This document shows, one piece after another, positions 1-64,000 of a DNA stretch of 64,000 nt (its first letter is position 1; each line of letters opens with the position of its first letter). The DNA lies in assembly GCA_017539165.1 (NCBI GenBank), contig JAFYHN010000025.1:1-64000 (forward strand). Reading direction: 5' to 3'. Both the position numbers and the translations under genes were made by a program. The notes below the pieces were generated by a model, which worked only from the letters and a program-made list of their open reading frames with translations, was not told where the DNA came from and made no database searches. The DNA is from Eubacterium sp. GTDB taxonomy: Bacteria > Bacillota > Clostridia > Lachnospirales > Lachnospiraceae.

Positions 1-909
1 GTTGCTGGCGAGTATAAAGCAGAGTTCGCTTCAGATATAAAGGGAACACATGATGTATACTTCGTTGTAAAAGGAAATCCTGTAACAGTTGATTCATGGT
101 ATGCTATAGCAGCAGGTTCTGTAGCAGAAGATCCTGTAGTACCTAAGAAGGTAAATCCTTATAATACTGTTGAGGCTGAAACAGCTGCAGAGCTTAAGAA
201 TGCAGAGTTTACATCTGATAAGAAGGCTGTAAATGTAGCTAAAGATGGATATATAGTTGCAAAGAATGCTGATTTCTCAAAAGGACTTTCAGGATTTAGT
301 ATTATAGCATCATCATCAGCTCCTAATACAGCTGTAAATGTATTCATTGATAAGATGGGTGGAGAGCCAGTTGCAACAATCAAAGTTACATCTATGGGTG
401 AGTGCAAATTAGTTGGTAAAAAGATTACTTCAGATATAAAGGGAAAGCATGATGTTTATATAGCAGCTGATGGAAAGGCATTTACAATCGATTCTTGGTA
501 TGCAGTTCAGGCAAAAGATCAGACTACACCTGAGCAGCCTACATCAGAGGAGCCAACATCGGAGCAGCCAACATCAGAACAGCCAACATCAGAGCAGCCT
601 GCTGTTGAGAATCCTACAAGTACAGGAATGAAGCTTGATTACACAACAAATTCTTGGCCAGGAGCTTATTTAACAAGCTTTAAGGTTACAAACGCTTCTG
701 GTAAGGCAGTAGATTCATGGAAGCTCAAGATTAAGAAAAATGGTATAAACATTACTCAGAGCTGGTGTGTAAATATTGATACACAGGGTGATTACTATGT
801 AGTTACTCCTCTTTCATGGAATTCATCACTTAAAGATGGTCAGTATATTGAGTTTGGAATCATTGCAAGTGGCGAACCTAACAGTACAGTAGAATATGTG
901 TTTGAATAA
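1..909 (+). CDS. Secreted carbohydrate-binding protein, C-terminal part (CBM6-like repeats plus CBM2-like module), 5' truncated by window
   Basis: The reading frame is open from base 1, so only the last 302 residues are visible and the catalytic or N-terminal part lies upstream. Residues about 1-40 and 60-170 carry two copies of a repeated block ending in SDIKG(T/K)HDVY and DSWYA, which resembles the CBM6-like beta-sandwich found on xylanases and arabinofuranosidases. A Pro/Thr/Ser/Glu linker built of TSEQP units follows (about 174-205), then a module of about 95 residues with spaced Trp (SWPGAY, DSWKLK, QSWCVN, LSWNSS) resembling CBM2, a cellulose/xylan binder. This is the architecture of an extracellular plant-polysaccharide enzyme; the enzyme class cannot be told. 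A hairpin terminator follows. CBM assignments are by pattern only. Confidence 0.75.
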   Translation, partial: VAGEYKAEFASDIKGTHDVYFVVKGNPVTVDSWYAIAAGSVAEDPVVPKKVNPYNTVEAETAAELKNAEFTSDKKAVNVAKDGYIVAKNADFSKGLSGFSIIASSSAPNTAVNVFIDKMGGEPVATIKVTSMGECKLVGKKITSDIKGKHDVYIAADGKAFTIDSWYAVQAKDQTTPEQPTSEEPTSEQPTSEQPTSEQPAVENPTSTGMKLDYTTNSWPGAYLTSFKVTNASGKAVDSWKLKIKKNGINITQSWCVNIDTQGDYYVVTPLSWNSSLKDGQYIEFGIIASGEPNSTVEYVFE

Positions 910-963
910 ATCTTACATATAAATAAAGTAAAAGTGGTTTAAAAACCTTCATCAAAAATCAGG

Positions 964-1006
964 AAATTCAGTGGCTATCTATGGATGGTCACTGGATTTT
1001 CTTTTT
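964..1006 (+). terminator. Rho-independent terminator after CBM protein
   Basis: A 16-bp imperfect stem (964-979 with 984-999, three G-T type wobbles) with a 4-nt loop is followed by TTTTCTTTTT. It lies 55 bases after the stop codon of the CBM gene. Confidence 0.75.
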
Positions 1007-1029
1007 CAAATTGTATCAAAATACCAATT

Positions 1030-1049
1030 TTTATAGCAAATACTATAAA
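1030..1049. promoter_or_regulatory. AT-rich inverted repeat upstream of adhesin gene
   Basis: TTTATAG, six bases, CTATAAA form a perfect 7-bp inverted repeat about 125 bases before the adhesin start, in the only gap where its promoter can be. It could be an operator. I saw no convincing -35/-10 pair next to it, and AT-rich chance symmetry is possible. Confidence 0.25.
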
Positions 1050-1173
1050 TAAGTTTGTGAATTATCGTTATATGAAAAATTTAAAAAAGGTGATATTATG
1101 TCAATTACACTAGGGGATTTTCAAAAAGAAGTTGTGTAAAAAAACTATTCATGGGTAAAGATTGGAGAAGAGG

Positions 1174-4100
1174 ATGAAAAAAATCATATCGAAAGCATTT
1201 AGTGTATTATTTGCTGTAATGATGTGTCTTTCACTTTTGTTTGGGGGTGGAAGTAGCATTAGTGTGCGGGCGGCTGGTGAGAACAAAACGCTTCTGGAAG
1301 TAGCCGATAACGTGACGCTGGATTATATCATCAACAAATCAGATGGTGATAAGCAGGTTTATCCAAACACAAATCCAGGCACAAATCCGACGGTAACATA
1401 TGGTGACACCTTATATGTATCATTATCATGGTCATTTGCGGATAACACTAAGTTGATTCCTAATGTAGAATTAACATACACGTTACCGAGTATTATTAAA
1501 TTCAGAGATTTAAAGAGTGAAATAACAAATCCGGCCGGTAAGGTTCTGGGAGATTTTGTTCTGGAAAATAATGTGATTAAGATCACATATACAGATGAAG
1601 ACTTCTGTAAAGAGAATAAGAGAAAAGGCTCTCTTACATTTTCCGGTTCTATAAAGGATAATGGACAAGGTAAACAACCTGAGCAGGATATAACTATTAA
1701 GTTTCCTGATAAAGTTAAAGTTACATTTCATATGAAGCCATCTGACACTAATAGTGAAGTTGCTCTAAAAAAACAAATCTGGCATGTGAGTCCGGAGGAT
1801 GTTCCGGCAGATACTCCTGCAGCCGATAGAAATTATATATACAGATCTCGTATCAGAATCACATCTTATGGCGTAAACTCCAATATAAAATTTAATGATG
1901 AAATGTGGCCTGGAATGACTCTTTATTCAACTCCAGTTTTTTATAGTGATATAAATCTGTCAAAGGAATTAGATAGTTCTGAGTTCCAGTTAACGTATAC
2001 AAATGGTGGCAATACTATTTCAGCTATTATTCCTTCAATGAGTAGCGAAGAGCAGATGTGGGTTTCCTATCTTGTCAAGGTTGATCCTGCAATGTATGAC
2101 ATGGATACTGCTACCGAATTCCTTAAAACTGCGGATCCGCGTCATCAATATTATGATAATGGATTCAAAGGAAAGGTTTCGAATAAAGCAGAAGCTTCTA
2201 GTGATGAGGCTCCAAAGCAAGTTAGATCATGGGGAGATGTCGGAACTATCGGAGGATCGATCGACAAGTGGTCAAGTCCTGAGAAACACCAGTTTGATAA
2301 GGGACTCATGCATTGGGAGATTGTTATCAAGAGTATTATAGATAAAGATTATACAAGCGGTTATATCATTGATAAACTCCCTAAGAATATGTCTCTTGTA
2401 AAAGAGAATACATTTATAAGAGATGTCGACACATATAATATTATAGAGAATGGAATAGATATAAAAGAGACCAAGAATTCAGATGGAACAACAGATGTAA
2501 GATTTGATTTTTCTGATGATGTCATAACTTTACTGAAGAAGAAAGAATCAAGTCAGGCAGTAATAACATATGATACAAAGATAGAAAAGCAGGATGTACC
2601 GGCTTTAAGATATGATAATACTGCTACTATATATTTTGATGGAAACAAACTAATGGATGTTTCAGCTGCTGATACATTCAAGAAACCGAATGATCTGTCT
2701 AAAGAAGGAAACTATGACAGAACAACGGCGCCATATGTAGAATTTGAAGTAGAAGCAAATCCTGCTGCACTTGATCTGGATCCAGATACAGATACTCTTA
2801 CATTAGAAGATACACTGTGCGAACATTATGATCTGATTGTAGATTCATTAAAGATAAATGGTGAAAAGCCTTTAGAAGGTGTGCTTAAATATGATAATTC
2901 ATCTAGAAAGTTTACATTATCGCTTAAGGACGGTGTTGCATACAAGATTACTTATAAAGCAAGAGTAAATCTGAAGAAGGGTGAACATCTGAGCGGTTCA
3001 AATGAAGTGTCACTCTTCTCAAAGCATCCGAACGGATATAATACAAAAACTGGAAATGAAATAGAATCAGAAGTATTTCAGAGTGCTGCTAGCTCTTCAT
3101 CAGAGTTGGAAACAGGTGTTTTGAATGTAATAAAAAATGAAAAAGGTGATAACGCCAAGATTCTTAAGGGAGCTAAGTTCTCGCTTACTACTATGGATGG
3201 AACTTCTACTGTTAAGAAACAATCAGAAGATGATAAGGGTGTTATAGAAATCACGGGAGCTAACGGAATTGCTGCATTTGGTGACCTTAAAAGAGGCGTT
3301 GTGTTTATGTTGAAGGAAGAGGAAGCTCCTTCAAATTATAAGAAAGATGATACTATCAGATTCTATGCATTCAGTGATCCAAAGGTTGATTTTGGTTCAA
3401 CGGTAACTTATGAAGGAAAGCAGTATGCTCTTACTTTAGTACCGCTTGAAAGAGATAGTTATAATGTTTACATTGAGAATGAAAAATTACCTGAAAAAGG
3501 AAGCATCAAGCTGACAAAGACAATTGATGGTCCAGTAAAGGATAATGATCTGAAGAACCTGAAGTTCGTAGTAAACGACGGAAGTACAGATGTATGGACG
3601 GGAACACTTGGAGATACAAGTAAGTTTACAAAGGGAACAGACGGAAACTATGTAGCAGTAATCGGAGGACTTGATACAAGTAAGACATACAAGGTAACAG
3701 AAAGTGTCAAGGACATAGATGGAACAACAGTAACAGTAACATACGAGATCGGAGAAGGAGCAACCAAGACAGGAGACTCAGCATCCGGAATCGAAGTAAA
3801 GAAAGACGAGACAACAGAAGTTACATTCCACGATGTATATAAGGAGGATACGCCATTAGGTAGTCTCAAACTTACAAAGACTATCGAAGGTGACGTTAAC
3901 GAGAACGACTTAACAAACCTTACATTCAAGGTAAAAGCTTCTGATGGAACTGTAGTATTTGAAGGAACACTTGGTCAGTTCACATTAGAAGACGGTAAGT
4001 ATGTTAAGACATTCAGCGACCTGGATACTACTAAGACTTATTCAGTAACAGAGTCACTCTTTGATGTCGATGGAACAACAGTAACTGTTAAGTATTCGAT

Positions 4101-5463
4101 AAATGGTGGAGCTGAAACTTCAGAATCATCTGTATCAGGTATCTCGCTTACAAAGGATGAAACTACTACAGTTGCATTTAGAGATATCTATACTGAGGAT
4201 ACTACTGAGAAGACAACCGATGTTTATATTACTAAGGTTGAGATCACAAATGGTCCTGAAATCGAAGGCGCAACGCTTGTTGTTACGAAGGATACTAAGG
4301 ATGGAGATGTTGTAGAAAGCTGGATATCAGGAAAGGTCGATGGAGAAACAGGACCTCACAAGATCAATCTTTCTTCTGGAACATATGTTCTTACTGAGAC
4401 ACTTGTACCGGATGATTTCCATCTTCAGGCAGAAAGCATTACATTTACAGTAAATGATGATGGAACAGTTACTGTAAATTCAGAAGCGGCAGCCAATAAT
4501 ACTGTTGTAATGATAGATGATGTAGCAGGTGCTCTTAAGATTACAGTTGAAGAAGAAAGCGGAACAAAGGTACCAGATGCGGTCGTAACCATTACGACGA
4601 TGAAGCCGGATGGTACTACCGAGACAAAAGAATATACAACAGATAAAGATGGCCAAATATATATTCCTAATCTTCCAGTAGGAAATGATTACTCATATAA
4701 GGTAACAAAGGTTCCTGATGGATATGTTGTTACTACTACAGGTGAGGAAACTGGAGTAGTGATCAAGGCCAAGGAAGTTACCGAAAAGCTCGAGAAGATC
4801 AAGAAAGAGCAGAAGACTACGGAGCAGATTACAACTGAGGCAACGACTACAGAAGAGCCTACAACTTTTACAACTGAGGAACAGACTACTACAGAAACCA
4901 CAACAGAGGCTACAACTGAAGCAACTACTAAAAAGCAGACAACTACGACAGAAGATCCTGATGATGTAGACCCTGATGATGAAGATCCAGAAGAGGATAG
5001 GGGTAATATTGTAATAACCATTCTTGATGAAAAAACAAGAAAACCTGTTCCGAACGCAACAGTAACAGTAGAAAGACCAGACGGAACAAAAGGTACATAC
5101 ACCACAGATGAAAATGGACAGATTATTTTAAGAGATGTACCAACAGGTGATTACAAGATAACTGTTGATCAAGTTCCTGCCGGATATACAGTTACTACTG
5201 GTAAGACACAAACAATAACAGTAGAAAAAGATAAAACGACAAGTCACACGGCGTTGGTAACAGACAGTACGACTCAGGCAACTACACAGACGACACAGAC
5301 ACCAGGAGGAAGTAATCCTTCGAATAATACAGCGCAAAGAACATCTGTAAAAACAGGTGATGACGCTAAAGTTGTTTTAATAATGCTCATCATGAGTATT
5401 TCTATAATCTATATCCTTAGTTGGTGTATCTTAAGATATCAGAAACGTAAGGACGATAAATAA
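1174..5463 (+). CDS. Large sortase-anchored surface adhesin with collagen-binding-like head and CnaB/SpaA-type stalk
   Basis: Predicted cell-wall protein of 1429 residues. The ATG at 1174 is preferred because GGAGAAGAGG directly precedes it; a TTG at 1162 in the same frame lies on this SD. A signal peptide (KK, hydrophobic run, VRAAG) covers about residues 1-35. A long Ig-like head (to about 650) resembles Cna/fimbrial adhesin domains. Then come a SpaA/CnaB-like domain (about 3115-3490), two homologous repeats starting GS(I/L)KLTKTI(D/E)G (3499-3860 and 3862-4200), another Ig-like domain, a CnaB domain (4531-4780), a Thr/Glu-rich linker, and a last CnaB domain (about 5000-5245). The end has SVKTGD, one membrane helix and a basic tail, a non-canonical LPXTG-type sorting signal. 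The ligand is unknown. A terminator follows directly; the gene stands alone. Architecture is seen; adhesion is inferred. Confidence 0.85.
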   Translation: MKKIISKAFSVLFAVMMCLSLLFGGGSSISVRAAGENKTLLEVADNVTLDYIINKSDGDKQVYPNTNPGTNPTVTYGDTLYVSLSWSFADNTKLIPNVELTYTLPSIIKFRDLKSEITNPAGKVLGDFVLENNVIKITYTDEDFCKENKRKGSLTFSGSIKDNGQGKQPEQDITIKFPDKVKVTFHMKPSDTNSEVALKKQIWHVSPEDVPADTPAADRNYIYRSRIRITSYGVNSNIKFNDEMWPGMTLYSTPVFYSDINLSKELDSSEFQLTYTNGGNTISAIIPSMSSEEQMWVSYLVKVDPAMYDMDTATEFLKTADPRHQYYDNGFKGKVSNKAEASSDEAPKQVRSWGDVGTIGGSIDKWSSPEKHQFDKGLMHWEIVIKSIIDKDYTSGYIIDKLPKNMSLVKENTFIRDVDTYNIIENGIDIKETKNSDGTTDVRFDFSDDVITLLKKKESSQAVITYDTKIEKQDVPALRYDNTATIYFDGNKLMDVSAADTFKKPNDLSKEGNYDRTTAPYVEFEVEANPAALDLDPDTDTLTLEDTLCEHYDLIVDSLKINGEKPLEGVLKYDNSSRKFTLSLKDGVAYKITYKARVNLKKGEHLSGSNEVSLFSKHPNGYNTKTGNEIESEVFQSAASSSSELETGVLNVIKNEKGDNAKILKGAKFSLTTMDGTSTVKKQSEDDKGVIEITGANGIAAFGDLKRGVVFMLKEEEAPSNYKKDDTIRFYAFSDPKVDFGSTVTYEGKQYALTLVPLERDSYNVYIENEKLPEKGSIKLTKTIDGPVKDNDLKNLKFVVNDGSTDVWTGTLGDTSKFTKGTDGNYVAVIGGLDTSKTYKVTESVKDIDGTTVTVTYEIGEGATKTGDSASGIEVKKDETTEVTFHDVYKEDTPLGSLKLTKTIEGDVNENDLTNLTFKVKASDGTVVFEGTLGQFTLEDGKYVKTFSDLDTTKTYSVTESLFDVDGTTVTVKYSINGGAETSESSVSGISLTKDETTTVAFRDIYTEDTTEKTTDVYITKVEITNGPEIEGATLVVTKDTKDGDVVESWISGKVDGETGPHKINLSSGTYVLTETLVPDDFHLQAESITFTVNDDGTVTVNSEAAANNTVVMIDDVAGALKITVEEESGTKVPDAVVTITTMKPDGTTETKEYTTDKDGQIYIPNLPVGNDYSYKVTKVPDGYVVTTTGEETGVVIKAKEVTEKLEKIKKEQKTTEQITTEATTTEEPTTFTTEEQTTTETTTEATTEATTKKQTTTTEDPDDVDPDDEDPEEDRGNIVITILDEKTRKPVPNATVTVERPDGTKGTYTTDENGQIILRDVPTGDYKITVDQVPAGYTVTTGKTQTITVEKDKTTSHTALVTDSTTQATTQTTQTPGGSNPSNNTAQRTSVKTGDDAKVVLIMLIMSISIIYILSWCILRYQKRKDDK

Positions 5464-5469
5464 TTATCA

Positions 5470-5507
5470 GGCAGGTGTTGAATGATATTTCAGCACCTGC
5501 CTATTTT
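5470..5507 (+). terminator. Terminator after adhesin gene
   Basis: A 13-bp stem (5470-5482 with 5489-5501, one G-T wobble) with a 6-nt loop is followed by ATTTTG. It begins seven bases after the adhesin stop. Confidence 0.8.
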
Positions 5508-5581
5508 GTGTTATTATTCTGTATAATGACTTCTGAATAAAGAGTCTGTTTTTAAGAAAATGAATGGAGGAATCTCGATTA

Positions 5582-7174
5582 ATGAATACTGTACTTACAA
5601 GAGGAACTAATCCCATACTTAAGATGGATTACCCGGATCCAGATGTTATATATGTTGATGGGACATTTTATATGATCAGCACAACTATGCATTTTATGCC
5701 GGGAGCGGAGATTCTTCGTTCATATGATCTGATAAACTGGGAGCATGCTTCATATGTTTATGACAGGATTGACAGCACTGCCGGACAGACTCTGAGTGGT
5801 GATGAATATATATATGGTAAAGGTATGTGGGCTGCAACTATCAGATATCACGAAGGGATGTATTATGTGGTATTTGTCTGCAATGATACACAGAAAACTT
5901 ACCTTTACAGGTCTGAAAAGATAGAAGGACCATGGAAGAAGAGTACGATAGAAGGGTTCTATCATGATTGTTCACTGCTTTTTGATGAGGGAAAGGCATA
6001 TCTTGTTTATGGAAATACAGATATCTATCTTACAGAACTAAATGATGATATGACGGCGCCTAGAGAAGACGGGCTGAACAGATGTATCGTGAGTGATAAG
6101 GGAAATCCCAATCTCGGATATGAGGGTTCGCATATCTATAAAATAAATGGAAGATACTATGTCTTTTTCATTCATTCAAAGAAGGATAGATGGAGAAGAG
6201 TTGAAGCGTGTTTCGTATCGGATTCTCTTGAAGGAGAGTTCGTTGGAGGAGATATCTTCGATGATGATATGGGATTTAGGAATTCAGGAATCGCTCAGGG
6301 CGGAATAGTGGAAGGTCCGGAGGGAGTGTGGAATGCCGTTCTGTTCCAGGATAGCGGAGCTGTAGGAAGAATACCTGTTGTAGTTCCTGTTAAATGGGAG
6401 AAGGATGAGAACGGAATTGAAAAGATCTCATTCGGTGAAGATGGGAAAGCTTTTAAAGAACTTAATATGCTGAATCTTAATCCAGGCTATGAATATAGTC
6501 CGCTTATCGGAGATGATGATTTCAGATATGATTCGGACAGAATGTTTGGTGAAGATAAAGAAAACTATGGATGCTTCGGTTTTAAGAGCATGTGGCAGTT
6601 TAATCACGAACCTGACCTTTCTCTTGTTAAATGCGATAGTGAGAATGGAAAGCTATGGATAAAGACTGATAAGATTGTAAAAAACATATTCAGAGCCAGA
6701 AATATACTTACACAGAGGATGACATTTCCAGAATGCAGTGCAGAAGTTACAATAGATGGTTCTAAGCTCGGAGATGGTGATTATGCAGGACTTTCTGCAT
6801 TTCAGGGTGATTATGCATTAGTAGGAATTAAAAGGGAAGATGGAAAACTATGGGCAGTAATGACTTCCTATACTAATGGCAGCCTGGATGTTTGGAAACT
6901 GGGAGACGAGGCTGGAATCACAGAAGAGAAGATTGAGCTTAACGGAGATAGTCTCAGAGTCAGGGTTACCGCAATATTTAATGATGAAACAGGAGACAGA
7001 GATGTTGCTGTCTGCGGAATATACACAGAGAACGGAGAGTATCGTGAGATTGGTAAACCTCAGAAGCTGAGATTCAGACTAGATCACTTCACAGGATGTA
7101 GATTCGGACTCTATGTGTATTCCGAAAAGACAGCAGGTGGAAAAGCAGGATTCTCGGATTTTACGAGAAGATAG
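5582..7174 (+). CDS. Glycoside hydrolase family 43 (beta-xylosidase / arabinofuranosidase type), cytoplasmic
   Basis: A 530-residue enzyme expected to cut xylose or arabinose from imported xylo-oligosaccharides. The GH43 triad is visible in the five-bladed propeller: base Asp in DYPDPDV (D19), pKa-modulating Asp in FYHDCSLLFD, and acid Glu in GYEGSHIYK. A C-terminal lectin-like beta-sandwich (about residues 310-530, starting at FGFKSMWQF) is of the kind found on GH43 xylosidases. No signal peptide is present, so it acts inside the cell. I place the start at ATG 5582 because GGAGG sits at 5567-5571; an in-frame ATG at 5564 would overlap the SD. It is a single gene flanked by terminators, next to the CBM protein. 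The exact sugar specificity cannot be read. Confidence 0.88.
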   Translation: MNTVLTRGTNPILKMDYPDPDVIYVDGTFYMISTTMHFMPGAEILRSYDLINWEHASYVYDRIDSTAGQTLSGDEYIYGKGMWAATIRYHEGMYYVVFVCNDTQKTYLYRSEKIEGPWKKSTIEGFYHDCSLLFDEGKAYLVYGNTDIYLTELNDDMTAPREDGLNRCIVSDKGNPNLGYEGSHIYKINGRYYVFFIHSKKDRWRRVEACFVSDSLEGEFVGGDIFDDDMGFRNSGIAQGGIVEGPEGVWNAVLFQDSGAVGRIPVVVPVKWEKDENGIEKISFGEDGKAFKELNMLNLNPGYEYSPLIGDDDFRYDSDRMFGEDKENYGCFGFKSMWQFNHEPDLSLVKCDSENGKLWIKTDKIVKNIFRARNILTQRMTFPECSAEVTIDGSKLGDGDYAGLSAFQGDYALVGIKREDGKLWAVMTSYTNGSLDVWKLGDEAGITEEKIELNGDSLRVRVTAIFNDETGDRDVAVCGIYTENGEYREIGKPQKLRFRLDHFTGCRFGLYVYSEKTAGGKAGFSDFTRR

Positions 7175-7230
7175 AAGGGTATCCCAGATAGCTGGGATTA
7201 TATTGACGAATAAAAATATTTGTTATTTTT

Positions 7231-7260
7231 GCCGCTGGAGTAATTCCGGCGGTTTTTTGT
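7231..7260 (+). terminator. Terminator after GH43 gene
   Basis: CCGCTGGA and TCCGGCGG pair as an 8-bp stem followed by TTTTTT. A smaller upstream hairpin (ATCCCAG/CTGGGAT at 7181-7198) has no T-run. Confidence 0.8.
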
Positions 7261-7397
7261 TTTTCTTTTGATTGCAAAATAATGTTTATTTGTATTCGTT
7301 CTGATGATTCATATCAGTAAGATTTAAACATAAAATCTGAAATATGTTATTTCTGGAATGCCTGAATCAATTAGTGAAGTTAAAGGAGAAAAGTAAA

Positions 7398-7847
7398 ATG
7401 GGTTGTAAAAAAACAAATAGTATAGCTAGAAAGGTAGGTTTTTTATATGTGTTGTTAGGATCTATAGTTGAGGTGTTTGCATTAATCCTTATAATTGGGT
7501 GTGTATATTATAATATGACTGACACGAGTTATGACAGTGGACCTGGATTATCTATAACGCTTCTTTTTGCTACATTTATATTAATAGCTGCGTTGATTCC
7601 GTTTTTTGAAGGAATCTTAGTTATAAGAGCTTCTAAGGATAGTAGAAAAGTTATTCCGGTATTCATTCTACCGGTACTTACCTTTTTTCCAACGGTATAC
7701 ATATTAAACTTATTGTATTCTTATAGGCTAGATTTTCTGTTTAAATTATTAGTTATATTTCTTGTATCTAATGTATTTATCTTTGTTTTGGGCTTTACAA
7801 TTAAAAATACCACAGATGAAGAAAATACAGAAATTATTGAAGCATAA
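7398..7847 (+). CDS. Hypothetical four-helix membrane protein
   Basis: A 149-residue protein I do not recognise. ATG 7398 is chosen because AAAGGAG lies nine bases upstream; an in-frame ATG at 7344 has no SD. After a short basic N-terminus (MGCKKTNSIARK) there are four hydrophobic segments, at about residues 13-36, 48-68, 78-100 and 106-130, and an acidic tail. Codon use is more AT-rich than neighbouring genes (many ATA, TTA, TTT). It sits alone between the GH43 terminator and the EAL-protein promoter. Membrane location is well supported; nothing indicates a function. Confidence 0.6.
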   Translation: MGCKKTNSIARKVGFLYVLLGSIVEVFALILIIGCVYYNMTDTSYDSGPGLSITLLFATFILIAALIPFFEGILVIRASKDSRKVIPVFILPVLTFFPTVYILNLLYSYRLDFLFKLLVIFLVSNVFIFVLGFTIKNTTDEENTEIIEA

Positions 7848-7878
7848 TTCTCGAATAAATGTGTTGAATTAAGTTACC

Positions 7879-8004
7879 GTGTTACTAGATCCATACCAGG
7901 CTATTGAAAGGATTCATGAAGAATTAGATATAGAGATGGAAAATGATTTTAGCGATATTGAAAAAGGGGTTATAGCAATAAGAAAAGTACGTAATAGGCG
8001 TTAA
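7879..8004 (+). pseudogene. Possible small ORF or gene remnant (41 codons)
   Basis: A GTG-started frame reads VLLDPYQAIERIHEELDIEM and ends IAIRKVRNRR. It looks like an acidic helix with a basic tail, as in the end of a regulator or antitoxin, but there is no SD, no ATG at the front and it lies between two unrelated genes. Either a remnant or chance. Confidence 0.2.
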
Positions 8005-8013
8005 CTAAAATGA

Positions 8014-8042
8014 GTGCCAATGCCGGCTATCTGTGGTATAAT
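8014..8042 (+). promoter_or_regulatory. Promoter of the EAL-domain gene
   Basis: TGG-TATAAT (8034-8042) is an extended -10 element; a weak -35 (GTGCCA) lies 17 bases upstream. The gene starts 35 bases downstream of the -10. Confidence 0.55.
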
Positions 8043-8076
8043 CTAACCAATAATCACGGAGAACGGATGTGATCTT

Positions 8077-10356
8077 ATGAGATTCTGGATTGCGGCGACA
8101 CTCATTTTTATTATTGCTTCATTAACAGTTTGTGCTATCAAAGCAAATCGTTCAAAGAAAGCAATCAGGAAAGCGGTTGCTCTTTTAGTGTGCTCTACAA
8201 TGCCCCCGGTTATGGGTAATCTCATTATCATATGTTCTCGAGATAAACTGTATTCCCAGATAGGGTATTATATATACTTTCTTGGAATGGACATTTTCAT
8301 GTATGCAATATTCAGATTTACATTTGAGTATTGTCATATCACAAAACATGCAGTCAAGTCAAAACGTATCGTTTTGTTTTTTATGATGTTGGACTTTATC
8401 CAATACATCGTCAATATTTTTACCGGTCATGTATTTGATACGAGGCTGATAGAGGCTGATGGTGCGGATTATTATCAGCTTGTACCATATCTTGGACAAA
8501 CATTTCATCGCATACTTGATTATGGAATACTAGCTATAGTTCTGATCATATTCATAGTTAAAACTATAAGAAGTCCTAAGATTTATGCTGAAAGGTATCT
8601 TGTGATTCTAATTACCATGGTTGTAGTGTCGGCTTGGGAGACATATTATATCTTTTCGCGTACACCTGTGGATAGTTCTATGATCGGTTTTGGAGTGTAT
8701 GGAATTCTGGTATTTTACTTCTCGCTCTATTATAGACCACTTCGACTTCTGGACAGTATGCTTGCATCTATTGCTTCGGGGTTGCCGGAGGCTCTCTACT
8801 TTTTTGATATGAACAGAACTTGTATCTGGACCAATGTTTTAGGAGAGTATTTGCTGGATCTGAAAGGGAATAACCTTGAATCTGCTAAGGAAAAGATACG
8901 TACAATGTTTGGTGATTGTCCATGGGAGAGTGATGAGTGGAATGCGAGAAAAAAGGTTGAGTCAGAAGATGGAAATAAGTACTATTATCTTGAGAAACAT
9001 GGAGTTTTCAATGAGACGGGAAAGCGAGTAGGATCTTATATACGTGTTCGAGATGTTACCGAGGAACAGGAAGTTCTTGAGAAGGAGAAATACAATGCAA
9101 CGCATGATTCGTTGACGGATATCTATACAAAGAAATTTCTGTTTGAGACATTTGCTGAGATGCTGAAAGAGAATCCGAACATAGATTACTATGTGATATA
9201 TTCCAATATAAATGACTTTAAGATCGTAAATGACATCTTCGGTAACCAGTTTGGTGACTATGTTCTGAAATACATCGCTGGAATGATCCAGGCCGAGATG
9301 GAAGGAAAGGGAATCGCAGGCCGTCTTGTGGGTGATACTTTCGGAATGTGTATTCCTGTTGATAAGTTCAATGAGGCAGATATCGTTCGGGAGCTTACAC
9401 ATTTTACTGTTACAGATGGAGATATAGAACACTATGTGCTCATGCACCTGGGTGTATATCGAGTTATAGACCGGACGCTTGATGTTTCGTATATGTTTGA
9501 CAGAGCCCGCATAGCACTCTCAACTATTAAAGACGACTATCATACATATATCGCATACTTTGATTCGGAAATGCGCGAAAAAGTTCTCTGGGAGCAGAAG
9601 ATCACAACTCAGCTATCCGGTGCACTGACGGAGGGACAGATAGTTCCATTCCTTCAGCCTATAGTGGATGCAGAGAAAAAAGTAGTGGGTGCAGAGGCGC
9701 TTGTAAGATGGAATCACTCGGAGGAAGGTTTCCTGGCACCGTACAAATTTATACCTGTATTCGAGAAGAATGGAATGATCGCTGATATAGACAGATATAT
9801 GTGGCGGCGTGCCTGTGAACTTCTATATCAGTGGAATAAGGCAGGTATAGATATGTTTATATCCATAAACATATCACCGAAGGATTTCTACTTCATGGAT
9901 GTTGGCATTGAGATTAGAAACATCGTGAAGGAGTTCGGTATAAATCAGGAGCGGCTCAGGATTGAGATAACTGAAACCGTTATGATGTCAGAGCAGGATA
10001 ATATAATGAATATCCTGAATGATTTCAGAAGAGATGGTTTCATAGTAGAGATGGATGACTTTGGAAGTGGATACTCATCACTGAATATGCTGAAGGATAT
10101 GCCAATAGATCTGATCAAGATAGATATGGCATTTCTGAGGAAGTCAGAAAACAGTGATAAAGCCGAGATTATTCTGAAAAATATCGTAAGGCTTTCTTCA
10201 GAGCTTGGGCTCATTGCGCTTACCGAGGGCGTGGAGACAGAGGAACAGTACCAACTGCTGGCTGGACTCGGATGTTCGCTGTTCCAGGGTTATCACTTCG
10301 CAAAGCCAATGCCGGTAGAAGAATTTGAGGATAAGTATATTAAAAGAAGAGAATAG
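8077..10356 (+). CDS. 7TM-PAS-GGDEF(degenerate)-EAL cyclic di-GMP phosphodiesterase
   Basis: A 759-residue membrane signalling protein likely to hydrolyse cyclic di-GMP. Residues 1-230 hold seven hydrophobic helices like the 7TM sensor of some histidine kinases, then a PAS-like segment (about 235-335). The GGDEF domain is degenerate: the signature at 418-422 reads VGDTF, so cyclase activity is unlikely, though it could bind GTP. The EAL domain (about 510-759) keeps its catalytic residues: EALVRW (E540), INISPKDF, IEITE, DDFGSGYSS, IKID, EGVET and QGYHF. Its stop is two bases before nrdG, so these genes are probably cotranscribed, although no functional link is obvious. The ligand sensed is unknown. 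Confidence 0.88.
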   Translation: MRFWIAATLIFIIASLTVCAIKANRSKKAIRKAVALLVCSTMPPVMGNLIIICSRDKLYSQIGYYIYFLGMDIFMYAIFRFTFEYCHITKHAVKSKRIVLFFMMLDFIQYIVNIFTGHVFDTRLIEADGADYYQLVPYLGQTFHRILDYGILAIVLIIFIVKTIRSPKIYAERYLVILITMVVVSAWETYYIFSRTPVDSSMIGFGVYGILVFYFSLYYRPLRLLDSMLASIASGLPEALYFFDMNRTCIWTNVLGEYLLDLKGNNLESAKEKIRTMFGDCPWESDEWNARKKVESEDGNKYYYLEKHGVFNETGKRVGSYIRVRDVTEEQEVLEKEKYNATHDSLTDIYTKKFLFETFAEMLKENPNIDYYVIYSNINDFKIVNDIFGNQFGDYVLKYIAGMIQAEMEGKGIAGRLVGDTFGMCIPVDKFNEADIVRELTHFTVTDGDIEHYVLMHLGVYRVIDRTLDVSYMFDRARIALSTIKDDYHTYIAYFDSEMREKVLWEQKITTQLSGALTEGQIVPFLQPIVDAEKKVVGAEALVRWNHSEEGFLAPYKFIPVFEKNGMIADIDRYMWRRACELLYQWNKAGIDMFISINISPKDFYFMDVGIEIRNIVKEFGINQERLRIEITETVMMSEQDNIMNILNDFRRDGFIVEMDDFGSGYSSLNMLKDMPIDLIKIDMAFLRKSENSDKAEIILKNIVRLSSELGLIALTEGVETEEQYQLLAGLGCSLFQGYHFAKPMPVEEFEDKYIKRRE

Positions 10357-10358
10357 AT

Positions 10359-11048
10359 ATGAAGATACATGGACTACAAAAGATGACATTGCTGGATTAT
10401 CCGGGAAAGGTTGCGTGTACTGTATTTCTGGGTGGATGTGAGTTTAGATGTCCGTACTGTCACAATACGGAGCTTCTGGATATGAATGCACCTGAACTGA
10501 TGGATGATATAGCCTTTCTGGAGTTCCTAAAGAGGAGAACAGGGCTTTTGGACGGCGTTGCCGTTACTGGAGGAGAGCCGCTCCTGAGAAATGATATATC
10601 ATCGCTTCTTGATAGTATTAAGAATATGGGGTTCCTTGTTAAGCTGGATACAAATGGTAATCATCCTGATCGTCTGCAGGAAGTTGTAGAAGCGGGACTG
10701 GTAGACTATGTTGCAATGGATGTGAAGAATTCACGTGAACGATATGGCGAGACCATCGGACTTCCCGGATTTGATATATCAAGAGTTGAAAAGAGTGTTG
10801 AATACCTTCTTTCGGATCAGGTTGAATATGAATTCAGGACCACGGTTGTGAAACAGTTTCATGATGAGAGTTCATTTATAGATATAGCCCGGTGGATAGA
10901 AGGAGCACAGAATTATTATATCCAGAGTTTTGTTGACAGAGATACAGTTCCATTTGGAGGATTGGAAGCCTGCAGCATGGAAGAACTGGAAAAATTCAGA
11001 GAAATAGTGCGTCCGCACGTTAAAAATATAGAAATACGAGGCGTTTGA
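10359..11048 (+). CDS. nrdG: Anaerobic ribonucleoside-triphosphate reductase activating protein
   Basis: A 229-residue radical SAM enzyme that installs the glycyl radical on NrdD. The cluster motif is CEFRCPYC (CxxxCxxC) near residue 27, followed by VTGGEPLL, the SAM-binding GGE segment. The start is two bases after the EAL gene stop, so translation is probably coupled. The terminator begins inside its last codons, so it is separated from nrdD, which has its own promoter. The order nrdG then nrdD is reversed from the common nrdDG. The alternative, a generic NrdG/PflA-family activase, is unlikely given nrdD next door. Confidence 0.9.
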   Translation: MKIHGLQKMTLLDYPGKVACTVFLGGCEFRCPYCHNTELLDMNAPELMDDIAFLEFLKRRTGLLDGVAVTGGEPLLRNDISSLLDSIKNMGFLVKLDTNGNHPDRLQEVVEAGLVDYVAMDVKNSRERYGETIGLPGFDISRVEKSVEYLLSDQVEYEFRTTVVKQFHDESSFIDIARWIEGAQNYYIQSFVDRDTVPFGGLEACSMEELEKFREIVRPHVKNIEIRGV

Positions 11049-11073
11049 GATAAAAACGCCTCATTTTATTTTC
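11038..11073 (+). terminator. Terminator overlapping the nrdG stop codon
   Basis: GAGGCGTTT and AAACGCCTC form a perfect 9-bp stem with a 7-nt loop containing the nrdG TGA, followed by ATTTTATTTT. Confidence 0.85.
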
Positions 11074-11075
11074 TA

Positions 11076-11117
11076 CTATATATAGTATTTTTGAGATTTT
11101 TTTAATACTACATATTG
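11076..11117. promoter_or_regulatory. Paired NrdR boxes in the nrdD promoter
   Basis: CTATATATAG at 11076-11085 matches the NrdR consensus CWATATATWG in all ten positions, and CTACATATTG at 11108-11117 matches nine of ten. The two begin 32 bases apart, about three helical turns, the usual spacing for cooperative NrdR binding. The second box overlaps the -35 hexamer at 11115-11120, so bound NrdR should block RNA polymerase. NrdR itself is not in the window. Confidence 0.8.
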
Positions 11118-11142
11118 ACATTTTCTCAAAAGATGTTATTAT
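11115..11142 (+). promoter_or_regulatory. nrdD promoter
   Basis: TTGACA (11115-11120), a 16-bp spacer and TGT-TATTAT (11134-11142) give a strong -35 with an extended -10. A leader of about 70 bases and the SD GGGGAGGA precede the ATG at 11222. Confidence 0.75.
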
Positions 11143-11221
11143 TTTTATTACTAACCTATATATACTGAATAATCTAAATCGGGGTTAAAATAATAAAATC
11201 TATTGGGGAGGAACCAAACTT

Positions 11222-13633
11222 ATGTACCGTGTGTTAAAAAGAGATGGCGTAATCGTTGAATTTGATGTATCCAAGATAAGTGCTGCTATAGAGAAAGCAT
11301 TTGTGGGATGCGAGAAACAGTATCATCCAAGCGTAATTGATATGCTTGCTCTTCGTACAACAAGCGATTTCGAAGACAAGATCAAGGATGATGTAATATC
11401 AGTTGAAGATATTCAGGATAGTGCAGAGAAGATCCTGTCAGAAGCTGGATATGCTGATGTTTCTAAAGCTTATATCCTTTATCGTAAGCAGCGTGAAAAG
11501 ATTCGTAATGTTAAGAACGCAATGCTCAATTATAAGGATATAGTTGATAACTATCTGAAGATCAATGATTGGCGCGTTAAAGAGAACTCTACGGTTACAT
11601 ACAGTGTTGGTGGTCTTATTCTTTCTAACTCAGGAGCCATAACAGCTAACTATTGGCTCAGCGAGATATATGACCGTGAGATAGCAGAGGCTCATCGTAC
11701 AGCAGCAGTTCATATTCATGACCTCAGCATGCTGACAGGATATTGTGCAGGATGGTCACTGAAGCAGCTTATCCAGGAAGGACTCGGAGGAGTTCCTGGA
11801 AAGATTACTTCATCACCTGCAAGTCATCTTTCAACACTCTGCAATCAGATGGTTAACTTCCTTGGTATCATGCAGAATGAGTGGGCAGGTGCTCAGGCAT
11901 TTTCTTCATTTGATACTTATCTGGCACCATTTATCCGTGTAGATAACCTTTCACAGAAAGAAGTTAAACAGTGTCTGCAGTCATTTATCTTCGGTGTTAA
12001 TACACCATCAAGATGGGGTACTCAGTCACCATTTACAAATATAACTCTCGACTGGACAGTCCCAAGAGATATGGTTGATCAGAAGGCTTGGGTAGGCGGT
12101 AAGGAAGTTGACTTCACTTACGGTGATTGCCAGAAGGAAATGGATATGGTAAACAAGGCATTTATCGAGATCATGCTCGAGGGCGATGCCAACGGACGTG
12201 GATTCCAGTATCCTATTCCAACATATTCTATCACAAAGGATTTTGACTGGAGCGAGACAGAGAATAACAAGCTTCTCTTTGAGATGACAGCTAAGTATGG
12301 TACACCATACTTCTCAAATTACATTAATTCAGATATGGAACCAAGTGATGTCCGCAGTATGTGCTGCCGTCTCAGACTTGATCTTCGTGAGCTTCGTAAG
12401 AAGTCAGGTGGTTACTTCGGAAGTGGTGAGTCAACAGGATCTGTCGGAGTTGTTACTATCAACCTTCCGCGTATTGCATACCTTGCCAAGGACGAGGCTG
12501 ATTTCTATGAGAGACTCGATTATCTAATGGATATCTCAGCAAGATCTCTTCATACTAAGAGACAGGTTATCACAAAGCTTCTTGATCTTGGACTTTATCC
12601 ATATACAAAGAGATATCTTGGTACATTTAACAACCACTTCTCAACAATCGGTCTTATCGGTATGAACGAAGTTGGACTTAATGCTAAATGGCTTAGAAAA
12701 GATCTTACACATGAAGAGACACAGAAGTTTGCTATAGATGTTCTGAATCACATGAGAGATCGTCTCAGTGATTATCAGGAGAAGTACGGAGACCTCTACA
12801 ACCTAGAGGCTACACCGGCTGAGTCAACAACATACAGATTTGCTAAACATGATACAGAGCAGTTCCCTGATATCATTACAGCAAATATGAATGGAGTTCC
12901 TTATTACACGAACTCATCTCATCTTCCTGTTGGATATACAGAAGATATATTCTCAGCACTTGATGTTCAGGATAACCTTCAGACACTTTATACATCAGGA
13001 ACTGTATTCCATGCGTTCCTCGGTGAGAAGCTTCCTGACTGGAAAGCAGCTGCAAATCTTGTTCGCAAGATTGCAGAGAACTACAGACTTCCATATTATA
13101 CAATGTCTCCTACTTACTCAGTATGTAAGAATCATGGTTATATCACAGGTGAAGTATTCGAGTGTCCTGAGTGTGGTGAGAAGACAGAAGTTTACAGCCG
13201 TATAACAGGTTACTATCGTCCAATCCAGAACTGGAACGATGGTAAGACACAGGAATATAAAGACCGTCAGGTTTATAAGATAAGCGCAAGCAAACTTACA
13301 CATTCAGGTCCTGTAAAGACTATAACACCGGACTATGCTGAGGCAGATGTTGAAAAAAACAACGCGCCTAAGACAGAAAATGTTTCAAAGGAGAATATAT
13401 CTGCAGCGGATGTTCCTACAATGTATGTTAAGGATCATTGTCCAAAGTGTAAGGGTGCAGAGCAGAGATTCAAGATATCCAAAGTAGAGTATAACGAAGT
13501 AAACTGCTCAGAGAATATGGATATCGCGAGAGAGCTTAACATTCAGCAGACACCAACTATAATTGATCCGGATGGAACAAGATATGTTGGAGATAACGCA
13601 GCAGCTGAGTGGCTTAAGGCACATAGCATGTAA
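11222..13633 (+). CDS. nrdD: Anaerobic (class III) ribonucleotide reductase with C-terminal glutaredoxin-like domain
   Basis: An 803-residue glycyl radical enzyme reducing ribonucleoside triphosphates. Residues 1-95 are an ATP-cone (start YRVLKRDGVIVEFD). The catalytic barrel contains SMCCRLRLDLREL on the finger loop, GSGESTGSVGVVTINL, and near the end FECPECGEKTEVYSRITGYY, with the zinc-site Cys and the radical glycine G663. The usual family end is followed by a spacer and a 72-residue thioredoxin-fold domain (732-803) with CPKC (C740, C743) and a TPT cis-proline loop. That suggests a dithiol reductant delivered in cis, unlike the formate-dependent enzymes. trxB follows after a terminator. 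The promoter carries NrdR boxes. The fusion is seen; its electron-transfer role is inferred. Confidence 0.95.
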   Translation: MYRVLKRDGVIVEFDVSKISAAIEKAFVGCEKQYHPSVIDMLALRTTSDFEDKIKDDVISVEDIQDSAEKILSEAGYADVSKAYILYRKQREKIRNVKNAMLNYKDIVDNYLKINDWRVKENSTVTYSVGGLILSNSGAITANYWLSEIYDREIAEAHRTAAVHIHDLSMLTGYCAGWSLKQLIQEGLGGVPGKITSSPASHLSTLCNQMVNFLGIMQNEWAGAQAFSSFDTYLAPFIRVDNLSQKEVKQCLQSFIFGVNTPSRWGTQSPFTNITLDWTVPRDMVDQKAWVGGKEVDFTYGDCQKEMDMVNKAFIEIMLEGDANGRGFQYPIPTYSITKDFDWSETENNKLLFEMTAKYGTPYFSNYINSDMEPSDVRSMCCRLRLDLRELRKKSGGYFGSGESTGSVGVVTINLPRIAYLAKDEADFYERLDYLMDISARSLHTKRQVITKLLDLGLYPYTKRYLGTFNNHFSTIGLIGMNEVGLNAKWLRKDLTHEETQKFAIDVLNHMRDRLSDYQEKYGDLYNLEATPAESTTYRFAKHDTEQFPDIITANMNGVPYYTNSSHLPVGYTEDIFSALDVQDNLQTLYTSGTVFHAFLGEKLPDWKAAANLVRKIAENYRLPYYTMSPTYSVCKNHGYITGEVFECPECGEKTEVYSRITGYYRPIQNWNDGKTQEYKDRQVYKISASKLTHSGPVKTITPDYAEADVEKNNAPKTENVSKENISAADVPTMYVKDHCPKCKGAEQRFKISKVEYNEVNCSENMDIARELNIQQTPTIIDPDGTRYVGDNAAAEWLKAHSM

Positions 13634-13667
13634 TTATACCGGTTAACGGTGAAAGGATACATAATAA

Positions 13668-13705
13668 GTGGGACAAGGGCTTAGCCCCCTGTCCCACATT
13701 GTGTT
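13668..13705 (+). terminator. Terminator after nrdD (GTGGGACA type)
   Basis: GTGGGACA (13668-13675) pairs with TGTCCCAC (13690-13697), with an inner GGGC/GCCC helix, followed by ATTGTGTTATT, a weak T-tract. The same outer stem sequence recurs in the terminator at 43596. Confidence 0.7.
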
Positions 13706-13763
13706 ATTCAGAAAAGAGTATTCTACACTAAAAACAATAATAATATAATAGCGGGAGGAATAT

Positions 13764-14669
13764 ATGTACGACATAATCATAGTAGGCGGTGGTCCTGCAG
13801 GTCTGACAGCTGCGGTATATGGACTTAGAAGTGGCAGATCTGTTTTTGTAATAGAGAGAGAAGTTTTCGGAGGACAGATAGTAAATTCTCCGAAAGTTGA
13901 AAATATACCAGGATTTGAGAGTATAAGCGGAGATGTCTTTGCTGATAAGATGTTGGATCAGGCTATGGCTCAGGGAGCGGAAGTTACTCTGGAAGAAGTT
14001 AAGGCGGTAAAGAAGGCAGGTGATATCTTCACTGTTGAGACAGCAGAAGGTGGAAGCTATGAGGGGCGTTCGGTGATATTTGCAACTGGAACAACTCACA
14101 GGGTTCTTGGACTTGAAGGTGAGGAGGATCTTATAGGAAATGGCATCAGTTTCTGTGCAGTGTGTGATGGAGATTTCTACAGAGATAAGAATGTGGTCAT
14201 GATCGGTGGGGGAAATTCTGCATTTGTTGAATCAAATCTATTGGTAGATATTGTAAGTCATCTTACGATCCTTCAGGATATGCCTTTCTTCACAGCGGAT
14301 AAGAAGTTGCAGGATCAGCTTCTGGCCAGTGACAAGGTAGAAACTCATGTTGGTACAAAGATACTTGGATATGAAGTGGACGATGGTGTTCTTACAGGTG
14401 TTAAGTACGAGGAAAATGGTGAAATAAAAGTTGCAAAGTGTGACGGGGTTTTTCTGGCTGTAGGACTGGTTCCGGAGAATGATGCATTTGCCGGACTTGC
14501 CGAACTGAATGATGCGGGATACTTTGTTCAGAACGGGAATTGCGGAACTATGACACCGGGAGTATTCGTGGCAGGAGACTGCTGTGCGAAATCTCTCAGA
14601 CAGGTAACAACGGCTTGTGCGGATGGAGCTATAGCAGCAACACAGGCGTGTGAATATCTCAAACAGTAG
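13764..14669 (+). CDS. trxB: Thioredoxin reductase
   Basis: A 301-residue FAD/NADPH flavoprotein that reduces a CxxC partner. The FAD motif GGGPAGLTAAVYGL opens the protein, the redox-active CAVCD motif is near residue 132, the NADPH motif GGGNSAF follows, and GVFVAGDC is the second FAD-binding motif near the end. Length is normal for the low-molecular-weight class. GGGAGGAA lies three bases before ATG 13764. No thioredoxin gene is adjacent. The nearest possible partner is the glutaredoxin-like domain of NrdD just upstream, which makes NrdD reduction a likely job. Confidence 0.93.
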   Translation: MYDIIIVGGGPAGLTAAVYGLRSGRSVFVIEREVFGGQIVNSPKVENIPGFESISGDVFADKMLDQAMAQGAEVTLEEVKAVKKAGDIFTVETAEGGSYEGRSVIFATGTTHRVLGLEGEEDLIGNGISFCAVCDGDFYRDKNVVMIGGGNSAFVESNLLVDIVSHLTILQDMPFFTADKKLQDQLLASDKVETHVGTKILGYEVDDGVLTGVKYEENGEIKVAKCDGVFLAVGLVPENDAFAGLAELNDAGYFVQNGNCGTMTPGVFVAGDCCAKSLRQVTTACADGAIAATQACEYLKQ

Positions 14670-14698
14670 TACAGTAGTATTTTACAGGAGGGGGCATT

Positions 14699-15799
14699 AT
14701 GAGAAAGACTAAGAAACTACTTATACTTTTGGCGTTCCTGTTTGTTTTTGACAGTATATCTGTCAGTATGTGGACAGTAAATGCAAAAGGTGAGATTATC
14801 GAAGTAGATTCAGAGGATACTATCGAGAGGGGAGTGAAGGCTTCTCTTGGTAAGTGGAAGAAGGCAGGAGGAAGACGGAGATTTATATATAGCGACGGTT
14901 CATATGCCCGTAATGAATATATAGACGGCTGCTGGCTGGATTCGGAAGGCTGGTATGACAACGCATGGGACGGAGCGTGGAAGAAGAATAAAAAAGGCAA
15001 ATGGTTTCAATCAGGTTCATGGTATCCTAAGGACAGATGGCTTAAGGTCGATGGTAAATGGTACTTCTTTGATGTTTCAGGATATATGTGTAAATCCAAA
15101 TGGATACAGTCAGGTGGTGCATGGTACTATCTGAAGGCAAACGGTCAGATGGCAGTATCGGAAAAGGTAGGAAAGTATAGATTCGATTCGACAGGTAAAT
15201 GGATAGATGACCGGACAATAGCTGATTATTTGAAGGATAGTCAAACTGCAAAAAAGACAAAACAGATTGTTACAGTTATAGGACATGATCTATATCTTTT
15301 TAAAAAGAAGAAAGATGGAACCTGGAAAAAGGGAAAGAAGATGTACTGTGGATACGGTTCTAATGGACTTACTGATCCGGAAACAAGAGTTGCGGGAAGC
15401 AGAACTACACCGAAGGGTTCATATAAGCTGACACTTGCATTTGGCATTGCTCCAAATCCGGGAACTAAGATGACTTATAGGAATATTACAGAGAATTCCT
15501 ACTGGTCTCAGGGACCTGAAAACTATAATAGATGGGTAGAGAGCAGTACACCGATAGAAGGAGAACATCTTATAGATTATTATCAGTATAAGTATGCAAT
15601 GAATATAGGCTTCAATCGGAATCCTACGGTTTATGGTAGAGGCGCGGCAATATTCGTACACTGTAAGAGTATTAACAGCTGGGAAACAGCCGGATGCGTC
15701 AGCCTTGAAGAGAGTGATATGGTATCACTTATGAAACAGCTGAAAAATGGTGCATATATCATAATCGTTGAGAATAAGAGCGAACTTGCAAATTACTAA
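14699..15799 (+). CDS. Secreted L,D-transpeptidase with cell-wall-binding repeats
   Basis: A 366-residue exported enzyme predicted to cross-link peptidoglycan through its YkuD domain. A signal peptide covers about residues 1-30. Residues 50-170 hold aromatic cell-wall-binding repeats (KWYFFDVSGYM, AWYYLKANGQM), the type that tethers proteins to the Gram-positive wall. The YkuD domain (about 185-366) ends with HCKSINSWETAGCVSL, containing the catalytic His and Cys. AGGAGGGGG precedes ATG 14699. The gene is 29 bases after trxB and ends at a strong terminator, so it may be cotranscribed with trxB without being functionally related. The block RNEYIDGC is shared with the CAP protein at 40268. Confidence 0.88.
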   Translation: MRKTKKLLILLAFLFVFDSISVSMWTVNAKGEIIEVDSEDTIERGVKASLGKWKKAGGRRRFIYSDGSYARNEYIDGCWLDSEGWYDNAWDGAWKKNKKGKWFQSGSWYPKDRWLKVDGKWYFFDVSGYMCKSKWIQSGGAWYYLKANGQMAVSEKVGKYRFDSTGKWIDDRTIADYLKDSQTAKKTKQIVTVIGHDLYLFKKKKDGTWKKGKKMYCGYGSNGLTDPETRVAGSRTTPKGSYKLTLAFGIAPNPGTKMTYRNITENSYWSQGPENYNRWVESSTPIEGEHLIDYYQYKYAMNIGFNRNPTVYGRGAAIFVHCKSINSWETAGCVSLEESDMVSLMKQLKNGAYIIIVENKSELANY

Positions 15800-15800
15800 A

Positions 15801-15846
15801 AAAATATGACAGTTGAAATCTGATTTCAACTGTCATATTTTTTTAC
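15801..15846. terminator. Bidirectional terminator between L,D-transpeptidase and tRNA-Arg
   Basis: A perfect 14-bp stem (15805-15818 with 15824-15837) is flanked by A-runs and T-runs on both sides, so it can end transcription of the transpeptidase on the plus strand and tRNA-Arg on the minus strand. A 43-base core is identical to the terminator at 62980-63022. Confidence 0.9.
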
Positions 15847-15919
15847 GTCCCCGAGGGGATTCGAACCTCCGACCTACCGCTTAGGAGGCGGTCGCTCTAT
15901 CCAGCTGAGCTACGAGGAC
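15846..15919 (-). tRNA. tRNA-Arg(CCT)
   Basis: The minus strand folds as a 74-nt cloverleaf: 7-bp acceptor (GTCCTCG/CGGGGAC), D-arm GCTC/GAGC, anticodon arm ACCGC-CTCCTAA-GCGGT with anticodon CCT, and T-loop TTCGAAT. CCA is not encoded. One A-C mismatch occurs in the T-stem. It reads codon AGG. Confidence 0.95.
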
Positions 15920-15930
15920 ATGCAAAGTGT

Positions 15931-15959
15931 ATTCTACACGAAGATTTCCTCTCGGTCAA
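15931..15959 (-). promoter_or_regulatory. tRNA-Arg promoter
   Basis: On the minus strand TTGACC, 17 bases, TAGAAT ends 11 bases before the tRNA. The spacing is ideal for sigma-A. Confidence 0.75.
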
Positions 15960-15976
15960 GAGTGAGTATTAAGTCT

Positions 15977-17257
15977 TTATAACTGATGAATAGATGCTCC
16001 ACAGGCTTTGCAATAGAAAGCATTGAAGCTTACAATCTCGCCACATACAGGGCATCGTATAAGACGGTCTCTGATACCTGGAGTATTAAGTGGCTGAATG
16101 TCTGCAGTATCATATACAGGCTGTCTGAAGTCGTGATACTGAGGTTCACCATTCTGAGAATCCTCATTGAACTGCAGATTGTTATTATATTGTGTTTCCT
16201 GTGTCATTTGCTGAGCATTATATAGTGCCTGCTGCTGCATCTGCTGGCCTTGCATCTGCTGAGACTGCATCTGTTGCTGAATATACTGAGCCTGTTGTTG
16301 AATAACCTGTGGCTGGACTTGCTGTCCCTGAGGATTCATATATACCTGCTGAGGCTGAATATTATTAGTCATCTGCTGAGGTTGAGCAAACTGCTGCTGA
16401 CCTACGACCTGAGGATTATATGAAGCAGTCTGGCCTACAACCTGAGGATCAAACTTATATCCACCATAAGAAGGAGCTGAATAACCTCCATATGGCTGGT
16501 ATGGATTTGCAGAAGGACCTGCCCAGTACTGGCGATACTTCGGCTCCTCGTACATCTTCTGATTCTCTTTCTTTGCTTTGTAGATTCTGATGATCGTAAA
16601 GATATCTGCAATTACAACAAAGATGTAGAAAAGGATGATGAATATAGGCATGGATGTAAACAGACAGAAATCATAAAATGCATGAAGTGAACATGCGATC
16701 AGGAATCCTGTTATAAGATTGTGTCTGCATCCTGCGCGGTTACCATAGGATTTAAGGAACTTGGCATTTCCATAGTAGTAGCCCATGAATATGGCACACA
16801 TACCATGTGCGGGAATCGCAAGAAGTCCTCGCGTTATTCCGGTAGTGACGGCAAGATCTGTTCCGCTCATAAATACATAGAGGACATTTTCAATAGCAGC
16901 AAATCCCATTGATCCGAAAAGACAATAAACGATTCCGTCAAACTTGTAGTTGAAGTTTTTATTTCTCCATGTGAGAAAATATGCTGCAAGGAATTTTACA
17001 CCTTCTTCTATGATAGCTACTCCGAAGAATGCCTGTACGGCAAAGTAGATAAGAGTAGTACCGCCAAATGTCAGATTGATTATTTTCTCTGCAATCAGCT
17101 CCAGCAGCATGGCAGGAAGTGCAGAGAAGATACCAAGAAGAAATATCTTGATAAGAAGGCTGATAGGTTCCTTTTCATGATTATCCTGAAAATATATATA
17201 GATCATAAGTGCTATCGCAGGTACAACCGCGATAAGCAGCATCAATCCGGTATTCAA
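15977..17257 (-). CDS. PrsW-like membrane protease with Gln-rich linker and C-terminal zinc ribbon
   Basis: A 426-residue membrane protein. Residues 1-235 form the PrsW (glutamic intramembrane protease) domain with several helices and the motifs IEEGVKF (EExxK), GFAAIENVLY, a His in IPAHGMC, and LHAFYDF. PrsW cleaves anti-sigma factors in Bacillus; the substrate here is unknown. Residues about 260-385 are extremely rich in Gln with Tyr, Pro and Met. The last 30 residues form a zinc ribbon, RCPVCGEIVSF plus FYCKACGAS. Translation appears to start at TTG 17257, with AAGGAT upstream. It is 67 bases downstream of the Fe-ADH gene on the same strand, possibly cotranscribed. Confidence 0.82.
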   Translation of the reverse strand: MNTGLMLLIAVVPAIALMIYIYFQDNHEKEPISLLIKIFLLGIFSALPAMLLELIAEKIINLTFGGTTLIYFAVQAFFGVAIIEEGVKFLAAYFLTWRNKNFNYKFDGIVYCLFGSMGFAAIENVLYVFMSGTDLAVTTGITRGLLAIPAHGMCAIFMGYYYGNAKFLKSYGNRAGCRHNLITGFLIACSLHAFYDFCLFTSMPIFIILFYIFVVIADIFTIIRIYKAKKENQKMYEEPKYRQYWAGPSANPYQPYGGYSAPSYGGYKFDPQVVGQTASYNPQVVGQQQFAQPQQMTNNIQPQQVYMNPQGQQVQPQVIQQQAQYIQQQMQSQQMQGQQMQQQALYNAQQMTQETQYNNNLQFNEDSQNGEPQYHDFRQPVYDTADIQPLNTPGIRDRLIRCPVCGEIVSFNAFYCKACGASIHQL

Positions 17258-17324
17258 TATAAGTTATCCTTGTACAGCTGACATCAGCTGCATCCTTTCT
17301 ATCTTGATTTAAAATGTCTCATAG

Positions 17325-18521
17325 TTAGTTTGATGCGATGTCTTCCAGTACATCACGGTCAACGTGATATGGAACTTTTGCAATACGTGCTGGCTCGGAT
17401 AAGATATCTTTTATTGAATTCTCAATAACAAGACTGTAGTCTACATCGGATATATTTCCGATATCACATGTCTTGCCAAGGAATGATCTGAATTCGTCCA
17501 GATCTTTGAAATCCATAGCACGCAGAAGATCCTTCTGTGTTTTTTCATCAGCATAGCGCATAAATCCAGGCTGGAAGATACCTGTTGCAGGACCGTGCGG
17601 AACGTGAAGTTCATATGTAAGACGGTAGCTCATTGCGTGAGGAAGAGATGTTCCTGATATGGCGATAGCTTTTCCTGCGATATTTGATGCCTCGAGCATA
17701 TCTGTAAGAATCTTAAGATCTGTTGCTTCATCTGCGGCAGCAGAATCTGGATTCTGAGAACGACGGATGTAATCAGATACGTTTTGAGGATGTTCGTTTT
17801 TAAGATATCCAACCGGTCTCTTTCCGAGAATTACATCCTTACCTCTGCTCCAAAGCTTAAGTCCGTCAAGGACGAGGTTTTTACTCTCGACTGTTGCACC
17901 AGTATTTATATAACTTTCAATCATATGCGCCATCGCATCAATTGCTGTGTTCCTAAGAATCTTGTAAGGAGCATACATAAGATATGTAGGATCAAGAAGA
18001 GCAAGTACTGGGAAAACCCTGTGAGGAAGACTCTTCTTGGTTCTGAGATCATTTCTTGTTAATACTGATACTCCTGTTGCTTCTGAACCTGTTCCACATG
18101 TTGTTGGAATAGTAACAACTGGGAAGCAGACCGTATTTCCATCTTCATCTATATCTTGGTGTGATGGTTTCTGATACAGGTAATCTTCCCCTTGTCTGCT
18201 GTGGAAAAGCAGTATGGATACAGCCTTGGCAGCATCCATAGGTGATCCGCCTCCGAGACCGATAACAAAGTCGCATCCGTTACTGAGACCGATGCTGCGA
18301 GCATCCATGACATTTTCTACGGAAGGATTCTCATCTATCTTGTCGTACAGAGTGTACATGGTTCCGGTTTCAGATAATATCTTCTCAAGATCACTGAGAG
18401 AACCATTTTGTTTTGAAGAATATCTTCCTGTCAGAATGAGCGCATGACGTCCAAGTCGAGCAATCTCCGAAGCGTGATGAGCGATCGCTTTCTGCTCAAT
18501 ATATGTTTTAGTAGAATTCAT
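17325..18521 (-). CDS. Iron-containing alcohol dehydrogenase
   Basis: A 398-residue NAD(P)-dependent group III alcohol dehydrogenase acting on a short alcohol, aldehyde or butanol-type substrate. The coenzyme motif GLGGGSPMDAAKAVS, the segment PTTCGTGSEATGVSV and the iron-binding His in DAMAHMIESY, SLPHAMSY and VPHGPATG are all present. GGAGAAAAGGT directly precedes ATG 18521. Length is typical for the single-domain enzyme, with no aldehyde dehydrogenase fusion. It is divergent from tcdA. Specificity cannot be told from sequence alone. Confidence 0.88.
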   Translation of the reverse strand: MNSTKTYIEQKAIAHHASEIARLGRHALILTGRYSSKQNGSLSDLEKILSETGTMYTLYDKIDENPSVENVMDARSIGLSNGCDFVIGLGGGSPMDAAKAVSILLFHSRQGEDYLYQKPSHQDIDEDGNTVCFPVVTIPTTCGTGSEATGVSVLTRNDLRTKKSLPHRVFPVLALLDPTYLMYAPYKILRNTAIDAMAHMIESYINTGATVESKNLVLDGLKLWSRGKDVILGKRPVGYLKNEHPQNVSDYIRRSQNPDSAAADEATDLKILTDMLEASNIAGKAIAISGTSLPHAMSYRLTYELHVPHGPATGIFQPGFMRYADEKTQKDLLRAMDFKDLDEFRSFLGKTCDIGNISDVDYSLVIENSIKDILSEPARIAKVPYHVDRDVLEDIASN

Positions 18522-18621
18522 ACCTTTTCTCCATTTATCTAGTGATTATGGATTCCATTTTAAAAGATATTTCTGCTACTTTCAAGTCCGGGCTGATAAT
18601 AGATTACTATTTGATGGAAAC

Positions 18622-18650
18622 TTGAAATAAAATACTCGTAGAGATATAAT
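18622..18650 (+). promoter_or_regulatory. tcdA promoter
   Basis: TTGAAA (18622-18627), a 17-bp spacer and a perfect TATAAT (18645-18650), 42 bases before the chosen start codon. Confidence 0.8.
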
Positions 18651-18691
18651 AACTCATTCGATAATCAAAATGGCTTATGAAAGAGGTATTT

Positions 18692-19417
18692 ATGTCAGAT
18701 CAATTTTCACGCACCCGAATTCTTGTTGGAGATGAGGGGATAGATAAACTGCATAGTGCAAGGGTGATCATCTTCGGAGTTGGTGGAGTCGGCGGATATG
18801 TGGCCGAGTCTCTGGCTCGCTGCGGTGTCGGGCATATCGAGCTAGTGGATAGTGATACAGTAAGCGAGACAAATATCAACCGTCAGATCATAGCTCTTCA
18901 CAGTACAGTGGGTAGATATAAGACAGAGGTTATGAGAGACAGGATCATGGATATTAATCCTTCGGCAGAAGTTGTTGTTCATAACTGTTTCTATCTTCCT
19001 GAGACTGCCGAACAGTTTGATTTCAGCAAATATGATTATATCGTAGACGCTGTTGATACAGTTGCGGCGAAGATTTCTATCATAGTTGAAGCGGATAAGA
19101 AGAATGTTCCGGTCATCAGTTCTATGGGGGCCGGAAATAAGATGAATCCTGCGGATTTTCAGGTGGCAGATATCTATAAAACTAGTTGCTGTCCGCTTGC
19201 CAAGGTTATGCGTCGTGAGTTGAAAAAGAGGGGAATTAAGAAACTGAAATGTGTATATTCTACGGAACTTCCGATAAAGCCTGATGAAACATCGGCAGAG
19301 TATAAAGCAGAGCTGGAGGAGTCAGGAAAGAGACAGATTCCCGGGTCGACGGCATTTGCCCCATCGGTGGCAGGACTTATCATAGCGAGTGAAGTTTTTA
19401 AGGATATGATTAAGTAG
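18692..19417 (+). CDS. tcdA: tRNA threonylcarbamoyladenosine dehydratase (TcdA/CsdL, ThiF family)
   Basis: A 241-residue E1-like ATPase that cyclises t6A37 of ANN-reading tRNAs. The nucleotide motif GVGGVGGYVAE and the arginine-containing ETNINRQ are near the N-terminus, DAVDT and SSMGAGNKM follow, and the CC pair in TSCCPLAKVMR is typical of TcdA. ATG 18692 is chosen because AAGAGG lies five bases upstream; an in-frame ATG at 18677 lacks an SD. It has its own promoter. A less specific call would be HesA/MoeB/ThiF family protein. Confidence 0.9.
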   Translation: MSDQFSRTRILVGDEGIDKLHSARVIIFGVGGVGGYVAESLARCGVGHIELVDSDTVSETNINRQIIALHSTVGRYKTEVMRDRIMDINPSAEVVVHNCFYLPETAEQFDFSKYDYIVDAVDTVAAKISIIVEADKKNVPVISSMGAGNKMNPADFQVADIYKTSCCPLAKVMRRELKKRGIKKLKCVYSTELPIKPDETSAEYKAELEESGKRQIPGSTAFAPSVAGLIIASEVFKDMIK

Positions 19418-19428
19418 TATATTTAATA

Positions 19429-19525
19429 GAAAAACAACCCAATGTAAGTTGAGATTTAAGCTTACCAGTATTATAATTATCGTATCTGTGATTTCGGATA
19501 AGAATACTGCAAAGGGTTGTTTTTC
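19429..19525 (+). other. Candidate structured RNA (three-way junction), also containing a promoter
   Basis: A perfect 12-bp stem (19429-19440 with 19514-19525, ending GGGTTGTTTTTC) encloses two further helices: GTAAGTT/AGCTTAC (19444-19450 with 19459-19465) and CAGTATT/AATACTG (19466-19472 with 19503-19509), the latter extended by TTATCG/CG-GATAA. They stack without a gap. The closing stem could end the tcdA transcript. A good promoter, TTGAGA-17-TATAAT (19449-19477), lies inside and probably drives the lipoprotein gene, so part of the symmetry may be incidental. Confidence 0.4.
19449..19477 (+). promoter_or_regulatory. Promoter of the lipoprotein gene
   Basis: TTGAGA (19449-19454), a 17-bp spacer and TATAAT (19472-19477). 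The SD GTGGAGG and ATG 19554 lie about 75 bases downstream. Confidence 0.65.
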
Positions 19526-19553
19526 AAAAGATCTTTTTTAGTGGAGGTTTTAC

Positions 19554-21164
19554 ATGAATAAAAAGAGATTTTGTATGATCCTTGCATCAGCGATGATGAT
19601 GCCCTGTATATCGGGTTGCAGTAACAAAGTAGAAGTGGTGGATGAATCTGTCAGCAGTATAGAGATGGGGGAGGTGCTTACTGAATCATCGAAGGAAGTG
19701 GAGAAGGTTACCGAAGAAGGAACAGATGTTTCAAATTCACGTTCGCATATATTTTTCAATATGGGAAATTATGAGATGAGTTATTGTTCGGATGATGGAA
19801 CAAAACTATTTGAAGGTTCTTATAGTGAGGTATTATTTAATAAGAGTACTAGGGCTGATTATCCCAAAGTGGTCGAATCAATAGAAGAGTTTTGCAACTC
19901 CAGTCTGAAAGGTACTCTGGAATTCAGAGACGAGGTTCTTGATCAGGTAAAAAATGAAACGGAATCAGATTCAGGTCGTCATAATCCGACACGTGCTTCC
20001 AAAAAATCCATGGAGGCTAGAAGGGTTGATGAAAATGTAATTAGTTTTAAAAATTTTTTATATATACATTTTGGTGGAGCTCATGGTGAACATGGTTATG
20101 GTGGAGTGAGTTTTGATACACAAACGGGCGAAAAGATTGAACTGAGAGATATAATAAAAGATAAAGATGCTCTGGTTAAATGTGTTAAAGATAAGCTCAA
20201 CAGATACTATCCAGATATACAAAAGATCGGAGAAGTTGATGAATCGTTTAAAGACGATTCTCTTGATAATATAAACTGGTGTATGGATCCAGAAGGAATA
20301 ACGATATTCTTTAATCCGTATGTTATCGGCACATACGCTGACGGAGTACAGGCCATTCCGATTTCATTTACAGAAAACCCGGAAATCTTTAATGATAAGT
20401 ATTCTAAGAACGAGGGTGACTGGGCTTTAAATGGAGATAATGTTTATATCGATTCAGATGGAAATGGAATCTATGAGAGAATAACTGTTGAGGAAAAAAG
20501 AGCCAGTGATCATGTAGATGGATTTAATATTTTTATTGATGATCAGGAGTATGAAGTTGACCTTAAGGGGCAGTCGCACTCATATGTATGGATAAAAAGA
20601 GGAGATAAGTATTTTCTTTACGTAACAACATATGATGAGAATAACACAAGTCGTTTAAATGTATACAGCATTACTCCAGATGATGTTCAGGATGTATATT
20701 CGGGAGAAGAAGGACTCAAACCGTCAAATCTAAAATATGTATTTGGCGAAGATGTTGAAGGTGAAATAGTTGGATGCATATCTGATCCGGATCGCTTTTA
20801 TATAGGCACAAAAGTGCAGGCTCTGAGCGAATATATAGGAATAAGAGTTGCAAAGGTTGGTGATGATGGAATACCGGTACCAAAAGATGAATTGTATTAT
20901 AAAATAGATACATTTGATAATAAAAAACTTACATCAAAGGTTCCGCTTGAACTTGATAAAGTAGATCGTGAAGAAAATATCCTGGGGAAGGAAACTATTC
21001 CTGAAGGAACTAAATTTACCATTTACAGAACAGATAATGAAAGTTTTGTGGATATTCGTGCTGAAAAAGGAGATTTTTACAGAGTGTATTTTGACGTTAA
21101 TACGAATCTTCAGAAGATAAATGGAATGGATATTGAAGAGGTATTTGATGGTATAAGATTCTAA
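19554..21164 (+). CDS. Lipoprotein with DUF3298/RsiV-like domain
   Basis: A 536-residue exported lipoprotein. The N-terminus has a lipobox, CISGC (Cys22). Residues about 60-280 resemble DUF4163/DUF3298 as in RsiV and PdaC: a strand pattern around FLYIHFGGAHGEHGYGGVSF, DTQTGEKIELRDI and ITIFFNPYVIGTYADG, in which a conserved His-Gly region precedes a negatively charged surface. The second half (about 285-536) is Asp/Gly-rich beta structure of unknown type. GTGGAGG precedes the ATG. ldh begins 18 bases after the stop, so the two are probably cotranscribed. A role at the cell surface is all that can be inferred. Confidence 0.75.
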   Translation: MNKKRFCMILASAMMMPCISGCSNKVEVVDESVSSIEMGEVLTESSKEVEKVTEEGTDVSNSRSHIFFNMGNYEMSYCSDDGTKLFEGSYSEVLFNKSTRADYPKVVESIEEFCNSSLKGTLEFRDEVLDQVKNETESDSGRHNPTRASKKSMEARRVDENVISFKNFLYIHFGGAHGEHGYGGVSFDTQTGEKIELRDIIKDKDALVKCVKDKLNRYYPDIQKIGEVDESFKDDSLDNINWCMDPEGITIFFNPYVIGTYADGVQAIPISFTENPEIFNDKYSKNEGDWALNGDNVYIDSDGNGIYERITVEEKRASDHVDGFNIFIDDQEYEVDLKGQSHSYVWIKRGDKYFLYVTTYDENNTSRLNVYSITPDDVQDVYSGEEGLKPSNLKYVFGEDVEGEIVGCISDPDRFYIGTKVQALSEYIGIRVAKVGDDGIPVPKDELYYKIDTFDNKKLTSKVPLELDKVDREENILGKETIPEGTKFTIYRTDNESFVDIRAEKGDFYRVYFDVNTNLQKINGMDIEEVFDGIRF

Positions 21165-21182
21165 GAGTATGGGAGGAAGGCT

Positions 21183-22172
21183 ATGAAGATAAACACAGCG
21201 AAGGTTGCTATGATAGGATGTGGATTTGTTGGTTCTGCATCATGTTTTGCTCTGATGCAGAGTGGGCTTTTCAGAGAGATGGTGCTTATAGATGCGAACC
21301 AGGCAAAAGCCGAAGGTGAAGCGCTCGATATAAGCCACGGTCTACTGTATGCTAAGCCGATGGATATATATGCCGGTGATTATAGCGATATATCTGATGC
21401 GGCTATCGTTATCGTAAGTGCGGGAGCGGCTCAGAAACCGGGTGAAACAAGACTGGATCTGGTAAAAAAGAATGTGGGTATCTTCAAGTCTATAATGCCA
21501 CAGATTAAGAATAGTGGATTTGAAGGAATACTTCTTATAGTGGCGAATCCTGTCGATATACTTACTGCAGTTGCGCAGAAACTAACAGGTTTTCCTGAAT
21601 CAAGAGTAATAGGTTCAGGAACTGTTCTTGATACTGCAAGACTCAAGTATCTTCTTGGCGAACATCTGGGTGTGGATAGTCGTACTATTCATGCATTTAT
21701 AGTAGGAGAGCATGGGGACAGTGAGATAGTTGCCTGGAGCAGTGCAAATGTATCCGGAGTTCCGATAAATGACTTCTGCGAGCTGAGAGGACATTTTAAA
21801 CATAAGGAGTCCATGCAGGAGATAGCTGACAGCGTAAAGAACAGCGCGTATGAGATAATAGAAAAGAAGCAGGCTACATATTACGGAATAGCCATGGCTG
21901 TGAAACGTATATGCGAAGCGATAATCAGAGATGAAGAGACTATACTTCCGGTATCAGTTACGCTGCACGGAGAATTCGGAATAGACGGAGCGACGCTTTC
22001 AATTCCGGCAGTAGTTGGAAAAGAGGGTATTGAAACTATAGTTCCGATAAATCTCTCAGTAGATGAACTGGTTAAGCTACAGGAGTCAGCTTCAACACTC
22101 AAGGACATTTACAGAGCTTCTATGGCTGATGATATCCTGGATGAGGATTTAGCTTATAAAGAAGATGAGTGA
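21183..22172 (+). CDS. ldh: L-lactate dehydrogenase
   Basis: A 329-residue NAD-dependent enzyme interconverting pyruvate and lactate. The Rossmann motif is GCGFVGSASCF. The specificity loop AGAAQKPGETRLDL keeps the Gln that selects pyruvate over oxaloacetate, arguing for LDH and against malate dehydrogenase. DTARLKYLL holds the substrate-binding Arg and GEHGDSE the catalytic His. GGGAGGAAGG lies upstream of ATG 21183. It follows the lipoprotein gene closely. Lactate racemase maturation genes (larC, larB) lie about 2 kb downstream, which fits a lactate-related neighbourhood. Confidence 0.92.
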   Translation: MKINTAKVAMIGCGFVGSASCFALMQSGLFREMVLIDANQAKAEGEALDISHGLLYAKPMDIYAGDYSDISDAAIVIVSAGAAQKPGETRLDLVKKNVGIFKSIMPQIKNSGFEGILLIVANPVDILTAVAQKLTGFPESRVIGSGTVLDTARLKYLLGEHLGVDSRTIHAFIVGEHGDSEIVAWSSANVSGVPINDFCELRGHFKHKESMQEIADSVKNSAYEIIEKKQATYYGIAMAVKRICEAIIRDEETILPVSVTLHGEFGIDGATLSIPAVVGKEGIETIVPINLSVDELVKLQESASTLKDIYRASMADDILDEDLAYKEDE

Positions 22173-22334
22173 TAATTTAATCTTCTTAGTTTAATTTTTA
22201 ATTTATTTTTAATCTTTCCTAAAAGACGTTCTAATGATGGCAGTGTATAGTTAGCATTGTAAACAGGAAACAGCAGAGCTGCAGAGCTGCTGAAAAGATA
22301 TAGAATCGTATTTAAAAGGAAAGAGGTATTAATT

Positions 22335-22865
22335 ATGGATGAATTCGCAAAAGTTGAAAAATTAAGAGAAAAAGCAAATGTAACTTATGAAGAGGCTCGT
22401 GAAGCTCTCAGTAAAGCAAATGGTGATCTGCTCGACGCAATGGTCCTCCTGGAGAAAGAGGGGAAGGTAAAATCCCCTGAGCAGTCAGTATATAGAACAT
22501 CACAGGAAGCCGGAGCACAGTATGCAGACGTTCCTGCTATCGTAAAAGAGAATGAACAGAAAGGTTCAGAAGATAGCTTCTTTAAGAAAGTAGGAAGAGG
22601 AGTAAAGAGAGGTCTCGAGTATGTATCCGATAACTACATTCTTGTAACTCACAAGGATGAGACAGTTATCAAGGTTCCATTATGGATCGGAATTCTTGCA
22701 CTTTTCTTCTTCTGGGAGATTCTCATGTTCATAATCATCATTTCACTCTTCTGTGATTGCAGATACAGAATCGAAGGAGAGGATAAGAACGATGGAGTTA
22801 ACAGAGTAATGGAACAAGCTTCTGATTTTACAAATCATGTAAAAGAAGAGTTTGACAAACTGTAG
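22335..22865 (+). CDS. UBA-like / DUF4342 membrane protein
   Basis: A 176-residue protein. Residues 1-45 form a UBA/TS-N-like three-helix domain (KVEKLREKANVTYEEAREAL), as found in EF-Ts and in the DUF4342 family. After a linker comes the DUF4342 segment with KVPLWIGILALFFFWEIL, a single membrane helix with a second hydrophobic stretch, then a short charged tail. The molecular role is unknown; the domain combination is common in Firmicutes. AAAGGAAAGAGG precedes ATG 22335. The structured element at 22871-22942 starts six bases after the stop and the response regulator follows. Confidence 0.8.
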   Translation: MDEFAKVEKLREKANVTYEEAREALSKANGDLLDAMVLLEKEGKVKSPEQSVYRTSQEAGAQYADVPAIVKENEQKGSEDSFFKKVGRGVKRGLEYVSDNYILVTHKDETVIKVPLWIGILALFFFWEILMFIIIISLFCDCRYRIEGEDKNDGVNRVMEQASDFTNHVKEEFDKL

Positions 22866-22870
22866 AAACG

Positions 22871-22942
22871 ATTAGCAGTATATGAGATATAACCTGCGAA
22901 GCAGGTGACTCAAAAATCACGATTAATTGAGTTACTGCTAAT
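22871..22942 (+). other. Four-way-junction repeat element, short copy (family copy C)
   Basis: Closing stem ATTAGCAGTA/TACTGCTAAT (22871-22880 with 22933-22942), a minimal hairpin (22881-22891), the hairpin ACCTGC-GAA-GCAGGT (22892-22906), and stem ACTCAA/TTGAGT (22908-22913 with 22927-22932) whose loop contains CACGATTAA. The helices abut with almost no unpaired bases. It shares fold and core motifs with 29566-29782 and 58894-59073. It lies between the DUF4342 gene and the response regulator, 29 bases before the latter's start. Confidence 0.7.
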
Positions 22943-22971
22943 TAAAACTAATAAATAGAGGTAAACAAAAT

Positions 22972-23700
22972 ATGGAAGCAAAAATCCTGATAGTAGAAGA
23001 TGAGGAAAAACTGGCCAGATTCGTCGAACTGGAGCTGAAGCATGAGGGCTATGCAGTGGAAAAAGCCTCGAACGGACGCGATGCACTGGATATGGCGCTG
23101 GCCAACGATTATACTCTGATACTTCTTGATATAATGCTTCCTGGGCTGAATGGACTGGAGGTATTAAGGCGTCTCAATAAAGAGAAGCCTACTCCAGTCA
23201 TTTTGCTTACTGCGAGAGATGCAGTTATGGATAAGGTTGCCGGTCTCGATGCAGGGGCGGTAGATTATATAACGAAGCCATTTGCTATCGAAGAGCTTCT
23301 GGCGCGTATCAGGGTAGCTCTTAAGTTTCATATGAATACAGTGTCTTCCGGTGGAAGTACTTCTGAAACAAGATCAGATCAGAATGTCGGAAATGTTAAG
23401 GGTGAGCGCTATGTCTGGAATAAGCTTGTTCTTGATATACCGAGACATAGAGTTACTTATGATAATGAAGAGATAGAGTTGACTAATCGTGAATTTGTAA
23501 TGCTTCAGACATTGCTTGAGAATATGGATATAGTTCTTTCAAGAGATACCCTCCTGGAAAAAGTATGTGGGTATGAATATATTGGAGAGACAAATGTTAT
23601 CGATGTGTATGTCAGGTATCTGAGATCTAAGATAGATGATGTATATAATGTTAAAATGATACAGACCGTAAGAGGAGTTGGTTACGTTATAAAGAATTAA
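22972..23700 (+). CDS. OmpR-family response regulator (orphan)
   Basis: A 242-residue two-component regulator. The receiver domain (1-120) has the acidic pair in VEDEEK, the phosphoacceptor Asp in LLDIMLPG, TARD and the Lys in ITKPF. A winged-helix DNA-binding domain (about 140-240) ends MIQTVRGVGYVIKN. No histidine kinase is adjacent. larC starts 14 bases after the stop, so the regulator is probably cotranscribed with larC. Whether it controls lactate or nickel metabolism is a guess from position. Confidence 0.9.
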   Translation: MEAKILIVEDEEKLARFVELELKHEGYAVEKASNGRDALDMALANDYTLILLDIMLPGLNGLEVLRRLNKEKPTPVILLTARDAVMDKVAGLDAGAVDYITKPFAIEELLARIRVALKFHMNTVSSGGSTSETRSDQNVGNVKGERYVWNKLVLDIPRHRVTYDNEEIELTNREFVMLQTLLENMDIVLSRDTLLEKVCGYEYIGETNVIDVYVRYLRSKIDDVYNVKMIQTVRGVGYVIKN

Positions 23701-23714
23701 TCATCTGGGGGAAT

Positions 23715-24590
23715 ATGGAGAGAAAACTATATCTGGAATGTAGTACCGGAATAAGTGGTGATATGACAGTTGCATCGCTTATCGATCTGGGAGCGGATTT
23801 AGATGTTCTGCAGAAGGCTATCGACAGTCTGAAGGAGAAGATGTCGGGCTTTGATGTTAAGATTTCAGATGTTGAGAAATCAGGAATAATTGCCAAAGAT
23901 TTTGCTGTTATTCTGGAGAATGATAATCATGACCATGATATGGAATATCTATATGGACATGAGCATCATAGTCATGAACATCATGATCACGATCACCACG
24001 CGTCTCATAATGAGGACCAGAACAACCATGACCATCATCACGAGGGGCATGGTCATTCGCATGTCCATAGATCTCTAAAAGATGTTATAGATATTATAAA
24101 TATTGCGGATATAACGGAAGATGCCAGAGAGCTGGCAATAAAGGTATTTACGATAGTAGCAAATGCTGAATCTGCAGTGCATGGAAAAAGTATCGATGAG
24201 GTACATTTTCATGAGGTTGGTGCAATAGATTCGATAATAGATATAATCTCGGCAGCAGTCTGCTTTGACAGTGTCGTAAAAAAGTATGGTATCAGGGAAG
24301 TTATCGTAACCGGACTGGTTGATGGGACAGGAACGGTAAGATGTCAGCATGGAATATTGCCGGTGCCCGTGCCTGCTGTAATAAAGATCGCAGAACAGAC
24401 GGGGGTGCCTATCATTATATCCGGAAGACAAGGAGAATACGTGACTCCGACCGGCGCAGCATTTGCCGCAGCGGTTATGACAGACAGTAAACTTCCAGGA
24501 AGTATGAGGATAATAAAAACCGGACTAGGGGCCGGTAAGAGGAATCAGGAAGTCCCGGGTGTTCTGCGTACTTTGTTAATTGAACAATAA
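23715..24590 (+). CDS. larC: LarC-type nickel insertion protein, N-terminal (LarC1) part only
   Basis: A 291-residue protein of the LarC family, which inserts nickel into the pyridinium bis-thiocarboxylate cofactor of lactate racemase (LarA). It starts with YLECSTGISGDMT and carries a long His/Asp-rich insertion (about residues 72-118, many H, HD and HH) likely to hold metal, followed by the conserved VHFHEVGAIDSI. The family is normally about 400 residues and in Lactobacillus is joined to LarC2 by a frameshift. Here the frame stops at LRTLLIEQ followed by a terminator, and no LarC2-like sequence follows in any frame before larB. LarA and LarE are not in the window. Function of this short form is uncertain. 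Confidence 0.85.
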   Translation: MERKLYLECSTGISGDMTVASLIDLGADLDVLQKAIDSLKEKMSGFDVKISDVEKSGIIAKDFAVILENDNHDHDMEYLYGHEHHSHEHHDHDHHASHNEDQNNHDHHHEGHGHSHVHRSLKDVIDIINIADITEDARELAIKVFTIVANAESAVHGKSIDEVHFHEVGAIDSIIDIISAAVCFDSVVKKYGIREVIVTGLVDGTGTVRCQHGILPVPVPAVIKIAEQTGVPIIISGRQGEYVTPTGAAFAAAVMTDSKLPGSMRIIKTGLGAGKRNQEVPGVLRTLLIEQ

Positions 24591-24600
24591 TATATCTCAA

Positions 24601-24625
24601 GGAGCGCTCGTTGCGCTCCTTTTTC
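24601..24625 (+). terminator. Terminator after larC
   Basis: GGAGCGC and GCGCTCC form a perfect 7-bp GC-rich stem with a 5-nt loop, followed by TTTTT, ten bases after the larC stop. Confidence 0.88.
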
Positions 24626-24787
24626 CATGCTCTTATATCTTCGTGATTATAAGCGAGAAGTATGTCACCATATTTCGTTCTGTTCACGAGTGTGCATGGA
24701 TGGTTGTGACGTGAACAATTATAGCTTGCAATTCTTTGAAATGTCAAGTAATTTATGAAAAATTCATATATTTTTGTTCAGTTATGA
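24626..24787. other. Non-coding leader region upstream of the larB promoter
   Basis: About 160 bases with no supported gene. It holds three small inverted repeats: CTTATA/TATAAG (24632-24653), GTTCACG/CGTGAAC (24682-24716) and TATGAA-AAA-TTCATA just upstream of the -35. These might be operator sites; none matches a family I recognise. Confidence 0.3.
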
Positions 24788-24816
24788 TTGTTAGTGCACA
24801 AAATATCTGATAAAAT
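24788..24816 (+). promoter_or_regulatory. larB promoter
   Basis: TTGTTA (24788-24793), a 17-bp spacer and TAAAAT (24811-24816). It lies upstream of ATG 24878 and rules out the in-frame upstream start at 24788. Confidence 0.65.
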
Positions 24817-24877
24817 GTGCTTTAATGGTTTTATCAGAAAAAACGTTATTTTTAAATATTGGGAACGGGTGATCTTT

Positions 24878-25570
24878 ATGGTTTCGAAAAGTAGTTATGA
24901 AGAGATGGAATTTGCCAAACTTGATACTGACAGAGAATCCCGTACTGGTTTTCCGGAAGTGGTCTTCTGTGAAGGGAAGACTGATAAGCACCTGGTAGAG
25001 ATATATAAGAGATTATACAAGAATGACGGTCAGGTTTTTGGAACCAGAGCCAGTCAGCACCAGTATGAAGAAGTAAAGCGGGTCCTTCCGAATGTAGAGT
25101 ATGATGAGGTTTCCAGAATCCTTAAGAGCGTGCCTGCGAAGTCTGAAAAGAAGGAAAATGATAAAGATTATATAGTGGTATGCACAGGCGGCACAGCTGA
25201 TATTCCTGTGGCTGAAGAGGCGGCTCAGACAGCTGAGTACTTCGGAACAACGGTAGTCAGAATATATGATGTCGGAGTCAGCGGGATACACAGGGTTTTG
25301 TCCAAGCAGGACGTATTAAGAAATGCAAACTGCGTTATTGCTGTTGCAGGTATGGAAGGGGCTCTAGCCAGTGTGATAGGAGGTCTTGTCTCCAATCCGG
25401 TTGTGGCTGTTCCTACATCTGTGGGATACGGAGCGTCATTTGGCGGAATGTCAGCGCTTCTTACGATGATCAATTCCTGTGCAAATGGAATCACTGTAGT
25501 TAATATTGATAATGGATATGGAGCGGGATATGTGGCAACGCAGATAGACCGCCTGGCTAAAAGGAGATAG
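24878..25570 (+). CDS. larB: Nickel pincer cofactor biosynthesis protein LarB
   Basis: A 230-residue enzyme that carboxylates and hydrolyses nicotinic acid adenine dinucleotide, the first step of the nickel-pincer nucleotide of lactate racemase. The C-terminal half resembles PurE (AIR carboxylase): VVCTGGTADIPVAEEAA, VIAVAGMEGALASVIGGL, and PVVAVPTSVGYGASFGG. The N-terminal region with FPEVVFCEGKT is typical of LarB. I choose ATG 24878, with GGGTGA upstream and a promoter just before it. It is separated from larC by a terminator and an independent promoter, an unusual split. A 78-codon gene follows two bases after the stop. Confidence 0.92.
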   Translation: MVSKSSYEEMEFAKLDTDRESRTGFPEVVFCEGKTDKHLVEIYKRLYKNDGQVFGTRASQHQYEEVKRVLPNVEYDEVSRILKSVPAKSEKKENDKDYIVVCTGGTADIPVAEEAAQTAEYFGTTVVRIYDVGVSGIHRVLSKQDVLRNANCVIAVAGMEGALASVIGGLVSNPVVAVPTSVGYGASFGGMSALLTMINSCANGITVVNIDNGYGAGYVATQIDRLAKRR

Positions 25571-25572
25571 AC

Positions 25573-25809
25573 ATGAATCCAATGGATATGGTACAGCTTG
25601 CGGGAAGACTGGGGACATTTAAACAGCAGCATCCGAAGTTTGGGAAGTTTTTAAAATCGGTTGCGGCAAAGGGAATAACCGAAGGGGCTGTAATGGAGGT
25701 TAAATTCCGCGCTGTAGACGGACAGGAATATGTATCTAATATTCGTCTTACGAAGGAAGATATAGAAACTATCCAGATGATCAAAAGTATGGGAAAATCG
25801 GGAAAGTAA
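25573..25809 (+). CDS. Small conserved-looking protein coupled to larB
   Basis: A 78-residue protein that I do not recognise. It starts two bases after the larB stop, with AAAGGAGA inside the last larB codons as SD, so translation is probably coupled. It is basic at the front (FKQQHPKFGKFLKSVAAKGI) and has a plausible beta-beta-alpha pattern (GAVMEVKFRAVDGQEYVSNIRL then KEDIETIQMIKSM). No membrane segment or Cys is present. Position suggests a link to LarB, but many Clostridia have similar small proteins elsewhere, and position is the only evidence. Confidence 0.65.
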   Translation: MNPMDMVQLAGRLGTFKQQHPKFGKFLKSVAAKGITEGAVMEVKFRAVDGQEYVSNIRLTKEDIETIQMIKSMGKSGK

Positions 25810-25865
25810 AAGTATTAAAGAAAAAATATAAAGGTTAAAAGTAAAAAAATAATGAGGAGTTTATC

Positions 25866-27686
25866 ATGAAGCTTGCATTTTTTGTGGGGGATATTATTCA
25901 GTCCTATGAATCGGCACTGATTAAAAGCATGCAAAGGATAACTAGAGAGAAGGGATACAGGGTTGACATTTTCGCCAATTGCTGTGTTCCAAGTGGAGAT
26001 TATCTCCACGTTGAAGGCTTGAAGAAGGTTTTCTATATATCGGATCTTAAGAAGTACGATGGCATTATCACTGCCGATGATACCATGCATAACTTCGGAA
26101 TAAATATGGATCTGAGAAAGCATCTGGCTGAAAATGCCGACTGTCCGGTTGTTTCTATCAGGAATTCGGTAGAGGGAAATTATAACGTGGTCATAGATGA
26201 CAGATATGAGATATATCGTATGACCAGACATATCATAGAGCATCACGGCTGCAAGAACATAGGTTTTGTAACCGGTACATTTGAGTTGGAGGACTCGTCC
26301 AACAGACTCAGTGGTTTTGAAGATGCCATGGCAGATGCCGGGCTTATAGTAGATGAAGAAGATATTTTTTACGGTAATTACTGGATCGACCAGGGGGATG
26401 AAACGGCTGATTACTTCATCCGCCGTTCAAAGGGACTTCCAGAAGCTATAATATGTTCAAATGACTACATGGCGATAGCCCTTATAGAGGCATTAAGAAA
26501 AAGAGATATCAATTGTCCGGAAGATATATTGATAACCGGACTTGATAATGTGCAGGAAGCTTATGAGAATGTTCCGGCACTTTCGACCATCGACTTTTCT
26601 GAACAGAATCTTATAGATGCTGCAGTTTCAATCATCGAGGAGCTGAAAGAGGGAAAGGAAGTCGAGAAGACAAGAGTAGTCAAGGGAAAATGTGTATTCC
26701 GCTCAAGCTGTGGATGCACAGATGTCAATCATGAGATAATCCATACTTACAAGATCATGAAGGACATCATTAATGAAGAACACAACAACGCGATCCGATG
26801 TGTAAATATGAATATTACATTTGGTAGCGTTCTAGAAGAAGAAGAGTGTATCAGGTGGGCTCTTCAGATATTAAAGAAGACAAAGCGATATGAGCATATA
26901 TACGCGGTAGTCAGAAACCATCTGCGTGCTGAGATCAAAGAGATAGGAAATGTAACGCATCTCAATGAAGAAGCTGACGCAGTAAATGTCATCTCTGAGA
27001 ATAAGGAAAACGAGCTGGATGGAAAGTGCAATGTATTCTTCCCGATCAGTTGTCAGGATGAAATGTACGGTTACTTCGTAATCCAGTTGAAGGACAATAC
27101 TGACAGACATTTTGATGAGGTAATGGCTCAGCTGCTTATAACGGTTGGAAATACATTTAAGAAGCTTGAGTTCCTGTCTTATCAGGGTGAACTTAAGACA
27201 ATCAAGAAGCTGTATCAGCAGGATTCTCTTACAGGCCTGTATAATAGAAGAGGTTTCGAGAGAAAGATTCGTGAATTATACGAGGAAGAAGATGAGAACT
27301 TAAGAGTTGCGATATCCAGTATAGATGCTGATGGATTAAAACATGTAAATGATACCTTCGGACACCTGGAAGGAGACAAGGTTATAACTGCAATAGCAGA
27401 AAGTATATCAGAGTCCCTGGATAGTGGTGAGTTTGCTGCTCGTGTAGGTGGAGATGAATTCTCTGCTGTTATCATCCTGCGTGATGGTAAGGATATGTAT
27501 GAATTCAGAGAGAGAGTTTATGAGAATGTAAAGAAGAAATCTGCTGAATTCACTGACTATTCTCTGGGAGTAAGTGTCGGAGTAGCTGAAGTTAAATCTC
27601 ATAGAGGATTAATAGAAGGAATGCAGGAAGCCGATAAGGATATGTATGAGCAGAAAGTGCTGCATCATAGTGTGAGAGTGGATTGA
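25866..27686 (+). CDS. Diguanylate cyclase with LacI/periplasmic-binding-type sensor domain
   Basis: A 606-residue cytoplasmic protein. Residues 1-285 match the sugar-binding core of LacI-family regulators (FFVGDIIQSYESALIKSMQR, GFVTGTFELEDSSNRLSGF, AIICSNDYMAIALIEAL, ITGLDNVQEA), but there is no helix-turn-helix in front and no signal peptide or membrane helix. A GAF-like region (about 290-440) follows, then a GGDEF domain with an intact signature at 528-532 and SLTGLYNRRGF at its start. It should therefore make cyclic di-GMP in response to an intracellular sugar or similar ligand. No RxxD inhibitory site is evident. The gene is monocistronic, with a terminator downstream. Ligand identity is unknown. 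Confidence 0.87.
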   Translation: MKLAFFVGDIIQSYESALIKSMQRITREKGYRVDIFANCCVPSGDYLHVEGLKKVFYISDLKKYDGIITADDTMHNFGINMDLRKHLAENADCPVVSIRNSVEGNYNVVIDDRYEIYRMTRHIIEHHGCKNIGFVTGTFELEDSSNRLSGFEDAMADAGLIVDEEDIFYGNYWIDQGDETADYFIRRSKGLPEAIICSNDYMAIALIEALRKRDINCPEDILITGLDNVQEAYENVPALSTIDFSEQNLIDAAVSIIEELKEGKEVEKTRVVKGKCVFRSSCGCTDVNHEIIHTYKIMKDIINEEHNNAIRCVNMNITFGSVLEEEECIRWALQILKKTKRYEHIYAVVRNHLRAEIKEIGNVTHLNEEADAVNVISENKENELDGKCNVFFPISCQDEMYGYFVIQLKDNTDRHFDEVMAQLLITVGNTFKKLEFLSYQGELKTIKKLYQQDSLTGLYNRRGFERKIRELYEEEDENLRVAISSIDADGLKHVNDTFGHLEGDKVITAIAESISESLDSGEFAARVGGDEFSAVIILRDGKDMYEFRERVYENVKKKSAEFTDYSLGVSVGVAEVKSHRGLIEGMQEADKDMYEQKVLHHSVRVD

Positions 27687-27720
27687 TTGAATTTGAAAAG
27701 AATAAAGTATAGAATAAAAC

Positions 27721-27751
27721 AAAAATGACCTGCTAAAACAGGTCATTTTTT
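27721..27751. terminator. Bidirectional terminator between GGDEF gene and tRNA-Lys
   Basis: A 12-bp stem (27721-27732 with 27739-27750) with a 6-nt loop and a six-T run on the plus strand. The minus strand has five T, so it can also end the tRNA-Lys transcript. Confidence 0.85.
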
Positions 27752-27820
27752 GATAGTATACTCAGGCAAAAAGAAAAGGCCAAAAACCTTGCCTACACAA
27801 AGTCCTCAGCCCTCCTGGAG

Positions 27821-27893
27821 TGGGCCGCCGGGGGCTCGAACCCCGCACACCCTGATTAAGAGTCAGGTGCTCTACCAAATGAGCTAGCGGCCC
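27821..27893 (-). tRNA. tRNA-Lys(CTT)
   Basis: A 73-nt cloverleaf on the minus strand: acceptor GGGCCGC/GCGGCCC, D-stem GCTC/GAGC, anticodon arm CCTGA-CTCTTAA-TCAGG with anticodon CTT, T-arm CGGGG-TTCGAGC-CCCCG. CCA is not encoded. Confidence 0.96.
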
Positions 27894-27928
27894 GCATTTA
27901 GCGGTGTCTTCTTTCGAAGTACTAGGCA

Positions 27929-27957
27929 ATTATAAGACAGCATGATTGGAAATGCAA
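27929..27957 (-). promoter_or_regulatory. tRNA-Lys promoter
   Basis: On the minus strand TTGCAT, 17 bases, TATAAT ends 35 bases before the tRNA. The same two hexamers and spacing precede tRNA-Gln. Confidence 0.8.
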
Positions 27958-28115
27958 CCTTTTTTTCACACTTTATTCAAATTTGGATGTTTTCTACAAA
28001 ATATCGAAAAAAATGGACGATTTTTTTCCATTTAAATCATATTGACTATTAGAAATCTGGCATTTCTTTAGAAATACTGAAGGCTTTAATTATATTCCGA
28101 TATATGATAAAATAT
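27958..28115. other. AT-rich intergenic region before mnmE
   Basis: About 160 bases of very AT-rich sequence without a supported gene. It contains an A/T inverted repeat GAAAAAAAT/ATTTTTTTC, a small AGAAAT/ATTTCT hairpin, and TATGAT at 28103-28108, which is the likely mnmE -10; no strong -35 is seen for it. Confidence 0.35.
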
Positions 28116-28146
28116 CTCCGACTATGCTTATGTCGGGGTTTTTTTT
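28116..28146 (+). promoter_or_regulatory. Hairpin plus T8 run covering the mnmE ribosome-binding site
   Basis: CTCCGAC (28116-28122) pairs with GTCGGGG (28132-28138) over seven base pairs with a 9-nt loop, and eight T follow directly before the ATG at 28147. The only plausible SD, GGGG at 28135-28138, is inside the stem. It looks like an intrinsic terminator placed on a start codon, or a translation-blocking hairpin. Confidence 0.55.
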
Positions 28147-29559
28147 ATGTTTAAGAGTGATACAATCTGCGCTATAGCTACCGGACTGGGTAAGTCTGCT
28201 ATCGGAATGATAAGAGTCAGCGGACCGGATGCTATCAATATATGTGATGGAATCTTCGAGGGAAAGAAGAAGCTCACCGATATGGATTCTTTTACTGCGG
28301 CATTTGGCCGTATAGTCGACAGAAATCCAGCGAACGGTGAATGCGATATTCTCGACGAAGCGATTGTTCTTGTCATGAAAGCGCCGCACACATATACTAC
28401 AGAGAATACGGTTGAGATCGATCTTCATGGTGGTACCCTTGTTATAAGGAAGGTTCTGGAACTTCTTGTTAAGTCGGGGGTGCGTGTGGCAGAGCCGGGT
28501 GAATTCACTAAGAGGGCATTTCTCGGTGGCAGGATTGATATGACCGAGGCAGAAGCGGTTATGGATGTGATAAATGCCGAAACCGACAGAGCGCTTAAGA
28601 CTTCGGTTAATCAGCTGACAGGAAAGCTCAGAGAGGAGATAGCGGCTATAAGAGAAAAGATTCTCTACCACACGGCGTATATCGAGTCTGCGCTGGATGA
28701 TCCAGAGAATTACAGTCTGGATGGATTCGGTGAGAAACTGTCAGATGAGATAAATGATATATTAAGTAGAATAGACCGCCTTGTGTCTACTGCGGACGAA
28801 GGAAGACTGATAAGGGAAGGAATAAGGACTGCTATTGTCGGAAGACCGAATGTAGGAAAGTCATCCATCCTTAATCTTCTTCTTGGAGAGGACAGGGCGA
28901 TTGTAACAGATATAGAAGGAACGACTAGAGATACACTTGAGGAGTATGTAAATGTAGATGGCATACTTCTGAAGCTTATTGATACGGCAGGAATTCGTGA
29001 TACGGCTGATGTAGTTGAGAGGATAGGTGTTGATAAAGCCAGAAGCAGTATGGAAGATGCTGATCTGGTCATGCTTATACTTGATGGCTCACATGAACCG
29101 ACCGAATCAGATATGCAGCTTCTGGATGAAGTGTCTGGAAGAAATGCTATCTATATAATAAATAAGACAGATAAAGATATCGTCTTTACCGGAGAGATGC
29201 TTAGGAGTCTTCTGAAGAACAAGAATCCGGAGATAGACAACTTCAGAATTGTAGAACTTTCGGCTAAGACATCTGCCGGGCTTGAGAATCTGAGAGATAT
29301 GATATCAGACATGTTCTTCCATGAGGAACTGGATTATAATGATCAGTTGTATATTACCAAGGCTCGTCATAAGTCATCACTTATCGAGGCAGAGAAAAGT
29401 CTGAAACGTGTAATTGAAAGTATTGAAGAAGGCTTAGGCGAAGACTTCTATACTATAGATCTGATGGCTGCATACGAATCACTAGGCGAGATCATCGGTG
29501 AGACGCTAGAAGACGACCTGGCTGATAAGATATTCAGTGAATTCTGCATGGGAAAATAG
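28147..29559 (+). CDS. mnmE: tRNA modification GTPase MnmE (TrmE)
   Basis: A 470-residue GTPase acting with MnmG to make 5-carboxymethylaminomethyl-type uridine at the wobble position of tRNAs. The N-terminal folate-binding domain starts FKSDTICAIATGLGKSAIGM, a standard family opening that confirms ATG 28147. The G domain has GRPNVGKSS, TRDTLEE, DTAGI and NKTD, and the protein ends CMGK, close to the usual C(I/L)GK. No ordinary SD is present; the start is preceded by the hairpin described at 28116. mnmG follows after structured element A, as in the usual mnmE-mnmG order. Confidence 0.96.
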   Translation: MFKSDTICAIATGLGKSAIGMIRVSGPDAINICDGIFEGKKKLTDMDSFTAAFGRIVDRNPANGECDILDEAIVLVMKAPHTYTTENTVEIDLHGGTLVIRKVLELLVKSGVRVAEPGEFTKRAFLGGRIDMTEAEAVMDVINAETDRALKTSVNQLTGKLREEIAAIREKILYHTAYIESALDDPENYSLDGFGEKLSDEINDILSRIDRLVSTADEGRLIREGIRTAIVGRPNVGKSSILNLLLGEDRAIVTDIEGTTRDTLEEYVNVDGILLKLIDTAGIRDTADVVERIGVDKARSSMEDADLVMLILDGSHEPTESDMQLLDEVSGRNAIYIINKTDKDIVFTGEMLRSLLKNKNPEIDNFRIVELSAKTSAGLENLRDMISDMFFHEELDYNDQLYITKARHKSSLIEAEKSLKRVIESIEEGLGEDFYTIDLMAAYESLGEIIGETLEDDLADKIFSEFCMGK

Positions 29560-29565
29560 TGTTAC

Positions 29566-29782
29566 TATTCATAGCATCCACGTTAAAAACAAAAAAACTT
29601 TGCTTGCAAAACGTTTTTTTGTTTTTAACGTGGATAGCCTGCGAAGCAGGAACCTTAAACTCCATGATTTAGTGCTGCGTTAGCAGCAGTAGAGCATCGC
29701 ATGAAGATTTGTATAAGCTTGCTTAATACAAATTGTCATGCGAGTGCGGACTCAAGAATGGGGTTTAAGGTTGCTATGAATA
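29566..29782 (+). other. Four-way-junction repeat element, long copy (family copy A)
   Basis: Closing stem TATTCATAGCA/TGCTATGAATA (29566-29576 with 29772-29782). Inside: a perfect 22-bp hairpin (29577-29598 with 29613-29634) capped TTTG-CTTG-CAAA; hairpin CCTGC-GAA-GCAGG (29638-29650); and an 11- to 14-bp stem starting at 29652 pairing with 29760-29771, which encloses GATTTAGTGCTGCG, a GCTGC-GTTA-GCAGC hairpin and another long hairpin with a CTTG cap. It begins six bases after the mnmE stop and ends 19 bases before mnmG. It is not a simple terminator. Confidence 0.8.
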
Positions 29783-29801
29783 AGAAAGAAGGAAGATATA
29801 A

Positions 29802-31706
29802 ATGAACGTAGAGGAAAGTTATGACATAGTTATAGTAGGAGCGGGACATGCCGGTTGTGAGGCTGCTCTGGCTGCTGCAAGACTTGGTCTGGAGACTATT
29901 ATATTTACGGTTAGTATGGACAGTGTGGCTCTTATGCCATGTAACCCAAACATAGGTGGTAGCTCCAAGGGGCATCTGGTTCGTGAGATAGATGCTCTTG
30001 GCGGAGAGATGGGTAAGAATATTGACAAGACCTATATTCAGTCGAAGATGCTGAATGTTTCCAAGGGACCAGCGGTACATTCACTGAGGGCTCAGGCGGA
30101 TAAGGTTGAGTATACAAAGCATATGAGAATGACACTTCAGGCAGAGCCACATCTTACGCTTCGTCAGGCTGAGGTTTCTGAACTTATATATGAACCTGTA
30201 ACTGATACAGATGGTGAGACTGGAGCTCAGTATAAAGTGACCGGGGTTAAGACATTTTCGGGAGCTATATACCATGCAAAGGCAGTTGTGCTTTGTACTG
30301 GAGTTTATCTCAAGGCTATGTGCATCTACGGTGACACCATAACTTATACCGGACCGAACGGACTAATGTCGGCGGACCATCTGTCAGATTCTATGACGGA
30401 TGCCGGAATTCCTCTGAGAAGGTTCAAGACCGGAACTCCTCCGAGACTGGACAGAAAGTCCATAGACTTTTCAAAGATGAGCGAGCAGAAGGGTGACGAT
30501 CATATCCAGCCGTTTTCATTTACTAATACGGAAGAAGATATCAAGAGAGAGCAGATATCCTGCTGGCTCACATATACAAGCGAAGAAACACATGAGATAA
30601 TTCATGAAAATATAGACAGATCTCCGCTTTATTCCGGGGTCATAAAGGGAACTGGACCGAGATACTGTCCTTCTATAGAAGACAAGGTAATGAAGTTTCC
30701 GGACAAGGACAGGCATCAGTTATTTGTAGAACCTGAGGGAGAGTTCACATCGGAAATGTATCTGGACGGTCTTTCGTCTTCTATGCCTGAGGACGTTCAG
30801 TACAGGATGGTTCATTCTATTCCAGGGTTGGAGAATGCTAAGATTGTAAGACCGGCATATGCCATAGAATATGATTGTATATCTGCTACGGATTTAAAAC
30901 CGTCATTGGAATTTAAATCTGTGGATGGACTTTTTTCTGCGGGGCAGATAAATGGTTCCAGTGGTTATGAGGAAGCCGGAGCTCAGGGACTTATGGCAGG
31001 TATCAACGCTGCCAGAAAGCTGCAGGGCAAGGAAGCAGTCGTTCTTTCCAGATCAGATGGATATATTGGTGTTCTTATAGATGATCTGGTTACCAAAGAG
31101 ACCAGAGAGCCTTACAGAATGATGACAAGTCGTGCCGAATACAGACTTCTTCTGAGACAGGATAACGCAGATCTCAGACTTACTGATATAGGATATGAGA
31201 TAGGTCTTATAGATGATGAGAGATACGCAAGTTTCTGTGAGAAAAGAAGGCTTATTGAGTCTGAGATAGAGAGACTTAAGAGTGTAATGATAGGAGCCGG
31301 TAAGGAGACTCAGGAATTCTTGTCAAAGAATAACAGTTCTCCTATCCATACTGCTGTATCAATAGCAGATATCATCAGAAGGCCGGAATTCAGTTACGAT
31401 AGTGTTAAAGAACTGGATAAGGAAAGGCCGGATCTTCCGCTTACATCAGAGATAATTGAGCAGATAGATATATCTATAAAATATGAAGGCTATATTGAAA
31501 GACAAAAACGGCAGGTAGAACATTTCCAGAAGATGGAAGAGAAGAAGATACCTGCAGACATTGATTACTCGAAGGTTAAGAATCTCCGAATTGAAGCCAG
31601 ACAGAAACTTGAGGCAGTCAGACCTCAGTCGATAGGTCAGGCTTCACGAATATCAGGAGTGTCACCTGCGGATGTAACCATGATAATGTTATATCTTAAC
31701 ATATAG
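29802..31706 (+). CDS. mnmG: tRNA uridine-5-carboxymethylaminomethyl modification enzyme MnmG (GidA)
   Basis: A 634-residue FAD enzyme, partner of MnmE. The FAD motif [19 protein letters not shown] opens the protein, [22 protein letters not shown] is a family signature, and [10 protein letters not shown] and [18 protein letters not shown] follow. Length is normal (about 620-640). GAAGGA precedes ATG 29802. It is separated from mnmE only by element A. The exonuclease gene begins 14 bases after the stop. rsmG, often next to mnmG, is here on the opposite strand after one intervening gene. Confidence 0.96.
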
Positions 31707-31720
31707 AGGGATTAGAATCA

Positions 31721-32716
31721 GTGAACTATATAGTATTTGACCTGGAATGGAATCAGAGTCCCGGTGGTAGGGCAGGCGAGCATCCCAGGATGCCATTTGA
31801 AATAATTGAAATAGGTGCTGTACGACTTGATGAAAGTTTCTCCATTACAGGAGAATTCCGTCGTCTTGTTAAACCCAAGCTTTATACAAAGCTCCATAAG
31901 TATATAAAAGATATCCTTAGCTATGATGAAGAGGTTCTGAAGGAACAAGGAGTTCCGTTCAAGGATGCCTGTACTGATTTTCTGGAGTGGTGTGGTGAAG
32001 GAAGCGATGATGGATACGTATTCTGTTCATGGGGACCATCGGATCTTCATACGCTTCAGAACAACATGGACTTTTATAATATGGAGAAAATGCATTTCCC
32101 GCTTACATTCTATGACGTTCAGCAGATATATGCGGAGAAGTATTCCAAAACTCATACTGTGTGCAAGCTTGAGAAAGCAATAGAGCATCTGAAACTGAAT
32201 GAAGACAGACCTTATCATGCAGCTATAAATGATGCTTATTATACAGCCAGAGTCATGCAGGATGGTGGACTTGGCGATATAACAGAGAAATATGTATATG
32301 ATACTTACCGTCACCCTAAGAAGAGAAATCAGAATATCCATGATTTCCATGATGGTATATTTGAGGAGATTCTTGGGGAATACAGTACCAAGAAGGAAGC
32401 ACTTTCGGATAAACATGTTACCGATATAAGATGCGCTGTTTGCGGTAAGAAAACGAATAAGATAATAAAGACATTTCAGATTAATAACACTACATGTATG
32501 GGTGTTGGAAAATGTTATAGGCACGGACGAATGCTTTCTACATTGAAGCTCCGTCCGGCTTCAGATAGTTCAGATTCGGTTTTCGTTGTAAAGAAGGTTG
32601 TACCTATAAATAAGTCAAGATTTAAAGAAATCCGAGTTAAGAAAGATGTTCTCGCTGAGAAAAAGCGAGAAAAAGACCGTAAATATAAAGAAAGAAAGAT
32701 GGAATCGGATGATTAA
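31721..32716 (+). CDS. DEDDh 3'-5' exonuclease with zinc-finger-like and basic C-terminus
   Basis: A 331-residue protein of the DnaQ/KapD exonuclease fold. Exo I is FDLEWNQ (D and E), Exo II WGPSDLHTLQNN, and Exo III YHAAINDAYYT (His and Asp), so all four metal ligands and the catalytic His are present. After about residue 225 a CAVCGKKT ... GKCYRHG region could bind zinc, and the end is a lysine/arginine-rich tail. The substrate may be RNA or DNA. Translation starts at GTG 31721 with GAGG upstream. It is 14 bases after mnmG and convergent with rsmG. Confidence 0.85.
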   Translation: MNYIVFDLEWNQSPGGRAGEHPRMPFEIIEIGAVRLDESFSITGEFRRLVKPKLYTKLHKYIKDILSYDEEVLKEQGVPFKDACTDFLEWCGEGSDDGYVFCSWGPSDLHTLQNNMDFYNMEKMHFPLTFYDVQQIYAEKYSKTHTVCKLEKAIEHLKLNEDRPYHAAINDAYYTARVMQDGGLGDITEKYVYDTYRHPKKRNQNIHDFHDGIFEEILGEYSTKKEALSDKHVTDIRCAVCGKKTNKIIKTFQINNTTCMGVGKCYRHGRMLSTLKLRPASDSSDSVFVVKKVVPINKSRFKEIRVKKDVLAEKKREKDRKYKERKMESDD

Positions 32717-32751
32717 TGGATGAATCCGGGTGATAATCTCTCATTAGAATG

Positions 32752-33474
32752 CTACAAGGGTTCTTTGCGCTGTATTCCAGCTTTTCGAGGATATGCTTTA
32801 GGAGTTTTTTTCTGTTTTTCAATAACAACAAAACTCCTGTGGATATCGGAATCAGCGAGGCTGAAAGTTACGGTATCACATAGTTTGCCACCAAGAACTG
32901 AGATTGCATTACCTGCGTTTTTCAGTTCTTCTTCTATTTCACCGGATTTATAGGCCACAAAATACCCACCTACTTTTGCGTAAGGAAGACAGTATTCTGT
33001 GAGAACATTCTGGCTGGCGACAGCTCTTGATATAACAAAGTCAAAGTTGTCCCTGAGTTTAGGATTTCGTGCTCCTTCTTCAGCTCTTGCGTGAATAGTA
33101 GTAACATTTTTAAGATTTAGTTCGGCGATTACTTCGTCAAGAAAACGAATACGTTTATTCAGAGAATCAAGCAAAGTAAGATGAATGTCAGGGAATGCTA
33201 TCTTGAGCGGGATTCCCGGAAAACCGGCACCTGTACCTACGTCGATCACATTTACAGGTGAATCGGAGATATGGGAACATTCTTTTACTGCCTGTATGAG
33301 AGACAGACTGTCAGCAAAATGCTTCAGGTCGAATTCATCACTGTCTGTTATAGCAGTAAGGTTCATTACTTTATTACGTTCAATCACCATATTTTTATAT
33401 ATTTCGAAGGCATTAAGCTGTTCTTCGGAGAGATTAATGCCGAGAAGCTCAGCGTATTCGTTTAATTTACTCAT
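32752..33474 (-). CDS. rsmG: 16S rRNA (guanine527-N7)-methyltransferase RsmG (GidB)
   Basis: A 240-residue SAM methyltransferase acting on 16S rRNA helix 18. The SAM-binding segment VIDVGTGAGFPGIPLKIAFP and DSLNKRIRFLDEV are diagnostic, and RNKVMNLTAITD lies in the N-terminal part. Its end is 35 bases from the convergent exonuclease gene. In many Firmicutes rsmG follows mnmG on the same strand; here it is inverted. An inverted repeat at 33503-33531 lies just upstream of its start. Confidence 0.94.
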   Translation of the reverse strand: MSKLNEYAELLGINLSEEQLNAFEIYKNMVIERNKVMNLTAITDSDEFDLKHFADSLSLIQAVKECSHISDSPVNVIDVGTGAGFPGIPLKIAFPDIHLTLLDSLNKRIRFLDEVIAELNLKNVTTIHARAEEGARNPKLRDNFDFVISRAVASQNVLTEYCLPYAKVGGYFVAYKSGEIEEELKNAGNAISVLGGKLCDTVTFSLADSDIHRSFVVIEKQKKTPKAYPRKAGIQRKEPL

Positions 33475-33502
33475 GGGCGTTTACCTCTGACTAAAGTATT
33501 GT

Positions 33503-33531
33503 TTTATTCTATTTGTATAGGATAGAATAAA
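33503..33531. promoter_or_regulatory. Inverted repeat between divergent rsmG and LCP genes
   Basis: TTTATTCTAT and ATAGAATAAA form a perfect 10-bp inverted repeat with a 9-base spacer in the divergent promoter region. It could be an operator serving either gene or an AT-rich hairpin. Confidence 0.35.
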
Positions 33532-33560
33532 GAGCTGATAAATGCAAGTAAAGAAAACTA

Positions 33561-33589
33561 TTTAAAAAGATTAAAAACTATGATATGAT
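33561..33589 (+). promoter_or_regulatory. Promoter of the LCP gene
   Basis: TTTAAA, a 17-bp spacer and TATGAT (33584-33589) lie 39 bases before the start codon. Confidence 0.65.
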
Positions 33590-33627
33590 GACGGGTGGTT
33601 ATAATATCATTGTGAAAAGGATTGGTT

Positions 33628-35190
33628 ATGAAAGCACTAAAATCAATAGGTTATGTTTTGGCAGCACTTGAAACAGTAGTATCGTTAACTGCCATTTATT
33701 TTGCTATGTCAACTAAGATGGTGCCATTTGTTATTGGGCTGATCGTTGCCATAATACTGATGGTTTTTCCTATTCTCGTATTTATTCTTGCAAAAAAGGA
33801 AAACAAGAAGACCAGACTGATGGCTATCGCAGTATCTTCTATTATGTGTATAATAATGGGATTAGCTGCATATTATCTGTCAGTTACATCAAGAGCTATC
33901 GACAGTGTAACAGGAACAACTGTAGAGGTTGATGAGATTAATGTATACGTTTCTAAGGACGATGCGGTGGCGTCTATAAATGAAGCGGTCTCAAATAATT
34001 ATGTATTTGGTACTGTCTCAACAGATGATTCAAAGCATATCAATGAAACGATTGATAAGATAGAAAAGGATTTGGGTACTTCGATTCAGACTAAGGAGTA
34101 CGATTCTGTATTTTCGCTTATAGTCGGATTTGAGAGTGGTGAGGTTCAATCATTTATAACAAATGAAGGAACAGTTCTTGCACTTGACAGTTCAGAGAAT
34201 TATCTTGATTACTCTCAGAAGCTTAAGGTAATAATGGAGAATACCATTAAAGAGAAGCTTAAGGATGAGGCAAAACAGGTAGTTGATAAGGATACATTCT
34301 GTGTATACTTCAGTGGTATTGATACATTTGGATCAGTTACTGCAAGAAGTCGAAGCGATGTAAATATCATCGGAGTTGTTAATAACAAGACTAAGACTGT
34401 TCTTCTTGTTTCAACTCCTAGAGATTACTTTGTTGAGTTGTCTAATGCAAATGGAAAGAAAGATAAGCTTACTCATGCCGGAATCTATGGAATAGATGTT
34501 TCTATGGAGACGCTTGAGCAATTATATAATGTAGATCTCAGTTATTATGTACGTATTAACTTCTCTGGGTTCCAGGATATTATCAATACTCTGGGTGGTG
34601 TAGATGTCTTCTCAGAACAGGAATTCGAATCTATTACCGAAGAAGGAACATATTCTTATAATGCTGGCATTAATCATCTGAATGGTGAAGAAGCTCTTGG
34701 TTTTGCCAGAGCAAGATATGCATTTATAGATGGAGATAGACAGCGTGGACGTAACCAGATGCAGGTTATAAAGGCTACTATAGAGAAGCTTGAGTCTAAA
34801 GAAACACTTAAGAACTATGCCTCTCTAATGGATAACATGGCTGGTTCATTCCAGACAGATATGAGTAAGGACAATATTGGGTATCTCGTTCAGAGTACTC
34901 TGGACGACGGTAACTGGACAGTTCTTACATATAGTGTAAGCGGTTCAGATGCTGAGGAAGTATGTTACTCGCTTGGTGGTTCGGCTTATGTTATGATACC
35001 TAATGAAGCAGATGTTGATTATGGAACAGAGCTTATCTTCAAGGTACTTAGTGGACAGAACCTTACCCAGGATGAGATTAATGTTTATATAGAGAATAAA
35101 GATAGCGAAGATAATATAACAGAGCAGTCATTTGAGGAAGAATCAGAAGATAGTGATTCTTCAGAAGATGAATCTTCAGATGCTGAGTAA
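33628..35190 (+). CDS. LytR-CpsA-Psr (LCP) family cell-wall polymer ligase
   Basis: A 520-residue membrane enzyme that attaches lipid-linked polymers such as teichoic acid or capsule to peptidoglycan. Three hydrophobic helices occupy about residues 1-85, more than the single helix of most LCPs. An accessory domain follows (about 95-205). The LCP domain (about 215-420) shows DVNIIGVVNNKTKTVLLVSTPRDYFV, with the conserved Arg/Asp, YYVRINFSGFQDIINTLGGV, and GFARARYAF with DRQRGRNQMQVI. The tail is acidic and Ser/Glu-rich. ATG 33628 is used because AAAAGG precedes it; TTG 33622 is an alternative. A nucleotidyltransferase follows 37 bases later. Confidence 0.9.
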   Translation: MKALKSIGYVLAALETVVSLTAIYFAMSTKMVPFVIGLIVAIILMVFPILVFILAKKENKKTRLMAIAVSSIMCIIMGLAAYYLSVTSRAIDSVTGTTVEVDEINVYVSKDDAVASINEAVSNNYVFGTVSTDDSKHINETIDKIEKDLGTSIQTKEYDSVFSLIVGFESGEVQSFITNEGTVLALDSSENYLDYSQKLKVIMENTIKEKLKDEAKQVVDKDTFCVYFSGIDTFGSVTARSRSDVNIIGVVNNKTKTVLLVSTPRDYFVELSNANGKKDKLTHAGIYGIDVSMETLEQLYNVDLSYYVRINFSGFQDIINTLGGVDVFSEQEFESITEEGTYSYNAGINHLNGEEALGFARARYAFIDGDRQRGRNQMQVIKATIEKLESKETLKNYASLMDNMAGSFQTDMSKDNIGYLVQSTLDDGNWTVLTYSVSGSDAEEVCYSLGGSAYVMIPNEADVDYGTELIFKVLSGQNLTQDEINVYIENKDSEDNITEQSFEEESEDSDSSEDESSDAE

Positions 35191-35227
35191 TTATGACACA
35201 TTTCTATGAAAAAAAGAGGGCAATAGT

Positions 35228-36148
35228 ATGGATAACAAGGGACCTGTTCTTGTAATTATGGCAGCCGGACTTGGCAGCCGATTTAAGGGATTGAAACAGA
35301 TTCAGAGCGTTGATGATGACGGACATATTCTTATGGACTATGCGATTTACGATGCTATTGAAGCAGGATTTTCTGAGATTGTATTCATTATCAGAGAGGA
35401 TTTTGAGGACAAGTTCAAGGCTGCTATAGGTGATCGTATATCTGCAAAGATACCTGTTACATATGTTTATCAGTCACTGGAATCTATACCTGCAGATATA
35501 GAGATACCTAAAAACAGAGTAAAACCTTGGGGTACAACGCATGCGCTTTGGAGTGCACGTGAGGCACTTAAAGGAAAGAAGTTCCTTACTATAAATGCCG
35601 ATGACTTCTATGGAAGAGGAGCTTATACGGCAGCATATGATTTTCTTGTAAATGCCAAGAGTGCAGGAGAGCATGGATGTATATGTTATGATCTCGTTAA
35701 GACGCTCAGCCCTACAGGAACAGTAAGTCGTGGTATCTGTCAGATCGATGAAACAAATATGCTCTTAAGAATAGATGAGAGAAAGAATATAAAGCTCGAA
35801 GATGAAAGAGGATACTATACACTAGATAATGGAACATCCTATCACCTTATTCCGAATGGGGCTCTGGCATCAATGAACCTCTGGGCTTTCAGCGAAGGAT
35901 TTATAGATGATATTACAGTCAGCTTCGCTGAGAGATTTGAAGAAGGTGTAAAGGAGAATCCGGATACTTTTGAGGAGACTATATCTGATGCGGTTCAGAG
36001 CATTCTCGAGAGAGATAAAGGGACTGTAAAGTGTATTCCTGTTGAAGAAAAGTGGTTCGGAATGACCTATGTTGAGGAATTGAATATTGTAAAAGACAGA
36101 CTCCGTGAATTAAGAGAGGAAGGTGTGTATGTCCAGGATAAGTGGTAA
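35228..36148 (+). CDS. NDP-sugar-type nucleotidyltransferase
   Basis: A 306-residue protein with the nucleotidyltransferase signature MAAGLGSRFKGLKQ and TINADDFYGRGAY, where the Asp pair binds metal. KPWGTTHALWSA is the substrate-binding segment seen in sugar-1-phosphate and choline-type cytidylyl/thymidylyltransferases. The activated compound cannot be told; placement after an LCP gene suggests supply of precursors for a cell-surface polymer. The last 20 bases overlap the next membrane-protein gene, so they are translationally coupled. Confidence 0.82.
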   Translation: MDNKGPVLVIMAAGLGSRFKGLKQIQSVDDDGHILMDYAIYDAIEAGFSEIVFIIREDFEDKFKAAIGDRISAKIPVTYVYQSLESIPADIEIPKNRVKPWGTTHALWSAREALKGKKFLTINADDFYGRGAYTAAYDFLVNAKSAGEHGCICYDLVKTLSPTGTVSRGICQIDETNMLLRIDERKNIKLEDERGYYTLDNGTSYHLIPNGALASMNLWAFSEGFIDDITVSFAERFEEGVKENPDTFEETISDAVQSILERDKGTVKCIPVEEKWFGMTYVEELNIVKDRLRELREEGVYVQDKW

Positions 36149-36803
36149 GTACGATTTACCGTTTTATGAAAATCCCAAAGCACACACATATGCAGGAAGA
36201 ATGTCGCTGATTGGCTGTATTTTAATGGTCGCGGCGGCATTTTTGCACTGGAGATTTTTATTCGTAAGATACACGGAAACGAAGCTCAGCGGTTATAGTA
36301 TATTCTCTTCTATAAGAAGAGCGCTGGATTCGATGATTGTAAGAGATTATGATGGAAATATAACTGATTGGACACCATCATTTCAAGGTATCTTTCCGAT
36401 AGCACTACTTGCTGTGTATATAATATATGTTCTTTTTATGGCTATATTAGGTTTTATGGATCATATAAAAGAAAGGGATATCTTCGATAAGGGTTATCCA
36501 ACTTTTTGTGCCAGAAGGAAGAAAACAGTCAGGATAATACTTGTGATCGGATTGGTGATCATCGCTGTTCTGCTTACGCATACAAAGATGTTTATTGAGC
36601 TTTCAAATGACAGTGATCAGTTGTATGAGAATTGGGTTTCCATGATCGACTTAAGCAAGAATTCCGGAGTGACCGGTTCGAGATATATGCTCTGTATATA
36701 CAAGCCGGGTCCAGGTTGTATAGGATTTTTTCTAGGCTTGGGTTTATATATTGCGTCGATAATATATAGATTTGTAGTAGACACCCTGAATGAGGATGCC
36801 TAA
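36129..36803 (+). CDS. Hypothetical four-helix membrane protein
   Basis: A 224-residue protein that I do not recognise. ATG 36129 is preferred to GTG 36123, with AGAGGAAGG five bases upstream. It overlaps the nucleotidyltransferase gene by 20 bases. Four hydrophobic segments are at about residues 23-45, 88-112, 135-155 and 195-215, with a soluble loop after the first and third. Being coupled to the nucleotidyltransferase and downstream of the LCP gene, it may belong to envelope assembly. Its stop codon overlaps that of aroA on the other strand. Confidence 0.7.
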   Translation: MSRISGKYDLPFYENPKAHTYAGRMSLIGCILMVAAAFLHWRFLFVRYTETKLSGYSIFSSIRRALDSMIVRDYDGNITDWTPSFQGIFPIALLAVYIIYVLFMAILGFMDHIKERDIFDKGYPTFCARRKKTVRIILVIGLVIIAVLLTHTKMFIELSNDSDQLYENWVSMIDLSKNSGVTGSRYMLCIYKPGPGCIGFFLGLGLYIASIIYRFVVDTLNEDA

Positions 36804-38113
36804 GCAAGGGATTCGAAATCTTTATAGAATCCTGGATATGATTTATTTACGGCCATAGGATCTTCTATGGTAACAGGTCCCTGCGCACGGATTGAAGCGA
36901 TAGCGGCGGACATGGCTATACGGTGATCGTTATAAGATGAAACGGTACCGGAAGTCAGAGAATCTCTTCCTTCTATGTAGAGGGAATTATTCTTTTCAAA
37001 AATATTGACACCTAAAGCTGACAGGGTATTGATTACGGTCATTACTCTGTCACTTTCTTTTATTCTAAGTCTTTCTATATTATTGATTACAGTTGTTCCT
37101 TCTGAGAGTGATGCGACAACAGATAGTATAGGAACGAGATCAGGAATATCAGCGGCATCTATAGTTATGGCTTTGGTCTTCTTAGGAGTTACTGTCACTG
37201 AGTCTCCAGATATGCTTATCTCTGCACCGAACTGTCTTAGTATATCAACTATAGCTTTGTCTCCCTGGAGAGAGTCCATATTTAATCCACTGACTGTTAC
37301 AGGCAAATCAGAGATTGCGCCGGCTGAAAGGAAGAATGCAGCATTGGACCAGTCACCGTCTGATCTGATCACGGGATCAGCGTGGAAAGTCTGTCCTCCA
37401 GGAATTCGGAAGATTGTTTCTTCACTGTCGGATGAAGAAATGTGTTCTTCGGTTATCTTTATCGAGTAATGTTGAAGTACATCGAGAGCGATATCTACGT
37501 AAGGGCGTGACTGAAGCACACCAGTAACGTGAAGTTCGCTGTCTTCTTCGAGATTCGGAAGACCCAGAAGAAGGCCGGTAACAAACTGTGAAGATACATT
37601 TCCGGCTATGGTATATCTGCCACCTGTGAGTTTTCCTTCCATATGAAGTGGATTAGTTCCCTGTGGCGATATGGTAAGACCATGAGCTATAAGTTCTTCA
37701 TAAAGAGGAGAAAGCGGACGTTCACTGAGTCGTCCATGCATATGGATATCTGCCCCGCATCCGAGAGCACCGATCACAGGAAGAAGGAATCTAAGAGTAG
37801 ATCCGCTCTCGCCACAATCAATCTCAGGGATGGAATCAGAGCTTTTAACAATAGGATTAACTGTTATAGAATCGGAATTCTCCTGAATCTTAGCGCCAAG
37901 TCCGATGAGGGATGTGGCTGTAGCTTCTATATCTTTGGATGTTCCGACTTTAAGGACTTTAACCGGAGAATCGGATAATGCAGCGCAGATAAGAAGTCTG
38001 TGAACGTGAGACTTTGATGCGATGGCATTTACAGTTCCTCCAAAAGAATGATTTGACATGTCGATTGTCAGACTATCCGATAAAGTTGATATGATAGGAG
38101 AATTCTTAAACAT
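36800..38113 (-). CDS. aroA: 3-phosphoshikimate 1-carboxyvinyltransferase (EPSP synthase)
   Basis: A 437-residue shikimate-pathway enzyme joining shikimate 3-phosphate and phosphoenolpyruvate. It has ASKSHVHRLLICAAL, CGESGSTLRFLLPV, DGDWSNAAFFLSAG, RIKESDR and YNDHRIAMSAAI, all family signatures. I start at ATG 38113, where AAAGGA lies seven bases upstream; 19 extra in-frame codons upstream lack an SD and would run into the antiporter gene end. It is 23 bases downstream of the antiporter gene and probably cotranscribed. tyrA, another aromatic gene, lies just across on the opposite strand. Confidence 0.95.
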   Translation of the reverse strand: MFKNSPIISTLSDSLTIDMSNHSFGGTVNAIASKSHVHRLLICAALSDSPVKVLKVGTSKDIEATATSLIGLGAKIQENSDSITVNPIVKSSDSIPEIDCGESGSTLRFLLPVIGALGCGADIHMHGRLSERPLSPLYEELIAHGLTISPQGTNPLHMEGKLTGGRYTIAGNVSSQFVTGLLLGLPNLEEDSELHVTGVLQSRPYVDIALDVLQHYSIKITEEHISSSDSEETIFRIPGGQTFHADPVIRSDGDWSNAAFFLSAGAISDLPVTVSGLNMDSLQGDKAIVDILRQFGAEISISGDSVTVTPKKTKAITIDAADIPDLVPILSVVASLSEGTTVINNIERLRIKESDRVMTVINTLSALGVNIFEKNNSLYIEGRDSLTSGTVSSYNDHRIAMSAAIASIRAQGPVTIEDPMAVNKSYPGFYKDFESLA

Positions 38114-38136
38114 GATGTATTCCTTTATTAATTCAT

Positions 38137-39072
38137 TTACAGTAAATATACGAAGTAGGCAGTGTAGCACACCAGCATGATGAGACCGCCTAGTCGGTTA
38201 AGTTTTCTATTCTTCAGAGTGAGTAGCCACAGAAGAAGTGCGGCTCCAAGTGCAACAAAACCATCTATGATAAAGTTGGCACTATCGGCAAGATAAGGAA
38301 GATCGATGATCAGACTGGTTATTCCGAGAATAAACAGAATGTTGAACAAGTTGCTTCCTACGATATTTCCTATCGCAAGATCCGCATTTCCTTTTCTTGC
38401 AGCAGTAACTGAAGTCATAAGTTCAGGAAGAGATGTTCCGAATGCTACGATCGTAAGACCGATAACTCGATCAGATACTCCGAATACACCGGCAACTTCT
38501 GAAGCGCCGCTTACAACAAAGCGGCTTCCGAAAATGATAGCGGCGAGTCCGCCGAGAACATATACCGGTATTAGCATAGTTTTTATCTCTTTGCTTTCTT
38601 CGTCCTCAGGAGTTTTATTTTTGGTATACCAGAAAAGGTAAACAAAGTATCCTAATAAGAATAGAAGAAAGATAATTCCAGAGAACTTAGTGAATTTGCC
38701 TTTGAACATTCCCCAGGATATCATAACGATGGTCATGATAAGCATGAATGGGATATCTATCTTAACGGTATCTTTTTGAACATTCAGAGTTGTAATAACA
38801 GCTGTAAGTCCGAGAATCAGAAGGATATTCATGATATTGCTTCCAAGGACATTTCCTATAGATATACCATTATTACCCATCAGACCGGCACTTATACTGA
38901 CGGCAGCTTCGGGAGCACTTGTTCCCATTGCGACTATTGTAAGACCTATAACAATTTGGGGAACACCCAGTTTAGAAGCGATCGCGGCTGCTCCGTCGAC
39001 AAAGAAGTCTGCACCCTTGGTAAGAAGCACGAATCCGATAACTACTTTAACAATACCGATAAGGATTTCCAA
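38137..39072 (-). CDS. Calcium/sodium antiporter (CaCA family, YrbG-like)
   Basis: A 311-residue integral membrane exchanger with the internal duplication of the family: helix motifs AMGTSAPEAAVSISAG and AFGTSLPELMTSVTAAR carry the ion-binding acidic residues, and GNVLGSNIMNILLILG/GNIVGSNLFNILFILG repeat the second motif. About ten hydrophobic helices are present. I prefer a TTG start at 39072, with GGAGG seven bases upstream; TTG 39087 is inside the SD. It leads a two-gene unit with aroA. The physiological ion (Ca or K for Na) cannot be told. Confidence 0.9.
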   Translation of the reverse strand: MEILIGIVKVVIGFVLLTKGADFFVDGAAAIASKLGVPQIVIGLTIVAMGTSAPEAAVSISAGLMGNNGISIGNVLGSNIMNILLILGLTAVITTLNVQKDTVKIDIPFMLIMTIVMISWGMFKGKFTKFSGIIFLLFLLGYFVYLFWYTKNKTPEDEESKEIKTMLIPVYVLGGLAAIIFGSRFVVSGASEVAGVFGVSDRVIGLTIVAFGTSLPELMTSVTAARKGNADLAIGNIVGSNLFNILFILGITSLIIDLPYLADSANFIIDGFVALGAALLLWLLTLKNRKLNRLGGLIMLVCYTAYFVYLL

Positions 39073-39179
39073 AGTATAAACCTCCAAGTAATAGAGTGAT
39101 GATTATTATTGTTTAAAACAGTACAAATTTATCATATGTCGGACCTTTTTACAAGATACGATAAGTAAATAAACCAAGG

Positions 39180-39208
39180 TTGACAAATGGGTAATAGCGG
39201 AGTATACT
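39180..39208 (+). promoter_or_regulatory. tyrA promoter
   Basis: A near-perfect sigma-A promoter, TTGACA (39180-39185), 17 bases, TATACT (39203-39208), 53 bases before ATG 39262. Confidence 0.88.
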
Positions 39209-39261
39209 CTGATACGTTAACGCGGTAAAGTGAATTTTTATTATATTTTTAAGGAAGAAAA

Positions 39262-40143
39262 ATGGCAGATGTAGAAATTATATCCAGATTTTCGGAATCT
39301 GGAGTTAAAGTAGTAGGTGTTGCGGGTCTGGGACTTATAGGTGGTTCCTTCGCAAAGTGTTTCAAAAAATACAGTGATGCAAAGATTCTCGGCTGCGATA
39401 CAGATAAAGAGGTTCTGGCGACTGCCCTTGAGGAGGGGATACTTGATGCAGAACTTACTGAAGAGAATATATCAGAGTGTGATCTTATCATTCCTGCATT
39501 ATACAATCAGGCGGTTATTGATTTTGTAAAGAAGATGGCTCCTCATATAAAAACAGATGCGATAGTTATGGACACAGGTGGACTTAAGAGAAGAATCTGC
39601 AAGGAGTGCTTCCCTATAGCTCAGGAGTACGGTTTTACATTTATCGGAGGTCATCCGATGGCAGGTAAGAAATATTCTGGTTACAGATACAGCACTTCAA
39701 AACTATTCAGAGATGCTTCTATGATAATAGTCCCTGAGGACGTATACGATATAACAATGCTGGAGAAGATAAAGAATATGCTCAGTCCATGTTATTTCGG
39801 AAGGATAACTATCTGTACTCCGGAGAAACATGATAAGCTTATAGCATTTACTTCGGAGATGGCACATATAGTTTCAAATGCATATATCAAGAGCCCTACT
39901 GCAAGAGAGCATAAGGGATTCTCGGCAGGAAGTTATAAAGATATGACTAGAGTTGCATGGCTCAATGAAGACATGTGGACTGAGATATTCATGGAGAATA
40001 AGGACAATCTCATATATGAGCTTGACACTATTATGGGATTTCTTCAGGAATATAAAGAAGCTCTGCTTAGTGAAGATAGAGAAAAGCTTCATGAAATCTT
40101 ACATGCAGGAAAGATAGCAAAAGAAGAAGTAGACGGACGTTAG
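39262..40143 (+). CDS. tyrA: Prephenate dehydrogenase
   Basis: A 293-residue NAD(P)-dependent enzyme of tyrosine biosynthesis, oxidatively decarboxylating prephenate. The Rossmann motif GVAGLGLIGGSFAKCF is at about residues 19-35, and FIGGHPMAGKKYSGY contains the catalytic His region with the substrate-binding segment. GFSAGSYKDMTRVAWLNEDMW is typical. There is no C-terminal ACT or chorismate mutase domain. It has its own strong promoter, divergent from the antiporter-aroA unit. A large hairpin terminator follows. Confidence 0.93.
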   Translation: MADVEIISRFSESGVKVVGVAGLGLIGGSFAKCFKKYSDAKILGCDTDKEVLATALEEGILDAELTEENISECDLIIPALYNQAVIDFVKKMAPHIKTDAIVMDTGGLKRRICKECFPIAQEYGFTFIGGHPMAGKKYSGYRYSTSKLFRDASMIIVPEDVYDITMLEKIKNMLSPCYFGRITICTPEKHDKLIAFTSEMAHIVSNAYIKSPTAREHKGFSAGSYKDMTRVAWLNEDMWTEIFMENKDNLIYELDTIMGFLQEYKEALLSEDREKLHEILHAGKIAKEEVDGR

Positions 40144-40162
40144 GTATACATTAGACGACAGG

Positions 40163-40217
40163 ATATGACCATAAAAAATGCAATGATTTATTGCATTTTT
40201 TATGGTCATATTTTATG
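40163..40217 (+). terminator. Large hairpin terminator after tyrA
   Basis: A perfect 22-bp stem (40163-40184 with 40190-40211) with a 5-nt loop, followed by TTTATG. Strong pairing but a short T-run. Confidence 0.8.
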
Positions 40218-40267
40218 TTATGCGGTATAATTACTGTAACTTTGATATGCAAAGCATGGGGGAAAAG

Positions 40268-41398
40268 ATGATGAAAGGGGTTTTGTCGATGAAGAGTTTT
40301 AGTAGGAACATGACCGCACGATTTATCAGTATTATGCTCGCAGTTTTTTTCGTGATGAGCGGACTACCTGCAGAAATCAAAGGTGGCAGTGTTGAAGCTG
40401 CGAACACATCACTGTCTGTAAAAGTTACAGTAATGTATGATTATGCTTATCAGGTTTTGGATCTGATAAATGCGGAGAGAAGTAAAGAGGGACTTTCTCC
40501 ATTAAAGATGGACACTGTATTGCTCGGAGGAGCTATTCAGAGAGCGACTGAATCGTTGGTTGTCGGAGAAGCATATGCTTATAGTGAGATTGATGGAAGT
40601 GTTGCACATACAAGACCTGACGGATCGAGCTGGTATACTGTAAATGATAAGATAATGGCCGAAAATATTGCTTACGGACAGAGAACTCCAGATAAAGTTG
40701 TAGAAGCCTGGATGGGTTCAACCGGACACAGGGCTAATATTCTTGACTCATCTTACAAGTCAATTGGAATAGGTGTTGTGTATGTGAATAGTACTTATTG
40801 TTATTATTGGGCACAGGCATTCAGCACTCAGGAAGCAAGTGTTCCTGCAGTTAGAAGTGATAGCGTTAAGAAAACCTATACGGTCAAGGCTTCAGCAACT
40901 GTATACAACAGATTGTCAAATAATGGAAAACTAGGTGGTATAATCAGTAAAAAAACTGTTGAAAAGACCAAAAAATCCAAAGGATGGACCAAGGTTGGAA
41001 GTAAGTGGAAGTACAAAAGGAATGGTAAGTTCCTTAAGAACGCATGGTTGAAAGAAGGAGGAGAATATTATCGATTTGGTCCGAAGGGATTTATGTGTAC
41101 GGGTTGGAAGACCATAAAGGGCAAGAAATATTACTTCTATAAAGATGGTAAGAGAGCGCACAATGAGTGGATCAAGGGAAAATGGCTTGGTGCAAAAGGC
41201 GTCTGGAAATATAAACCAAAGGGGAGCTGGCATCAGAACAGTACCGGAAGATGGTATGGTGATACGTCCGGATGGTACGCAAAAAACTGTTGGCAGAAGA
41301 TAAATGGAAAGAAGTATTATTTCGATGCAGCTGGATACTTGGTTAGGAATGCTTACATAGATGGATGCTATGTCGGACCCGACGGAGCTATGCAATAA
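40268..41398 (+). CDS. Secreted CAP-domain (SCP/PR1) protein with cell-wall-binding repeats
   Basis: An exported 376-residue protein. The start is ambiguous: ATG 40268 (GGGGG upstream), 40271 and 40289 (GGGG upstream) are all in frame; the signal peptide follows the last one and ends near VEAA. The CAP domain (about 50-195) has LDLINAERSKEGLSPLKM, AHTRPDG, AENIAYGQRT, TGHRANILDSSY and GIGVVYV. A short linker with SH3-like features (VKASATVYNR) follows, then aromatic cell-wall-binding repeats to the end (KKYYFYKDGKRA, KKYYFDAAGYL). The terminal block RNAYIDGC resembles the L,D-transpeptidase at 14699. TATAAT at 40226 is the likely -10. Role in wall biology is inferred. Confidence 0.88.
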   Translation: MMKGVLSMKSFSRNMTARFISIMLAVFFVMSGLPAEIKGGSVEAANTSLSVKVTVMYDYAYQVLDLINAERSKEGLSPLKMDTVLLGGAIQRATESLVVGEAYAYSEIDGSVAHTRPDGSSWYTVNDKIMAENIAYGQRTPDKVVEAWMGSTGHRANILDSSYKSIGIGVVYVNSTYCYYWAQAFSTQEASVPAVRSDSVKKTYTVKASATVYNRLSNNGKLGGIISKKTVEKTKKSKGWTKVGSKWKYKRNGKFLKNAWLKEGGEYYRFGPKGFMCTGWKTIKGKKYYFYKDGKRAHNEWIKGKWLGAKGVWKYKPKGSWHQNSTGRWYGDTSGWYAKNCWQKINGKKYYFDAAGYLVRNAYIDGCYVGPDGAMQ

Positions 41399-41419
41399 TC
41401 GCAATATTCTTAAATATGG

Positions 41420-41467
41420 AGCAAGAGGACTGTGCATTATGTCCTCTTGTTCCTTTTATTTTTTTGT
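41420..41467 (+). terminator. Terminator after the CAP-domain gene
   Basis: CAAGAGGAC/GTCCTCTTG form a 9-bp stem (41422-41430 with 41441-41449), followed by TTCCTTTTATTTTTTT. Confidence 0.85.
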
Positions 41468-41475
41468 GGTAAAAT
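41447..41475 (+). promoter_or_regulatory. Promoter of the aminotransferase gene
   Basis: TTGTTC, a 17-bp spacer and TAAAAT (41470-41475), overlapping the preceding terminator. The start codon is 46 bases downstream. Confidence 0.55.
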
Positions 41476-41520
41476 AGTTGGCGATTTTCAGAGGTTTGTA
41501 AAAATAAGGAGGAAATAACC

Positions 41521-42807
41521 GTGAAAGCATATAAGGATATGACAAAGGAAGAGCTCGCTCAGGAGATTGATTGTCTGAAGAAAGAGTACAAAAAATACAA
41601 AGATATGGATCTCAGACTTGATATGAGCCGCGGAAAGCCATGCCGTGAGCAGCTTGATTTATCTATGGGGATGATGGACGCACTTAATTCAGAAGCGGAC
41701 CTCACCTGTGCAGATGGGACAGATTGTCGTAACTATGGTGTGCTTACCGGTATTGAAGAGGCTAAGGTTCTCATCGGTGATATGATGGAGAACAATCCTG
41801 ATAATATTATTATATATGGAAATTCATCTCTGAATGTTATGTATGATACGATAGCAAGAGCTATGACACACGGTATCATGGGAAATACTCCATGGTGCAA
41901 ACTTGACAAGGTTAAGTTCCTGTGTCCAGTTCCAGGTTATGACAGACATTTCGGTATAACAGAGTATTTCGGAATAGAGATGATTCCGGTTCCTATGTCA
42001 CCTGAAGGACCGGATATGGATATGGTAGAGAAGCTTGTATCAGAAGATGCAGCGATCAAGGGTATATGGTGCATTCCTAAGTATTCAAATCCTCAGGGAT
42101 ATTCATATTCAGATGAAACAGTAAGTCGTTTTGCAAGACTTAAGCCTGCTGCCCCTGATTTCCGTATATTCTGGGATAACGCTTATGGAATACATCATTT
42201 ATATGATGATAAACAGGATTATCTAGTAGAGATTCTCGCTGAATGTAAGAGAGCAGGGAATCCTGATATGGTATACAAGTTTGCTTCAACATCTAAGATA
42301 TCATTTCCAGGTAGCGGTATAGCTGCACTTGCTACATCGCCTAACAATATGGAAGATATCCTGAAGCAGCTGACTCACCAGACTATAGGACATGACAAGG
42401 TTAATCAGCTCAGACATGTAAGATTCTTTGGAGATATTCATGGTATGACAGAGCATATGAAGAAGCATGCTGCTATAATCAGACCTAAGTTTGAGGCTGT
42501 TCTTTCTACACTTGAGAACAGACTTGGTGGCCTTGAGATTGGTGAGTGGACAAAGCCTATAGGTGGATACTTCATCAGCTTTGATGCTATGGAAGGATGT
42601 GCTAAGGAGATTGTGGCTAAGGCTAAGAAGGCCGGAGTAGTAATGACAACTGCTGGAGCAACATGGCCATATGGAAAGGATCCTCACGATTCAAATATCC
42701 GTATAGCTCCTACATATCCAAATACCGAAGATCTTAAACTTGCGGCAGAGCTGTTTACACTTTGTGTAAAACTTGTTAGTGCAAAGAAGATATATGAAGA
42801 TATGTAA
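41521..42807 (+). CDS. PLP-dependent aminotransferase (type Ic aspartate aminotransferase-like)
   Basis: A 428-residue fold-type I aminotransferase. The N-terminus LRLDMSRGKPCREQLDLS and the segment CRNYGVLTGIEEAK are typical of the aspartate aminotransferase group first grouped with MocR-type enzymes (Pfam PF12897). The PLP Lys is in FASTSKISFPGSG, and IFWDNAYGIHHL holds the Asp that pairs with the pyridine nitrogen. Translation starts at GTG 41521 with AAGGAGG upstream. A second, unrelated aminotransferase occurs at 47237. Amino acid specificity is probably aspartate but is inferred from family. Confidence 0.87.
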   Translation: MKAYKDMTKEELAQEIDCLKKEYKKYKDMDLRLDMSRGKPCREQLDLSMGMMDALNSEADLTCADGTDCRNYGVLTGIEEAKVLIGDMMENNPDNIIIYGNSSLNVMYDTIARAMTHGIMGNTPWCKLDKVKFLCPVPGYDRHFGITEYFGIEMIPVPMSPEGPDMDMVEKLVSEDAAIKGIWCIPKYSNPQGYSYSDETVSRFARLKPAAPDFRIFWDNAYGIHHLYDDKQDYLVEILAECKRAGNPDMVYKFASTSKISFPGSGIAALATSPNNMEDILKQLTHQTIGHDKVNQLRHVRFFGDIHGMTEHMKKHAAIIRPKFEAVLSTLENRLGGLEIGEWTKPIGGYFISFDAMEGCAKEIVAKAKKAGVVMTTAGATWPYGKDPHDSNIRIAPTYPNTEDLKLAAELFTLCVKLVSAKKIYEDM

Positions 42808-42842
42808 GTAGACGTCTGTATATATAAAAGGAAGATAATTAA

Positions 42843-43586
42843 GTGGGAAAGCTTGATATAGTTTATGAAGATGAATATATGATCGCATGTGTGAAACCGT
42901 ATGGTGTTCCTGCCCAGCCGGATAAAACGTATGGTGTTGATATGGTGACTATGGTGAAGGAGTATCTTTTCGAGAACTCTGATTCAGATGAGGAACCATA
43001 TGTGGCTGTGATCAATCGTCTGGATAGACCGGTTGGTGGAATCATTCTTTTTGCCAAGGATGAGGACACGGCGGCTAAGCTTTCAGATATGGTTCAAGAT
43101 AGAGAGATATCGAAGTACTATCAGGTTGTTGTATCTGGATTTCTGGATGAACCTGAAGGAGAAATGTCTGACTGGCTACTTCATGATAAGAAAACAAATG
43201 CTTCCAAGATTGTTCCTAAGGGGACCAAGGGAGCTAAGAAGGCTGAGCTTTTTTATGAAGTACTGGATGAGCTTGATACAGATGAAGGACCGATATCATA
43301 TCTATTAGTTGAACTGGTAACAGGCAGACACCATCAGATACGTTGTCAGATGGCTTCGCACGGCGTGCCGGTCTGGGGAGATACGAAGTATGGAACCGGA
43401 CAGAAAAAAACAGGTAAGAGCAATTCAAAAAAGAAATCCAATGGTTCGAAATCAGGTGAAGGATATGAGATAGGACTATATTCTACAAGAATAGAGTTTA
43501 CTCATCCTATCACAGGAGAAGAAGTATTTCTGCATAGAGAACCGACGGGGAAAGCATTTGATATAATGGATCAGATGGACTGGTAG
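42843..43586 (+). CDS. RluA-family pseudouridine synthase
   Basis: A 247-residue enzyme isomerising uridine in rRNA or tRNA. The catalytic Asp lies in INRLDRPVGGI; KYYQVVVSG and LLVELVTGRHHQIRCQMAS are the conserved substrate-contact motifs. A lysine/serine-rich insertion (about residues 190-206) near the C-terminus is unusual. There is no S4 domain, as in the short RluA subgroup. Start is GTG 42843, with AAAAGGA upstream, 35 bases after the aminotransferase. The target base is unknown. Confidence 0.88.
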   Translation: MGKLDIVYEDEYMIACVKPYGVPAQPDKTYGVDMVTMVKEYLFENSDSDEEPYVAVINRLDRPVGGIILFAKDEDTAAKLSDMVQDREISKYYQVVVSGFLDEPEGEMSDWLLHDKKTNASKIVPKGTKGAKKAELFYEVLDELDTDEGPISYLLVELVTGRHHQIRCQMASHGVPVWGDTKYGTGQKKTGKSNSKKKSNGSKSGEGYEIGLYSTRIEFTHPITGEEVFLHREPTGKAFDIMDQMDW

Positions 43587-43595
43587 ACTTATAGT

Positions 43596-43631
43596 AGTGG
43601 GACATAGGAACAAAACCTGTGTCCCGCTTTT
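43596..43631 (+). terminator. Terminator (GTGGGACA type) after the pseudouridine synthase gene
   Basis: A 13-bp stem (43596-43608 with 43616-43628, two G-T wobbles), loop AACAAAA, then TTTTG. The outer sequence GTGGGACA recurs at 13668. Confidence 0.8.
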
Positions 43632-43635
43632 GAAT

Positions 43636-43664
43636 TTGACATCCTAAAATGTATATCTTAGAAT
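43636..43664 (+). promoter_or_regulatory. Promoter of the transglutaminase-like gene
   Basis: TTGACA (43636-43641), a 17-bp spacer and TAGAAT (43659-43664), 45 bases before ATG 43710. Confidence 0.8.
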
Positions 43665-43709
43665 TAAAAATGTCAGATAGATGGTCAGTGAAGGGAAACA
43701 GGTGATCAT

Positions 43710-45173
43710 ATGGATTTCAGCAAGTTTAAAAATAATGAAGATAATCGTGTAAGTAACACCTTTGAAGGTGATAAAAACTTAAATCCTTATGCTGGAAGTT
43801 TGGATAACTATTTTGATAATGAGCCACAAAGTACGGATGATAACGGTAGTATCGGATCGGAAAGTACAGCTGCAAAGTATAATACAAGTAACTATGGTAA
43901 TAGCTATGGACGTAATTATGATTCTACTCCGTATGAAAATGGATTAAATTATGAAAGAAGAGCGCCCACTGCATCTAAAGGAACGGTACAGGCTATTATT
44001 GCTATTACATTTATCCTGTTATTCGGCTATATAGGATTTGGTACGTATTATCATATCTCAAAAACTAAATCAGAGTATTCTACCAATACACCGATCGCTC
44101 GAGGAGTTGATCCTGCTGAAGCTGTAGAACAGACAAAGGTTGAGCGAATCAGAACACGGGAAGAATTTAAAGCAAAACTTGAAAAGATGATTCAGGATGG
44201 TGTGGATGATCTGTATGTGGATGCTACTAAAGATCTGACTGAAGATGATGTTGAGGCGGTATGCAAATCTTTGGATTTAGATCTGTTCTTATATAAGTAT
44301 TCCGGGTATTATTATACAACTTCAACTCAGAAGGAAGGAGATGGCCCGGAATATGATACAGGCGAAGTGGGAGTAAATGTTCAGATAGATCCTACGTTGG
44401 AAGGACTGGTTTATCTGAACTTGACAGAAGGCAGGGAGATACCTGCAGATGATATAAAAGCTTCCAAACTCAAGGTATCTTGTGAGACATTTCTTAAAGA
44501 GAATATAACTGACGATATGTCTGATTATGAAAAAGAACTTGTCATTCATGACTATCTGGTAAATAAGTGTAATTATGCGAGTAACATTTCTGGTGATAAA
44601 GATGTATATTCGGCCTATGGAGTAATGTTGAACAGAAAAGCTGTTTGCGAAGGTTATTCTCGTGCTACGGCACTTCTTCTCAAACTCTGCAATATTGAAA
44701 CAACACTTATCACAGGCAAGATAGAAGACGAAGAGACAGGTGAAGTAGAAGATGATAACCATATGTGGAATCTGGTGAAGATAGATGGAAAGTGGTATCA
44801 TCTGGATACTACATGGGATGATCCCATTGGAGAGAATGAGCTGAATCATATGTATATGAATCTGGATGATGAGATTGCAGGTAAGAATCATGACTGGGAC
44901 AGATCTAAGTATGAAAGCTGTACATCGATGGATGCAAACTATTACACAGTGCAGGGAACATATTTTAAGGATGATGATTCATTTCAAACATATGTGAGAC
45001 AGCAGCTTGAAGATGGAAATCGTACAACTATTGAGTGTGTTGTAGGTGATGTTGATCTCAGTGAAGAAACACTTGGTTTCATATTTGAATATGAGGGTGT
45101 TGGAAGCTATTATCTGTCCTGGGGAAATATTGAAGGTTTTAAACATCTGGTCATTCATATAAACGGGAATTGA
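43710..45173 (+). CDS. Membrane-anchored transglutaminase-like protein
   Basis: A 487-residue type II membrane protein. Residues 1-90 are hydrophilic, Asn/Ser/Tyr-rich and cytoplasmic. One helix at about 92-115 (TVQAIIAITFILLFGYIGFG) leads to an extracellular part. The transglutaminase-like (TGc) domain has KELVIHDYLVNKCNY, RKAVCEGYSRATALLL with the catalytic Cys, DDNHMWNLV with His, and HLDTTWDD with Asp. Such domains in Firmicutes act as proteases, ligases or wall-associated binders. It has a good own promoter. The target is unknown. Confidence 0.85.
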   Translation: MDFSKFKNNEDNRVSNTFEGDKNLNPYAGSLDNYFDNEPQSTDDNGSIGSESTAAKYNTSNYGNSYGRNYDSTPYENGLNYERRAPTASKGTVQAIIAITFILLFGYIGFGTYYHISKTKSEYSTNTPIARGVDPAEAVEQTKVERIRTREEFKAKLEKMIQDGVDDLYVDATKDLTEDDVEAVCKSLDLDLFLYKYSGYYYTTSTQKEGDGPEYDTGEVGVNVQIDPTLEGLVYLNLTEGREIPADDIKASKLKVSCETFLKENITDDMSDYEKELVIHDYLVNKCNYASNISGDKDVYSAYGVMLNRKAVCEGYSRATALLLKLCNIETTLITGKIEDEETGEVEDDNHMWNLVKIDGKWYHLDTTWDDPIGENELNHMYMNLDDEIAGKNHDWDRSKYESCTSMDANYYTVQGTYFKDDDSFQTYVRQQLEDGNRTTIECVVGDVDLSEETLGFIFEYEGVGSYYLSWGNIEGFKHLVIHINGN

Positions 45174-45176
45174 TTC

Positions 45177-45205
45177 TTTAAAAAGTTTTTGATATGTGTT
45201 AGAAT
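45177..45205 (+). promoter_or_regulatory. proS promoter
   Basis: TTTAAA, a 17-bp spacer and TGT-TAGAAT (-10 at 45200-45205), 34 bases before ATG 45239. The leader is too short for a T-box. Confidence 0.6.
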
Positions 45206-45238
45206 AACTGACGAAATATTTGGAAAAGAGGAAATATT

Positions 45239-46669
45239 ATGGCAGACAAAAAGGTAGAAGCAATTACTTCCATGGAGGAAGATTTTGCGCAGTGGTACAC
45301 AGACGTTGTCGTTAAGGCTGACTTAACCGGTTATACAAGTGTTAAGGGATTCATGGTTCTTAAGCCTGCAGGTTATGCTATCTGGGAGCTGATCCAGAAG
45401 CAGCTTGATGAGAGATTCAAGGCAACAGGAGTTGAAAATGTATATCTTCCTATGCTTATTCCCGAGGGACTTCTTCAGAAGGAGAAGGATCATGTAGAAG
45501 GATTTGCACCTGAAGTTGCATGGGTAACTCATGGTGGACTTAACGAGCTTCAAGAAAAGCTCTGCGTAAGACCTACATCAGAGACACTCTTCTGTGACTT
45601 CTATCAGAAGGACATTACTTCATACAGAGATCTGCCAAAGGTATATAATCAGTGGTGCTCAGTAGTTCGTTGGGAGAAGGAGACAAGACCATTCCTTCGT
45701 TCAAGAGAGTTCCTGTGGCAGGAAGGACATACAGCTCATGCTACAGCTGAGGAAGCTCAGGAGAGAACTATTCAGATGCTTAACGTTTATGCTGATTTCT
45801 GTGAGCAGGTTCTTGCTATCCCTGTTGTTAAGGGGCAGAAGACTGAGAAAGAGAAGTTTGCAGGAGCAGTTGCTACATATACTATTGAAGCACTTATGCA
45901 TGACGGTAAAGCACTTCAGTCAGGAACAAGCCATAACTTTGGTGATGGATTTGCTCAGGCATTTGGAGTTCAGTATACTGACAAGGATAACCAGCTTAAG
46001 CATGTACATCAGACCTCATGGGGAGTAACAACCAGACTTATCGGTGCTATCATCATGGTTCATGGTGACGATAACGGACTTAAGCTTCCACCTAGAGTTG
46101 CTCCTACTCAGGTTATGATCGTTCCTATTCAGCAGAAGAAGGAAGGTGTACTCGAGAAGGCAGAAGAGCTTCGTGCTAAACTTTCAGAAGTTGCAAGAGT
46201 TAAGGTTGATGCTACAGATAAGTCACCTGGATTTAAGTTTGCAGAGTGTGAGATGAGAGGTATTCCACTCAGAGTTGAGATCGGACCTCGTGATATAGAG
46301 AATAATCAGTGCGTTGTAGTCAGACGTGATACAGGTGAAAAACTTACAGTTTCACTTGATGAGCTTGAAGCAAAGGTTGCAGAGCTTCTTGATACAATTC
46401 AGAAAGATATGCTTGAGGCTGCCCGTGCACATAGAGATTCACATACATATACAGCAAAGAACTGGGATGAGTTCGTTGATATCGTAGAGAATAAACCAGG
46501 ATTCATCAAAGCTATGTGGTGTGGATGCACTGAGTGCGAAGAGGCTATTAAGGCTGAAACAGGAGCAACAACAAGATGTATGCCTTTCGAGCAGGAAGAG
46601 ATTACAGATGTATGCGTACATTGTGGTAAGCCTGCAAAGAAGATGGTGTACTTCGGAAGAGCTTACTAA
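45239..46669 (+). CDS. proS: Prolyl-tRNA synthetase (short, archaeal/eukaryotic-like type)
   Basis: A 476-residue class II aminoacyl-tRNA synthetase charging tRNA-Pro. It has motif 2 ([24 protein letters not shown]), motif 3 ([24 protein letters not shown]), the anticodon-binding domain (about 285-390), and the C-terminal zinc-binding domain ([12 protein letters not shown] ... CVHCGKPA). It lacks the editing insertion of the long bacterial ProS, as is common in Clostridia. GAGGAAA precedes the start. No T-box leader is present. Codon use is notably biased (GCT, ACA, CTT), as for highly expressed genes. Confidence 0.95.
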
Positions 46670-46694
46670 GATATACTTCAAGTGTTAATCTTGA

Positions 46695-46728
46695 TAAAAA
46701 TGCCACGGCATAGCCGTGGCGTTTATTG
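46695..46728. terminator. Bidirectional terminator between proS and the minus-strand operon
   Basis: GCCACGGC-ATA-GCCGTGGC (46702-46720) forms a perfect 8-bp GC-rich stem. On the minus strand it is followed by ATTTTT, the better T-run, so it probably ends the mutS2-to-lipoprotein transcript as well as proS. Confidence 0.85.
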
Positions 46729-46768
46729 TGTAATATGAAACTACGTTTTATAAAAAAAATCAGAGCAA

Positions 46769-47215
46769 TTAGTTGTAATTGATTGTGAGTTTTACTCCGG
46801 CATCCATGGTCTGAGATTTGAGTTCTATCGACTGACCTTTATTCAAAGTTGCTATCTCTAATGGTTTTTTGTTCATATTTATGCTACCATCTTCATTAGG
46901 TTCTACCAGACATCCATCTATTGATAGTACAATCTTATCTTCGCTAACTGATTTAACTGTAATCACTGATTCAAAACCATTATAGATTTCGTCTCCTGAT
47001 TTGGGCTCTGAAAAAGTAACGGAAGATTCTTTACCGGACCCGGTTGAATACCAGTTCTTGGTTTTGACAATGAGTCCTGAGTCTTTGAGTCCTGAATATT
47101 CTGTCCCAGAGACTTGCTCTGTAACCTTCTGTTTAGGAGTCATTTCTATACTACATCCTGTGAGCAATGTAACTGTCAGAAGGCACAAAATAAATACTTT
47201 AACCTGTTTTTTCAT
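46769..47215 (-). CDS. Small lipoprotein of unknown function
   Basis: A 148-residue exported lipoprotein with lipobox LLTGC (Cys21) after a standard signal peptide. The mature part is Ser/Thr/Lys-rich with a beta-strand pattern (FESVITVKSVSEDKIVLSIDG, KGQSIELKSQ). No known domain is recognised. AAAGGAGGAAT precedes the start. It is the last gene of the mutS2-RR-HK-lrp-aminotransferase series, 21 bases after the aminotransferase, and a terminator follows. Confidence 0.75.
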   Translation of the reverse strand: MKKQVKVFILCLLTVTLLTGCSIEMTPKQKVTEQVSGTEYSGLKDSGLIVKTKNWYSTGSGKESSVTFSEPKSGDEIYNGFESVITVKSVSEDKIVLSIDGCLVEPNEDGSINMNKKPLEIATLNKGQSIELKSQTMDAGVKLTINYN

Positions 47216-47236
47216 AACTATTCCTCCTTTAGTTAA

Positions 47237-48388
47237 TTATGAGATAAAATGCTCTATCCTATCAAGAGCTTCTCTAAGCTGATCGATGGAATAGGCATAT
47301 GATATACGAATAAATCCTTCGCCTGAATTTCCGAATGCAGTTCCTGGAACAACGGCGAGTTTTTCTTTTTCAAGAAGTTTTGTTGCAAATTCTTCGGATG
47401 ACATCTTAAACTTCTTGATGCTAGGGAATATGTAGAATGCTCCCAGTGGTTCAAATGCAGGCATATCCATGGACATTAGTCTGCGGTATAGATATCTGCG
47501 TCTTTCGTCGTAGGACTTACGCATATTAGCGATATCCTTATCGCCGTTCTTTATGGCTTCGATTGCAGCATACTGGCTGGTGGTCGGAGCACACATGATA
47601 CAGAACTGGTGAATCTTTGTCATTAACGAAGCTATTTCCTTAGGAGCAAGTGCGTATCCCAGGCGCCAACCTGTCATAGCATAAGCTTTGGAGAATCCAT
47701 TTATGATAATGGTTCTTTCGCTCATGCCAGGAAGTGCTGCTATAGTAAAGTGAGGAGCACCGCCATAAGTAAGTTCAGAATATATTTCATCAGAGATAAC
47801 ATAGAGGTCGTGCTCTTTGCAGATCCTTGCGATTGGTTCCAGGTCTTCTTTTGTCATGATCGCACCAGTTGGATTGTTGGGATATGACAGGATAAGAACC
47901 TTTGTTGCAGGAGTTATATGCTCCAGAAGTTCGTCTTCTGTAAGCTTAAACTGATTCTCGTTCTTAAGGTCTATAGTAACGGGAACTCCGCCTGCAAGAC
48001 TTACACAAGGAACGTATGATACGTAGCTTGGTTCGGGAATGATAACTTCATCACCAGGATTCAGAAGTGCTCTTAGAGCGAGGTCAATTCCTTCAGAACC
48101 GCCGACTGTGATAAGACATTCCGAAGAAGCTTCGAAGCTCACATCGTATTTTCTCTTATACCATTTGCATATTTCCTCTCTAAGTTCCAGGAGACCGGAA
48201 TTAGAGGTGTAGAAAGTCTTCCCTTTTTCAAGAGAGTACAGACCTTCGTCAACTATGTGCCAAGGCGTGTCAAAATCCGGCTCGCCGACACCTAGAGATA
48301 TGGCCTCAGGCATCTCACTGACTATGTCGAAAAATTTTCTTATACCTGAGGGTTTGATCGCCTCAGCTATGCTGCTTACTGGTTTCAT
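47237..48388 (-). CDS. Class I/II PLP aminotransferase (aspartate/aromatic family)
   Basis: A 383-residue fold-type I aminotransferase. ISLGVGEPDFDTPWHI binds substrate; ILSYPNNPTGAIM and the Asp of VISDEIYSEL contact PLP; the Lys is in INGFSKAYAMTGWRLGY; the Arg binding the carboxylate is in GFIRISYAYS. Its ATG overlaps the stop of the Lrp gene by one base, so the regulator and enzyme are translated together. This pairing recurs in Firmicutes, and the Lrp protein likely controls the enzyme according to an amino acid signal. The substrate is not known. Confidence 0.92.
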   Translation of the reverse strand: MKPVSSIAEAIKPSGIRKFFDIVSEMPEAISLGVGEPDFDTPWHIVDEGLYSLEKGKTFYTSNSGLLELREEICKWYKRKYDVSFEASSECLITVGGSEGIDLALRALLNPGDEVIIPEPSYVSYVPCVSLAGGVPVTIDLKNENQFKLTEDELLEHITPATKVLILSYPNNPTGAIMTKEDLEPIARICKEHDLYVISDEIYSELTYGGAPHFTIAALPGMSERTIIINGFSKAYAMTGWRLGYALAPKEIASLMTKIHQFCIMCAPTTSQYAAIEAIKNGDKDIANMRKSYDERRRYLYRRLMSMDMPAFEPLGAFYIFPSIKKFKMSSEEFATKLLEKEKLAVVPGTAFGNSGEGFIRISYAYSIDQLREALDRIEHFIS

Positions 48389-48876
48389 TATGACATCCCC
48401 TGAATTCTTTCATCGTTTGCATGTTCATCGTTGATTATCACATTGTGGTCCTTATACTTCTTAAGGACGAAATATGTAGCAGTTGAAACGACAGTGTCCA
48501 TAGGCGCAATCTTCTCATATACGAAGTGTGATATGGCCTTTAAGGATTCTCCTTCTATAGAGAGAATCAGGTCGTTACTGGAACCGGACATAAGAAATAC
48601 GGATTTAACCTCTTCGAATCTGCTGATCCTCTTGGCGATACGGTCAAAACCTTCGCCTCGGACTGGTGAAATCTTTACTCCTATAAGAGCAGATACTCTG
48701 TCTTCTCCGAGTTTGTCCCAGTCTATTAGAGTATGATAACCGCATATGATATGTTCATCCTCGAGTTTTTTGATCTCATTTCTAACAGATTCCTCATCTG
48801 TATCGATCATGGCGGCAATCTCAGCCGGAGTAAGTCTGCTGTTGTTCTCCATAAGTTCAAGTATCTTAGTTCTCAT
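48388..48876 (-). CDS. Lrp/AsnC-family transcriptional regulator
   Basis: A 162-residue regulator. Residues 1-60 form the winged helix (LELMENNSRLTPAEIAAMI, EESVRNEIKKLEDEHII) and about 70-140 the RAM ligand domain (ALIGVKISPVRGEGFDRIAK, SVFLMSGSSNDLILSIEG). It ends in the start codon of the aminotransferase gene. It is 33 bases after the histidine kinase gene. The coupled arrangement suggests feedback control of amino acid metabolism by its ligand. Confidence 0.92.
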   Translation of the reverse strand: MRTKILELMENNSRLTPAEIAAMIDTDEESVRNEIKKLEDEHIICGYHTLIDWDKLGEDRVSALIGVKISPVRGEGFDRIAKRISRFEEVKSVFLMSGSSNDLILSIEGESLKAISHFVYEKIAPMDTVVSTATYFVLKKYKDHNVIINDEHANDERIQGMS

Positions 48877-48909
48877 ATTCGTCTCCTGTTTCGGGATTTC
48901 TATCCCTAT

Positions 48910-50460
48910 CTATAATTGATTGTTTGGGTTAACGAGTATCTGAGTTTCACCTGTATGTGTAGCGTCATCGGAAGCCTTCTTCAGAGTGAAGACGAATTCA
49001 GATCCCACATCCACTTTACTGCTAACTTTAATAGTTTCATTATGAGCTTTGATGATCTCTTTGGTAATGGCAAGTCCCAGACCTGTTCCGGCCTTATCTT
49101 TACCGCGGCTCGTGTCATTCTTATAGAATCTGGTCCAGATCTTCTTCTGAGTCATCTCATCCATTCCGATTCCCTCGTCCTTTATGGATACAACAAGTTT
49201 ATCGGATCTTTCATTTATAGTTATATAGATGTTATTGCCCGCAGGAGTAAACTTCAGCGCGTTATCTATAAGATTATAGACAACTTGCTGGATTTTAGTT
49301 TTATCGGCGGTAACAACAGTAGCTTCTGCGTGGTTATTCAGGTATATGGCAACATTTTTATCTATGCATTTGATCTCAAATGTATTCAGCGTCGTCTTAA
49401 CGATATCGATAAAATCAAAATCCGAAAGAGTAAGGTAAGGACCATATATCTCAAGTCTGTTAAGATCAAGAAGTCCCTGAGTAAGTTTGGTAAGACGATT
49501 TGTCTCGTCAAGAATGATACCCAGATATCTGTCCTGTCTGTCCGGAGGGATGGTACCATCCTGTATGGCGGTAACGTATCCTCGGATAGAAGTGAGAGGA
49601 CTTCGGAAGTCATGAGATATATTGGAAATAAACTCATGTCGGTATTCTTCCAGTTTAGAAAGCTCGGATGCCATGAATTCCATGGATGTAGCGAGCTGTC
49701 CAATCTCATCCTTTGAATTAACGCCTGTCTTGATATCAAAGTCTCCCTTTGAATATTCTTCAGCGACTTCGGCAAGCTTCTTGATAGGTCGGATGACTTT
49801 GAAGGAGATGATCTGAAGAAGTGCAAAGGCAATAACGATGATGATAAGACAAGGTATAAAACTTATCGTATATATATTTCTCAGAGCTTCATTGATGTCG
49901 GTTGAAGAAGTATGTATGACTAGAGCTCCGATAGACTTGTTCTTTTCTCGTTCCGAATAATCTGTAAATGTTATCGGAGTATTTACAGATATAACGTTAT
50001 TGCTGTAGATTCCGTAGAAGGTTCCGATAGTATAGTAGTTTGAGTGGAGATCATATGCCATATCAAGCTCATATATATTCGACGGAAGATTCTTAAGAAT
50101 AGATATACTTGCAGAACCCGAAGATGCTTTCTCATCGTCATGGCTTGCGAGATCGGTTCCAAAATAAACTGCGGAAGCTATAAGTGTTCCTCCTTCATCC
50201 AGGTACCATATATCCGAATGCAGGGTCTCTGCATAGTAATTAAAATAGTTCGATAACTCTTCGGCGTTCATATTGCCAATAGCGTATGAAGATATAGCCT
50301 GGCTGGCGATAAGCTGAGCTTCATTTGTTATAGTATTCTTCTTTTCATTGATAAGTGACTTTCTCGTAAAATATGAAATAAAGAATATAAGAAAGCCAAA
50401 TGAAACAATGAGAATAAGGAGAAATGCCAGATATATCCTATCAAGCAGCGAATGTTGCAT
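48910..50460 (-). CDS. Membrane sensor histidine kinase
   Basis: A 516-residue kinase. The first helix (about 10-32) and a second (about 197-218) flank an extracellular sensor domain of some 160 residues. HAMP (about 220-270), HisKA with phosphoacceptor His in FISNISHDFRSPLTSIRGYV, and HATPase with N box NLIDNALKF, G1 DEGIGMD and G2 GTGLGLAI follow. It is two bases downstream of the response regulator gene, a cognate pair. The signal is unknown. Confidence 0.94.
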   Translation of the reverse strand: MQHSLLDRIYLAFLLILIVSFGFLIFFISYFTRKSLINEKKNTITNEAQLIASQAISSYAIGNMNAEELSNYFNYYAETLHSDIWYLDEGGTLIASAVYFGTDLASHDDEKASSGSASISILKNLPSNIYELDMAYDLHSNYYTIGTFYGIYSNNVISVNTPITFTDYSEREKNKSIGALVIHTSSTDINEALRNIYTISFIPCLIIIVIAFALLQIISFKVIRPIKKLAEVAEEYSKGDFDIKTGVNSKDEIGQLATSMEFMASELSKLEEYRHEFISNISHDFRSPLTSIRGYVTAIQDGTIPPDRQDRYLGIILDETNRLTKLTQGLLDLNRLEIYGPYLTLSDFDFIDIVKTTLNTFEIKCIDKNVAIYLNNHAEATVVTADKTKIQQVVYNLIDNALKFTPAGNNIYITINERSDKLVVSIKDEGIGMDEMTQKKIWTRFYKNDTSRGKDKAGTGLGLAITKEIIKAHNETIKVSSKVDVGSEFVFTLKKASDDATHTGETQILVNPNNQL

Positions 50461-50462
50461 AG

Positions 50463-51182
50463 TTATTTCACCTCGAATTTATATCCTACTCTCCAAACTG
50501 TGGCGATAGACCAGTTATAGTTACCTGTAAGTTTCTCACGGAGTCTTTTTACGTGAACATCAACGGTACGTGAATCACCGATGAAGTCATAACCCCATAG
50601 CTGATTAAGCAGCTGATCTCTTGTGAAAACCTGATTCGGATGAGATGCCAGAAAGTAGAGGAGTTCAATCTCCTTAGGTGGCATTTCAATCTCGGTATCT
50701 TCAAAAGTTACAGAGTAGTTTGACAGATTAACAACCAGTCCCGGATATTCGATGTACTTTCCTGACTTTTCGAAGCTATCGGAAGCAGGTGCAGGTTCTT
50801 CTTCAGACTTGCTGGTACCGGAACGTCTCAGTACGGCACTTACTCTGGCAACAAGCTCGTTTGAGTCAAATGGTTTAACTATATAATCATCTGCGCCCAT
50901 CTTGAGACCGAGAACTTTATCAAAAATCTCGCCTTTGGCAGATAGGAAAATGATCGGAGTATCCTTCTCCTTTCGAATCTGCTGACAAACCTCATATCCA
51001 TCCATGCCTGGCAGCATGATGTCCAGAAGTATGAGATCCGGATCATAAACCTTGGCAAGTGTCAGGGCTTCTTCTCCGTCAGCGGCTGTTTCAGTATCAA
51101 ATTGTTCTTTTTCGAGATATAGTGCAATCAGTTCTGCGATATTCTCGTCATCATCAACAATTAGAACTTTTTGCTTTAACAT
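50463..51182 (-). CDS. OmpR-family response regulator (cognate to the HK at 48910)
   Basis: A 239-residue regulator. VDDDEN, LLDIMLPGMDG (phosphoacceptor Asp) and VKPF mark the receiver, followed by a linker rich in Ser/Glu/Pro and a winged-helix domain with TFEDTEIEMPPKEIELL and WRVGYKFEVK at the end. It lies 14 bases after mutS2 and two bases before the kinase gene. Being behind mutS2 in one transcription unit is an unusual arrangement for a two-component system. Confidence 0.94.
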   Translation of the reverse strand: MLKQKVLIVDDDENIAELIALYLEKEQFDTETAADGEEALTLAKVYDPDLILLDIMLPGMDGYEVCQQIRKEKDTPIIFLSAKGEIFDKVLGLKMGADDYIVKPFDSNELVARVSAVLRRSGTSKSEEEPAPASDSFEKSGKYIEYPGLVVNLSNYSVTFEDTEIEMPPKEIELLYFLASHPNQVFTRDQLLNQLWGYDFIGDSRTVDVHVKRLREKLTGNYNWSIATVWRVGYKFEVK

Positions 51183-51196
51183 GTTTCAACCTCCCA

Positions 51197-53620
51197 TCAT
51201 AATTTTACAACAGTAACCCCGGAGTCCCCTTCACCATATTCTCCGAGTCGAAAATCTTTTACATAACTTTTCTTTTTTAAGTATTCCGTGACAGCTTTTC
51301 TCAGAGCACCGGTTCCTTTTCCATGAACGATACGTACTGTTTCGGTATGAGTGAGCAGCGCATCATCCAGGAATTTATCAAGCTCTGCCAGAGCATCGTC
51401 TACGGTCTTACCAAGAAGATTAATCTCAGGCTTGAAGGAATAAGCCTTTCCGGAACCTGTAGCTCCGGTATTTGCGAATCTGAAAACCTGATCCGCGGTT
51501 TTAGTCTTAATCTTGTCTTCCTTTATTATAAGAAGATCACTTATATTAAAACGCGAAGTGAGAATACCCATCTCAACGAGGGCATTTCCCTTAGCATCCG
51601 GAAGTTCTATGATGTGACCTTCTGTATTTATGCTGAGTACGAGAACCTTGTCGCCGATGTGGAAGTCCTTGGCTTTCTGTCCGGATATCTTAGGAGAGTC
51701 CTTCTTTTTGTCAGAACTTCCGTAAGAGTCCTTCTTCTTGCGAAGACCGGTTCTGGTCTCTTCAAGCTTGCGGGCATCTACCTTGTCAGGTGAATTAAGC
51801 CATTTGTTGTAGTCGCGGATGGCTGAATCGGCAAAGTCTTTTGCATCTTCTACTATATCGCGGGCTTCTGCACGTGCCTTATCCAGAATCTCAGACTTCT
51901 TCTCGTCCAGAGTTTTCTCCTTGTCTGAAAGTCGTTTCCTAAGCTGTTCAGCAGACTTGGTCTCGATTTCCAGTTCAGATCTGAGACGCGACATCTCGCG
52001 TTCATTTTCTTCAAGTCCTTCTATGATACGTTCCATATTGAGCTGATTCTCATCCATGCCGTTTCTTGCTGCATCGGTTATATCATCTGGCATGCCAAGA
52101 CGTTTTGCGATGGCAAATGCATTTGACGAACCGGGGATTCCTATCATCAGCTTATAAGTCGGTTTCAGCGACTTCATGTCGAATTCGCATGAGGCATTCT
52201 CTACACCTTCGGTACCTATAGCATAGGTCTTTAGCTCAGTGTAATGAGTAGTGGCCATAACCTTTGCACCGAGAGCCTTCAGATGATTGAGGATAGCTAT
52301 GGCGAGGGAAGCTCCTTCAGCAGGATCGGTACCACCGCCGGGCTCATCAAAGAGAACAAGGCTCTTATCAGTTGCGTGTTTAACTATATATATGATGTTG
52401 CTCATATGGGACGAGAATGTAGAAAGATTCTGTTCTATACTCTGCTCGTCGCCGATATCGGCAAATACGTCATCGAATACTGTCAGCATACTTCCGTCAA
52501 GTGCGGGGATATGCAGTCCGGACTGTCCCATGAGAGTGAGGAGTCCGAGAGTTTTTAGTGATACAGTCTTACCACCGGTATTTGGACCCGTGACAATGAG
52601 AAGAGAATAGTCCTCTCCGAGTTTGATATCCACGGGAACGGCAGTGGCCGGATCGAGAAGCGGATGAATAGCACGTTTCAGATCGATGATGCCGTCCTCA
52701 TTCCACTTCGGTTCGCTGGCATTTGTCGCGCGGGCATACTTTGCCTTGGCGAAAATGAAATCCAGTTCGATAAGTGTTTTATAATTCTGAGATATCTCTT
52801 CTGTAACTGGAGCCACTCGTCGGCTCAGGTCATAGAGTATCTTCTCTATCTCCAGATGTTCGTCAGTACGAAGCTCCTGAATAGAGTTGTTCAGTTCAAC
52901 TACCTGCATAGGTTCGATGAAGATGGATGAACCTGATGCGGAGCGGTCGTGAACCATACCCGGAAACTTGTTCTTGTATTCTGCTTTTACAGGAATACAG
53001 TAGCGGCCGTTACGAGTTGTAACGAGAGCTTCCATCAGCATTTCACGGACGGTGTCATTTTTGATAAGCTTATTCAGAGCCTGGTGTACACCGGATTCGG
53101 TTTCTACGATCTTTCTTCTGATAGAACGAAGATTTGAAGATGCATCATCAGCGATCTCATCTGAAGAGATTATGCAGCGGCGGATCTCACTAGAGATATC
53201 TTCGAGTGGAGATATCTCATCGAAGAGAGTTGTTAGACTGTCGAAGGCTGAGCTCTCGGAATTCTCATCGTTTGAGTCCTGTGAACTCTTGTCTGCCATA
53301 TGGCCGTAAGAGAGTGCTTCGGCTCCTGCTTCCAGAAGACTTGCGATGTCCAGCAGTTCGGAAGCTGACAGAGAAGAATCAATCTCAAGAAGACGAAGAG
53401 ACTCAGCTACATTTTTGACTCCGGTGAAGGATACATTTCCATGGCGTTCGAGTCTAAGAAATGCATCTCTTGTGTTTTGCTGCAGAGCCTCTATTGTTGG
53501 AAGATCTCTGAGCGGTTTCATATGTTCTATCTTACGTTTTGCCCCCACTGTTGATGCGTGGGTTGAAAGCTGTTCCAGTATTTTATTATATTCAAGTACA
53601 CGAATTGAGCGTTTGTTCAT
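51197..53620 (-). CDS. mutS2: MutS2 family protein (ribosome-associated / recombination-suppressing ATPase with Smr domain)
   Basis: An 807-residue ATPase. The core (about 280-530) has the Walker A GPNTGGKTVSLKTLG, FDDVFADIGDEQSIEQNLST and Walker B LVLFDEPGGGTDPAEG. A coiled-coil follows (about 520-640, Glu/Lys/Arg-rich), then a KOW-like region and a C-terminal Smr endonuclease domain with VRIVHGKGTGALR. MutS2 acts on branched DNA in some species and rescues collided ribosomes in Bacillus. The length is typical, and the start has GGAGACC upstream of the ATG. It heads the minus-strand operon with the two-component system. Confidence 0.95.
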   Translation of the reverse strand: MNKRSIRVLEYNKILEQLSTHASTVGAKRKIEHMKPLRDLPTIEALQQNTRDAFLRLERHGNVSFTGVKNVAESLRLLEIDSSLSASELLDIASLLEAGAEALSYGHMADKSSQDSNDENSESSAFDSLTTLFDEISPLEDISSEIRRCIISSDEIADDASSNLRSIRRKIVETESGVHQALNKLIKNDTVREMLMEALVTTRNGRYCIPVKAEYKNKFPGMVHDRSASGSSIFIEPMQVVELNNSIQELRTDEHLEIEKILYDLSRRVAPVTEEISQNYKTLIELDFIFAKAKYARATNASEPKWNEDGIIDLKRAIHPLLDPATAVPVDIKLGEDYSLLIVTGPNTGGKTVSLKTLGLLTLMGQSGLHIPALDGSMLTVFDDVFADIGDEQSIEQNLSTFSSHMSNIIYIVKHATDKSLVLFDEPGGGTDPAEGASLAIAILNHLKALGAKVMATTHYTELKTYAIGTEGVENASCEFDMKSLKPTYKLMIGIPGSSNAFAIAKRLGMPDDITDAARNGMDENQLNMERIIEGLEENEREMSRLRSELEIETKSAEQLRKRLSDKEKTLDEKKSEILDKARAEARDIVEDAKDFADSAIRDYNKWLNSPDKVDARKLEETRTGLRKKKDSYGSSDKKKDSPKISGQKAKDFHIGDKVLVLSINTEGHIIELPDAKGNALVEMGILTSRFNISDLLIIKEDKIKTKTADQVFRFANTGATGSGKAYSFKPEINLLGKTVDDALAELDKFLDDALLTHTETVRIVHGKGTGALRKAVTEYLKKKSYVKDFRLGEYGEGDSGVTVVKL

Positions 53621-53763
53621 TTACGGTCTCCAAAATTCTTAAAAATGGCGCTAAAAACCTACCTAACACTATACCCCAAAACCGTGCGAAATACAAGAAA
53701 CTTGCTATTATATGCAAATAGTGGTAACTTATTGGGAGAAAAATGTTAAAAGGCGGGAAGAAT

Positions 53764-54702
53764 ATGAATTATATTAATACACTCCGTGAGGGTGATAACA
53801 TTACAGAGATTTATTTCTGCAAGCAGAAGACCGTTGCTCAGACGAAGGCAGGCAAAACTTACTATAGTCTGATACTTCAGGACATGACAGGTACTATAGA
53901 TGCAAAGATCTGGGAGCTGTCAAATGCAATCGAACATTTTGATGCACTTGATTTTATCAAGGTAAGCGGTCAGATAACAAGTTTCAATAATTCTCTGCAG
54001 TTCAATGTCAGACGTGTTCAGAAGGCAAGGGAGGGAGAATACAATGTCTCCGATTATATGCCTACTACTAAGTTTGATATTGAAAAAATGTATTCAGAAC
54101 TTCTTGCTATCATAGAGAGTATTGAGGAGGAACATCTGAATGCTCTGCTGAAAGATTTCTTTGTTGCTGACGGAGATTTTGTATCTATATTTAAAAAGCA
54201 CAGTGCTGCTAAGTCGATACATCATGGATTCATAGGTGGTCTGCTTCAGCACACACTTTCAGTTACTAAGATGTGTGATTACTATACAACGGTTTATCCG
54301 ATACTCAACAGAGATCTGCTTCTTACTGCAGCAATCTGCCACGATATCGGTAAGGTAAAAGAGATATCTTCATTCCCGGAAAATGACTATACAGATGATG
54401 GTAATCTTCTGGGACATATAGTTATAGGTGCTATGATGGTTCGTGATAAAGCTGCAACTATAGATGGATTTCCAGTTCAGCTTCTGAGTGAACTGGAGCA
54501 CTGCATATTATCACATCATGGAGAGCTTGAGTTCGGATCACCTAAGAAGCCTTCACTTATTGAGGCTGTAGCTCTGGCATTTGCAGATAATACAGATGCA
54601 AAGCTGGAGGCATTTCAGGAAGAACTGGAGAAGTCATCGGACGAGACAGGATGGCTTGGATGGAACAGGATGTTTGATGCAAACATCAGAAAAACCATAT
54701 AA
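53764..54702 (+). CDS. yhaM: 3'-5' exoribonuclease YhaM-like (OB fold plus HD domain)
   Basis: A 312-residue nuclease. The OB-fold (1-90; YINTLREGDNITEIYFCKQK, LQDMTGTIDAKIWE) binds nucleic acid. The HD domain (about 145-290) has HHGFIGGLLQHTLSV, AAICHDIGKVKE, the HD pair and other His/Asp metal ligands, and ILSHHGELEFGSPKKP. Two starts are possible, ATG 53743 (GGGAG upstream) and ATG 53764 (GGCGGGAAG upstream); the second gives the usual family N-terminus. It is divergent from mutS2. glmM follows 45 bases later. Confidence 0.9.
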   Translation: MNYINTLREGDNITEIYFCKQKTVAQTKAGKTYYSLILQDMTGTIDAKIWELSNAIEHFDALDFIKVSGQITSFNNSLQFNVRRVQKAREGEYNVSDYMPTTKFDIEKMYSELLAIIESIEEEHLNALLKDFFVADGDFVSIFKKHSAAKSIHHGFIGGLLQHTLSVTKMCDYYTTVYPILNRDLLLTAAICHDIGKVKEISSFPENDYTDDGNLLGHIVIGAMMVRDKAATIDGFPVQLLSELEHCILSHHGELEFGSPKKPSLIEAVALAFADNTDAKLEAFQEELEKSSDETGWLGWNRMFDANIRKTI

Positions 54703-54746
54703 TATATGTAGCTAATTACCAAGTAAACTAAAGAGAGGAAAAACTA

Positions 54747-56135
54747 ATGGGTAAGTATTTCGGTACAGACGGTTTCAGAGGAGAGGCTAATGAGAATCTT
54801 ACGGCGGATCACGCGTATCAGGTGGGAAGATTCCTCGGCTGGTACTACGGAGAGATGAAGAGACAGGCGGGACTTACGTCTGCAACTCCGAAGGTTGTTA
54901 TAGGAAAAGACACAAGACGTTCAAGCTATATGTTTGAATATGCACTGGTCGCTGGACTTGTTGCTTCAGGTGCCGACGCATATATGCTTCATGTTACTAC
55001 AACACCATCTGTTGCTTATGTAACAAGACTTGATGATTTTGACTGCGGTATCATGATCTCCGCAAGTCACAACCCTTATTATGATAATGGAATCAAGCTT
55101 ATCAATTCTCAGGGCGAGAAGATGGAGGAGTCTACTATAGAGCTGGTTGAGGCTTACCTCGATGGTAACCTTGAACTTTTTGGACAGAAGTGGGATATAC
55201 TTCCATTTGCAAAGAAGGAACAGATAGGTTGTACAGTTGACTATGTATCCGGACGTAATCGTTATATCGGATATCTTATATCACTTGGCCTTTATTCATT
55301 TAAAGATAAGAAAGTTGCGCTTGACTGTGCAAATGGTGCTTCCTGGAATATCGCAAAATCAGTATTTGATGCTCTTGGAGCAAAGACATATGTTATAAAT
55401 GCTGCTCCTGACGGAACAAATATTAACCGTGATGCCGGTTCAACACATATCGAAGGATTACAGAAGTTTGTTGTTGATAATGGTCTTGATGTAGGTTTTG
55501 CCTACGACGGTGATGCTGACCGCTGCCTTGCAGTAGATGAAAAGGGAAATGTCATCGATGGTGACGCTATCATGTATATCTGTGGTGTACACATGAAGGA
55601 GAAGGGCGAGCTGATGAACAACACAGTTGTTACAACAGTTATGTCTAACTTCGGACTGTACAAGGCATTTGATGAAGCAGGTATCGAGTATGCCAAGACT
55701 GCAGTAGGTGATAAGTATGTTTACGAATATATGTCACAGAACGGCTGTCGTATCGGTGGAGAGCAGTCAGGACACATCATCTATTCAAAGTATGCTACAA
55801 CAGGAGATGGAATCCTTACATCTCTTAAGGTTATGGAAGTTATGCTAGCTACAAAGAAGACACTTTCAGAGCTGGCAGCTCCATTTACTGTATATCCACA
55901 GGTTCTTAAGAACGTTAAGGTTACAGATAAAAAAGCTGCGCAGGATGATGCAGATGTACAGGCTAAGGTTAAGGAAGTTGCAGATTCCCTCGGTGATTCA
56001 GGAAGAATCCTTGTTCGTGAATCAGGAACTGAGCCGCTTGTTCGTGTCATGGTTGAGGCCGAGACAAAAGAAGAGTGCGAAAAGTATGTTGATATGGTAG
56101 TAGATACGATCGTAGCAAAGGGTTATGCGGTTTAA
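54747..56135 (+). CDS. glmM: Phosphoglucosamine mutase
   Basis: A 462-residue alpha-D-phosphohexomutase converting glucosamine-6-phosphate to glucosamine-1-phosphate for peptidoglycan. The N-terminus GKYFGTDGFRGEAN is typical, the catalytic phosphoserine is in ISASHNPYYDNGIKL, the metal loop is AYDGDADRCLAVD, and the sugar-binding loop GGEQSGHI and phosphate-binding RESGTEPLVRVM follow. GAGAGGAAAAAC precedes ATG 54747. It is about 15 residues longer than the common form (WYYGEMKRQAGLTSATP is an insertion). Confidence 0.93.
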   Translation: MGKYFGTDGFRGEANENLTADHAYQVGRFLGWYYGEMKRQAGLTSATPKVVIGKDTRRSSYMFEYALVAGLVASGADAYMLHVTTTPSVAYVTRLDDFDCGIMISASHNPYYDNGIKLINSQGEKMEESTIELVEAYLDGNLELFGQKWDILPFAKKEQIGCTVDYVSGRNRYIGYLISLGLYSFKDKKVALDCANGASWNIAKSVFDALGAKTYVINAAPDGTNINRDAGSTHIEGLQKFVVDNGLDVGFAYDGDADRCLAVDEKGNVIDGDAIMYICGVHMKEKGELMNNTVVTTVMSNFGLYKAFDEAGIEYAKTAVGDKYVYEYMSQNGCRIGGEQSGHIIYSKYATTGDGILTSLKVMEVMLATKKTLSELAAPFTVYPQVLKNVKVTDKKAAQDDADVQAKVKEVADSLGDSGRILVRESGTEPLVRVMVEAETKEECEKYVDMVVDTIVAKGYAV

Positions 56136-56174
56136 GATTACCATTCACTATAATTAAACTACTTTTCACGTCAT

Positions 56175-56212
56175 ATTAAGATTATCTTAATGTTTATGGT
56201 GTATATTATACT
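56175..56212 (+). promoter_or_regulatory. Palindrome and -10 element upstream of the small membrane protein
   Basis: ATTAAGAT-T-ATCTTAAT is a 17-base perfect palindrome (56175-56191), just upstream of a TATACT (56207-56212). The palindrome sits where the -35 would be, suggesting an operator. The gene starts 36 bases later. Confidence 0.4.
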
Positions 56213-56248
56213 CACAAGGTTGAAAAACACATTATGTGAGGTATATTT

Positions 56249-56473
56249 ATGGATGAATTGATAATAACTACAAATGAAGTCAGTGATACTAATAAGTTTA
56301 TGAACGCCATCTTATGCGTAATATTATCTATCATTTCTTTAGTTATGATATTTGGTTCAGTAAGTCAGTTCTTACAGCAGAATATCACATCCGGAATCCT
56401 GTATGCACTCATGGGAGTTAGCGCTTTTGTGTTTATGATAGTGTACAAAAAAGGCGGAGTTGAAGCTTTATAA
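56249..56473 (+). CDS. Small two-helix membrane protein
   Basis: A 74-residue protein that I do not recognise. Two hydrophobic segments (about residues 19-41 and 50-67) are separated by a short SQFLQQNITSG loop, with a basic end KKGGVEAL. GTGAGG lies upstream of ATG 56249. It is just before the tRNA-Gln promoter. Function unknown. Confidence 0.6.
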   Translation: MDELIITTNEVSDTNKFMNAILCVILSIISLVMIFGSVSQFLQQNITSGILYALMGVSAFVFMIVYKKGGVEAL

Positions 56474-56490
56474 AAAAATAAAAAAAGTAC

Positions 56491-56519
56491 TTGCATTTTA
56501 CAGCGTGGTCGTATATAAT
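56491..56519 (+). promoter_or_regulatory. tRNA-Gln promoter
   Basis: TTGCAT, a 17-bp spacer and TATAAT (56514-56519), 33 bases before the tRNA. It is identical in both hexamers to the tRNA-Lys promoter. Confidence 0.85.
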
Positions 56520-56551
56520 ACGTCTTGCGCTGTGAAAAGCGAGTTGAATAT

Positions 56552-56623
56552 AGGGGTATCGCCAAATGGTAAGGCAACGGACTCTGACTCCGTCATTTCA
56601 AGGTTCGAATCCTTGTACCCCTG
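56552..56623 (+). tRNA. tRNA-Gln(CTG)
   Basis: A 72-nt cloverleaf: acceptor AGGGGTA/TACCCCT, anticodon arm ACGGA-CTCTGAC-TCCGT with anticodon CTG, T-arm CAAGG-TTCGAAT-CCTTG, discriminator G. CCA is not encoded. Confidence 0.95.
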
Positions 56624-56630
56624 CACGTGA

Positions 56631-56664
56631 CCTCGGTAGAAATACCGAGGTTTTATTTTTTTGT
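56631..56664 (+). terminator. Terminator after tRNA-Gln
   Basis: CCTCGGTA-GAAA-TACCGAGG is a perfect 8-bp stem with a GAAA tetraloop, followed by TTTTATTTTTTT. Confidence 0.95.
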
Positions 56665-56695
56665 TGAATATTTAATCTTGAAATGTTACTCTAAA

Positions 56696-56782
56696 ATCGT
56701 AAAGAATCGTAAAAGAAAATATAAATCGTAAAGAATCGTAAAAGAATACACAAATCGTAAAGAATCGTAAAAAAGAGGTGCA
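56696..56782. repeat. Three 29-bp tandem repeats upstream of the ATPase gene
   Basis: Each 29-bp unit begins with ATCGTAAAGAATCGTAAAA, a 10-base-spaced doublet of ATCGTAAA. ATCGT starts at 56696, 56706, 56725, 56735, 56754 and 56764, an exact 10/19 alternation. The array ends at the SD of the ATPase gene and resembles operator iterons. Confidence 0.9.
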
Positions 56783-56785
56783 AAT

Positions 56786-57841
56786 ATGGAAAAAAAGAAA
56801 AATCCTTATAATATTATGTTTGGAAAGGAACCAGCACAGGTTATTTCACGATTACCTCAATTAACAGAAGTGATTAATTCATTTCAAGAGGATGAAAGTA
56901 ATATATACATGATTACTGGAGTTCGTGGCTCTGGTAAGACAGTATTTATGACAGAGGTTTCAAAGGAATTTGATGCAGAAGAGGATTGGATAACTGTTGA
57001 ATTGAATTCTTCTGCAAATCTTCTTGAAGACTTATTGGATAGCTTGGTAAGTGACAATTATTTAGCAAAGATATTTCAAAGTGCTAGTATCAATCTATCA
57101 TTATTTGGAGTAGGATTAGAGGTTTCAAATTCCGTACCTATTTCGAGTCGTCAGGTTGCGTTAGAAAAAATGCTTAAAAGCATAAAAAAACAAAATAAGA
57201 AAGTGCTTATATGTATCGATGAAGTGACTGTTACAGAACAGTTGAAAATATTTGCGGGCGCATTCCAGATTTTTATGAGAAAAGATCTTCCAGTATACCT
57301 TATGATGACTGGGCTTTTTGAAAATATAGATGATATGAGAAACGAGAAGAATCTTACATTTTTATATCGAGCACCAAGAATAGAAATAAGACCACTGAAT
57401 TTAGAAGTGGTAGCAAATAATTATAGAAACAATCTAGGAGTTGATGTAAAGGATTCGAATTATTTGGCGAATCTTACGAAGGGATATTCGTATGCTTTTC
57501 AGCTATTAGGGTATTTTACGTGGAAGAATGCTGGAGATTATAAGGAGGCAATTCCGATCGTTAAACAATATCTTGAAGAAAACGTATATGAAAAAATATG
57601 GATGGAAATATCCTCAACTGATAAAAGACTCTTGTATGGTATATCAAAATCAGAGTCATCGAAAGCAAAAGAAATAAAAGCAATTGCTGAACTATCAGAT
57701 GATGCATATAGTGTTTATCGTGGCAGATTGATCAAAAAGAGACTGGTGGATGGTAGTGAGCATGGTTATTTGAAATTTACATTGCCATTGTTTAACGAGT
57801 TTGTTATTAGAAAATATATGCAGGATAGAATGCCTGTTTGA
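56786..57841 (+). CDS. Accessory P-loop ATPase (AAA/ORC-like) with winged-helix C-terminus
   Basis: A 351-residue ATPase of the archaeal-ATPase/ORC-Cdc6-like type. Walker A is GVRGSGKT, Walker B VLICIDEVTV, and a sensor-like segment LMMTGLFENI follows. Residues about 270-351 look like a winged helix (RLLYGISKSESSKAKEIKAIAELSDDAYSVYRGRLIKKRLVDG). Such genes occur singly in genomes and are often described as mobile or defence-related, without known function here. It lies downstream of tRNA-Gln, its codons are more AT-rich than neighbours, and 29-bp repeats precede it. That suggests an acquired gene, but no integrase or attachment duplication was seen. Confidence 0.82.
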   Translation: MEKKKNPYNIMFGKEPAQVISRLPQLTEVINSFQEDESNIYMITGVRGSGKTVFMTEVSKEFDAEEDWITVELNSSANLLEDLLDSLVSDNYLAKIFQSASINLSLFGVGLEVSNSVPISSRQVALEKMLKSIKKQNKKVLICIDEVTVTEQLKIFAGAFQIFMRKDLPVYLMMTGLFENIDDMRNEKNLTFLYRAPRIEIRPLNLEVVANNYRNNLGVDVKDSNYLANLTKGYSYAFQLLGYFTWKNAGDYKEAIPIVKQYLEENVYEKIWMEISSTDKRLLYGISKSESSKAKEIKAIAELSDDAYSVYRGRLIKKRLVDGSEHGYLKFTLPLFNEFVIRKYMQDRMPV

Positions 57842-57864
57842 TATGGAGATATGAAATGAAGAAA

Positions 57865-57902
57865 AAAGATGACAATCGAGGGTATCAATTGTCATCTTTC
57901 TT
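57865..57902. terminator. Bidirectional terminator between ATPase and aldo/keto reductase genes
   Basis: AAAGATGACAAT (57865-57876) pairs with ATTGTCATCTTT (57888-57899), a 12-bp stem with an 11-nt loop. The minus strand gives a T6 run for the reductase gene; the plus strand has TTTCTTG. Confidence 0.85.
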
Positions 57903-57936
57903 GTATAGGGATTAAAAATGGGGTTAGCGAAATAAT

Positions 57937-58788
57937 TTAGAATGGCACTGTATCAGGATCGCTTGATAATCCAACGCATCCTGTAAGGCCTGCAATCATA
58001 CGAACATCTGACTCTTCAAGTTCGAAATCGAATACCTTCAGATTTTCTTCAATTCTTGAAGGTGTTATGGACTTCGGCAGAGGGAGATATCCCATCTGAA
58101 GGCTCCATCTTATACAGATCTGAGCGATACTCCTGCCATACTTTTCTGCCAGTTGTTTCATCTCAGGAACATCGAATATCTTGCCTGTTCCCAAAGGACT
58201 ATATGCTTCAAGGACCATGCCTTGTGATCTACAATACTTTACTAATTCTTCCTGAGGTTCTCCCGGACACAGTCTTATCTGATTAACCATAGGTTTTATT
58301 CTGGCTGTTTTAAGGAGCGCCTCGATATGGTGCTGTCTAAAGTTACTAATACCGATTGCTCTGATCTTACCTGCCTCATAGAGGTCTTCCATGGCTTTCC
58401 ACGAGCAGGCATTTGCTTCTTCCCAGTATTCTCTGAATGGAAGTGGATTTGGCCAATGGATCAGATAGAGGTCAACATAGGAAAGACCCAGATTATATAA
58501 AGAATCCTCGAATGCGTTCATTGTGAGATCGTATCCGTGGCTGGTGTTCCAAAGTTTTGTTGTAATAAAGAGATTTTCTCTTGGTACGCCACTTTCTTCT
58601 ATAGCTCTTTTAACGCATTCTTCATTTCCATAAGCCTGCGCGGTGTCTATATGAACATAACCTGCTTTTATGGCGCTTTTAACTGCTTCTACACCGACTT
58701 CTCCATCAGGTGTCTGCCACATTCCAAATCCGATACATGGTATCCCCACACCATTTGAAAGTCTATATGTATCATTTTGACTATTCAT
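57937..58788 (-). CDS. Aldo/keto reductase
   Basis: A 283-residue NADPH-dependent oxidoreductase of the (beta/alpha)8 class. GFGMWQTPDGEVG starts the barrel; the tetrad is visible as Asp/Tyr in HIDTAQAYGNEE, Lys in ITTKLW and His in LIHWPNP. The cofactor-binding segment near the end is LPKSITPSRIEENL. I use ATG 58788, since AGGAGGG lies six bases upstream; an eight-codon extension upstream lacks support. It is divergent from the rRNA methyltransferase, with element B between them. The substrate is not known. Confidence 0.9.
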   Translation of the reverse strand: MNSQNDTYRLSNGVGIPCIGFGMWQTPDGEVGVEAVKSAIKAGYVHIDTAQAYGNEECVKRAIEESGVPRENLFITTKLWNTSHGYDLTMNAFEDSLYNLGLSYVDLYLIHWPNPLPFREYWEEANACSWKAMEDLYEAGKIRAIGISNFRQHHIEALLKTARIKPMVNQIRLCPGEPQEELVKYCRSQGMVLEAYSPLGTGKIFDVPEMKQLAEKYGRSIAQICIRWSLQMGYLPLPKSITPSRIEENLKVFDFELEESDVRMIAGLTGCVGLSSDPDTVPF

Positions 58789-58893
58789 TTTAACCCTCCT
58801 AATATGTAACAAACTGTATTACAGTTTAATTCTTTTTTTCGGTTAATGCTTCTTATCTTTTGTTATGGGTAATATCATTTTTTGTCGTATGAG

Positions 58894-59073
58894 TTGCTAT
58901 TCACAGTCACATGATATAAGTAATTGGAAAATGCTGCTTGCAAGCATTTTCCAATTACTTATATCATGTGACCTGCGTAGCAGGAACTTAAAATACACGA
59001 TTCAGTGCTGCGAAGCAACGGTAGAACCTTAAGGTGGACTTAAGAGTGTATTTTAAGTTACTGTGAATAGTAA
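58894..59073 (+). other. Four-way-junction repeat element (family copy B)
   Basis: Closing stem of 11-14 bp (58894-58907 with 59060-59073; one G-T wobble). A perfect 29-bp hairpin (58907-58935 with 58943-58971) capped by G-CTTG-C. Hairpin CCTGC-GTA-GCAGG (58972-58984). A perfect 14-bp stem (58985-58998 with 59046-59059) enclosing GATTCAGTGCTGCG and a GTAGA ... GGACTTAAGA region. The four helices abut with no unpaired base. It lies between the divergent aldo/keto reductase and rRNA methyltransferase genes; the region from 58789 to 59164 holds no gene. Confidence 0.85.
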
Positions 59074-59164
59074 ATGTATATACACAGTGAATAATTCACA
59101 GGGTACTTGTTATATAAGTAAAATTATTTTAGAATAGATTTCAGTATTTTTAAGGAGATATAGA

Positions 59165-60391
59165 ATGAGCGAAGCAACAGTTATACTGAAGAAGGGCGAA
59201 GGCAGAACTATCAAAGCCGGAGGTTCCTGGATATATGATAATGAGATAGATAAGATCGTCGGAGATGTAGAAGACGGAGCAATCGTTAAGGTAGAGGACT
59301 TTGACGGATATCCTATGGGAAGAGGATTTATCAACAGAAAGTCGAAGATAACTATACGTATGATGACCAGAGAACCGGATGTTGTAATAGATGACGAGTT
59401 CTTGAGAAACCGAGTTAAAGCAGCCTGGGATTACAGAAAGGCTGTATCGGATACATCTTCATGCAGGATCATATTTGGTGAATCTGATTTTCTTCCTGGA
59501 CTTGTTGTAGATAAATATGAAGATATTCTTGTTGTTGAATCACTGGCTCTTGGAATAGATATAATGAAGCCTAAGATTCTTCAGTATCTCCAGGAGATTC
59601 TTGCTGAGGACGGAATAAACATCCGTGGAATATATGAAAGAAGTGATGCCAAGATCCGACTTAAAGAGGGTCTTCCGAGAACTAAAGGCTTTCTCAGTGA
59701 ACCTTTTGATACGAAGATAAAGATAACTGAAAATGGCGTTAAATATAACGTAGATGTAGAGAATGGTCAGAAGACCGGATTCTTCCTGGATCAGAAAGGC
59801 AACCGTATGGCAATGCAGTCGCTGGTTCGCAGGATGAAGGCGGCCGGAGAGAATGTAAAAGTTCTGGATTGCTTTACACATACAGGTTCATTTGCCTTAA
59901 ACTGCGGACTTGGTGGAGCGGATTCTGTTCTGGGAGTAGATGCTTCTGAACTGGCGGTCGAGCAGGCAAGGGAAAATGCAGAATTGAACGGTTTGTCGGA
60001 TAGAGTGTCATTCCAGACTGCAGACGTTCTAGACCTTCTTCCGGAACTCATAGAAAAGGGTGAGAAGTATGATGTTGTAATCCTTGATCCACCGGCATTT
60101 ACAAAGACCAGAGATAAGATAAAGCAGGCGTCAAAAGGATACAGAGAGATCAATATGAGGGGCATGAAGCTTACGAGACATGGTGGATATCTTGCAACAT
60201 GTTCATGCTCACATTTTATGGATTATGAGACATTTACAGCTGTTATCGGGCAGGCAGCCAGAGCTGCCCATGTAAGACTTCGCCAGATAGAATTCCGTAC
60301 ACAGGCGGCTGATCATCCATTCTTATGGTCGGGAGACGAAGCAGGGTATTATCTTAAATTCTATATATTCCAGGTTTTGGAAGAGAGATAG
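59165..60391 (+). CDS. RlmI-like 23S rRNA cytosine methyltransferase (PUA plus class I MTase)
   Basis: A 408-residue SAM-dependent methyltransferase of the RlmI/RlmK(YccW) group. Residues 1-75 form a PUA-type domain (KGEGRTIKAGGSWIYDNEI). A middle domain with FLPGLVVDKYED leads to the Rossmann fold (about 210-408) with VLDCFTHTGSFALNCG, VDASELAVEQARENAELNG, the ILDPPAFTKT motif and ATCSCSHFMDYETF. GGAGATATAGA precedes ATG 59165. The esterase follows 18 bases later, so they are likely cotranscribed. The modified base is taken from family. Confidence 0.9.
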   Translation: MSEATVILKKGEGRTIKAGGSWIYDNEIDKIVGDVEDGAIVKVEDFDGYPMGRGFINRKSKITIRMMTREPDVVIDDEFLRNRVKAAWDYRKAVSDTSSCRIIFGESDFLPGLVVDKYEDILVVESLALGIDIMKPKILQYLQEILAEDGINIRGIYERSDAKIRLKEGLPRTKGFLSEPFDTKIKITENGVKYNVDVENGQKTGFFLDQKGNRMAMQSLVRRMKAAGENVKVLDCFTHTGSFALNCGLGGADSVLGVDASELAVEQARENAELNGLSDRVSFQTADVLDLLPELIEKGEKYDVVILDPPAFTKTRDKIKQASKGYREINMRGMKLTRHGGYLATCSCSHFMDYETFTAVIGQAARAAHVRLRQIEFRTQAADHPFLWSGDEAGYYLKFYIFQVLEER

Positions 60392-60409
60392 GAAGCGGGA
60401 GGAAGCAAG

Positions 60410-61390
60410 ATGAAGACTATCAACGAGACAATATGGCAGGATGGAGAGTACAACTATAGGGCAGCGTATGGTTTTGTTCCCAGCATCCGCGGATATATAC
60501 ATGATGATGAAGAGTTGAGAGACTGCATGGTTGTTATCCCTGGAGGTGGATACTGCATGTGCGTTCCTCATGAAGGTGAGCTTCCTGCGAAGGTTTTCTT
60601 CGAGCAGGGAATGAATGTTTTCGTTCTTACATATACAACAGACATAACGATGTCTGTTCCTCTTAAGATGCAGCCGTTAAATGATATATCCAGAGCTGTT
60701 AGATTCGTCAGAAAGAGGGCGGATGAATATAAGATAGCAGGAAAGAAACTGTTTATCTGCGGATTCTCAGCAGGTTCGCATGTATGTGGAAGTCTTGCTG
60801 TCCACTATGATGATGTGAAGGATGTAAATCCTGAGTATGCCGGTATATCGAATAGACCTGATGGTGCCATCTTGTCTTATCCTGTTATAACAACCGGTGA
60901 TCATACTCACATATATTCAATCCAGACACTTTTGGGTAAGAATCCTGATCCGGATGAGCTTGAGTATTTTTCTATAGAGAAAAATGTAACTCCGGACACA
61001 CCACCTTGCTTTATCTGGCAGACTGCAACGGATGATCTTGTTCCGGTTGAGAACAGCTATCTTATAGCAGAGGCTATGAGAAAGGCTGGAGTTAATTATG
61101 CTCATTATGTATTCCCTACAGGAATTCATGGACTCAGTGTTGCAAATGAAGAAATGATCAACGGATGGTCGGGAGAAGAGTATACATTTGATCAGTTATG
61201 GAGAGCAGTTGCTGCAGTGAAGAACGGCGAATCTATTGATGTTTCGCAGGAGAGGATCGAAGAGCTCAAGGCGCAGTTCCCGGACGGACCGACAAAGCAG
61301 GAACCTATGGAGAATCCATTTGATAAGACATTGATAGAGGATGTCGGATGCTGGCCAGAACTTGCAAGAGTATGGATGAGCAGGTTATAG
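60410..61390 (+). CDS. Alpha/beta hydrolase (acetyl esterase type)
   Basis: A 326-residue cytoplasmic serine hydrolase similar to the acetylxylan/acetyl esterases of the BD-FAE/Axe group. The oxyanion segment VVIPGGGYCMCVP, nucleophile Ser in ICGFSAGSH, Asp in TATDDLVPVENSY and His in GIHGLSVAN form the catalytic triad. No signal peptide is present, so it would deacetylate imported oligosaccharides. SD GGGAGGAAG precedes ATG 60410. It is preceded closely by the methyltransferase gene. Substrate is inferred. Confidence 0.88.
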   Translation: MKTINETIWQDGEYNYRAAYGFVPSIRGYIHDDEELRDCMVVIPGGGYCMCVPHEGELPAKVFFEQGMNVFVLTYTTDITMSVPLKMQPLNDISRAVRFVRKRADEYKIAGKKLFICGFSAGSHVCGSLAVHYDDVKDVNPEYAGISNRPDGAILSYPVITTGDHTHIYSIQTLLGKNPDPDELEYFSIEKNVTPDTPPCFIWQTATDDLVPVENSYLIAEAMRKAGVNYAHYVFPTGIHGLSVANEEMINGWSGEEYTFDQLWRAVAAVKNGESIDVSQERIEELKAQFPDGPTKQEPMENPFDKTLIEDVGCWPELARVWMSRL

Positions 61391-61426
61391 AATACGAATA
61401 ATTTGATTGATGGGGAATAGAAGTTG

Positions 61427-62110
61427 ATGAACATACAGATTGTAGAAGACGACAGATCACTAAGTGATGGAATAGAGATCACGCTTTCAGACGGATCGAC
61501 TACATTCTATAAAGAATATCTGATAAATGATGCGATGACCAGCTTTGGTAAATATGGAGCCGACCTATCGCTTATCATTCTGGATCTTAACCTCCCGGAT
61601 GGGATAGGTTACGATTATCTGAAGTTTGTGAGAGACAGGAGCGATGTTCCTGTACTTATTCTTACAGCTAACGATATGGAGATTGATGAAGTAAAGGGAC
61701 TTACGCTTGGAGCGGATGATTTCATAACAAAACCGTTCAGCCTGGCGGTTCTTCGAGCGAGAGTAAATGCCCTCACAAGACGCAGCCGTATCTCTCAGGC
61801 TTCTGACATCTCAAATAGTCTGGTCTATGAACTAGGGGATATGACATTTGACTTCGAAAAGCTTGAATTTAAAAAAGCAGGCGAAGAACTGTTCCTGAGT
61901 GTGAATGAGCAGAAGCTGCTCAAGGTATTTCTCGATAACAAAGGAAGAATACTTACACGTGATACGTTGATGGACAGACTTTGGGGTAATGATGGAGACT
62001 TTGTGGATGAGAATGCGCTCTCGGTTACGATTAATCGTCTGAGAAGTAAGATTGATAAAGATACGAAACACATCAACACAGTTTATGGACAAGGTTATAA
62101 GTTTGAGTAA
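61427..62110 (+). CDS. OmpR-family response regulator (of the ABC-transporter-linked system)
   Basis: A 227-residue regulator. The receiver has IVEDDRS, the phosphoacceptor Asp in LILDLNLPDG, LTAND and TKPF; the winged-helix domain ends INTVYGQGYKFE. ATG 61427 is favoured over TTG 61424. It is 23 bases before the histidine kinase and followed by an ABC transporter, an arrangement typical of BceRS-BceAB systems that sense and resist cell-wall-active peptides. Confidence 0.93.
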   Translation: MNIQIVEDDRSLSDGIEITLSDGSTTFYKEYLINDAMTSFGKYGADLSLIILDLNLPDGIGYDYLKFVRDRSDVPVLILTANDMEIDEVKGLTLGADDFITKPFSLAVLRARVNALTRRSRISQASDISNSLVYELGDMTFDFEKLEFKKAGEELFLSVNEQKLLKVFLDNKGRILTRDTLMDRLWGNDGDFVDENALSVTINRLRSKIDKDTKHINTVYGQGYKFE

Positions 62111-62133
62111 AACTGATATTGAAGGTAACTTAG

Positions 62134-62988
62134 ATGTTTGAGAATAAAACAATAAAACGACTTGAAGAGATGCTGGACTCAGCCATGAATGGTACATTTG
62201 TGGAAAGCAGTTATGATGAATCTCAACTGTCCAGATTGGAATCCAAATGGAAGGAGTTTCTTGGAAGTTCAGTTTTATCGAATTCGAATCTGGAAGCAGA
62301 GCGTCACAGACTTGAAGAGTTTATATCCGATATATCCCATCAGACGAAGACTCCGATGACGAATATAAGAATGTATACGGAGCTTCTTCTGGAAGAAGCA
62401 AATCTCGGACAGGAAGCATCCATAGATAAGATATATAAATATGCAGATCTGATAAGCAGACAGAATGCGAGACTTCAGTTTCTTATCGATTCTCTGACGA
62501 AGCTGTCCCGACTTGAAAACGGAACACTGGAAGTAGTAGGACAGAATAATAAAGTCGATAAGCTGATCGAGGCAGCTATATCATCAGTCGGTGCTAAAGC
62601 ACAGATGAAGAATATAAAAATAGAACATAAGGAGTCTTCGGACGCTGCAGCATCATTTGATATGAAGTGGACGACAGAGGCGTTGATAAACGTTTTAGAT
62701 AATGCAGTTAAGTATTCACCGGAAGGTGGTCGGATAGAAGTATATACAGAATCGTATGATATGTATCAGGCGATACATGTTGTAGACGAAGGATCCGGAA
62801 TCTCCGAAGAAGACATGGCGAAGATCTTTGGAAGATTCTACAGAGGAAGTGAAGTCCAGCAGGAAGAAGGAGTCGGAATCGGGCTTTATCTTACAAGAGA
62901 GATTCTTGCAAAAGAAGACGGATATATAAAGGTAGTACCAAATAATAAAAGAAACGGCGGCGAGCTGATCGTCTATCTCAAAATATGA
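62134..62988 (+). CDS. Cytoplasmic histidine kinase without membrane segments
   Basis: A 284-residue kinase. Residues 1-60 are acidic and helical with no transmembrane helix. The phosphoacceptor His is in FISDISHQTKTPMTNIR; the HATPase domain has NVLDNAVKYS, DEGSGISEEDM and GVGIGLYLTREI. Kinases of this size with no sensor domain usually read the state of a partner, and the ABC transporter just downstream is the obvious candidate. The last codons overlap a terminator hairpin. Confidence 0.92.
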   Translation: MFENKTIKRLEEMLDSAMNGTFVESSYDESQLSRLESKWKEFLGSSVLSNSNLEAERHRLEEFISDISHQTKTPMTNIRMYTELLLEEANLGQEASIDKIYKYADLISRQNARLQFLIDSLTKLSRLENGTLEVVGQNNKVDKLIEAAISSVGAKAQMKNIKIEHKESSDAAASFDMKWTTEALINVLDNAVKYSPEGGRIEVYTESYDMYQAIHVVDEGSGISEEDMAKIFGRFYRGSEVQQEEGVGIGLYLTREILAKEDGYIKVVPNNKRNGGELIVYLKI

Positions 62989-63022
62989 CAGTTGAAATCT
63001 GATTTCAACTGTCATATTTTTT
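62980..63022 (+). terminator. Terminator after the histidine kinase, identical to the one at 15801
   Basis: A perfect 14-bp stem (62984-62997 with 63003-63016), followed by six T. The stem includes the kinase TGA stop codon. Its 43-base core is identical to the terminator at 15801. Confidence 0.88.
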
Positions 63023-63048
63023 CAATTCTTTCACAAATGAAAGAATTG
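63023..63048. promoter_or_regulatory. Inverted repeat in the ABC transporter promoter region
   Basis: CAATTCTTTC and GAAAGAATTG form a perfect 10-bp inverted repeat with a 6-base spacer (63033-63038), between the kinase terminator and the transporter genes. It is a good candidate for the response regulator's binding site. A TATGAT-like -10 lies about 20 bases further on. Confidence 0.45.
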
Positions 63049-63132
63049 CGAAATAATCTCGTAAGAATCATATGATATATTATTACCATACCAAACAGAA
63101 AAACAATTCGTAATCAGCAGGAGGATAACAGG

Positions 63133-63795
63133 ATGTGTATTTTAAGAGCAACTGATCTAAAGAAATATTATGGCGAGGGCGAGACTCAGGTGAAGGCACT
63201 TGATGGTGTTTCTCTCGAAGTAAATAGAGGAGAGTTTGTAAGTATCATAGGAACAAGTGGAAGTGGAAAATCAACTCTGCTTCATATGTTAGGAGGTCTT
63301 GATAATCCTTCTTCTGGAAATGTAGTAGTAGATGATACTGATATATCTAAGTTAAAAGGTGACAACCTCTGTATATTCAGAAGAAGAAAAATCGGTTTTA
63401 TATTCCAGAGTTTCAATCTGGTTCCATCGATCTCGGTTTATGACAATATCATTCTTCCGATTCAGTTAGATGGAAAGAAAGTTGATAAAAAGTTTGTGAA
63501 TAACGTAATAGATACACTGGGACTAAGTGATAAGCTTGACAGGATCCCGTCAAAGCTTTCCGGAGGACAACAGCAGAGAGTTGCGATAGCGAGAGCGCTT
63601 GCTTCAAAGCCTGCAATCATACTAGCAGATGAGCCAACAGGAAACCTGGACAGCAAGACAAGCCAGGATGTTCTCGGGCTTCTCAAGACAACCGGAAAGA
63701 AGTTCAATCAGACAATCGTGATGATCACACATAATGATGAGATAGCACAGATGGCAGACAGAACTATCAGAATAGAAGACGGACATATAGTATAG
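63133..63795 (+). CDS. ABC transporter ATPase (MacB/LolD/BceA type)
   Basis: A 220-residue ATPase. Walker A GTSGSGKSTLLHMLGG, Q-loop IFQSFNLVP, signature LSGGQQQRVAIARAL, Walker B ILADEPTGNLDS and the switch His ITHNDE are all present, as in the MacB/BceA group that works with FtsX-type permeases. AGGAGGATAACAGG precedes ATG 63133. The permease starts 45 bases downstream. Together with the upstream two-component genes it forms an antimicrobial-peptide-type module. Confidence 0.94.
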   Translation: MCILRATDLKKYYGEGETQVKALDGVSLEVNRGEFVSIIGTSGSGKSTLLHMLGGLDNPSSGNVVVDDTDISKLKGDNLCIFRRRKIGFIFQSFNLVPSISVYDNIILPIQLDGKKVDKKFVNNVIDTLGLSDKLDRIPSKLSGGQQQRVAIARALASKPAIILADEPTGNLDSKTSQDVLGLLKTTGKKFNQTIVMITHNDEIAQMADRTIRIEDGHIV

Positions 63796-63840
63796 GATTA
63801 GATGAATTAGTAAATCAGATTTATAAGAAGGATAAGAACA

Positions 63841-64000
63841 ATGCAGAAAGTAAATAACAAAAAAGCAATATCAAATCTTGCCCTTAGCGGAATCAAGTCA
63901 AATATAAAGAAATACATGGTTTTAGTCGCAGCAGTGATTCTCACAACACTCCTGTTCTCTTCACTATTCACAGTTGGTGGTAGTGTAATAGAAGAAACAC
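63841..64000 (+). CDS. FtsX-type ABC transporter permease, N-terminal part (truncated by window end)
   Basis: Only 53 codons are visible: a basic N-terminus with ISNLALSGIKSNIKKYM, then a first membrane helix (VLVAAVILTTLLFSSLFTV) and the start of an extracellular loop. This is the typical opening of BceB/FtsX-type permeases. AAGGATAAGAACA precedes ATG 63841. The rest lies beyond the window. Confidence 0.8.
   Translation, partial: MQKVNNKKAISNLALSGIKSNIKKYMVLVAAVILTTLLFSSLFTVGGSVIEET

Follow-up and report, generated by a model that had tools for sequence, protein, structure and literature searches.

The 64,000-nucleotide window analysed here, from Eubacterium sp. (Lachnospiraceae), raises the question of what three short, strongly folded intergenic elements are, and whether they represent a structured RNA, a mobile DNA, or both. 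Re-reading of the sequences confirmed the original description of the three plus-strand copies, at 22871-22942, 29566-29782 and 58894-59073 (copies 1, 2 and 3), all of which have the order closing stem, first hairpin (H1), CCTGCGNAGCAGG hairpin (H2) and second stem (S2). Folded as single-stranded DNA, copies 1, 2 and 3 reach z-scores of -7.0, -13.5 and -15.7, respectively, and for each of them 0 of 200 shuffles was as stable as the real sequence. None contains an open reading frame of at least 80 aa. The original prediction was right in that the second stem is present in all three copies, but it missed that in copies 2 and 3 this stem holds extra hairpins, H3 and H4, in a three-way junction, and it placed the outer ends a few bases too far inside; the real ends are at GTTAC (29561) and GTTGC (58893). 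H1 of both longer copies is capped by GCTTGC; the interior of copy 1 consists of a 3-bp H1, H2 at 22892-22906 and a short S2, and both of its canonical tips are lost (Table 1). Copies 1 and 2 begin directly after the stop codon of the upstream plus-strand gene (the left repeat of copy 2 lies 1 base from the TAG stop of mnmE, whose reading frame ends at 29559); copy 3 is not behind a stop codon, its upstream neighbour being on the minus strand.

Table 1. Features of the three copies, in window positions.
Feature	Positions	Strand	Remarks
Copy 1, short degenerate member	22871..22942	+	closing stem 22871-22880/22933-22942
Copy 2, left terminal inverted repeat GTTACTATTCATAGC, with left arm of closing stem	29561..29575	+	end set by comparison with target-duplicated copies
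Copy 2, H1, hypervariable palindrome, GCTTGC cap	29576..29635	+	
Copy 2, H2, CCTGCGAAGCAGG, GNA triloop	29638..29650	+	
Copy 2, S2 with inner three-way junction	29651..29772	+	H3 near 29674-29687 (GNNA loop), H4 29697-29743 (GCTTGC cap)
Copy 2, closing-stem right arm GCTATGAATA: right terminal repeat without GTAAC tip	29773..29782	+	
Copy 3, left terminal inverted repeat GTTGCTATTCACAGT	58893..58907	+	
Copy 3, H1, ~28 perfect pairs, GCTTGC in loop	58908..58970	+	
Copy 3, H2, CCTGCGTAGCAGG	58972..58984	+	
Copy 3, S2, short H4 form	58985..59059	+	
Copy 3, right terminal inverted repeat ACTGTGAATAGTAA	59060..59073	+	

The window's 3.2-Mb genome contains 13 occurrences of CCTGCGNAGCAGG and none of its reversed control. 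For the short core, a covariance model (R1, built from 40 sequences, the copy at 58894 among them) scores the window copies at 52.5 bits (58972), 37.6 bits (29638) and 29.1 bits (22893), the last corresponding to E 5.9e-6 for 473 kb. The search bore out the predicted dispersal: at E<=0.01, R1 has matches in 51 of the 61 genus genomes, 35 in the richest and 21 in the window's own, and at E<=1e-4 it matches 38 of 297 genomes from other Lachnospiraceae genera, many of them weakly. The wider run including the window's own genome gave 39 of 299, with none in G015, a member of the window's genus. The per-genome counts are rough, because only 65 candidates (in the genus) or 13 (in other genera) were scored in each genome, and other CCTGCGAAGCAGG hairpins are present among the weak matches around E 0.01. 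Among the matches listed, copies with a parsed fold come from named Lachnospiraceae, including AC2029 and UBA3801, and from one MAG labelled "Eubacteriales". Carriage by phages was rejected: seven stretches of viral contigs match the two-hairpin pattern and 0 of the 7 parse as the fold.

A structural parser reduced 380 relaxed H2 hits, in which overlapping loci are counted repeatedly, to 73 four-way structures. Six of these (L015, L136, L217, L235, L237 and L255) were dropped by eye as not belonging to the family, leaving 67 elements, mostly of 160-240 bp. Sixty-one are non-redundant, the copies being still partly non-independent (e.g. L028 and L037 represent the same site), and alignments A1 (40 sequences) and A2 (16) omit five of the 61 that are very short or tandem (L001, L073, L183, L212 and L230). 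Tandem matches of the right half (H2, S2 and right terminal repeat), spaced by ~116-130 bp, occur at G011:C32:33710-34198, in G006, G034 and G053, and in L073 and L230. The genus also possesses other multi-hairpin intergenic repeats made of C(GNA)G hairpins (e.g. GAACGAAGTGAAGGATG) in a different order (L282, L284, L036 and L113), two of which occupy the same mnmE-mnmG gap as copy 2.

The nature of the closing stem is revealed by recent copies from other Lachnospiraceae genera, which have the ends GTTAC(T/G)ATTCAC.../...GTGAAT(A/C)GTAAC and 8-bp target-site duplications outside them. We took 20 loci with near-equal scores from three genomes of three other genera (G202, G315 and G357); both ends were located by the script in 14, for which the 8 bases beyond GTTAC...GTAAC on either side were compared, keeping the best of 10 end offsets. 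The flanks agreed at 8/8 positions in seven loci, 7/8 in four, 6/8 in two and 3/8 in one, while among 182 left/right cross-pairs scored alike 8/8 was never reached, 7/8 twice and 6/8 eight times. The locus with 3/8 (L448) has instead, by eye, a 10-bp repeat, GAACAATTCG; of the six unscored loci, L452 (7 of 8) and L445 (7 bases) look duplicated by eye, and the others do not or are cut. Thus, the closing stem consists of terminal inverted repeats. The compensatory changes on which the original prediction was based do exist (13 of 18 predicted pairs show two-sided changes), but the compensating closing stems are the ends of a transposon; the prediction had also raised the possibility of a "mobile hairpin family". 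An origin of the closing stem from a pre-existing terminator hairpin was rejected, as by eye no T-run follows the right ends of the parsed elements.

The copies in the window show no target duplication readable by eye. Almost all of the 67 parsed copies belong to the genus; a strict pattern for the canonical tips finds both tips in seven of the 67, the left alone in 19, the right alone in four and neither in 37. There are also short forms: L500 comprises only the ends and H1, L497-L499 only the ends and 20-30 bp, and forms of 53 bp exist; L500 and L498 have clear flanking near-repeats by eye. One genome (G299, 2.8 Mb) contains 261 exact copies of the 14-bp end, several of them near contig ends, which represents a very large expansion.

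A candidate for the source of transposase is L491 (G127:C9), a complete insertion sequence of 1.75 kb encoding a 447-aa DDE transposase that matches NCBIfam IS4 with 168 bits (cut-off 115). It carries GTTACTATTCACAGTCCAATGTCATTTAGTT at both ends, is flanked by AAAATTCG and AAAATTTG, and has 14-15 bp of its end in common with the MITE. Its terminal repeat reads GTTACTATTCACAG-T-CCAATGTCATTTAG, and a contig of G299 (L492) reads GTTACTATTCACAG-CCAATGTCATTTA, with the junction as in L491; the 422 bp of this contig have no match to the L491 transposase. From these two sequences, L491 and the one G299 fragment, on which the link between transposase and MITE rests, an L491-type element of the IS4 family is the probable mobiliser. 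That L491 is an insertion sequence nested inside a MITE is less likely, its inner flanks being inverted, not direct, repeats. Target duplications in the IS4 family are usually longer than 8 bp (10-13 bp), with 7-8 bp in some subgroups. Within the genus, relatives of the L491 transposase occur in five of 61 genomes at 33-42% identity; the five corresponding loci start at CAATGTCATT without the GTTACTATTCAC tip, and L508, L509, L512 and L514 (not L507) have direct repeats of 9-10 bp and are inserted in palindromes (a terminator-like hairpin; GGGGACGGTTC repeats). No inverted pair of ends 1-2.5 kb apart, as expected of an autonomous partner, was found among 54 exact end sites in 13 genomes of the genus. 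The copies in the window look stranded, because their genome has no match to the IS4-type transposase of L491 at E<=1e-20.

Mobility leaves the question whether the fold itself matters. In the 61 non-redundant elements, folding of the plus strand with DNA parameters yields 50 G-T against 8 A-C oppositions (counting those flanked by Watson-Crick pairs), and folding of the minus strand of the same elements yields 12 against 32; with RNA parameters the ratios are 65:8 and 22:38, respectively. Element by element, G-T exceeds A-C on the plus strand in 29 cases and falls below it in three, in varied contexts. Such unequal counts speak against a function as double-stranded DNA, because this would predict equality. 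Orientation is biased too: 31 of 52 classified loci run with both neighbours and eight against both (p 0.0003; 54 loci were listed, of which two without a neighbouring reading frame were left uncounted, and 17 of the 52 overlap reading frames of at least 90 aa that are partly spurious). In raw counts, 47 of the 67 elements have an upstream co-directional stop codon in the range searched, and in 35 of these the stem starts between -16 and +7 of it; other upstream neighbours are a tRNA gene (L013), the SRP RNA gene (L063) and, by eye, the end of a tRNA (L028/L037). The G-T excess, the orientation and the placement behind stop codons fit a constraint on one strand, most simply as RNA.

These observations have to be weighed against a purely neutral MITE, in which the interior is unselected, template-switch repair keeps the palindromes matched, strand-biased mutation during transcription or replication gives rise to G-T, and the placement merely reflects the least harmful insertions. 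We take this to be a serious possibility, albeit one that we would bet against. Terminal repeats and target duplications suffice to account for the spread, the sequence of H1 is almost free to vary, and the forms with only the ends and H1, like those of 53 bp, do exist. The summed covariation cells comprise 156 two-sided, six one-sided and 40 broken or gapped ones, as expected from arm-to-arm copying, and G-T makes up 1.6% of the pairs in the elements versus 5.8% of the stem pairs in 33 tRNAs, two counts not made alike, the tRNAs having been counted less strictly. GNA loops are unusually stable in DNA, and the 273 hairpin loops of the 67 elements include 151 of the type C(GNA)G, 58 G(CTTG)C and no TTCG, one GNA per element following from the construction of the search. 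Loop types, low G-T share and two-sided covariation are compatible with single-stranded DNA or with arm-to-arm copying, and leave both open. What argues against neutrality is the one-strand ratio of G-T over A-C of ~6:1, as mutation bias usually gives less than that (strand-asymmetric mutation could contribute part of the excess), together with the unpaired motifs CATGA/GAATG, GTAGAG and GGA, which recur in many copies of the A+T-richer group, and the orthologous copies L177/L214/L040 and L011/L248, which by eye retain the fold via paired changes. We prefer, with a probability of roughly 0.8 for the explanation as a whole, to regard the elements in the window as degenerate copies of a MITE with a likely IS4-type source of transposase and a stable interior fold, whose mismatch pattern suggests that one strand is still constrained.

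The copies had been noted to lie just upstream of genes, as a gene-associated leader RNA would, but such a leader is not supported. We inspected by eye the mnmE-mnmG gap in 30 genomes of the genus (of 61 matched) and found the element complete in three (the window's own genome, G044 and G052), as a remnant in three (G019, G028 and G029) and unrecognisable in 24, of which two have another upstream gene and some hold other repeats. The element is no leader of mnmG. In G044 the flanks GGAAAATA and GGAATATA suggest a duplication that would span the mnmE stop codon. In the same copy (L261) ~18 nt of the 5' arm of H1 (AAGAAAAATATCAAAAGA) recur just beyond the right end, before mnmG, perhaps by a template switch or partial copying; none of the 69 elements tested has a comparable match. 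Copying of H1 from the flanks as a rule was rejected, since the longest H1-flank matches of these 69 elements (L261 not among them, and L015, L136, L235 and L237 dropped) resemble those of 205 control cross-pairs.

A structured regulatory RNA, acting in trans or in cis and not transposable, could claim the strand-specific pattern, the orientation bias, the missing Rfam match of the window copies and a sub-threshold resemblance to Clostridiales-1 RNA, described below, in its favour, yet it is very improbable, being largely refuted by the terminal repeats with their 8-bp duplications and opposed by the presence or absence of the element at the mnmE-mnmG site and by the large number of copies per genome, spread over many gene contexts. 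Movement as single-stranded DNA, with a Y1/HUH transposase of the IS200/IS605 or REP-RAYT type, which would suit the C(GNA)G and G(CTTG)C loops and the TTAC at the left end, as in the IS608 target, deserves next to no credence and was rejected on co-occurrence and target duplications: Y1_Tnp (PF01797), found in 36 of 61 genomes of the genus, is absent from the window's genome and from G016, G034, G008 and G019, the latter four with many copies, whereas G001 and G027 possess it yet have no R1 match, and relatives of the family show target duplications, which IS200/IS605 insertions do not leave.

The resemblance to Clostridiales-1 (RF01699) qualifies the claim that the family corresponds to no named RNA. 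The window copies indeed remain without an Rfam match up to E<=5, but of 13 element loci six score 33-42 bits against RF01699, whose gathering cut-off is 48 bits, and the other seven have no match at E<=1. In the alignments of four loci, the second and third arms contain gaps and non-standard pairs, and reciprocally R1 finds only two hits in 40 RF01699 loci (E 0.07 and 0.44), both off the element. The two families share a closing stem, a GCTTGC-capped H1, a stem with CATGAG/CGAATG and a GAG-GNA-CGGA hairpin; both are multicopy in the window's genus, often situated just after stop codons and carried by a mobile unit. RF01699, however, has the order closing stem, GCTTGC hairpin, ATGAG stem and GGGAG-hairpin-GGA stem, without a constant CCTGCGNAGCAGG arm before the second stem, whereas in the window family H2 precedes S2. 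Homology of the two interiors is suggested by the RF01699 hits and the CATGAG/CGAATG motif, but R1 does not confirm it, and we have not adopted it. The table entry for Clostridiales-1 in Weinberg 2010 (PMC2864571) reads "RNA? y, cis-reg n, switch n", with Clostridiales and human gut as its distribution.

In the genus RF01699 is found in 49 of 61 genomes (in 46 above the cut-off), with 25 matches in G029; a co-directional stop codon lies in range of 26 out of 40 loci, and 13 of the matches begin between -8 and +5 relative to it. Nine of 20 recent copies from G029 and G056 (L340-L345, L352, L354 and L355) show one bounded unit of 203-204 bp, which starts with ATGACATAAG, holds the Clostridiales-1 motif and ends with CCCACATC; several near-identical copies exist in G056, and the other 11 copies have a different right side, some with a tandem copy. 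A 5-bp AT-rich direct repeat flanks the unit at 5/5 positions in six of the nine, compared with four of 72 control pairs, the remaining units showing 6/6 (L355), 4/5 (L354) and 3/5 (L344). The right end of the unit is identical to GATGTGGGTGTCAAAAG, which is the terminal repeat of an element of 1.87 kb in G056; this element encodes a transposase resembling IS1182, whose 116 bits fall short of the family cut-off (270). Thus, in at least two genomes of the genus, Clostridiales-1 is the interior of a mobile unit, distinguished by its terminal repeats and 5-bp duplications from the window family, whose relatives have 8-bp ones. The open-licence literature searched contained no published link between Clostridiales-1 and transposons.

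Among known repeats, the window family is closest in character to those bacterial MITEs whose transcripts fold (ERIC/RU-1, NEMIS/Correia, RUP, CIR and YPAL), being likewise short, non-coding, intergenic and folded; the available text of a review (PMC2229807) describes these as mostly having terminal repeats and target duplications, along with folds in their transcripts. The ends and the 8-bp duplication of the window family differ from those of the TA-ended families that dominate this text (PMC2229807). It is also set apart from MITEs of the ERIC/NEMIS type by the combination of a four-way and a three-way junction, by the hypervariable H1 and by its Lachnospiraceae hosts. It resembles BOX of pneumococcus, a modular intergenic repeat with a tandemly repeated part, which here corresponds to H2, S2 and the right end; to our knowledge, the BOX sequence is unrelated. 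REP/BIME elements with RAYT transposases are intergenic palindromes close behind stop codons as well; unlike them, the family has terminal repeats and target duplications, and the window's genome lacks a Y1 transposase.

Returning to the MITE with a probable IS4-type partner, its history can be envisaged as follows. The termini GTTACTATTCACRG.../...CYGTGAATAGTAAC are what had been read as the compensating closing stem; a DDE transposase would have cut at these ends, and insertion would have duplicated 8 bp of the target. The transposase was likely supplied by an insertion sequence of the IS4 family whose ends share these 14-15 bp, and we infer that a transposase of the L491 type moves the MITE and that the copies in the window moved likewise. 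The insertions that survive would mostly be those directly after stop codons and oriented with transcription, so placed that the fold would come to lie towards the 3' end of a co-transcribed mRNA and, by analogy with ERIC or NEMIS, would most likely act, if at all, by changing transcript stability or processing.

The family in the window is real, well spread and mostly explained: it is a MITE with an unusually elaborate fold and a strand-specific signature. What is new is the family as such, together with its probable IS4-type partner, its location behind stop codons and the finding that Clostridiales-1 has a mobile context. A bolder idea, which we consider unlikely but worth stating, is that Clostridiales-1 and the window family belong to a single class of folded cargo, carried by unrelated DNA transposons (IS1182-like with 5-bp and IS4-like with 8-bp duplications), that settles behind stop codons and in which the fold of one strand is selected; if true, transposons would be spreading the fold as a 3'-end RNA (or single-stranded DNA) module that does a real job for the element or its host. 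More generally, strong covariation can arise from transposon ends and palindromes, which is a trap for searches for new RNA families, and whether bacterial MITEs carry selected RNA can be addressed by measuring orthologous copies, orientation and strand-specific mismatch counts across many genomes.
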